From NCBI GenBank assembly GCA_021202335.1, contig JAJQDE010000005.1:1-32280 (forward strand): a stretch of DNA of 32,280 bases. The letters run 5' to 3'. A program made the translations under genes and the position numbers. A model generated the notes under the pieces. It had not been told where the DNA came from, searched no databases, and was given only the letters and a program-made list of their open reading frames with translations. This document shows positions 1-32,280 of the stretch, one piece after another (within the stretch, counting starts at the first letter, position 1; each line of letters starts with the position of its first letter). This DNA comes from Lachnospiraceae bacterium (lineage in GTDB: Bacteria > Bacillota > Clostridia > Lachnospirales > Lachnospiraceae).

Positions 1-12
1 CCTTTTTTGATG

Positions 13-657
13 TCATTTTCTTTTTTCACCCGTTACCGAAAAAATCACCCAGTTTGCAATGTTTTCGGCATGGTCGCCAATACGCTCGAAATACTTTGCA
101 ATCATCAGCAAATCCGTCGCCTGACTGCCGTTTTCGGGATTCTCCAAAATCAGCGCAATCAGCTCTGACTTTACCGTTAAAAACAAATCATCCACGATAT
201 CGTCCGCCGCTATGACCTCTCCCGCAAGCTCGATATCGTTCTGCACAAAGGCTTCAATGCTGTTTATCACCATGACCGTCGTTTCCTTCGCCATCATGGG
301 AAGATGATCCAAACGCTTGATGTATTCCTGCCCTATCAGATTCAGGGAAATTTCCGACATGTCGCCCGCAAAATCTCCGATTCGCTTCATGTCCGTCACC
401 ATCTTAAGCGCCGCTGATACCCGCCTCAAATCACTCGCCACAGGCTGCTGCGACAAAAGAATGCGAAAGCACATGTTTTCAATCTCTTTCTCCTTGCGTG
501 CGATTTCATCGGAAATAAGCATTGTCCTTCTTGCCTTTTCACCGTCTTGCTGCACAAGCGCGCTGATTGACATTTCAATTGCCTTTTCTATCATGCTCCC
601 AACCTGAATCAGCTCACCGTTTAAGTCAGTAAGCTGCTTTTCAAATTTTTCTCTCAC
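13..657 (-). CDS. phoU: Phosphate transport regulator PhoU
   Basis: PhoU is a cytoplasmic helical protein that links the Pst phosphate transporter to the PhoR/PhoB-type two-component system and damps phosphate uptake. The protein has the family's two three-helix repeats and typical length (about 214 residues), with PhoU signatures such as ASDLRRVSAALKMVTDMKRIGD and a second copy around IAKYFERIGDHAENIANWV near the C-terminus. I place the start at a GTG (655-657) because GGAG at 664-667 lies 6 nt upstream and the protein then begins MREKFEKQL, the usual PhoU N-terminus. An ATG at 669 in the same frame has no ribosome site, and a still longer reading overlaps the end of pstB. It is the last gene of the pst operon, 37 bp after pstB. 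Confidence 0.93.
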   Translation of the reverse strand: MREKFEKQLTDLNGELIQVGSMIEKAIEMSISALVQQDGEKARRTMLISDEIARKEKEIENMCFRILLSQQPVASDLRRVSAALKMVTDMKRIGDFAGDMSEISLNLIGQEYIKRLDHLPMMAKETTVMVINSIEAFVQNDIELAGEVIAADDIVDDLFLTVKSELIALILENPENGSQATDLLMIAKYFERIGDHAENIANWVIFSVTGEKRK

Positions 658-694
658 ATTAATCTCCATTTCTGAGCAACTTTGTTGCGGAAAT

Positions 695-1453
695 TTATCC
701 GAATCTGCCCGTGATATAATTCTCTGTCCGTTTGTCCTTAGGATTTGAAAAAATTGTTTCCGTGCTGTCAAACTCCACGACCTCTCCCATCAGGAAAAAC
801 GCCGTGTAATCGGAAACTCTCGTCGCCTGCTGCATATTGTGGGTGACGACCACCACTGTATATTTTTTCTTTAAATCCTCCATCAGCTCCTCAACCTTAA
901 GCGTTGATATCGGGTCAAGCGCGGATGTAGGCTCATCCATTAAAATCACGTCGGGAAATACGGCAAGCGCACGCGCGATGCAGAGCCTTTGCTGCTGCCC
1001 GCCCGAAAGCCCGAGCGCGGACTTTTTCAGTCTGTCCTTCACCTCGTCAAAAATCGCGGCTCCCTTAAGGCTCTCCTCCACAATCTCGTCAAGCCTTGCT
1101 TTATTCTTAATGCCATGAATACGCGGTCCTTACGCTATGTTGTCGTAAATGCTCATCGGAAACGGGTTCGGCTGCTGGAACACCATGCCTACCTTCTTCC
1201 TCAAAAGGGTCGTATCCACGCCTTCATCATAAATATTCTCATCGTCAAGCGTAATCTGACCTGTAATCCTTACGTTATCAATCAAATCGTTCATGCGGTT
1301 CAGGCTTTTTAAAAAGGTCGACTTTCCGCAGCCCGACGGTCCTATCAGGGCAGTAATCGCATTCTTTTGGATATCCATGCTGACGTCCTTGAGCGCGTGA
1401 TTTTCTCCGTAATATAAATCTAAATTTTTCGCGGATATTTTTATGTTATTCAT
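695..1453 (-). pseudogene. pstB: Phosphate ABC transporter ATPase PstB, interrupted by an in-frame stop
   Basis: PstB is the ATPase that powers PstCA phosphate import. The frame reads as a full-length PstB of 252 residues, with Walker [10 protein letters not shown] in the first half, the Q-loop segment [17 protein letters not shown], then LSGGQQQRL, Walker B VILMDEP and the C-terminus ENYITGRFG. However, codon 108 is TAA (1130-1132). The same frame resumes immediately as [11 protein letters not shown], so the stop replaces the tyrosine of the usual YDN(V/I)AYGPR. One base change (TAT or TAC to TAA) explains it; there is no frameshift. The stop separates Walker A from the signature and Walker B, so neither half could work alone. 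A GTG at 1081 could restart translation but would give only the second half. Neighbours pstA and phoU look intact. A sequencing error is possible. Confidence 0.9.
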
Positions 1454-1468
1454 ACGAATCCTCCATCC

Positions 1469-2389
1469 TTAATCCCTGCGTGTCACGTCAAGACGCCCCG
1501 CTATCGCCTTTGTCAGCATATTTATCACAAGCACAATCACCAAAAGCACTGCCGCAATGCCAAACGCCACATTATACTGCCCCTTTGACATTGACAGATA
1601 AAGCTGAATCGTAAGCGTGCCGCCCGACTCAAAGATTTTGTTAAAATATCCGCTTGCCGTTTTAGGAAGCAGATAACCGCTGCCCGCCGTGAAAAGCAGG
1701 GCTGCCGATTCACCGACAATACGCCCGATAGCAAGTATTATTCCCGTCACAATTCCCGGCATTGCCGACGGCAGAAGTATTGTCCGTATCATATGCCATT
1801 TTGCGGCGCCCATTCCAAGCGCGCCGTTTCGGTAGCTGTCAGGCACTCGCCGAAGCGCCTCCTGCGTGTTCCTCGTAATGAGCGGCAGTACCATGATTGC
1901 CAGTGTGAGCGCACCCGTTAAGAGCGAATATCCCAAGTGCAGCGTCGTGCCGAAAAACACCATTCCGAACAGACCGAATATAATTGACGGAATACCCGAG
2001 AGGATTTCTGTCGTGACTTCTATAATGCGCACTACCTTACCGGGCTTTGCGTATTCGTTAAGGTACACCGCAGAGCCTATGCCAATCGGCGCAGCTACTA
2101 TCAATGTAAGTACAATTATGTATATCGTGTTCAGGATATTCCCCGCAATGCCCGTTGTCCCCTTGAGCGCACTTGTCACGCTTGTCAAAAAGCTTATGTT
2201 GACTGTCCCTATGCCCTTCACAAAAACATAACCCAGAATGCCGATAAGCAGCGCAACGGACAGAAGCGCCGACAGCCATATGAGCACCTTCAGCAGACAG
2301 TCCTTCACGCGTATCGTTTTGCGAAAAAGGCTTGTCGTTTCCCTTTGCCCGACAGTGTTCAAGCTACTCAAAATCATCACCTTCTCCAT
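1469..2389 (-). CDS. pstA: Phosphate ABC transporter permease PstA
   Basis: PstA is one of the two membrane subunits of the high-affinity phosphate importer. The 306-residue protein has a cytoplasmic N-terminal tail, a first membrane helix around residues 33-58, and the binding-protein-dependent permease core with about six helices. The EAA-type loop that contacts PstB is seen as ALRRVPDSYRNGALGMGAAKW and the following IRTILLPSAMPGIVTG. The start is well supported by GGAGGAG about 7 nt before ATG 2389. It follows pstC by 39 bp and precedes pstB by 15 bp, as in most Firmicutes pst operons. No lesions are seen. Confidence 0.95.
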   Translation of the reverse strand: MEKVMILSSLNTVGQRETTSLFRKTIRVKDCLLKVLIWLSALLSVALLIGILGYVFVKGIGTVNISFLTSVTSALKGTTGIAGNILNTIYIIVLTLIVAAPIGIGSAVYLNEYAKPGKVVRIIEVTTEILSGIPSIIFGLFGMVFFGTTLHLGYSLLTGALTLAIMVLPLITRNTQEALRRVPDSYRNGALGMGAAKWHMIRTILLPSAMPGIVTGIILAIGRIVGESAALLFTAGSGYLLPKTASGYFNKIFESGGTLTIQLYLSMSKGQYNVAFGIAAVLLVIVLVINMLTKAIAGRLDVTRRD

Positions 2390-2428
2390 ATGTGAACTCC
2401 TCCAATATTTTTCTCTATCTCAAGCGCC

Positions 2429-3385
2429 TCATTCCTTTTCAGCCTTATCTCCCGCAAGTATCTTTGAAAACGTTAAATTAACTATCATGATAAACGCGAA
2501 CAGTACAAGCCCGATTGTGAAAAGCACCTGTCTATGCTCGCCTGCCGCGTAGCCCATCTCCGCCACAATAGCCGTTGTGAGGAAACGCACTGAGTTAAAC
2601 GGCAGAGGTAAATTCACTGAGCTTCCCGATACCAAGGTGATTGCCATTGCCTCGCCGATTGCCCGCCCTACGCCTAGGACTATCGCCGATATTATACCCG
2701 ACTTCGCGCACGGCAGAACTACCTTGAAAATAGTCTGTATCTTCGACGCTCCGAGTGCGAGCGAAGCGCTGCGCATATCGTTTGGCACGGCTCTTATCGC
2801 CGTTTCGCTGATATTGATAACCGTGGGAAGTATCATAATCGCCAAGACGATGATAGCAGACAGGAGGTTCGAGCCTCCCGTGTACTGGTGCGTCGTCGAG
2901 CCTTTGAATACCCAAATCTCAAGCTTATACATCAGCGGATTTAAAATCATAATGCCAAGCAGTCCGTAGATGACTGACGGAATACCTGCAAGCAGCTCAA
3001 CCGCGGGCTTTACCACTGCCGCAAGCTGTTTTGTCGCTGTTTCCGCGATAAACACTGCTGTCAGCACACCGATAGGCACCCCTATAAGCACAGCGCACGC
3101 CGTACCCACTATTGACGTGAGTATGACGTACAATATGCCGTAGCTTGGTTCGGATGCCGTCGGCGCCCATTTTGTTCCAAAAAGTATTTCCTTTATTCCT
3201 ACCTTAAAGAGCGACGGCGTGCCGTTCAATATCATATAAAGCGTAATTGAAAACACAGCAAGCACAGCGAAGAACGCGCATATAAGAAATATGTATTTCA
3301 TTACAGTTTCCGTAATTGCCTTTGATTTTTTATGCTCAATAATCGAACCGCCAACAGGGACGCCGCCCAGTGCCGAACTATCCAT
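2429..3385 (-). CDS. pstC: Phosphate ABC transporter permease PstC
   Basis: PstC pairs with PstA to form the phosphate channel. The 318-residue protein has a first membrane helix near residues 31-53, the PstC-type periplasmic loop (KEILFGTKWAPTASEPSYG) and the permease core with the EAA loop AIRAVPNDMRSASLALGASK followed by FKVVLPCAKSGI. I chose the ATG at 3385, which has GGAGG 8 nt upstream; a TTG five codons earlier is in frame but lies inside that ribosome site. The long hairpins at 3413-3500 separate it from pstS, so its expression is probably set lower than that of the binding protein. The gene looks intact. Confidence 0.95.
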   Translation of the reverse strand: MDSSALGGVPVGGSIIEHKKSKAITETVMKYIFLICAFFAVLAVFSITLYMILNGTPSLFKVGIKEILFGTKWAPTASEPSYGILYVILTSIVGTACAVLIGVPIGVLTAVFIAETATKQLAAVVKPAVELLAGIPSVIYGLLGIMILNPLMYKLEIWVFKGSTTHQYTGGSNLLSAIIVLAIMILPTVINISETAIRAVPNDMRSASLALGASKIQTIFKVVLPCAKSGIISAIVLGVGRAIGEAMAITLVSGSSVNLPLPFNSVRFLTTAIVAEMGYAAGEHRQVLFTIGLVLFAFIMIVNLTFSKILAGDKAEKE

Positions 3386-3412
3386 ACAAGAAACCTCCAA
3401 ATTTATCTATGT

Positions 3413-3500
3413 GAAGAATGCCTGACCTTGGCATTCTTCGGAATGAAACTTAGATTTTCTTAGGTATTGTATTTTAATACCTTAGAAAATCTTTTCATTC
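3413..3500 (-). promoter_or_regulatory. Two stem-loops between pstS and pstC
   Basis: Two inverted repeats fill the pstS-pstC gap. The first pairs GAAGAATGCC (3413-3422) with GGCATTCTTC (3430-3439). The second spans 3441-3500, pairing GAATGAAA with TTTCATTC on the outside and a nearly perfect 17-bp inner stem (3453-3469 with 3477-3493, one mismatch) around a 7-nt loop; it overlaps the pstS stop codon. Neither is followed by a strong T-run in the minus direction, so partial termination or protection of the pstS mRNA 3' end is more likely than full termination. Such a structure would raise binding protein over permease. Confidence 0.7.
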
Positions 3501-4814
3501 TACGGTGATTAATCCAACAGCCTCAACGATTGCCTGTCCCTCGTCAGATGAAAGCCATGCGAAAAACTCCTGCACAAGCTCGCTCTGCTCTGAGATTTCT
3601 CCAAGCGTTGCCATAACGAAAGGTCTGCAGAGGAAGTAATCGCCCGCCAAAATGTTTTCAGCCGTAGCCTCAACGCCCTCAAGAGTAAATACACTCACAG
3701 AATCATCAAGCACGTCAAGCGATACGTAACCGACTGCGCCCGGCGTAGATGCAACCTTTGCCATAACCGCACCCGTAGAGTCAAGCTCGTTTGCGTATGC
3801 GCACTGATCCTCAATCTCCAAAAGCTCCTCGAAAGCTCCTCTTGTTCCCGAGCCTGCCTCACGCCCTACAACCACGATTGCAGAATCATCGCCGCCAAGG
3901 TCGCTCCAGTTTGTTATCTCGCCTGTGTAAATGCTTATAAGCTCGTCCTTTGTCAAGTTAGCAACAGCGTTTGACGTGTCAGTGACAACCTCAAGAGTAA
4001 ATACACTCACAGAATCATCAAGCACGTCAAGCGATACGTAACCGACTGCGCCCGGCGTAGATGCAACCTTTGCCATAACCGCACCCGTAGAGTCAAGCTC
4101 GTTTGCGTATGCGCACTGATCCTCAATCTCCAAAAGCTCCTCGAAAGCTCCTCTTGTTCCCGAGCCTGCCTCACGCCCTACAACCACGATTGCAGAATCA
4201 TCGCCGCCAAGGTCGCTCCAGTTTGTTATCTCGCCTGTGTAAATGCTTATAAGCTCGTCCTTTGTCAAGTTAGCAACAGCGTTTGACGTGTCAGTGACAA
4301 CCGCGATACCGTCGATAGCTACGATGTTCTCAACCGCGCCGCTCTCAATCTCGCTGTCCTTTAAATTTCTTGAAGAATTACCGATGTCAACGCTGCCCGC
4401 AAGAACCGACTCAATACCTGCGCCCGAGCCTGTAAACTCTGCCGTCACGGTCACGTTCGGATACTTTTCCATAAAGCTTTCCGCAACTGCGTTCGCCAGC
4501 TTTTCCATTGATGTCGAGCCTGCCATTGTGATAGTTCCCGACAAATCCTTTGTTTCCTCCGCTGCTGCCGTATCTGTCGCATTATCAGTTGTTTCCGCTG
4601 CCGTATCTGCCGCGTTGTCAGTTGTTTCCGCTGCTGCATCCGATGTTGCCTCTGCATCTGTTGCCGCGCCTGAAGCTGATGACTGTGAAGCGCTGCTTCC
4701 GGAAGATGTACTTGTACTTCCGCATCCTGAAAGTCCTGCCGCCATAGCCGCAGCCACCGTAATCGCCATAACTGTCTTACCTGTCATACCTTTTCTTAAT
4801 GCGTTCTTTTTCAT
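3495..4814 (-). CDS. pstS: Phosphate-binding lipoprotein PstS with an internal 104-residue tandem duplication
   Basis: PstS is the extracellular phosphate-binding lipoprotein that delivers substrate to PstCA. The start at ATG 4814 has GGAGG 5 nt upstream. The signal peptide ends in the lipobox LSGC (Cys31), followed by a low-complexity Ser/Ala/Thr/Asp linker to about residue 90. The PBP-like domain then starts (SGTITMAGSTSMEKLA) and shows phosphate-contacting segments AGSTSM, TGSGAG and REAGSGTRG. A block of 104 residues, from VVTDTSNAVANLTKDE to DDSVSVFTLE, is present twice in tandem, so the protein is 439 rather than about 335 residues and carries two REAGSGTR loops. The frame stays open. 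The duplication probably disturbs the fold, since half of one lobe is inserted again. It is the first gene of the operon, behind Pho-box-like repeats. Confidence 0.93.
   Translation of the reverse strand: MKKNALRKGMTGKTVMAITVAAAMAAGLSGCGSTSTSSGSSASQSSASGAATDAEATSDAAAETTDNAADTAAETTDNATDTAAAEETKDLSGTITMAGSTSMEKLANAVAESFMEKYPNVTVTAEFTGSGAGIESVLAGSVDIGNSSRNLKDSEIESGAVENIVAIDGIAVVTDTSNAVANLTKDELISIYTGEITNWSDLGGDDSAIVVVGREAGSGTRGAFEELLEIEDQCAYANELDSTGAVMAKVASTPGAVGYVSLDVLDDSVSVFTLEVVTDTSNAVANLTKDELISIYTGEITNWSDLGGDDSAIVVVGREAGSGTRGAFEELLEIEDQCAYANELDSTGAVMAKVASTPGAVGYVSLDVLDDSVSVFTLEGVEATAENILAGDYFLCRPFVMATLGEISEQSELVQEFFAWLSSDEGQAIVEAVGLITVE
3677..4300 (-). repeat. Perfect 312-bp tandem duplication inside pstS
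   Basis: Bases 3677-3988 and 3989-4300 are identical as far as I can compare them, giving two 312-bp units (104 codons each) with no spacer. The flanks diverge immediately (GCCCT on one side, CGCGATACC on the other). Complete identity points to a very recent event or to an assembly artefact. Confidence 0.95.
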
Positions 4815-4909
4815 AATTTCCTCCATTTCTGCGCTATTTTTGCGCATACCCATTAAATTAAAAATTTTGTATTGCCGGCAAGCATTTTTCCGCTTTGCCT
4901 ACATCTGCT

Positions 4910-4964
4910 ATCATACGATTCCAATGTAAAATGCAAAAGCGGGATATGGTAAAAGATATGTAAA
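4910..4964 (-). promoter_or_regulatory. pst operon promoter with Pho-box-like repeats
   Basis: Read on the minus strand, TTTACA-tatct-TTTACC-atatc is followed 22 bp later by TTTTACA, giving 11-bp-spaced repeats over 4921-4964. This matches the TT(A/C/T)ACA-type direct repeats bound by PhoP in Firmicutes. A TATGAT -10 hexamer (4910-4915) lies just downstream, and the -35 position (TTTTGC) is poor, as expected for an activated promoter. It is about 95 bp upstream of the pstS start. The regulator assignment is inferred. Confidence 0.65.
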
Positions 4965-4971
4965 ATATTAC

Positions 4972-5000
4972 TGGAAACCTTTCATACATCGTGGTATTAT
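4972..5000 (+). promoter_or_regulatory. Promoter for the DUF6110-ATPase operon
   Basis: TGGAAA (4972-4977) and TATTAT (4995-5000) are separated by 17 bp, 40 bp before the gene at 5040. It is divergent from and close to the pst Pho box (4921-4964), so phosphate control could affect both, but this is not shown. Confidence 0.5.
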
Positions 5001-5039
5001 TTTTACAGTATCTAAATTAAAAAAATGGAGGCGAAAATT

Positions 5040-5339
5040 ATGAAATTAAAATTCAGCAAAGAAAAAACAGGGTTATTTGCGGCAGGCGTGCTCTTTGGAA
5101 CCGCGGGAGTGAATCTTTTGTCGGGCAAGGACGCAAAAAGGCTTTACACAGGCTGCACTGCCGCCGTGCTCCGCGCAAAAAAATGCATTATGAAAACAGT
5201 AACGACCGTGCAGGAAAACTGCGAGGACATTTACGCGGACGCAAAGCAGATAAACGAGGAACGCGAGCAGGACAATGAAATATTCGAGGATATTGACATA
5301 CAGGAGCCTGAAGAAGCCGAAGAAGGCGGGAACGCATGA
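5040..5339 (+). CDS. Small DUF6110-type protein coupled to a metal ATPase
   Basis: This 99-residue protein has a basic N-terminus, one glycine-rich hydrophobic segment (about residues 9-24, TGLFAAGVLFGTAGVNLLSG), a middle region TGCTAAVLRAKKCIMKTVTT with two cysteines, and a strongly acidic tail (EEREQDNEIFEDIDIQEPEE). I recognise it as the DUF6110 type that sits before heavy-metal P-type ATPases in Clostridia. The start at 5040 has GGAGG 8 nt upstream; an in-frame ATG at 5025 overlaps that site. The stop overlaps the ATPase start by 4 bp, indicating translational coupling. Its role is unknown; a membrane-linked accessory factor or metal donor for the pump is a reasonable inference. Confidence 0.8.
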   Translation: MKLKFSKEKTGLFAAGVLFGTAGVNLLSGKDAKRLYTGCTAAVLRAKKCIMKTVTTVQENCEDIYADAKQINEEREQDNEIFEDIDIQEPEEAEEGGNA

Positions 5340-7417
5340 GATTTATCATAAAGCACGAGGGAAAGAAACGGCTGCGCGTCCATGCACTGCAAAATCGAAT
5401 GACATGCAGGCAGGCGGACATTCTGCAGCTTTACCTTGACGGATTTGATTTTGTTGAACGGGCAGCCGTCTATACGGAAACGCAGGACATTGCCGTTTGC
5501 TATCGCGGTGAACGCGGACAGATTCTTGATGCGCTGCAGCGTTTTCATTACGGACAGATAAAGCCGTCCGAAGCCGTACTGCAAAGCTCCGGCAGAGCGC
5601 TCAGCATGGAATACCGGGAAAGGCTGACCACAACCGTCCTGCTCCATTACGGAAAGCAATGGCTGCTGCCGGCTCCCATCCGCTTAATCCTGAGCAGCGT
5701 CAAGGCGCTCCGATATATTTTCAAGGGACTGCGCTCCCTATACAATCGGCGTATTGACGTGGCTGTGCTTGACGCGGCGTCAATCGGCGTTTCCATGCTC
5801 CGGGGCGACAGCGGCACGGCAGGCTCAATCATGTTCCTTCTGCGCATCGGTGAAATCCTTGAGGAATGGACTCACAAAAAATCCGTAGACGACCTGGTAA
5901 GAAGCATGTCGTTGCAGACCGCAAGGGTCTGGCTGGTAAATGACAAGGGGCAGGAGATTTTGGTTCCCTCAGACTCCATCCGTATCGGAGACATTGTCCG
6001 GGTACATATGGGAAATGTCATTCCATTTGACGGCGAGGTGACAGACGGTGAAGCGATGGTAAATCAGGCTTCCCTGACAGGAGAAGGGCTTGCAGTGCGC
6101 AAGGGCGCACACAGCTATGTATACGCGGGAACCGTTTCGGAGGAAGGAGAACTGACTATCCGCGTCAGACAGCTTGCCGGCGCAAGCCGCTATGAAAAAA
6201 TAATCACAATGATTGAGGAATCGGAAAAGCTTAAATCAAAGCTTGAGGCGCACGCGGAAAATCTTGCCGACAGGCTTGTTCCCTACTCGCTTTTGGGAAC
6301 AGCATTTACATGGCTTATAACGCGCAACACGACTAAAGCGCTGTCAATTTTAATGGTAGACTTTTCCTGTGCGCTAAAGCTTGCAATGCCTGTCACCGTG
6401 CTCTCTGCTATCCGGGAGGCAGGCAGTCACGGCATTACGGTCAAGGGCGGCAAATATCTCGAAGCCATGGCGGAAGCGGACACGATAGTTTTTGACAAGA
6501 CGGGAACACTTACCAAAGCGATGCCCTCCGTTGTGAAAATCCTTTCGTTTGACGACCGCTCCGAGGACGAGCTTCTGCGCATTGCGGCGTGCCTTGAAGA
6601 ACACTTCCCGCACTCCATGGCAAAAGCCGTCGTTGACGCGGCAAGTGCGCGCGGGCTGAGTCATGAAGAAATGCATTCCAAGGTAGAGTATATTGTCGCG
6701 CACGGAATTGCCACAACCATTGACGGCAAGCTCGCCGTCATCGGAAGCTATCATTTTATAATAGAGGACGAGCGCTGCTTCGTGCCGGACAATATGAAAT
6801 CCGAATTTGCAAAGCTTCCCATGGAATACTCCCACCTTTATCTCGCACTCGAAAACAGGCTTGCAGCCGTAATCTGCATTGAAGATCCGCTGCGTGAAGA
6901 GGCCGGCGGAGTAATCGCGGCGTTAAAGGCGGCAGGCATCAAAAAAACCGTCATGATGACCGGGGATAATGAGTATACCGCCCGGGCAATTGCGGAGCGT
7001 GTCGGCGTGGACGAATACTATTCCGATGCGCTGCCCGAGGATAAGGCTGCTTTTGTGGAAAAAGAGAAACAAAAGGGCCACAGGATTATTATGATTGGCG
7101 ACGGCATCAACGATTCTCTTGCGCTGTCGGCTGCCGATGTCGGCATCGCCATCAGCGACGGCGCGGAAATTGCAAGGGAAATCGCAGATGTTACGATTGC
7201 CGCCGAGGATTTGTACGAGGTTGTCACGCTGAAACGCTTAAGCGATGCGCTGATGAAACGCATCCGCTCAAATTATCGGACAATTGTGGGCTTCAACGCG
7301 GGATTGATTTCACTCGGCGTCGCGGGCGTGCTGCCCCCCGCAACATCGGCGCTGCTGCACAACACATCAACTATCGCCATCAGCCTCCGCGGAATGGAAA
7401 AATTTTTGAAGGATTAA
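5336..7417 (+). CDS. P1B-type metal-translocating ATPase
   Basis: This 693-residue membrane pump moves a metal ion using ATP. An HMA_2-like N-terminal region (about residues 1-75) is followed by membrane helices, the actuator loop TGE (248-250), the phosphorylation motif DKTGT (Asp387), the nucleotide-binding domain with a HP dipeptide (EEHFPHSMAKA) and the hinge GDGINDS (Asp589). The metal-site helix reads DFSCALKLAMP (Cys345), where copper and zinc pumps have CPC or SPC before ALGL; the proline is replaced by serine, so substrate cannot be assigned. No CxxC metal-binding motif is visible at the N-terminus. It overlaps the DUF6110 gene by 4 bp and ends 35 bp before a terminator. The last 57 bp of this gene have a degraded second copy at 11085-11141. 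Confidence 0.93.
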   Translation: MRFIIKHEGKKRLRVHALQNRMTCRQADILQLYLDGFDFVERAAVYTETQDIAVCYRGERGQILDALQRFHYGQIKPSEAVLQSSGRALSMEYRERLTTTVLLHYGKQWLLPAPIRLILSSVKALRYIFKGLRSLYNRRIDVAVLDAASIGVSMLRGDSGTAGSIMFLLRIGEILEEWTHKKSVDDLVRSMSLQTARVWLVNDKGQEILVPSDSIRIGDIVRVHMGNVIPFDGEVTDGEAMVNQASLTGEGLAVRKGAHSYVYAGTVSEEGELTIRVRQLAGASRYEKIITMIEESEKLKSKLEAHAENLADRLVPYSLLGTAFTWLITRNTTKALSILMVDFSCALKLAMPVTVLSAIREAGSHGITVKGGKYLEAMAEADTIVFDKTGTLTKAMPSVVKILSFDDRSEDELLRIAACLEEHFPHSMAKAVVDAASARGLSHEEMHSKVEYIVAHGIATTIDGKLAVIGSYHFIIEDERCFVPDNMKSEFAKLPMEYSHLYLALENRLAAVICIEDPLREEAGGVIAALKAAGIKKTVMMTGDNEYTARAIAERVGVDEYYSDALPEDKAAFVEKEKQKGHRIIMIGDGINDSLALSAADVGIAISDGAEIAREIADVTIAAEDLYEVVTLKRLSDALMKRIRSNYRTIVGFNAGLISLGVAGVLPPATSALLHNTSTIAISLRGMEKFLKD

Positions 7418-7451
7418 TGCAGGGGAATACGTTAAAAATCAACGGATTACA

Positions 7452-7488
7452 GGCTATCCCCTATTGGCAGTAGAGGATAGCCTTTTTT
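7452..7488 (+). terminator. Rho-independent terminator of the ATPase operon
   Basis: GGCTATCC (7452-7459) pairs with GGATAGCC (7475-7482), followed by six T residues (7483-7488). Confidence 0.85.
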
Positions 7489-7586
7489 GTTACTTGCGGT
7501 TGTTTCTGTCCCATCCCTACTCGCTCTAATCTGATTAAGGAAATTATATTACCTTATGTCAAATAACGCTATAAAATATTGAAAAA

Positions 7587-7855
7587 ACTACGCCTTCTCC
7601 ACCGTCAGCCCCTGATACATCTCCATAAGCTTTGCTACACAAATCCCCTCGGTTGTGTCCTTGATTGAAAAGCCATATGCTTCCATTACTGCTTTGTCGT
7701 TTTGGGTATGCGCACGGCGAAGCTCGCGCGGCATGGTCAGCTCATCGTATAAATAGGCTACTGTTGGGATATAACGCCCGCGCGTCCAAAATTCCCTGCG
7801 CGGTCTGCTCGACTTTGGCTTTCTGTTCGGCGGTGGGAGTACACCACGGGAGGTC
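7587..7855 (-). pseudogene. Remnant A of an MmeI-like methyltransferase C-terminus
   Basis: The minus strand encodes PWCTPTAEQKAKVEQTAQGI followed by LDARALYPNSSL, then a 5-bp deletion shifts frame and the sequence resumes as LYDELTMPRELRRAHTQNDK and ends in YQGLTVEKA. This is the same C-terminal segment as in the longer remnant at 8271-8941, and matches the conserved tail of MmeI-like type IIL restriction/methyltransferase proteins (family from memory). Nothing of the catalytic part is present. Homology stops abruptly at 7855, where the promoter and structured-RNA locus begins. It is non-functional. Confidence 0.7.
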
Positions 7856-7876
7856 TAATGTTTGGCTTACTAAGAT

Positions 7877-7905
7877 TTGACATAATTTGCTATTAATGAT
7901 AACAT
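7877..7905 (+). promoter_or_regulatory. Strong sigma-A-type promoter of the structured-RNA locus
   Basis: A perfect TTGACA (7877-7882) is spaced 17 bp from TAACAT (7900-7905). The predicted start near 7912 would give a transcript of about 235 nt ending at the terminator at 8110-8147. Confidence 0.65.
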
Positions 7906-7954
7906 ATACCAGTTGCCACTGTCCCTTTTCGCAATGGAAAGGAGTGTGAAAAGC

Positions 7955-8026
7955 GTGAAGAGAATTTCTAAAATAGCAAAAGACGCTATTCAAGAAATTC
8001 TAAAGCTTCACACTGGTCGTGTCTGA
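7955..8026 (+). CDS. Possible 23-residue amphipathic basic peptide
   Basis: A GTG at 7955 starts a 23-codon frame with the sequence VKRISKIAKDAIQEILKLHT followed by GRV and TGA. AAAGGAG (7938-7944) lies 10 nt upstream, slightly far. The same frame also contains a GTG at 7946 and an ATG at 7934. Alternating charged and aliphatic residues would suit an amphipathic helix. The frame lies within a long RNA hairpin, so coding could be accidental. Function unknown. Confidence 0.3.
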   Translation: MKRISKIAKDAIQEILKLHTGRV

Positions 8027-8109
8027 AACCGTAAAAACTATCGTTCCAAAGATAGTCGAGCGGATTTGCGAGAAGCTCGCAAAACGACCGTTTAGCCGAC
8101 GTTAAAGGC

Positions 8110-8147
8110 GAAAGCCCTAGGAGTTACCGCTCCTAGGGCTTTCTTTT
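8110..8147 (+). terminator. Strong Rho-independent terminator of the structured-RNA locus
   Basis: GAAAGCCCTAGGAG (8110-8123) pairs perfectly with CTCCTAGGGCTTTC (8130-8143) around a 6-nt loop, followed by TTTTGTTG. The stretch from 8148 to 8270 is AT-rich and I see no gene in it. Confidence 0.85.
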
Positions 8148-8270
8148 GTTGCCTATGACAACATATTGCTCTACATAATTTTATTGCTTTGTTACGATTG
8201 CAGTATAACACATTCACCCACTTATTGCAATACAACTTTTCAAAAAAATTGTACGCAAAATTATGTGTGT

Positions 8271-8941
8271 TTACCCTTTCTCCACCGTCAGTTCCTGATA
8301 CATCTCCATCAACTTTGCAACACAAACCTCCTCGGTTGTGTCCTTGATTGAAAAGCCATATGCTTCCATTACTGCTTTGTCGTTTTGGGTATGCGCTTTG
8401 CGAAGCTCTGCAGGCATTGCCAATTCATCATATAAATCAGCCAGGCTGCTGTTAGGATATTTTGCCCGCGCGTCCAAAATTCCCTGCGCGGTCTGCTCGA
8501 TTTTGGCTTTCTGCTCGGCGGTGGGAGTACACCACGGGAATGTATTGTAAACTACTTTCGCCGTATACCGGTAATCACTCTTTAATCTTCCGCATACTGT
8601 TCTCATCCATGACATATGCACGTTTGACTCAAGTACGCCGAAATGATACATTTGAGCCTCAGAAATAATTTGTACCTGATTTGTTGGTATTGTATTTTCA
8701 GCCATGAACCCCATAGGCACATATCTTCTACGTTCTGACGATACGATAGGAATTACTATGTAGTGTTTAGGGTTAAGAGTATCTCTAAAAGTAGTTGGTG
8801 TATCTGCAAGCTTGATTGGATGGCTCTTTACGGATAAATTCCTCAAAATCAATCCAAAATCGCTGACTGTCGCTTTTCTCATCACCCTTACCACGCCAGT
8901 TATTATAAAAACGCCGCGTTTCGCTGTTCTGATTCAGTCAT
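8271..8941 (-). pseudogene. Remnant B: internally deleted MmeI-like DNA methyltransferase/restriction enzyme
   Basis: The gene start is preserved: AGGAGG lies 6 nt before ATG 8941 and the protein begins MTESEQRNAA. A frameshift follows, after which another frame reads FYNNWRGKGDEKSDSQRFWI, the usual N-terminus of MmeI-like proteins. The sequence then jumps to the C-terminal target-recognition part (IKLADTPTTFRDTLNPKHY, HMSWMRTVCGRLKSDYRYT, YNTFPWCTPTAEQKAKIEQT) and runs intact to EKG at 8271. The helicase-like spacer and the methyltransferase motifs (FxGxG, NPPY) are all missing, so several hundred codons were deleted. In the family such enzymes methylate, and in some cases cut, DNA as host defence. 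This one cannot. Related tails occur at 7587-7855 and 10968-11084. Confidence 0.75.
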
Positions 8942-8982
8942 TCTCATCCTCCTGCCCTTAAATAATCTTTATTTTATTACCT

Positions 8983-9024
8983 TTAATAACAATCAAAAAT
9001 GCCTTGCAGGGCATCTCTTACCAT
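8983..9024 (-). pseudogene. Truncated start of a MazF/PemK-like toxin gene
   Basis: An ATG at 9024 overlaps the antitoxin stop by 7 bp, the coupling expected for a type II toxin gene. The frame reads MVRDALQG, like the start of MazF/PemK toxins (usually QGDI...), and then IFDCY and a stop. Everything beyond about codon 8 is missing, and AT-rich sequence joins it to the methyltransferase remnant. The toxin identity rests on position and a few residues only. Confidence 0.45.
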
Positions 9025-9260
9025 GTCTCCCTTCCCAACGCTTCTCCCCACGAAAGCTCCTCGTATGCGCCGGTTTTTCCGCCGTATACAGCCGCACGTT
9101 CCTCCAAGGTTTTGTGTTTAAATGACTTTGAAAGCACAATATCTCCATCTGCAACACATACATTCAAATATTCGTCCAAATGAATATCAAGCGTATCCGG
9201 CAACTTCTTTGAAAAGCGCACTCCCTGTCCGTTTCCCCACACCTTAACCCGTACCGGCAT
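9018..9260 (-). CDS. AbrB/MazE-type antitoxin without an intact toxin
   Basis: This 80-residue protein begins MPVRVKVWGNGQGVRFSKKL, the swapped-hairpin AbrB/MazE/SpoVT DNA-binding domain, and ends with an acidic/aromatic tail (EERAAVYGGKTGAYEELSWG) typical of the toxin-binding part. The start is supported by AAGGAGG upstream of ATG 9260. In type II modules the partner is a MazF/PemK mRNA endonuclease encoded just downstream; here only a short stub overlaps the stop. It probably binds its own promoter at the 7-bp inverted repeat 9301-9319. Intact but orphaned. Confidence 0.85.
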   Translation of the reverse strand: MPVRVKVWGNGQGVRFSKKLPDTLDIHLDEYLNVCVADGDIVLSKSFKHKTLEERAAVYGGKTGAYEELSWGEALGRETW

Positions 9261-9300
9261 ATAGCTCCCTCCTTAACGCTTGCTTTTGCATTGAGTTCAT

Positions 9301-9319
9301 GTATATACAAAATATATAC
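9301..9319. promoter_or_regulatory. Inverted repeat upstream of the AbrB-type antitoxin
   Basis: GTATATA (9301-9307) and TATATAC (9313-9319) form a perfect inverted repeat with a 5-bp spacer, about 40 bp before the antitoxin start. MazE-type proteins commonly autoregulate through such sites. Apart from this, 9261-9540 shows short AT-rich inverted repeats and no coding sequence I can support. Confidence 0.45.
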
Positions 9320-9544
9320 CTTGTTTTTCATTGATACAAGCTTTATTTCTCACTTTCGCCTTTGCGGAAATGCAATTCGATAATGACCTTTCCTGCTGTG
9401 TATAATGATATCATAGCTTGTAATTCATGTTTATTACCCGTCTTTCTGCGAAAGACACCAATGCGTCATGAAACATGTGCACTGGTTTTTTTCGCTGTCT
9501 AATTTATTTTCCTTCTGATAAAATATTCTTATAAGACTGACACA

Positions 9545-9715
9545 CTACAGAACACGTGGAGGTGAGTGGCGGGGCTGTATAGCGGCGACCCCGTATAATT
9601 ATATGTTGTCGGTCATCCGTTAAGGCATCAATGAGTGGCTCATAACAGTAGCCCGTAAACTTATCTCTTCCGAAGTCGACTCAATCTCGCCAGATGACCA
9701 GTCACTATCAGTTTT
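9545..9715 (+). ncRNA. Possible IS110 bridge-RNA leader
   Basis: The non-coding stretch before the transposase contains CGGGG/CCCCG around an internal loop (about 9572-9596), GGCT/AGCC around 9636-9652 and AGTCA/TGACT just before the gene. In IS110-group elements the left non-coding end encodes the bridge RNA whose loops pair with target and donor DNA. Position and size (about 170 nt) fit; the loops were not matched to the element ends or target. Confidence 0.35.
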
Positions 9716-9742
9716 ATGACTATTAAATCAGGAGGTAGTTAC

Positions 9743-10839
9743 TTGTCATTTAAAATCTTAAAATTCAACTGCTGTGGACTTGATGCCCACAAAACATGGA
9801 TCTTCGTCTGTATTGGTATTACTGATTCCAACAATCGTACAGAGTATAAGCAGGCTCGCTTTTCTTCCTTTACGAAAGGATTGAATGAGCTGTGTGCTTG
9901 GCTTGAAAAATACAACTGTACTGATATTTGTATGGAATCTACAGGTAAGTATTGAATCCCTGTTTTTAATATTTTAGAACAACACGGTTTATGGGTTACT
10001 CTGTCACATCCCAAATACACCAAACCAATGAAAGGCAATAAAACCGACCGTAAAGATGCCAAATGGATTTGCGACCTATATATGTGCGGTATGGTAAAAC
10101 CTTCTTTTATTCCACCGGCTGACATCAGAGAACTTCGAGATCTTGTAAGATACCGATACAAACTCACCTGTATGATTACCGGTGAAAAGAATCGTGCTCA
10201 GAATTGTCTTACCGTATCGAATCTTAAACTTGATGATGTCTTTTCTGACGTATTTGGTAAATCTTCTCGTTCCATTACAGAACAGATTTTGCAACACCCC
10301 GGAGAAACATTTGATGTAGCACCCTTCGTTAACCGTCGCTGTAAATCCCCTATTGAAGAAATACAGGCTGCTGTTGATGGTACTATTTCTAAAGAACAAG
10401 CTGTGAAGCTTAGGCAGTGCCTTGATCACATCGATGAACTCACAAAGCACATTTCAGAAGTAGAACAGGAAACCCTTCGTCTCAGTGATAAATATGAGTC
10501 TGCTTTAAATTTAATAAGGGCTGTTCCCGGATTCGATAAGAACCCTATGACTGCTATTCAAGTGCTTTCAGAGATTGGTGGTTAAAACATCCTGAGTTTA
10601 CCAACCGTTACAAGCGTATCAAAGCACGCCGTGGTCACAAGAAAGCCATCATTGCTATCTGTCGTATGATCCTGACCGCTATCCGGCACATACTCTCAGA
10701 TGTAAAGCCATATACACCGGATGGATTTCTTGAATCCCGTCCTGTGAAAGCAAAAAAGGTATTAACTGCTTCACAGGCACTTAATCTGTTAAAGCAACGA
10801 AGTTATCTTATCAAAGATAATCCTGTTCCAGCTTCCTAA
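9743..10839 (+). pseudogene. IS110-family transposase, broken by a stop and a deletion
   Basis: The N-terminal RuvC-like DEDD domain is clear: CCGLDAHKTWIFVCIG (first Asp), CMESTGKY (Glu) and NKTDRKDAKWICDL (last Asp pair). The codon after GKY is TGA (9953-9955), where the family has Trp (GKYWIPVF); the same frame resumes as IPVFNILEQHG. The frame then runs to SEIGG and a TAA at 10583, where sequence jumps to KHPEFTNRYKRIKARRGHKK in another frame and ends RSYLIKDNPVPAS. I estimate that about 55-60 residues of the C-terminal Tnp domain, including the conserved serine region, are deleted. The start is uncertain; TTG 9743 has GGAGG upstream. It cannot make an active recombinase. Confidence 0.85.
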
Positions 10840-10967
10840 TTAGGTGTTGCGTTTATATTCAATTTTTCAGCCATCATGAAATGGCTTATTTGTGATGCTC
10901 AAATTTATTTTCTATCCACTACCTCTTTGTTTCAAACTTTAATTACCCTCTGATTAAAAATAAAAAT

Positions 10968-11084
10968 CTCCTCAGAGGAGTCCTTGATGGAAAATCCGTA
11001 TGCTTTCATGACTGCTTTGTCGTTTTGGGTGTGCGCACGGCGAAGCTCAGACGGCATGGTAAGTTCATCGTTCAAATCCGCAAG
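10968..11084 (-). pseudogene. Remnant C of the MmeI-like methyltransferase tail
   Basis: The minus strand reads SLADLNDELTMPSELRRAHT followed by QNDKAVMKAYGFSIKDSSEE, matching the tails at 7587-7855 and 8271-8941. Its downstream end is cut at about 10967 next to the IS110 right end, and its upstream end is joined at GCTGC (11085-11089) to a fragment of the P-type ATPase gene. It is only about 40 codons long and non-functional. Confidence 0.7.
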
Positions 11085-11141
11085 GCTGCAAAACACATCA
11101 GCTATCGCCATCAGCCTCCGCGTAATGGAAAAATTTTTGAA
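11085..11141 (+). repeat. 57-bp copy of the 3' end of the P-type ATPase gene
   Basis: Bases 11085-11141 match 7354-7410 with three mismatches and encode NTSAIAISLRVMEKFLK (original NTSTIAISLRGMEKFLK). The copy is fused to methyltransferase remnant C at the shared bases GCTGC, suggesting a microhomology-mediated join. The stretch 11142-11187 holds nothing I recognise. Confidence 0.85.
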
Positions 11142-11187
11142 AAGTCCAATGGTTCCTTTTTTAATTGCAATGTGTGCATTTCCTGAC

Positions 11188-11412
11188 CTAGCGAAATTCA
11201 AATAACTTATAAACGGGAATGTTTAATGCCCTTGCAATACGAAAAATCACGTCTAACGACACTGCGCAGTCATTATTTTCAATTCTTGACATATGAGTTC
11301 TGCTTATATCAACCATCTCTGCCAATTGAATCTGAGACAGACGCTGCTCTTTTCGATAGTAAGCTATATTTAATCCAAGCTTCTTATACTCACTGTGAAA
11401 TTCCCTCTCCAT
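11188..11412 (-). CDS. XRE-family (Cro/C1-type) transcriptional regulator
   Basis: This 74-residue protein is essentially a single helix-turn-helix domain. GLNIAYYRKEQRLSQIQLAE is followed by MVDISRTHMSRIEN, the recognition-helix region, and the C-terminus is NIPVYKLFEFR. The start at ATG 11412 is preceded by AAAGGAGA; upstream in-frame codons lack a ribosome site. It looks intact although it borders the degraded island. It is divergent from the membrane protein at 11583, and a perfect inverted repeat at 11530-11544 lies between them and might be its operator (inference). Confidence 0.85.
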   Translation of the reverse strand: MEREFHSEYKKLGLNIAYYRKEQRLSQIQLAEMVDISRTHMSRIENNDCAVSLDVIFRIARALNIPVYKLFEFR

Positions 11413-11529
11413 ATGAATACATCTCCTTTTGTATAGCTTATGAAAATTTAAAGCGAGTATCGACAACTTGTAATATTATAAATGTTATATTGTACGTTGC
11501 ATTTTCTACTTGAAAGTGATAAAATTTAC

Positions 11530-11544
11530 TGTAACCGGGTTACA
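11530..11544. promoter_or_regulatory. Palindrome between the XRE regulator and the membrane-protein gene
   Basis: TGTAACC (11530-11536) and GGTTACA (11538-11544) form a perfect 7-bp inverted repeat around one base, about 40 bp before the gene at 11583, followed by TATAAC (possible -10). A repressor site is likely. Confidence 0.4.
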
Positions 11545-11582
11545 CACTTCCTATAACATACCCATATGAACAAAGGAGAAGA

Positions 11583-13946
11583 ATGGAGATTAGTATGAAG
11601 CCTCAAAATTTATATACATTTTTTAAACAGCATCCCGTATTCCGCTTTGTCTGCATTATTGAGCTTATTATATTGGCATGGGTGGCTTCGCAATGTCTGC
11701 GACCTGCATACAGCCTGCTTTTCACAACCGCCTGCTTAATACCATCTGAAGTTCAAAACGCCGCTATTCGATTGGTTAAAGAAACCGATGCTTCCTATTA
11801 TGAAATAACATCACAGGAAACGTTAAGCGAAACTGTATTATCTACGGACCGTTTTCTGTTATATCCGGGTGCATACAGTATCAAAATCACCTATTTGTCC
11901 GATGCTGCTGACGACCCGGAAAACAGTGTCACAAACAGCATGGGAAGCTTAAGCTTAAACAGCTCACACCATAGCTCATGCTTTAATTTTAACAGCTTGG
12001 CACTCAGAGATTCCTACACAGAAGAAAGTCAGACAGTACAAATAAACTCACCAATAGCTATTGATGATTTAAATATGTCCATAGCCTATACAGGTGTCGG
12101 GACATTAGCTGTCCGCAACATTGAAGTATCTGAAATTATATCATACAAATATATGTTTATGGCTATTATTACATCCGTCTTTCTTTTGTTGAATTTCATT
12201 ATGCTGAAATTTATACGCGGAGAATTTAGAATCACACATGGCGTACTATGCCTTATCTGTCTTACGGCAGCGCTTCCTTTTGCCTCTGATTTTTCTTATT
12301 CCGGTCATGATATCGGTTTTCATCTGAACAGAATTGTGTGCCTTTCAGATGAATTAAAGCTTGGAAATATTTTCCCTGCAATATTTTCAACCGCATTAAA
12401 CGGATATGGTTATGCTAATCCACTGTTTTATGGACAATTTTTTCTATATATACCTGCGATTTTATATTGCTGCGGATTTTCCCTTACTTTTGCTTATAAT
12501 ACATATATTGTACTTTTTTCCGTTGCCTGCTGCCTGATTATGTATTATTCATCAATGCAGATATTTAAGAGAGCAAAACCCTCTTTGCTTTCTTCTGCAT
12601 TGTATACTCTCAGCGCAGTACGGCTTACCAATATTTTTACACGCAGCGCGGTTGGCGAATTTTCTGCACAGACCTTTCTGCCTTTGGTTGTCCTTGGATT
12701 TTATAATATATATTCCGCACAAAATAATGAGAAGCTCCCTCTAAAAAAATACCTCCCTATTGTTGTAGGACTAACCGGAATATTACTCTCTCATACGTTA
12801 AGCATTTTAATGTGCAGTCTGCTTATCTTGGGATTCTGTGTTTTTAACCTGAAACAAACATTAAAGAAAAATCGAATGGCTGCACTATGCAAAGCTGCTA
12901 TATTGACCATTCTTGTCAATTTGTCCACACTGATTCCATTTATTGATTCTTATTCCATGGATTTAATCGTGAGCCGCAAAACAAACTATATTCAGGGCAC
13001 GGGCACTTACCCAATACAGCTGTTTAATATTATTGTCAATAATTTTCAGCAGTCAAACGTATCTGGAACGGCAGCAAATGAAATGTCCTTATCCATTGGC
13101 TTTTCCATAACTCTCGGTTTACTCCTTTATGTATTTTTCCTAATCGGGAAAAGCGAAGCTGATAAGAAAAGCTGCATTAGTAAATTTGCAAAGATATGCT
13201 TTCTTTTCACATGCATCACTTTATTTTTGTCGACAGGATATATGCCATATGATGCCTTAGATTTTCTGCCCGAAAATATATACTCCCTTCTGACAACGTA
13301 TCAATTTTCATGGAGATGGCTTGTATTTGCGACTCTTTTTGGCGTATATTGCACAGCGTATACCGTTGAAGCTTGCAAAAAAGCTGCCTTTAGTGAATAT
13401 GCTGCTGACCTTGCTTTCTGTGCCGTTATCGCAATATTAAGTATAAACACCGGGCAAATCTACGCCGACCAGCTAAAGACAAGTCCCCTTGATAAGTATT
13501 CAAACAATTCGTACTCATATAACATGAATGTGGGAAACGGCGAATATCTGCTTTCGGGAGATTATAATGACAACCCGTTGCACAACTATGCAAAGCCGGA
13601 CTATGATGCAACAGCAGTCAATCTTTATGATTATAAGCGAACCGGCACTTCTGCTGATTTTTATGTGCAGAATACTTCCGGCTCGTCAGAAACCGTCATT
13701 TTGCCAATTATTTGCTATGATAACTACCACACATACGATAAGAATGGCACAACCATCAATATAAGCAAAAATGCAGATAGCAGAATTGCCGTTGAAATAC
13801 CTGCGGGCTATGACGGAAATATACAAATACGCTATAACTTCCCGTATCATTGGAAAACTGCTATTTTTATATCCGTAATAACTATTCTATCCATAGCAGT
13901 ATACCACATTATACGGCATTATAAAAAGAAAATATATCGCATATAA
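11583..13946 (+). CDS. Large multi-pass membrane protein, PTPS-related/YfhO-like
   Basis: This 787-residue protein has an N-terminal membrane helix (about 19-40), an extracytoplasmic beta-rich region (about 55-185), roughly ten further hydrophobic segments up to about residue 600, another extracytoplasmic beta-rich part (about 620-755), a last membrane helix and a basic tail HYKKKIYRI. The segment SGHDIGFHLNRIVCLSDELK with GYGYANPLFYGQFFLYIP is typical of 6-pyruvoyl-tetrahydropterin-synthase-related and YfhO-like membrane proteins, a GT-C-like group thought to act on cell-surface polymers. The exact reaction is not known. Two starts are possible, ATG 11583 (after AAAGGAG) and ATG 11598. The gene is more AT-rich than its neighbours and follows the degraded island, so it may be acquired. 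Confidence 0.8.
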   Translation: MEISMKPQNLYTFFKQHPVFRFVCIIELIILAWVASQCLRPAYSLLFTTACLIPSEVQNAAIRLVKETDASYYEITSQETLSETVLSTDRFLLYPGAYSIKITYLSDAADDPENSVTNSMGSLSLNSSHHSSCFNFNSLALRDSYTEESQTVQINSPIAIDDLNMSIAYTGVGTLAVRNIEVSEIISYKYMFMAIITSVFLLLNFIMLKFIRGEFRITHGVLCLICLTAALPFASDFSYSGHDIGFHLNRIVCLSDELKLGNIFPAIFSTALNGYGYANPLFYGQFFLYIPAILYCCGFSLTFAYNTYIVLFSVACCLIMYYSSMQIFKRAKPSLLSSALYTLSAVRLTNIFTRSAVGEFSAQTFLPLVVLGFYNIYSAQNNEKLPLKKYLPIVVGLTGILLSHTLSILMCSLLILGFCVFNLKQTLKKNRMAALCKAAILTILVNLSTLIPFIDSYSMDLIVSRKTNYIQGTGTYPIQLFNIIVNNFQQSNVSGTAANEMSLSIGFSITLGLLLYVFFLIGKSEADKKSCISKFAKICFLFTCITLFLSTGYMPYDALDFLPENIYSLLTTYQFSWRWLVFATLFGVYCTAYTVEACKKAAFSEYAADLAFCAVIAILSINTGQIYADQLKTSPLDKYSNNSYSYNMNVGNGEYLLSGDYNDNPLHNYAKPDYDATAVNLYDYKRTGTSADFYVQNTSGSSETVILPIICYDNYHTYDKNGTTINISKNADSRIAVEIPAGYDGNIQIRYNFPYHWKTAIFISVITILSIAVYHIIRHYKKKIYRI

Positions 13947-13978
13947 AAGGCGGACAGCTATATTCAGTTGTCCGCCTT
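13947..13978. terminator. Bidirectional terminator between convergent genes
   Basis: AAGGCGGACA (13947-13956) pairs with TGTCCGCCTT (13969-13978). On the minus strand it is followed by TTTTATAT, which would terminate the phosphofructokinase transcript; the plus side has only a weak T-run. Confidence 0.65.
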
Positions 13979-14004
13979 CCCGGTAATTCTATTCATCGTC
14001 CGCC

Positions 14005-15078
14005 TTAATCCCCGAAGCTGATTCCCAAAAGCTTAGCCTCTTGAATGATATCGGAATTAGGGTCTACCATCTTGAGCTTTCCTGCCACATCCTCAAGCGG
14101 AACCTTCACAATCTCCCTGTTCCGGTAGCCGACCATAAAGCCGTATTCCTTCTGCAGAATGAGCTGCGCCGCCTCCGCGCCCAAACGGCTTGCAAATACT
14201 CTGTCGTATGAGTTGGGGCTGCCGCCGCGCTGCGTATGTCCGGGAACCGTCACGCGAACCTCCATTCCGCTTTTCTTCGTAATCTGCTCCGCAATCTCAT
14301 AAGAAACGCTGGGGTATTTGTAATCCGCCATATACTTCTTTAATTCCTTCTTGGAAAGGGCTGCCGCCTCCTTTGAAATGGCGCCCTCCGCAACTGCGAG
14401 AATCGTAAAGCGGCTGCCTCTCTCGGAACGCCGCTGTATTGCCTCAATTACTTTGTCGATATCATACGGTATCTCGGGAATCAGTATGATGTCCGCGCCG
14501 CCCGCCATGCCGGCATTCAGCGTAAGGTAGCCTACCTTATGCCCCATTACCTCGACAATAAATACTCTGCCGTGCGACGCCGCCGTGGTGTGAATCTGGT
14601 CTATGCACTGTGTCGCAATATCCACCGCGCTTTGGAAGCCGAAAGTCATGTCCGTTCCCCAAAGGTCATTGTCGATGGTCTTTGGAAGCGTCACTACGTT
14701 TAAGCCCTCCTCACGCAGAAGGTTCGCCGTCTTGTGCGTGCCGTTTCCGCCCAGCACCACCAAACAGTCCAAATTAAGCTTGTAATAGTTGTGCTTCATA
14801 GCCTCAACCTTATCAAGCCCGTTTTCGTCCGGGTCACGCATATTTTTAAAGGGCATGCGCGAGCTTCCCAAAATCGTTCCGCCCTTTGTCAGTATTCCCG
14901 AGAAATCAGAGCTTCCAAGCATTTTGTATTTTCCGTAAATGAGTCCCTTGTAACCGTCAAGAAACCCGAAAAGCTCCACCTGTTCCCCTGAATTAAACAA
15001 CGTTTTTGCCACGCCGCGCATTGCAGCGTTAAGCGCCTGGCAATCGCCGCCGCTTGTCAACATACCTATCCTTATCAT
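14005..15078 (-). CDS. pfkA: 6-phosphofructokinase
   Basis: This enzyme phosphorylates fructose 6-phosphate to the 1,6-bisphosphate in glycolysis, in the cytoplasm. The 357-residue protein has the PFK fold with GGDCQALNAA (10-19), GGNGTHKT (110-117), PKTIDND with catalytic Asp136, MGHKVG (178-183) and GHTQRGGSP near the C-terminus. The phosphoryl-donor residues are mixed: glycine in GGNGT (the ATP-type residue; PPi enzymes have Asp) but lysine in PKTIDND (as in PPi-type and some ATP enzymes). The usual GGDG aspartate is Asn here. So the donor, ATP or PPi, is likely ATP but not certain. The start has AAAGGAGGG just upstream, and a TTGTTA-17-TATAAT promoter precedes it. Single-gene transcript. 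Confidence 0.93.
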   Translation of the reverse strand: MIRIGMLTSGGDCQALNAAMRGVAKTLFNSGEQVELFGFLDGYKGLIYGKYKMLGSSDFSGILTKGGTILGSSRMPFKNMRDPDENGLDKVEAMKHNYYKLNLDCLVVLGGNGTHKTANLLREEGLNVVTLPKTIDNDLWGTDMTFGFQSAVDIATQCIDQIHTTAASHGRVFIVEVMGHKVGYLTLNAGMAGGADIILIPEIPYDIDKVIEAIQRRSERGSRFTILAVAEGAISKEAAALSKKELKKYMADYKYPSVSYEIAEQITKKSGMEVRVTVPGHTQRGGSPNSYDRVFASRLGAEAAQLILQKEYGFMVGYRNREIVKVPLEDVAGKLKMVDPNSDIIQEAKLLGISFGD

Positions 15079-15125
15079 TGGACCCTCCTTTTTCGCAGGA
15101 ATACCTCTGCGCGTTTTATGCTATT

Positions 15126-15154
15126 ATTATAATCCCTTTTTCGGATACTAACAA
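15126..15154 (-). promoter_or_regulatory. pfkA promoter
   Basis: On the minus strand TTGTTA (15149-15154) is spaced 17 bp from a perfect TATAAT (15126-15131), about 48 bp before the start codon. Confidence 0.65.
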
Positions 15155-15190
15155 CTTATTCCTTTAATCTTTTGAAATTTTGTAAATTTT

Positions 15191-15258
15191 TTACAAACGC
15201 GCTTATTTTTGTTATATAATGGCTATATATGTCAATGCTTCAAAGCGCGCTTTGACAT
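15191..15258 (+). promoter_or_regulatory. mscL promoter and leader inverted repeats
   Basis: TTACAA (15191-15196) and a perfect TATAAT (15215-15220) are spaced 18 bp. The leader then has ATGTCAA/TTGACAT (15229-15235 with 15252-15258) and an overlapping palindrome AAAGCGCGCTTT (15242-15253), which could form alternative hairpins. Confidence 0.5.
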
Positions 15259-15288
15259 AAAAATCATTATTTTAAGGGGGAATTTCCA

Positions 15289-15696
15289 ATGAAGAAGTTT
15301 TTGGAAGAATTTAAGAAATTTATCAGCAAGGGCAACGTCATGGACATGGCAGTCGGCATTATCATCGGCGGCGCCTTCACGAGTATTGTGTCATCGCTTG
15401 TGGATGATATAATCAATCCGCTGCTCGGTCTTTTCGGCGGGATGAATTTTGACCAACTCGCGTGGAATATCACAGGAGATGTAACTTTGTATTACGGAAA
15501 ATTTATTACGGCAGTAGTAAACTTTCTGATTATGGCGGTAATCGTATTCCTGCTCGTAAAGCTGATGAACTCTGCCGCCTCCAGGCTGCAAAAAAAAGAG
15601 GAGCCAAAGGCGCCTGCAAAAAAAATTTGTCCGTATTGCAAATCGGAAGTGGCAGCGGATGCCGTCAAATGCCCGCACTGCACTTCAGATATTTAA
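15289..15696 (+). CDS. mscL: Large-conductance mechanosensitive channel MscL with C-terminal zinc ribbon
   Basis: MscL is a homopentameric membrane pore that opens under high turgor to release solutes. The protein (135 residues) has the N-terminal amphipathic helix [22 protein letters not shown]1 with [24 protein letters not shown], and TM2 (about 66-90, [18 protein letters not shown]). After the short cytoplasmic helix it adds a CPYC...CPHC zinc-ribbon-like tail (about residues 113-132), beyond the core channel. AAGGGGG precedes the start. The stop codon lies 1 bp from the 3' end of the convergent tRNA-Tyr gene, so no separate terminator fits. Confidence 0.94.
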
Positions 15697-15697
15697 A

Positions 15698-15779
15698 TGG
15701 GTGGAGGTGGATTCGAACCACCGAAGCATAAAGCAGCAGATTTACAGTCTGTCCCCTTTGGCCACTCGGGAATCCACCC
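15698..15779 (-). tRNA. tRNA-Tyr (anticodon GTA)
   Basis: On the minus strand the acceptor stem GGGTGGA/TCCACCC, a D-arm with CCCGAGTGG, the anticodon stem-loop CAGACTGTAAATCTG (GTA), a class II variable arm and a T-arm GGTGGTTCGAATCCACC are all present. The discriminator is A and CCA is not encoded. Length is 82 nt. Confidence 0.95.
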
Positions 15780-15878
15780 ATATGTTATTGAATTATAACA
15801 TGTATCTGCCGGATTTGCAAGGTTTTTTCATCAGGTATAAATACATATTTGCGGGATTTAACAGAAACGGGGATTTTT

Positions 15879-16997
15879 ATGTCAGTTTTTTTTGATGAGA
15901 GAGTTGAATTTGCCATTCAAAATATATGGATTAATCCACATTCCGGCAAATGCGAGGAAGCGATTGCCGGGCTTAGGGACGCCGCAAACATGGGGGATGG
16001 CGACGCTTTCTATTTTCTCGGGCGCTGTTATCTGGGAAAGAGCTTTGCCGACCCCGTGCTCGGGCTGCCCGACGATCCTAAATTTGCCTTTGAATGTTTT
16101 GACAAGAGCCTGGAGCTTGAGAGCGCCGTGGGAATGTTTGCCACCATGCATATTGATGGCTATGAGCCTTCTTTGGGTACCTTCATACATCCGCCCTATA
16201 AATCCAAAAGGGAAATTTGGGACAAGGTTTACGGCATGGCAATGGACGGAGAGATTTTCTGTGAATTTCTCGTGGCGAACGCATTTTATTACTGCGATGT
16301 GGCGGACTTCCTTGACATTACGCCCGAAAGCATGGGCGGCGATGAGAAATATGAGCGGCGCGTGCGCGAGTGGGCGGCGGCAGCCGTCGGGCTTTATGAA
16401 AGCTGTGTCAAAAAGGGACTCGGAATTGCCATTCCCAATCTGATTGACATTCTTACCGGCGGAAAGCACGGTATTCCGGTCATGAAAAAGCGCGCCGAAA
16501 AATACAGGCATATCGGCGCGGATATGGGAATCGGCGCATATGAACGCATGGTCGGAAACGAATACCGCGACGAGGAGCGCTTCGAGGAAGCTCTTGCCAT
16601 GTATGAGCGCGCCGTGAGCCATGGCGACAGCTATGCCTGCTACTGCCTCGGAAAGCTTTTCACCTTCAGGGGCGCCCTCGGCTTGGATTTAAAAAGGGCG
16701 GCGGACTATTTTGAAAAAGGGCTTGCCGCGCAGCCGGACGATGCCGGACTGTGCAATCTTCTCGGCGAAATCCGCTTTCGCGGAGGTCAGGGGCTTGCCT
16801 GCGATTTCCCTAAGGCATTCTCGCTCTTGGAGCATGCATACAAAAACGGCAGCGCATGGGGCTCTGACATGCTCGGTATGTGCTATCTGAAGGGACTCGG
16901 CACGGAGGTTGACCTTGATATGGCAAGGTGGATGTTTGAATTAAACCCCAAAAAGCGTTTCGCCGTTTGGGGTCTTGAGGAGCTGGACAGTTATTGA
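15879..16997 (+). CDS. Sel1-repeat (TPR-like) protein
   Basis: This roughly 372-residue protein is built of Sel1/TPR-like helical repeats. Examples are GDGDAFYFLGRCYLG near the N-terminus, then GDSYACYCLGKLFTFRGALG (AADYFEKGLA), AGLCNLLGEIRFRGGQG (AFSLLEHAYK) and GSDMLGMCYLKGLGTEVDLD at the C-terminus. No signal peptide or membrane helix is evident, so a cytoplasmic protein-protein adaptor is likely. I prefer the ATG at 15879 (weak GGGGA upstream) over a codon at 15849 that lies in leader sequence. It is alone between tRNA-Tyr and a toxin-antitoxin pair, and its partner is unknown. Confidence 0.8.
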   Translation: MSVFFDERVEFAIQNIWINPHSGKCEEAIAGLRDAANMGDGDAFYFLGRCYLGKSFADPVLGLPDDPKFAFECFDKSLELESAVGMFATMHIDGYEPSLGTFIHPPYKSKREIWDKVYGMAMDGEIFCEFLVANAFYYCDVADFLDITPESMGGDEKYERRVREWAAAAVGLYESCVKKGLGIAIPNLIDILTGGKHGIPVMKKRAEKYRHIGADMGIGAYERMVGNEYRDEERFEEALAMYERAVSHGDSYACYCLGKLFTFRGALGLDLKRAADYFEKGLAAQPDDAGLCNLLGEIRFRGGQGLACDFPKAFSLLEHAYKNGSAWGSDMLGMCYLKGLGTEVDLDMARWMFELNPKKRFAVWGLEELDSY

Positions 16998-17012
16998 GGC
17001 AATGCCGCTTTG

Positions 17013-17056
17013 CTGTAAAACTTTTCGTTGATTTTTACAGCGGTATTACATATAAT
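17013..17056 (+). promoter_or_regulatory. Promoter and inverted repeat of the toxin-antitoxin pair
   Basis: TTGATT (17028-17033) and a perfect TATAAT (17051-17056) are spaced 17 bp, 35 bp before the antitoxin. CTGTAAAA (17013-17020) and TTTTACAG (17033-17040) form a perfect inverted repeat overlapping the -35, which fits antitoxin autoregulation; it could also act in ending the Sel1 transcript. Confidence 0.65.
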
Positions 17057-17090
17057 AAACATAAAAAGAATTTACGAAGAGGTGATGTTT

Positions 17091-17333
17091 ATGCCAAATA
17101 TATTACCGGTATCGGATTTAAGAAATTATGGCGAGGTGCTCAAAAATTGCCAGGCAGGAAACCCGATATTCCTGACCAAAAATGGCAGAGGCAGGTTTGT
17201 TGTTATGGATATCGAGGATTACGAGAGGGAAAGAGCCGAAAAAAATTTGCTCATGAAATTGCGGGAGGCTGAGGAAGCTGTGGAAAACGGTGATAGCTGG
17301 CTATCCTTAGAAGAGCTGAAAAATATGATATAG
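17091..17333 (+). CDS. Phd/YefM-type antitoxin
   Basis: This 80-residue protein shows the Phd/YefM N-terminal DNA-binding fold (MPNILPVSDLRNYGEVLKNC, then PIFLTKNGRGRFVVMDIEDY) and an acidic helical tail (REAEEAVENGDSWLSLEELK) that would wrap the toxin. The start at 17091 has GAGGTGA upstream; longer in-frame starts run into the promoter. The toxin gene begins 12 bp downstream. It probably neutralises the ParE/RelE-like toxin and represses the pair through the inverted repeat over its promoter. Confidence 0.9.
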   Translation: MPNILPVSDLRNYGEVLKNCQAGNPIFLTKNGRGRFVVMDIEDYERERAEKNLLMKLREAEEAVENGDSWLSLEELKNMI

Positions 17334-17345
17334 GAGCAGTCAAGT

Positions 17346-17645
17346 ATGATAAACCTGCGAATTAATCCTTTAGTTGCAGTTGACTTAAAAAATATCAAAA
17401 ACTATATTGCAGAGGATAATGAAGAAAAAGCTGTGGAAACTGTTGAGCATATTTATGAAAAATTTGAATATATCGCGCAATTTCCATCAATAGGCGCCGA
17501 TTTGTCCAAGCGGGTAAGCTTCAAAACAGACTATAAGTATATAATTTGGAAAGATTATGTGATTATTTATAAGATTGGAAAAGAAGCGGCGGAAATATAT
17601 CGGGTAGTGAATCGCTGCCAGGATATTACAAGAATATTTGAGTAA
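17346..17645 (+). CDS. ParE/RelE-family toxin
   Basis: This 99-residue basic protein has the RelE/ParE fold signatures: INPLVAVDLKNIKNYIAEDN at the N-terminus, a middle helix with FPSIGADLSKRV, and the C-terminal strands KYIIWKDYVIIYKIG and EIYRVVNRCQDITRIF. RelE members cut mRNA on ribosomes and ParE members poison gyrase; the sequence as read does not decide between them. It follows its antitoxin by 12 bp and is intact, with a terminator-like hairpin 70 bp downstream. Confidence 0.88.
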   Translation: MINLRINPLVAVDLKNIKNYIAEDNEEKAVETVEHIYEKFEYIAQFPSIGADLSKRVSFKTDYKYIIWKDYVIIYKIGKEAAEIYRVVNRCQDITRIFE

Positions 17646-17712
17646 GATGCAAATACCACCTGATAAAATTTTCAAACCCTTCCATTCTTTGATAAAACCG
17701 CTCTGATTTATG

Positions 17713-17761
17713 GGCAAAATCAAGCAGCAAGGGCTGATTGTCCCTGCTGCTTAATTTTGCC
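17713..17761. terminator. Bidirectional terminator between the toxin and GH43 genes
   Basis: GGCAAAAT...ATTTTGCC forms the outer stem and AAGCAGCAAGGG/CCCTGCTGCTT the inner one, with one bulge and an 8-nt loop. T-rich tracts on both sides suit both convergent transcripts. Confidence 0.8.
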
Positions 17762-17774
17762 ATATATGACGTAT

Positions 17775-19313
17775 TTATTGATATTCAAAATAATCAAAAT
17801 CCGCGGGTATGCGCGAGCCGCAGCCCCCGTTGTTGGCGTAAATGCCAACGAGCGTGCCGGTATGGCGCTTAGGGTCGTCGGGAACGCCCTCATCACACAG
17901 GTAAATGCAGTTTTCAAGCACACCCGCAAGCGTCCATTCTTTTCCGTCATAGCTGTAATAAAAGCTCCTGGTAAGTCTGTCGACAACCACCTTAAGGTAA
18001 ACGCTCTGCTCTCTGATGCCGTCAACAGATGCCATCAATTCCTCCCCGTGATTGCGGTTTATCACAAGCTGCAGCTTTCTGCCCTCCTCGCAGCAAAGCG
18101 AAAACCTTGCGTATGTGGCTGTGCTGTAATAGCAGGTCAGCCCCGCCTGCTCGCCGTCCCTTTCCGGGTAAAAGTCGAGCTTCGTCGACGCCGTATAGCT
18201 CAGCTCCTGCTCTCTTCGGAGCAAAGTATTTTTGGCGCGGATTTCAAAAAGCTGCCCGTCTGACGTCCATATCCTGAAATACCCCGGTCTTTCCGTGAGC
18301 GAACAGTTCCCCTTTGCCGGGTTGCGCACAAACTCCCAGTTCAGATTCAGCGTATCGCTGTCAAAATCGTCCCTTGTACATGCTTCAAAGGTATTTTGAG
18401 GCAAATCGGGCGCAGTCTGTTCCGTGCTCGGGCCCTTTCCGGCATTTATGATAAACCAGCCGTCGTCAAGCCATGTGACCGGGTCTAAGCCGGTTTCCCT
18501 GCCTATGGTCGTATAATGTCCCTGATTGGGTCTGCCCATGAGATAATACACCCACCAGTCGCCGTCCTGTGTTTCTATCAGCTTTCCGTGCCCTGTCCTC
18601 TGAATGGGCGCGTCGGGATTGAACTGGCGCATGAGCGGATTGTAGGGCGACGGCTCATAAGGTCCAAACAGCTTCTCGGAGCGTCCGACATTAATCCCGT
18701 GCCCGTAGCCCGTGCCGCCCTCTGCCAAAATCGCGTAGTAATATTTGCCGCGCTTTAAAATATGCGGTCCTTCGGGACAGCGCTCGCCCGTCCCCTGCCA
18801 CACCGGAATGACGTCGCCCGTAACCTTCGTGCAGTCGTCGCTTAAGGGCACAAGGTTAATCCCCGGGCTTATTACCATATAATGCTTCCCGTCGTCGTCA
18901 ACAAAATGCGACGGGTCAATGCTGTCCACCTCAAGCCACGCGGGGCGGCTGTAGGGACCTTCGGGCTTGTCGGATGTGACGACGAGCTGTCTGCGCATAA
19001 CATTGTTGCCGCGATTTCCGCCGGCATTCAGGCGCAGCGTTGCCATAATGATGAATTTCCCGTTATGATACGAAATATCCGGCGCCCATATCCCGTGCGA
19101 GTCGCGTATATCGCTCAAATCAAGGTCGTCAGAGTCCGTAACGGCATGACCGATAATGTGCCAATGCACCATATCCCTTGAATGGCTGATTGCAATGGCG
19201 GGAAAATACTGAAATGTGGAATTTACCATATAATAGTCCTCACCCACCCTCACCACGGAAGGGTCAGGAAAGAACCCTCTCTGTACCGGATTTTGATATG
19301 TATTTTTCTTCAT
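17775..19313 (-). CDS. GH43 family glycosidase (beta-xylosidase/arabinofuranosidase type)
   Basis: This 512-residue enzyme has the GH43 five-bladed propeller with the catalytic base in FFPDPSVVR (Asp17), the pKa-tuning Asp in IDPSHFVDDDG (Asp133) and the general acid in CPEGPHILK (Glu181). From about residue 325 (DDFDSDTLNLNWEFVRNP) it carries the beta-sandwich domain common in GH43 beta-xylosidases. No signal peptide is present, so it likely hydrolyses imported xylo- or arabino-oligosaccharides in the cytoplasm. AAAGGAG precedes the start. It lies 12 bp after the other GH43 gene, in one operon. The exact linkage cut cannot be told from sequence. Confidence 0.92.
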   Translation of the reverse strand: MKKNTYQNPVQRGFFPDPSVVRVGEDYYMVNSTFQYFPAIAISHSRDMVHWHIIGHAVTDSDDLDLSDIRDSHGIWAPDISYHNGKFIIMATLRLNAGGNRGNNVMRRQLVVTSDKPEGPYSRPAWLEVDSIDPSHFVDDDGKHYMVISPGINLVPLSDDCTKVTGDVIPVWQGTGERCPEGPHILKRGKYYYAILAEGGTGYGHGINVGRSEKLFGPYEPSPYNPLMRQFNPDAPIQRTGHGKLIETQDGDWWVYYLMGRPNQGHYTTIGRETGLDPVTWLDDGWFIINAGKGPSTEQTAPDLPQNTFEACTRDDFDSDTLNLNWEFVRNPAKGNCSLTERPGYFRIWTSDGQLFEIRAKNTLLRREQELSYTASTKLDFYPERDGEQAGLTCYYSTATYARFSLCCEEGRKLQLVINRNHGEELMASVDGIREQSVYLKVVVDRLTRSFYYSYDGKEWTLAGVLENCIYLCDEGVPDDPKRHTGTLVGIYANNGGCGSRIPADFDYFEYQ

Positions 19314-19325
19314 ATTGTTCTCCTT

Positions 19326-20918
19326 TCAGAAGCGATAAACCACGCTCTCCACAATCGCCGCGCCCGTGCTCCCGTCCTTTTGGGACGCGCAGAACACGCC
19401 GTTTTTCACGCCCACCCATCTGCCGGGGACGGACGCCATTTCTCCCGCTTTAATGAAGCCCTCTGCGTCCGTGCCGTATTCGATTGTGACCGTTTCCAAA
19501 GGAAAATCCCTCTCACTTTTGCTCAAATCGCGCGTGCCTGTGCGTTTTACCGTATATCTTACATAAATCTCATCCGCTCTTCTCATGTCAATCGGCTCTA
19601 ATTCCGTCGCCGTTTCGACCGTTTCCACAGGCAGAATTTTTCCGTATTTCTGCTCTCCGGTTACATAGCGCGGCACAAGCATATCACTCCTTCTTTGGAA
19701 TGTAATAAGCCCATAGCGCATCCCCATTGAAATAACGCCCGCCTCGTCATAGTCCGAAAGCCCGGACAGATCAAGCCTCGTAATGCATGTAAATTCAGGC
19801 GCGGGCCACTTTTGCAGCAGCAGATTAGGCATATCGCCATACACGCTGTCCTTCTTTACGGCATTAAGCTTAAGACCCTTTCCCGTAAGCGTATACCATT
19901 CCTTTTTGGGGTTTGCGTTCCACTGCCACTGAAGCCCGAGCCTTGTGCCCGTAAAATCATCGGAGGCATCAGGCTCGCATATCCCGGCATCAGACACGGA
20001 AGCCGCTTTGCCCACGTTCGGCTTTTCATACTCCATGACAGGCTCCCCGTAATCATTGCCGTCCTTTGCAAGCCCGATAACCGGCCAGTCATTATGCCAG
20101 CTCATTGGTTGGAGATGGATTATCCTGCCCGCAGCATACACGTCCTGAAAATGCAAAAACCAATCCTCTCCCGTGACCGTGTCCACCCACGCGCCCTGAT
20201 GAGGTCCGTTCACCGGGCTGCCACCCTGACGCATCACGACCTTATACTCATACGGACCAAAAATGCTCCTTGAGCGAAGCACCGTCTGCCAGCCGATTTT
20301 TACGCCGCCTGCCGGAGCAAATATGTAATACCAGCCGTTCCGCTTATAGAGCTTTGGTCCCTCTATTGTAACCTGGTCGTTCAGGTTCCCGTCGAAAATC
20401 TTAACCTCATCGCCTATCAGCCCCATACCGTCAGGCTGCATCTCCACCATGTGCAGCACGCTCTTGTAGCCTATTCTGCTCTTTGCCACTCCCGCCACCA
20501 AATATGCCTTTCCATCGTCGTCCCAAAACGGGCAGGGGTCAATCCAGCCTGCTCCCGGTCTGATGTTGACGGGCTTTGACCATTTTCCGAACGGATTTTC
20601 CGCAGTGCTCATATATATACCTTCATCCGGCATGGGGAAGCACGCATAATATTTGCCGTCATGGTATCTCAGCGAGGGCGCCCACACTCCACAGCCATGA
20701 ACGGGCTTATCGTAGCGCTCGCCGGGAATTTCATCAAGAATATAATTTACCACCTTCCAGCTCACCAAATCCTTTGAGTGAAGAAGGGGCAGCCCCGGGG
20801 CATTGCAAAAGCTCGACGCAATCATAAAGTAATCCTCTCCCACTCTTATTGCGTCCGGGTCTGAATAATCCGCATACAAAATCGGATTTTTGTAGGTTCC
20901 GTATAGGTTATTTTTCAT
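19326..20918 (-). CDS. GH43 family glycosidase (subfamily 12-like)
   Basis: The 530-residue protein has GH43 residues in SDPDAIRVGEDYFM (Asp20), WIDPCPFWDDDGKAY (Asp127) and VTIEGPKLYK (Glu186), followed by a C-terminal beta-sandwich beginning near SDDFTGTRLGLQWQWNANP. The layout resembles GH43_12 arabinofuranosidase/xylosidase enzymes. There is no signal peptide, so it acts inside the cell. I start at ATG 20918, which has GGAG 6 nt upstream; an in-frame codon at 20948 has none and overlaps the palindrome array. It is the first gene of a two-gene operon, whose promoter region holds five tandem palindromes. Confidence 0.9.
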   Translation of the reverse strand: MKNNLYGTYKNPILYADYSDPDAIRVGEDYFMIASSFCNAPGLPLLHSKDLVSWKVVNYILDEIPGERYDKPVHGCGVWAPSLRYHDGKYYACFPMPDEGIYMSTAENPFGKWSKPVNIRPGAGWIDPCPFWDDDGKAYLVAGVAKSRIGYKSVLHMVEMQPDGMGLIGDEVKIFDGNLNDQVTIEGPKLYKRNGWYYIFAPAGGVKIGWQTVLRSRSIFGPYEYKVVMRQGGSPVNGPHQGAWVDTVTGEDWFLHFQDVYAAGRIIHLQPMSWHNDWPVIGLAKDGNDYGEPVMEYEKPNVGKAASVSDAGICEPDASDDFTGTRLGLQWQWNANPKKEWYTLTGKGLKLNAVKKDSVYGDMPNLLLQKWPAPEFTCITRLDLSGLSDYDEAGVISMGMRYGLITFQRRSDMLVPRYVTGEQKYGKILPVETVETATELEPIDMRRADEIYVRYTVKRTGTRDLSKSERDFPLETVTIEYGTDAEGFIKAGEMASVPGRWVGVKNGVFCASQKDGSTGAAIVESVVYRF

Positions 20919-20947
20919 TCTTCTCTCCGTTCCTGTTTTTTTCTCCA

Positions 20948-21024
20948 AATGTAATACATTAAAATGTAATACATTAAAATGTATTACATTTTAATGCAAT
21001 TACATTTTAATGTAAGTACATTTT
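20948..21024 (-). promoter_or_regulatory. Five tandem palindromic repeats upstream of the GH43 operon
   Basis: The consensus AATGTAATACATTAA occurs at 20948-20962 and again, identical, at 20963-20977. Variants follow at 20978-20992 (AATGTATTACATTTT), 20993-21008 (AATGCAATTACATTTT) and 21009-21024 (AATGTAAGTACATTTT). Each is nearly self-complementary, and neighbours also pair with each other. The spacing is 15-16 bp, one and a half DNA turns. It ends about 30 bp before the GH43 start. An array of operator half-sites for a sugar-responsive regulator is likely; which one is unknown. Confidence 0.75.
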
Positions 21025-21037
21025 ACCGGCTTCTCAA

Positions 21038-21075
21038 TAAAAAAACCACCAAATTATTCAAATCTGATGGTTTTT
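21038..21075 (-). terminator. Terminator of the helicase gene
   Basis: On the minus strand AACCATCAGATT pairs with AATTTGGTGGTT (G-U pairs allowed) around a short loop, followed by a T-run at 21043-21038. Confidence 0.8.
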
Positions 21076-21087
21076 CAGCAAACAAAA

Positions 21088-22686
21088 TTATTTTCCGTTT
21101 GCAGGCTCGATATTTATGGTCTTACCCTTGATTTTAACATTCTTCATCGCCTTTAATACCTCGGGAGCATTCTCCTTCGGAACCTCAACAAAGGTATATT
21201 TGTCAAACAGATCGATTGCGCCCACCAAATTGCCTGAAATATTGGTTTCGCCCGCAATCGCGCCGAGAATATCCTTCGGCTTAACCTTCTGCGCCTTGCC
21301 GATATTGATAAACAGACGCGCCATTCCTTCCTCCTCGGCGCCCGTATTATCAAGGTCATAGCCGCCTGACGAGGCCTCGGAGGCCTGCGCCTGCTCGCCC
21401 ATATACATTTTCAGGAACGCGGCGGCAATATCCATAGCAGTATAATCCGACTCGTTGATATGACGCTCCAAAATGTTGATTGTTGCAGTCAGATCCTCTT
21501 CCTCAATCATCGTGTCAATCTTGTCCATAATCTTCTCGGTTCTTACCTGATTTACGTCATTTAATGAAGGAACGGGCATCGCATAGATTTTAGTCTTGCA
21601 GTAGCGCATGATGTCCTTGAGCTTATAAACCTCTTTTCCCTTTACAAAGGTAAATGAGCGGCCCGCACGACCCGCACGGCCTGTACGTCCGATACGGTGT
21701 ACATAATATTCATCATCCTGCGGTATATCATAGTTAAACACCGCCTCGATATCATCCACGTCAATACCGCGCGCGGCAACGTCCGTCGCAATCAGTATAT
21801 CAATCCTGCCGTTTCTGAAGCTTTTCATCACGCGGTCACGCTGTGCCTGACTCATGTCGCCGTGAAGCCCCTCAGCAAAGTAGCCTCTTCCCTTAAGCAC
21901 CTCGGTCAGCTCGTCAACCATACGCTTTGTATTGCAGAATACCAGCGACAGCTTCGGCTCATAATAATCCAAAAGACGCGAAAGCACCTCGACCTTGTCC
22001 TTGCGCTTCACATCGAGATAATACTGCTCGATTTTCGGAACGGTCAGCTCCTTTTTTACCACCTTTATCATTTTAGCGTCAGGCTTTTGGTAATTTTTCG
22101 TAATTTCCAAAATTTCACGCGGCATTGTCGCCGAAAAAAGAATTGTCTGACGGTCCTCATTCGGAATATACTCGAGCACGGTTTCAATATCCTCACGGAA
22201 GCCCATGTTGAGCATCTCGTCCGCCTCGTCCAGCACGATAGTGTCAATGTAATCGCATCGTATTGTCTTTCTGCGCAGATGGTCCATGACACGCCCCGGC
22301 GTGCCTATAATAACCTGCGTGCCCTTGAGCGCTCTTATCTGCTTTGTGATGTCCTGCCCGCCGTAGATAGGGAGCACCTTCACGCCATGCACATATTTTG
22401 CAAGCTTCCTGACCTCCTCGGCTGCCTGTACTGCCAGCTCACGCGTGGGGCAGAGCACAAGCGCCTGCGGCTGCTTTATTTCCTTCTTTACCTTTTCCAA
22501 AACAGGAATACCAAACGCAGCGGTCTTTCCCGTACCTGTCTGAGCCTGTCCTATAATGTCAGCTCCTGTCATTGCGACGGGAATTGCCTGAGTCTGAATC
22601 GGAGACGCCTCTTCAAACCCCATTTCCCTGACTCCGCGCAAAATCTCAGGGCTTAAGTTTAATTCATCAAAACGTACTGTTTCCAT
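21088..22686 (-). CDS. deaD: DEAD-box ATP-dependent RNA helicase with DbpA-type RNA-binding domain
   Basis: The 532-residue protein unwinds RNA and probably aids ribosome assembly or mRNA decay, often in the cold. The motifs are complete: Q motif GFEEASPIQTQAI (about 23-35), AQTGTGKT (48-55), PTREL (80-84), TPGR (129-132), DEAD (153-156), SAT, RGIDVDD and HRIGRTGRAGR. After a short linker comes a DbpA-type RRM (about 455-528, ARLFINIGKAQKVKPKDILG to KIKGKTINIEP). AAAGGAT precedes ATG 22686. A leader of about 80 nt with a small hairpin (22725-22749) follows a good promoter, compatible with leader-based control. The name could equally be cshA. Confidence 0.94.
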   Translation of the reverse strand: METVRFDELNLSPEILRGVREMGFEEASPIQTQAIPVAMTGADIIGQAQTGTGKTAAFGIPVLEKVKKEIKQPQALVLCPTRELAVQAAEEVRKLAKYVHGVKVLPIYGGQDITKQIRALKGTQVIIGTPGRVMDHLRRKTIRCDYIDTIVLDEADEMLNMGFREDIETVLEYIPNEDRQTILFSATMPREILEITKNYQKPDAKMIKVVKKELTVPKIEQYYLDVKRKDKVEVLSRLLDYYEPKLSLVFCNTKRMVDELTEVLKGRGYFAEGLHGDMSQAQRDRVMKSFRNGRIDILIATDVAARGIDVDDIEAVFNYDIPQDDEYYVHRIGRTGRAGRAGRSFTFVKGKEVYKLKDIMRYCKTKIYAMPVPSLNDVNQVRTEKIMDKIDTMIEEEDLTATINILERHINESDYTAMDIAAAFLKMYMGEQAQASEASSGGYDLDNTGAEEEGMARLFINIGKAQKVKPKDILGAIAGETNISGNLVGAIDLFDKYTFVEVPKENAPEVLKAMKNVKIKGKTINIEPANGK

Positions 22687-22724
22687 ATCTTATCCTTTCT
22701 ATTATTAAAGTTAAAGCAAACTAA

Positions 22725-22803
22725 AAGCCCCGGTAATCCCCCAAGGCTTATACTGTGTCTTAGACGCTTGTTTTATCATACTGGAAAATATTCGTAAAGT
22801 CAA
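22725..22803 (-). promoter_or_regulatory. Helicase promoter and leader hairpin
   Basis: On the minus strand TTGACT (22798-22803) is spaced 17 bp from TATGAT (22775-22780). The leader contains AAGCC...GGCTT (22745-22749 with 22725-22729) followed by TTTT, a possible weak attenuator. Confidence 0.6.
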
Positions 22804-22878
22804 TAGATTTGTTTGTCAAATATCGTAAATCCCTGCATGATTTGTTTGACAGCTCATGCCTGGTTATCCGTAAACAAC

Positions 22879-22915
22879 AAGAAAACCCACGGGTCACTAC
22901 CCCGTGGGTTTTCTT
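22879..22915 (-). terminator. Terminator downstream of the giant pectinesterase gene
   Basis: AAGAAAACCCACGGG (22879-22893) pairs perfectly with CCCGTGGGTTTTCTT (22901-22915). On the minus strand the stem ends in TTTTCTTGTTG. It lies about 115 bp after the stop at 23030; I see no gene between 22916 and 23029. Confidence 0.8.
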
Positions 22916-23029
22916 TTGGCTGCATACGATGATACAGAACTTTTTACACTTATGTCAATAATGACTATACCGCATACCCATGGAAAAATCAATAGTCAAA
23001 TTGGAGCCTGCCGTGCCCCAAAGGGCGTT

Positions 23030-26000
23030 TTATTGAACTACCTTAAATTTCAGCGTCTTTGTTCCGTAGAAACCGCCGTCTACTCCTGCGATACCTTTTA
23101 CAGTCACGGACGCCGTTCCTTTCTTGGCATTGTTTTTGTAGGTTCCCTCTACAATCTCAATGTTTTCGCCAAGCTTATAGGCTTCTCCAACATAATTCGT
23201 AATATCGTCCGCCGTAAGCTCTACCGGATTTCTTCCGTCATACTGTAATGTCACTTGCTTGTTAAACACGAAATTTTTATCCTTAGCAAGGTTTGTTGCT
23301 ATTCTGTAACTTGCGACATACGAAGAATCCTCCTTATAATTTGCCGTGTCAATCGGCGTGATTGTGACAGTCTTTGCCTCTGTGTCAATTGCTGTATTAT
23401 AGTTCTTGTTTGCCTTAAGCTTTACGCCCGCCACATCTGTCACCGTCACTGCTTTTGCAAGCTCTTTTTCAAGCTTCTTACCGTCTACGGCAATATCCTC
23501 GGGAACCGTAATGCAATCCGCAAAATCACCCTGTGCAATCGTAAAGGTACCTACAGAAATATTTTTTCCCGTGCACGCACCCTTGCCTGAAATTGTCACA
23601 TCGACCGTAGTGCCCGCAGATTTTTTCTTATCTGCATAATTGTACTTTGCTTTATAGTCCACACCCTCTGTCAGGCTGTAAGCCACGCCATCCTTTTGAG
23701 CCGTGAGCGTTGTAAGCTTTGCACCCTTTGGCGAATAAACAAGCTCCACTCCGTCCGTATTAAATGTAAGTTCACTCAGGGCAACGGGATTGATGGTAAA
23801 ATTCTTCGTCCAACTGCCGGAAAGGTTTGTTCCGATACCCTTTACCGTTACCGTTGCTTTTCCGGATTTTGTATTGTTTTTATACGTCACCGTATAATCT
23901 GTGCCCTGCTTTAACGTCCGTCCGCTGCTTGACTGTACCGCAAGACCCGTAACCGTAATCGGAGTTCCCGTATAATCATGGGCTGTTTCAAAGCTAAAGC
24001 TTTCCTCGTCCCATACAACGTTTGCCGTTGCCTTAGCCTCATTCTTATTCAGCGCCGCCTTTTTAATCGTAAAGGTAAATGTCTTGGAGCCTACATATAT
24101 TGTATCCTCCGTATCGGCTGTTTCCTTCGCCGAAATAGTTACCGTCGCCTTTCCGGCATTAATATTATTAGTGTACGCCACATTCAGTTTGCCGTCAAGG
24201 TCTGAAGCCTTTGAGTAGTCAAGCCCCGGCTCAATCGCATAGCCTGTGTAAACAGCCGATTTTGCTGATGAATCAAGCGCCACCTTTGCTTTGCTTATAT
24301 CCACAATGCTAACGCTGCTGTCCGACTTGCTTACTACCCGATAGGTTTTCGTTACCGTGCTTGCGGAATCAATCTTAAAGCTATCTGCCGTTCTGGCAAG
24401 TCCGGTAAGCGTCACACTGTAAACGGTTGTATTATCTTCGCTTACCATACCGTTCCATTCAGCAGAATAATCCAGCCCCTCCGCAAATTTAACATGCTTT
24501 TCTGCTCCGCTGCCATCCGTATAAGTATAGGTTACATAAGTGGTTGAAGGCTGCGTACTGCCTGCCTTATTATTATACAGAACTGACGGGACTGAGATTA
24601 CACAGTCTGCAAGCTGTATAGTGGTTACTGTTTCAGAAATCACCGTATATTCATAAACACTTATGTCACTCTTAATCTCGCCCTTTATTGCTATTGCCTT
24701 GACAGTTACCGATGCTTCAATCGTAATTCCATCGACATACTGTGTACTTTCAACTGTCGGGTCCGTTCCGTCCATTGTATAATAAATGTCCGCCCCCTCA
24801 GTTGCACATGTAAGCTTAATTATCGTACCCGCAGCAACACTGCCCGAAGCTGTATCAGCTATCGGTTTTTCTACGGTTTCCGTTCCGCTGTCATCAGGAT
24901 TTTCTTCGCTGTCATCCGTCAAGGTTTTAATTGTCATATCCTTGCCGCTGAACGCGTCCCAATCACTCAAGAACGCTGCCACCACGGTATCATCCGTAAC
25001 AATCGTGGTTTCATCCGCAAGCGTCACGTTTCCGTCGCTGTCCGCCGTGAGCACGCTCGCCCACTCTGCGCGTTTTGATGAATTGTCAACGCCTGACTTC
25101 TCCATGGTGCCGTACTCCTGACTCAGCACGGATTCACCGGCAAGCCCGCTGCCCCATGCCGCAGGCGTAATAAGCGACAGAGTTTCTCCGCTGTAATCCG
25201 TCGTTTCAACAATCGTTCTCCAAAACAGCGCCTCGCCCGTGTTTGCCTGCCAAGGTCTTCCAAAGTAGCCCGCCTGTGATGTCTTTTCCGCTGCCGTGTC
25301 AACGCCCGGCGTTGTGGAGGTTACCGTACAGTTGTACATCAGATAGCCGCGTCCCGACTGTGTCTGCGATGCCGTAATGTAGCCCACATCCGTGCTTGTC
25401 GCGCCGTCTGTGTTAAACACCAAATCGCACTTTGCAAATACCGCTGTCATAGGTCCGAAGATATAATCCGTGCCGCCGTATACCGAGCAGTCATAGAACG
25501 CCGCCGTCACGCCGGTTCCGCCGTACAATGTGTCCTGACGTCCGATAAATTTGCAGTTGTCAAAGCTGATTTGTGTGCAGCTGCTCATAATGGCAAGCGC
25601 TGCCGCACGCTCAACGTATGACTTGCCCTGTACCGTCGTGTCGCCTTGCGCCATATCGGCTCTTGCAGTGCTTCCCTCCTTAGCGCCCGACAAAGCTACA
25701 ATCACATCATCCGCCGCTTTCGCTGAAACATACTGGTTGAATGAATTTTCAAAAATAATTCCCTCTGCCTCAAAGCCGCTTGCTCCGATTACCACCGTCG
25801 CGTTCCAGTAGCTTCCGTTCGTAGTGCCCGAACCCGGATTTTCATATGAATACGCGCCGTTTGCCTTGTTCACCGCAAGCACATCCGCGTCATACTTGCA
25901 GTCGTCGCCCATCGAATAGTAAGCGTAGCCGTGTCCGTAATATGACGTGATACGCACCGCGTTATCATCAATATCAACACCCTTGTTTTTCGTTTCAATG

Positions 26001-29000
26001 CTCGGCGTGCTGCTCGCGTTCTTGAGCGTTACGTTCGGCACGTCAACAACGAGCATCTCCTCATAATCGCCCGGCGCAATTTCAATCGTCACGCGCGCAT
26101 TGTCCGTTCTGTCCATGCTCGCGACCGCGTCAAGAGCGTCGTTGATTGTTTCATAATCATAGCCGTCGCCCGAGCCAACCGTAATGGTTGATTTGTAATC
26201 AACCGACTCCGCGGCATACGTTAATGTTATCTTTGTAAAGTATGTGGTCGACGATGTGGAAATATTGACATATCCCGCGTCGCCGGTATAAGTATACGAG
26301 CTGCTTTTCGTTATGCTTGTACTGCCATATGCTTCGTCTTCGCCGTCCGTGAGCGTGATATAAACGCTGTCCTCAATCATGCCATCTGCTCTATAACAAT
26401 AGTAAACCTTAACCGTGCAGTCGCCCGCCACAGGCACCTGAAGTTTACCTCCTGAACCGCCCAGCGCATAGGTCTTATTCTTTGACACGCCGCTCATAAG
26501 CAGCCCCTTAAAGTTCGTCACATCCGTGAAATCATCATCCGAGAAATCCCACTCCGTAATCGGGTCCGTGTCAAAATTAATAGTCTTTGTCACCGCCGCG
26601 CCGTTTACAATCAAATCCGCCGTAAGCTTCTGCGTATAGGGGCTGTTAGCCACCGTCACCTCATACTGTCCGTCCCTAAGCGTGATGCCGCTTGTTCCGG
26701 TAAACGTGTATACGTAATCCTCCTCATACTGCTTCACGCTGTTTTCCGTGTACACCCTTGCAAACACAAAGCTTGCGCTTGCGAAATCGTCCTCGCTTAT
26801 CTCATCGCTCGGCTGCAGATCCAGCGTTATGTCATACTGCGTCTTTGCCGCAAACTCTATGCTTACATCAGATGTGTCCTCTGTATATCCTCCAATGCTT
26901 GCAGTACTAAGGTCAAAATCCTCCACGCCATCAGCAGTAACCGTATACTCCACGCCGCTTTCCAAGCTCAGGCTGTATGTGGAATTTGTCGTGTCAATGC
27001 TGATTTCCGGTATATAAATATAATCGTCGTTTGCAAATGTAAGCTCAACGCTCTTTATAGGCGTCTGATTGCCGCCGTTTACAGCGTCAAGCCCCGTGAT
27101 GCTTCCCGTCACCTCCACGAGATTTACAGCTTCCACCGTCACGTCATAGGTATAGGTTTTTCCGTTTTCGTCATCCTCTGTATAGAGGCTGCTATCCAGC
27201 GTAAAGCTTGTCGAGTCGTTCTTGATAACCCAGCCGTTTGCCTTGTAAAGCGATACGCTGTATGTGTAATCCTCGTTAAGGTAAGCCGCATATGTGCCGT
27301 TCTTTACCTTCGCTCTTGTCACCGCGCCCGTTATATCATTCGTAAACTGCACATAATATGTACCGCTCGGCTCCGTCGTTCCCTCTTCCATCGTGACATC
27401 GCCCGACACAAGCACATAATCCTTCTTCTCAACGGTCAGGCGCGCCACAACGAGCTTTTCATTCGTGCTGTACATTTTGTATTCGCCGGTCTGCGTCGCG
27501 TAAAAGGTAGCGATACCTGCATTCCCCGCCACGTAGCTGTAGGTCTGCGCATCCGTCGAATCGTCAATGTTTTCAAACACAATCGTTGAGTCGCCGCCGT
27601 TGCTGCTTACAACCGCCGTCACAACGTCGCCGGCTTCGAGATACACGCCAAGATATACGCCTGTACCGGACGCGTTCGAGTACAGATACCCGTAGTAGGT
27701 ATTTCCATCCGTGCCCGTCAGCGACTTTTCATCATATCTCGTTATCGCGGTGTTTTTCGTGCGGATACGATGGTTTGTCTTACTATTTGCGTAAAACTCA
27801 AGCAGAGTATCACCATCTTCGCCCGTCACCGAAAAATCGCCGATTCCTTCACCCGAGCTTCCTGCCGTCACAGTGCTGTCATACCAGCCGTTAATGATGT
27901 CCTCCGTGAGCATATTATTGTAGGTGTCCGTGTCAATATATGCCGTAGCCGTTCCATCACTTATCGCTGTCGCGCCTGCCGCAAAATCCCATACATCAGG
28001 CTTGCCGTCCGCATTCTTGCCCGTCACGCTCGTTGTGGGGTCTGTCTCGTTGGCAATGGGGGTAATGACAATCTTTTGCAGGTAGACCGTTCCCGTCGTG
28101 ACCTGCAGCCTTATATAGTTCACCCCTGTCGTACCCGCATAAATCTCACTGTCCTTTACGGTAACTGTCTGCTCCGTAGCGTCAGTGCCAAACGCCGTCC
28201 CACTCTCGCCATATGTCATTACGCTGCTATCGCCCAGGGCAGTTGCAAGCGTTATCGTAATTTTGCTGTTTCCTGCCACAGGTACCAAAATTCCGGTCGT
28301 AGCGTTTATCTGCACATCGCCGTTATCCGCACGGTACGCGAACTTACCACCGCTAGAAAGCGTCTGCGCATCCACTTTAATGCCGCCCGCTATTGTACCC
28401 ATTTCTTCTTCAATTGAAATATCTGTCCATTCACCGTCGCTATTGTCCGTGAAGTCCCATTCCGTACGGTATTCGCTGTCATCGTCATCATCCGACTCCT
28501 CGCGGGTAACGGTTATGCTGTACAGATATATCTGCGAATCCGCCGTCAGCGTAATATAGCCCGACTCGTCAAGCTCATAGTCCCAGCTCTGCTGATAGTT
28601 GTCAGCCGAAGCCTCCTTCGTCGTTCCCGTCATTGAATAGTTATAATAGCCGCTGCTAGTGACAATCTTTACGGTTCCTGTTCCCGATACCGGAATTTTA
28701 ACCGTTGTGTTTGCGTTTATCTGCACGCGGGTGCCGCTCGTGACTGCGAATTTTCCGCTGTTAGACGTGTCTACAAGCAGTCCGTTATATTCCACCTCTT
28801 CCGTACTTTGATAAGTGACTGACTCCAACGCCGTATCGCTGCTATCCGTGAAGTCCCATTCCAGCCTCTCCGTAAACGTAAAGCTATATTGCGTGTCCTC
28901 ACCGTTTACCGTAAGCTCATCAAAGCTTTCGCGCACATACGGGTAATCCACGTCCACATCAACCGAATATGTGCCGTCCCTAAGCGTTATGCTCGTCACG

Positions 29001-31391
29001 GCGTCCTCGCTGTTTTCCGAACCGCTGTTATACTCGATTGAATATGTGTAATCCTCATCCTCCGTGTCAGTAAACGTAATGGTCTTTCCGTCAAGCACCG
29101 TCGTGCTCTTATCATAGCTTGACACGCTGATATCTACCGTGTATTTTGTAAGCGCCGTGAATGTAATGTCATTATCTGTTATTGCGCTCGTTTCCGTCGT
29201 TACAGTTGACGGGCTGAAGCTGTAATCCTTAACGCCCGTTCCTGTTACTTCTATATTATAAGTCGCGCTTGTTTTCAGCGACGCCGTATAGGTCGTGCCG
29301 TCGTCGCCTGTCGTAAATTCGTTCACCGTAACCGTATGCGGCGTTTCCTCATCGCTGACATTCTCCGTAAATGTAATCGCAAGGTCGTCGGGGATGCTAG
29401 CACCATCCGGGAATGAAATGCTTCCCGACACGTCAACCAAGCTCATCGCGCTTGCCGTTATATCCAAGGTCGACGTTTCACTCGTCACCTCGACCGTCGC
29501 GCCCGACGGCGACGTAATGCTATAGCTTGAGTCGCTTAAGGAAATGGTGTATGTATTCCCAACAACCAACTCTGCCGAATAGCTGCCGGATGTCACGGTC
29601 GCTTCAATCGTTTCGCCGTCCCCATCAGTGAAAATCACTTTGTAGTCACCGTCTATCGTTCCTTCAAGCGTCACTGTTCCCGACACAGTTACTTTTTCAA
29701 CCGGAATAACGCATATATACGCTATATACGATGAGTTGCTGTTCACAGTGAGAGTCACTGAATTGCTTTCACCCTTATATTTGTAGATAACCGTATTGTC
29801 ACCCATCGTCTTGCAATTTGCAAGCGTAGCATGACCTGATGTTACCGTTGTCTGCGTTTCCGGTGAAACCGCTCCGCTATCAGCGGTAGCGACTGTCGCC
29901 GCAAGGTCTGTACAGCTATTGTTATTATCTCCGCCTACCACAATATAACTGTCACCTGCCACTTTAAACGTCAGCATATTTCCGGCTTTAAACTGTATTC
30001 CATAAGTCGCACTATGATACGATGCAGCATTAGAATTTCCCGCGCTAAAACTAAACAAACCCGCGCTGTATGTGTTCGCTATTCCACTGCTAAATCCGGT
30101 AAAATCATAATAATATGACGTATTCTCCGCTATGCTGCTTACTTCCATACCATTATAAAAACCGTCCGCGTCAGCTTCAACAGTTTCCGACGAATCGTCA
30201 TCGCCCGATTCATCTTCCGTGCTACTGCCATAAACAATCGCAATAGACGCTATATAGGTCTGCCCCGTCACTATAATAGGTACATAACCTTTCCCTCCGG
30301 TATAGCTATAATTGCAAGTCAGTGAATTACTTCCACTGCCTTCCGTCTGTGTATATGTATTACTACTATCACTGGTACTATAATATGAAAGCGCCCATTG
30401 ATAGCCAGCCGAAACCGTAACTGTACAATCACCTGACACAGGCACCAAAATATAGCCATACGTTGTTATAGTCATGCCATATGTACTGCTGTGATATTTT
30501 CCGTTATATATAACCAAATTGTTATATGTATACTCACTGGAACTGTCAGTGTAAGAGCTGTATGCGCTATCCGTAAAATCATAAGTTGTATCATCAGTTC
30601 CAAATGCGCTGTCCGTAATATCCGTTACTTCTATTGAATTAAAGTAAGAAGTACCCGAAACCGTAATCGTTACATACTCCGTATCATCACTGTCATGCAC
30701 ATACAGAAAACGCTGTGTGCTGTTTGTACTTCCACTGTTATAATAAATTACAGCTTCATCCTCAAATTTAAAGCTGTAACTATAACAAGCCGTCACGCTA
30801 ACCAATTTCTTTCCGGCTACGGGTATCTTAATGGTGCCGCCGTTTGACATAAGCAAATATTTGCTGTTATTTACTTTTCCATACGTTATTTGCAGACCAT
30901 TATAACTCGTTGTAGTCGAACTGCTGTCAAAGCTCGAAAAGCCACTATCCGTAAAGTCCCAGCTTGTAGTCGATGTGTCTATTTCGTCACTTTCCTCTTC
31001 CTCATCGGTCGTGTCCTCTTCGGTCGTGTCCTCTTCGGTTGTGTCCTCCTCAGTCGTGTCCTCCTCGTCCGCGTCCTTATTATCTTCCTCGGAAGCGTCC
31101 TCCTCGGACTGCAAAACCGGAACGGTTTCAACCGTTTCGGCTTCTTCCGTTTCGGTTTCTGCCTCATCGGCTTCTTCCGCTTCCTCAACCGTATCTTCGC
31201 CGTCAGCTTCAGCCGTTTCCTCAACCGTATCTTCACTGTCAGCTTCAGATGCTTCCGCCTCTTCAGTATACCCCCCCCCCGGTAGTTGCGGAGGTTTCGC
31301 TTGCGAAGGCTGTCATGTTTGACATAATCATAGCGCCTGATATCAGATACGCTAAAATCCGCCTTCCGAATTTCTTTCTAAGCTTACTCAT
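23030..31391 (-). CDS. Giant secreted multidomain pectinesterase; frame broken at a G10 tract
   Basis: Pectin methylesterase removes methyl groups from pectin, here outside the cell. An ATG at 31391 starts a signal peptide (RRILAYLISGAMIMSNMTAF, cut after AFA). After 40 codons comes a run of ten G (31271-31280); as read, the frame then stops at TGA 31263. With nine or twelve G it continues as YTEEAEASEAD and stays open to 23030, giving about 2786 residues. Order: acidic repeat-rich stretch; seven modules starting WDFTD, YDFTD or similar; Ig/carboxypeptidase-like beta domains between them; the pectinesterase domain (about 26200-25000) with GRQDTLYG, GGTDYIFG and FGRPWQ; a chitobiase-C-like module (about 24880-24640); and several MBG/Ig-like repeats to the end. 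No LPxTG motif or dockerin is visible. The weak site GGGG precedes the start. Confidence 0.85.
31005..31064 (-). repeat. Four 15-bp tandem repeats encoding EEDTT
   Basis: Four units of the TCGGTCGTGTCCTCT type (plus-strand sense) encode EEDTTEEDTTEEDTTEEDTT on the minus strand. A longer degenerate repeat encoding EDTVEE lies next to it (31180-31260). In-frame units make this a length-variable acidic linker. Confidence 0.85.
31271..31280 (-). repeat. Homopolymeric G10 tract in the pectinesterase gene
   Basis: Ten consecutive C on the plus strand (G on the coding strand) follow the signal peptide. The frame is continuous on both sides only if the tract has nine or twelve bases. Confidence 0.9.
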
Positions 31392-31406
31392 TTTTACCCC
31401 ATTTCT

Positions 31407-31595
31407 GCGAACCATGGTTCGCTGTTGCTTCATTGCAGTTCAAAAAACACTTGTAAATCCCAACAATATCAAATCTTATCTGTAATTTGCTACACTTTTT
31501 GCCTCCTTTCCCCCTCACTTTTATCAGTGTTTCGGCATTTCCTCTAAAAAACTTTCTCCTATTGTAATAATATCAGAAGTTTTTTAATGGTTCAA
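31407..31595 (-). promoter_or_regulatory. Promoter and leader of the giant pectinesterase gene
   Basis: On the minus strand TTGAAC (31590-31595) is spaced 17 bp from TATTAT (31567-31572). The leader of about 170 nt contains a strong but unused-looking AAAGGAGG (about 31502-31509) and a perfect 16-bp palindrome GCGAACCATGGTTCGC (31407-31422) close to the start codon. Between 31596 and 31713 I see only AT-rich sequence. Confidence 0.55.
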
Positions 31596-31713
31596 GTGCC
31601 AAATTCACATTTTGTTCATAAAATTAACTTTTTCACTCCAAAATTTCTGCGCGATTTTGGTGCATTTTTCACAACCACCCAAAATATTCCCCTTTTTATA
31701 CAGTAGCGCCGCC

Positions 31714-31851
31714 TTCCTATACGATTAAGAATGTGCCGACTGCGCATTCTCGCGCCGAGCGCGGTCGCTTGCGACATATTTCATCTTTGCGCGAGTGCGC
31801 ATCCTCGCGGAGCGTTTTATCGTATAGGACGAACCTTCCTATACGATAAAA
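31714..31851. repeat. Small inverted-repeat (MITE/REP-like) element
   Basis: TTCCTATACGATTAAGA (31714-31730) and its inverse TTTTATCGTATAGGA (31815-31829) flank a GC-rich, palindrome-rich core of about 85 bp with no coding sequence. A third copy, TTCCTATACGATAAAA (31836-31851), pairs with the second to make a perfect 15-bp hairpin. The layout is that of a non-autonomous miniature element or a repeated palindromic unit. Confidence 0.6.
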
Positions 31852-31886
31852 AAATCCATGCGGAATTACTCCGCAATGGATTTTTT
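31848..31886 (-). terminator. Terminator of the Rpn-family gene
   Basis: AAAAAATCCAT-GCGGA pairs with TCCGC-ATGGATTTTTT around ATTAC, with one unpaired base. It lies directly after the stop at 31889 and overlaps the last copy of the inverted-repeat element. Confidence 0.8.
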
Positions 31887-31888
31887 GT

Positions 31889-32280
31889 TTAACCGTTCGG
31901 CTTATTTGATGAATCCTCTATAATCCTGCGCACCTCCTCAAGCGTCTTTTCGGAAGCCTCCGCAATCTGCTCCAAAGAATAACCGTTATTATGAAATTTC
32001 ACAATCATTCGCGCCTCCCCCTGAGAAATGCCTTGAGAGATACCCTGAGAGATACCTTGCGAAATACCCTGAGAGATACCTCGCGAAATTCCGTGTTCTT
32101 CGCCCTGAGCAAAGCTCTTTTGCGCTTCCTTTTCGATTTCCATATCCCATTGCGGCTGCATTAAGTCCTTCAACACTTCAAACATATTTTCTTCCTCCTT
32201 TACCCCCTGAAACAATTTCCTGTTCGCTTTCGCGGAAACCTGCATGATGGAGTCGATATAATCCAGCTCCCTCCTGTCCG
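31889..32280 (-). CDS. Rpn-family PD-(D/E)XK nuclease/putative transposase, C-terminal part
   Basis: The frame is open to the window edge (DRRELDYIDSIMQVSAKANR), so the N-terminal nuclease domain is outside. What is seen is the usual C-terminal part: FEVLKDLMQPQWDMEIEKEA, then FAQGEEHGIS and six GIS(Q/R) units, and a final helix pair KFHNNGYSLEQIAEASEKTL. Such tails are common in Lachnospiraceae Rpn proteins, which promote RecA-independent recombination. A codon for Met at 32245 is internal, not the true start. The family is assigned from the tail alone. Confidence 0.6.
   Translation of the reverse strand, partial: DRRELDYIDSIMQVSAKANRKLFQGVKEEENMFEVLKDLMQPQWDMEIEKEAQKSFAQGEEHGISRGISQGISQGISQGISQGISQGEARMIVKFHNNGYSLEQIAEASEKTLEEVRRIIEDSSNKPNG
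32022..32093 (-). repeat. Six 12-bp tandem repeats encoding GISQ
   Basis: Six 12-bp units (variants of TGAGAGATACCC on the plus strand) encode GISRGISQGISQGISQGISQ and one more unit. Copy number can change without breaking the frame. Confidence 0.85.

Follow-up and report, generated by a model that had tools for sequence, protein, structure and literature searches.

The stretch of DNA analysed here (the window, 32,280 nucleotides) is the entire contig C28 of a draft genome, called G000 below, which comprises 2.74 Mb in 65 contigs. On the minus strand, an ATG at 31389-31391 opens a frame that reads MSKLRKKFGRRILAYLISGAMIMSNMTAFASETSATTGGGVY and ends with a TGA at 31263-31265, which is codon 43. 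The preliminary description had reported ten G after the signal-peptide codons and a translation stop after 42 residues in this state, and both were recovered: there are ten C on the plus strand at 31271-31280, that is, ten G on the coding strand, and the TGA follows as described. In the ten-G state the gene therefore reads as a typical signal peptide, then Ser-Glu-Thr-Ser-Ala-Thr-Thr, the G run and TGA. From 31270 onward on the same strand, 2746 codons are free of stops, up to a stop codon at 23030-23032, and the large open frame of about 2740 codons claimed earlier was thus confirmed, with a pectinesterase domain (PF01095) in it. The frame of the giant gene is therefore set by the tract length modulo 3. 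The features of the locus are collected in Table 1, together with the G tracts found elsewhere in the genome.

Table 1. Features of the pectinesterase locus in the window (upper rows) and the 19 TA-flanked G tracts of the genome by contig (lower rows).
Feature	Location	Strand	Tract	Frame state	Basis
GGGG, likely ribosome-binding site, 5' of ATG	31397..31400	-			read from sequence; putative
Start codon and signal peptide (MSKLRKKFGRRILAYLISGAMIMSNMTAFASETSATT)	31281..31391	-			translation; homologues from other species of the genus begin with the same start and a similar signal peptide
Ten-G tract, proposed switch	31271..31280	-	10 G		sequence
TATACT abutting the tract, the TA(T) flank common to the tract class	31265..31270	-			sequence, tract comparison
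TGA ending the frame in the assembled ten-G state	31263..31265	-			translation
Post-tract open frame, 2746 codons: Glu/Asp/Thr-rich linker and large repetitive extracellular region	23030..31270	-			translation
Pectinesterase domain (PF01095)	25046..25642	-			Pfam E 7e-18, above cut-off; PDB matches
CHB_HEX_C_1 / Fn3_assoc domain	24647..24850	-			Pfam
Window pectinesterase	C28		10 G	out of frame	
Pectinesterase and GDSL lipase	C3		9 G	in frame	
Leucine-rich-repeat proteins (LRR_5 and/or DUF285)	C8, C33, C39:51405, C40, C45:4899, C51, C61, C63			all out of frame	
No family assigned	C34		11 G	in phase, runs off contig after 34 codons	
Two GDPD-domain (glycerophosphodiester-phosphodiesterase) proteins	C65 (two tracts)			one out of frame, one in frame	
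Sugar-transfer ATP-grasp protein	C39:1084			in frame	
3' part of YfhO gene; start of DUF6020 gene	C49 (two tracts)			both in phase	
No surface- or glycan-type gene across the tract	C10, C59			C59: opposite-strand open frame of 193 codons spans the tract	
Response-regulator-like gene on the opposite strand	C45:10573			in frame there	by eye

The product of the long frame is a predicted pectinesterase, with a PF01095 match of 64.7 bits against a curated cut-off of 27. Against the PDB, the domain region hits 9mm2, an entry labelled "putative cell wall binding repeat-containing protein", with E 1e-108, while entries whose molecule is called pectinesterase follow from E 1e-14 to weaker values; NCBIfam gave no match at E 0.01. 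A palindrome-like element (31700-31880, by eye) lies in the intergenic space that separates the pectinesterase gene from the next ORF; in it, CCTATACGAT occurs in both orientations flanking a G+C-rich core. An open ORF at 31889-32278 on the minus strand carries short tandem repeats of the GIS-Q/R type by eye and has no Pfam match. Elsewhere in the window, at 17775-20948 on the minus strand, a GH43 glycosidase (Pfam) and an ORF with weak similarity to arabinan endo-arabinosidase (NCBIfam, well under the cut-off) make up a plant-polysaccharide neighbourhood.

The tract in the window is one of many in this genome. G000 holds 29 runs of at least 8 G, 19 of which are followed by TA, while the reversed control pattern gives none; among its 18 runs of exactly 7 G, one is followed by TA. 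After removing duplicates with identical 25-nt flanks, runs longer than 14 and flanks containing N, there remain 24 tracts (4 G8, 9 G9, 8 G10, 2 G11 and 1 G13), a set that still holds a few from poor contig-end sequence (C26, C27, C59), and 17 of them are followed by TA. The rise at 9-10 G past the low at 7 is no random tail, and the run-length counts, in this genome as in the genus, give homopolymers longer than chance predicts. Runs of 33 and 20 G (C49:17917-17971) and one of 52 G (C65:159655-159707) lie beside N gaps and are probably assembly artefacts, so homopolymer counts in G000 must leave them out.

From Table 1, 11 of the 19 TA tracts are near the start of secreted-protein genes, namely two pectinesterases, eight leucine-rich-repeat proteins and one protein of no assigned family. 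In these secreted or surface targets the tract is in or past the N-terminal signal region; that of C8 lies 324 nt into the gene. The script had scored C45:10573 as OFF, which is wrong because this tract is in frame in an opposite-strand gene. The clear coding tracts in the G sense consist of ten OFF and four ON (C3, C39:1084, C49:18606 and C65:93073). For six of the ten OFF genes the downstream frame is 1105-2746 codons long, and for four it is 327-367 codons, one of these being cut by a contig end; the downstream frame in C33 passes through an N gap. Two OFF leucine-rich-repeat genes have a seeming second lesion in the ORF list: in C61 (8526 onward) the frame is stopped after 367 codons and then stays open for another 1205, and C51 (1314 onward) shows, 341 codons in, an overlap into another frame. 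Some OFF genes may therefore be decaying.

Tracts were then taken without regard to their flanks from five genomes of the same genus, which are G000 and also G017 (49 tracts from 58 places), G007 (23 from 23), G010 (19 from 19) and G022 (13 from 17), giving 128 after the same filter. TA follows 88 of the 128, and in 70 of these it is TAT. TA was found after 80 of 101 runs of 9-13 G compared with about 8% of runs of 2-5 G (382 kb, five genomes; p about 1e-68). By length, the fractions are 7.4%, 8.1%, 9.4% and 12.6% for G2 to G5, 0/16 for G6 and 0/1 for G7, and then 8/27 for G8, 41/54 for G9, 30/35 for G10, 7/8 for G11 and 2/4 for G12-G13. Since the loci were picked for long runs, counts of 8 and above are near genome-wide and those of shorter runs are local, so that the TA fractions can be compared but the raw counts cannot. 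On the upstream side, TAC precedes the run at a distance of 0-2 nt in 50 of the 88 TA tracts, as against 4 of the 40 others. The commonest form is (A)ATAC(N0-2)G8-12TAT(A), which is a short inverted repeat around the run; past TAC/GTA the two sides pair poorly, with complementary bases in 24, 15 and 10 of 50 cases at the three positions that follow.

Across the genus, G8TA is present in 26 of 36 genomes, with 0-43 matches per genome. The preliminary description had read the window tract as a phase-variation site, and this reading is supported by the same kind of tract at 19 sites in the genome and 226 in the 36 genus genomes, where the reversed control pattern gives 21. Tracts are also carried by G010, an assembly of 20 contigs of up to 1.3 Mb, and the class is thus not limited to fragmented drafts. 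In G010, a stretch of less than 9 kb (C12:783985-792650) holds six TA tracts, distributed over the two strands, and forms a dense island of candidate switches.

A tract was counted as coding when an upstream start was at least 45 nt away and the downstream frame had at least 80 codons, and 58 TA tracts pass this rule. Among them 29 are in frame, 16 are off by one and 13 are off by two (29 in and 28 out without the misassigned C45:10573); the in-frame share is above one third (p 0.006). Both in the window gene and in the coding TA tracts, the placement fits a one-base indel switching the product off. The counts of tracts in and out of frame are 3 and 9 in G000, 11 and 12 in G017, 6 and 2 in G007, 6 and 0 in G010, and 3 and 6 in G022, where the values for G000 leave out the identical-flank copies C45:4899 and C63, and also C49:18606, with its start less than 45 nt away. 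The 18 coding tracts without TA comprise 12 in phase and 6 out of phase, so some frame breaks lie beyond the TA class, and a few of these out-of-phase tracts may be true switches without the flank.

The remaining 30 TA tracts are intergenic, close to the end of a gene, or at too short a distance from a start to pass the coding rule. With 15-21 nt from the flank allowed, a perfect TTGACA is located 19-21 nt before the TA in four of them (one in G000 and three in G017), compared with a local background of 0.24% (p about 9e-7). For example, the C10 tract of G000 reads TTGACA, 19 nt, TATCAT and is in the promoter spacer, an arrangement that the window gene does not have. L048 of G003, a TA-selected locus outside the five-genome set, reads TTGACA, 18 nt, TATAAT. 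By its anatomy, the TTGACA-bearing subset is one of predicted promoter-spacer switches.

Pfam was run on the 81 pieces adjoining TA tracts (of the 88 tracts, seven had no piece of 60 aa), and the best 25 of 67 families were considered. Among the matches listed, related methyltransferase families reach up to 10 of 81 and LRR_5 is found 6 times, while formyl-, acyl- and TylF-type transferases, radical SAM, sulfatase, GDPD and hexapeptide occur twice each. No family was present more than twice in the control, which consisted of 30 pieces beside 40 non-TA tracts. The targets thus resemble surface proteins and glycan decoration, the kinds of function switched in known phase-variable repertoires. 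With tracts recurring at the starts of surface-protein genes, at glycan-modification genes and in some promoter spacers, the phase-variation reading is much better supported than it was from the window tract.

A 0.9 kb query around the signal peptide of the window gene gave matches in 9 of 38 genus genomes, G000 included, some of them away from the signal peptide. Among the signal-peptide homologues found, a long tract is present in the two copies of this genome (C28 and C3) and in no other. Eight homologous signal peptides in G006, G010, G012 and G025 (L075, L076, L077, L079, L084, L085, L087 and L089) carry at the corresponding site either G/A-rich sequence with interruptions or six G, followed by TAC/TAT, and are in frame across the 80 codons shown. 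Four less similar signal peptides (L080, L086, L090 and L091) do not show these features. From the G-rich, TA-flanked homologous sites it follows that the window tract was gained or lost at a site of this kind. Named relatives of the pectinesterase were found in Butyrivibrio (FCS014 and SIG345), an uncultured Eubacterium and a Lachnospiraceae MAG (L069-L073); they share the same core, with 42-62% identity in the best segment, and in the fetched stretches of the six loci from named genomes there is no run of at least 7 G. The preliminary description had named related strains that lack a G tract and are fixed in frame as a finding that would speak against switching. In part this picture is observed, at the level of other species and genera instead of strains, in the eight signal peptides and the six loci above.

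Tract lengths were also compared between homologous sites. The window gene with 10 G and the C3 copy with 9 G, which are 82% identical over 139 nt, are the sole pair that differs. Lengths are equal in C40, C45 and C63 (all 8; 79-87% identical) and in C33 and C51 (both 9; 86%). Between species, the tract is spanned in two matches only, and both pairs have equal lengths: G010 and G012 (both 10; 98.6%), and G017 and G029 in a 55-nt promoter match (both 10; 84%).

Several explanations for the flank and the distribution of the tracts were tried and rejected. A codon-level cause of the TA flank was ruled out, as the long downstream ORF is distributed over the three frames as 21/17/20 and the upstream leftover as 19/20/19. 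The flank does not serve as a provider of early stops, the wrong-frame stops within 5 codons being 0.448 observed versus 0.416 elsewhere in the same genes. It is also not a -10 box everywhere, which is ruled out for the coding tracts, where a perfect TTGACA is found in 1 of 58 versus 4 of 30 non-coding ones. Loss of MutS as the cause was discarded: G000 has a full-length MutS1, 34 of the 38 genomes of the genus score over the cut-off, among them G017, G020, G027 and G029, all rich in tracts, and with MutS1 intact no repair defect of this kind is seen. A weaker MutS-domain match with one TGA and one TAA inside occurs in G017 (C31:30490-31305), G020 (C7:55169-55984) and G029 (C15:36180-36998), separate from the full-length MutS1, which has no stops. 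Contig breaks near tracts were considered as a sign of mixed lengths. The tracts within 250 nt of a contig end are 4 of 14 in G022 (p 0.005) and 1 of 19 in G000, and this line was set aside because G022 was picked post hoc and the positions were typed by hand.

Beyond the genus, a sample of 393 genomes of the order contains at least one G8TA match in 232 and none in 161. Strong excess over the reversed pattern is seen, for example, in G164 (19 versus 1), G265 (15 versus 0), G241 (17 versus 1) and G186 (14 versus 0). The last two belong to a patchy excess in other families of the order (f11 and f18), where G224 (13 versus 1) and G052 (29 versus 6) also show it. A phylum-wide feature was rejected: in a 299-genome sample the top counts outside the order are 11 (G444, versus 8; G498, versus 4; G668, versus 3), so strong excess lies mainly in the order. 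A phage origin was also considered: scanning IMG/VR for TACNG9TAT alone returned 36 stretches, several of them repeats of each other, and nothing noticed in these stretches tied them to the genus.

We consider that the ten-G run is very probably a slipped-strand (simple-sequence-repeat) phase-variation tract and a member of a multi-locus set that switches the surface repertoire. In the proposed mechanism, replication slippage would cause the run to gain or lose one G. At a length that joins the signal peptide to the 2746-codon body in frame, the giant pectinesterase would be made and secreted (ON); at other lengths translation would end within a few codons (OFF), and the assembly would represent the OFF state. 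The set would include pectinesterases, leucine-rich-repeat surface proteins, glycerophosphodiester-phosphodiesterase-domain proteins and glycan genes, with switching mostly via the reading frame and at a few sites via promoter-spacer length. We infer that tract lengths change in living populations, that the change is reversible and that it affects pectin use or adhesion.

Homopolymer runs are error-prone, and if the tenth G were an assembly or sequencing error, the gene would be fixed in frame and there would be no switching. This draft of 65 contigs does have clear poly-G artefacts elsewhere, and the C3 paralogue has nine G and is in frame; the window tract alone could still be mis-counted. 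However, an error at one tract cannot account for the genus-wide class of long G runs, the shared flanks, the positions at surface gene starts and the promoter-spacer tracts, and errors would have to affect about half of the 58 coding TA tracts. We regard this explanation as unlikely. That the window gene is a frameshifted pseudogene would agree with its being out of frame as assembled, and with the two other OFF genes that have seeming second lesions, but 2746 codons without a further stop, a pectinesterase domain near a solved structure and a related C3 copy in frame make this highly improbable. RNA polymerase or the ribosome can slip on homopolymer runs, and transcriptional slippage or ribosomal frameshifting could then bypass the tract, the protein being made in every state. 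Slippage-prone motifs of RNA polymerases are mentioned in PMC9187656. Such a bypass would nevertheless have no bearing on the tracts in promoter spacers, where the frame is irrelevant, and the class has neither a fixed reading frame nor a common downstream stop pattern; we give it very little credence.

As for the flank, it could favour slippage, keep the run free of interruptions or serve as a recognition site for a protein. A further idea, which we put forward tentatively and with considerable doubt, is that the frame-independent (A)ATAC(N0-2)-G8..12-TAT(A) is a dedicated G-tract switch element, where a factor that recognises the sequence, or a special context of replication or repair, would create the tract, preserve it or speed its slippage, and by means of which a commensal clade would run a large set of surface genes on and off.

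To our knowledge, multi-gene on/off switching of this kind has so far been described mostly in pathogens. The pathogen Campylobacter jejuni has many poly-G contingency tracts per genome with surface and glycan-modification targets, and in this it resembles the G000 set; we know of no TA flank on its tracts. According to the available part of PMC9187656, the sortase-pilus genes of Bifidobacterium breve, a Gram-positive gut commensal, contain an intragenic G10-G11 tract whose frame is restored by slippage, and mixed lengths were found by maximum-depth sequencing, with G11 and G12 in one culture and shifts in mice. The present case is similar in having an intragenic G tract, a surface product and dependence on frame. 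The B. breve work (PMC9187656) concerns two loci in one strain with mixed lengths demonstrated, whereas here there are 19 candidates in the assembly of one genome; they differ from B. breve in that secreted pectin enzymes and LRR proteins are among the targets, that one tract is in a promoter spacer and that an ATAC/TAT flank is shared. Replication slippage at G9-G11, as in B. breve, appears to be the simplest account of the tracts. Indels in promoter-region repeats alter transcription of the Haemophilus influenzae fimbriae (mentioned in the same part of PMC9187656), while in our promoter type a mononucleotide G run directly abuts a -10-like TATxxT. Homopolymeric tracts near the 5' ends of coding genes have been proposed as reversible switches (PMC2831843); the accessible portion of that paper stresses poly(A) and poly(T), in contrast to the long poly-G with a fixed flank found here. 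In Bacteroides, glycan use undergoes phase variation driven by invertases (PMC11868660, in the portion available), which is likewise phase-variable polysaccharide metabolism in a gut commensal, the difference being DNA inversion there and the proposed repeat slippage here. Judged by titles and the starts of abstracts, no description of poly-G phase variation in Lachnospiraceae was recognised among the literature matches listed, a search in which subscription journals were mostly outside.

Taken together, G000 and the other genomes of its genus appear to form a multi-locus phase-variable clade, in which poly-G tracts would control pectin enzymes related to diet, LRR surface proteins and genes of glycan modification. 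The clade is probably commensal, judging by the lifestyle of its relatives. The fixed flank offers a handle for finding such switches in metagenomes and a lead to the origin or upkeep of G tracts. If the reading is true, single strains would be mixtures of enzyme and adhesin states, and because states would be mixed within a strain, one assembled genome would misstate its capabilities.
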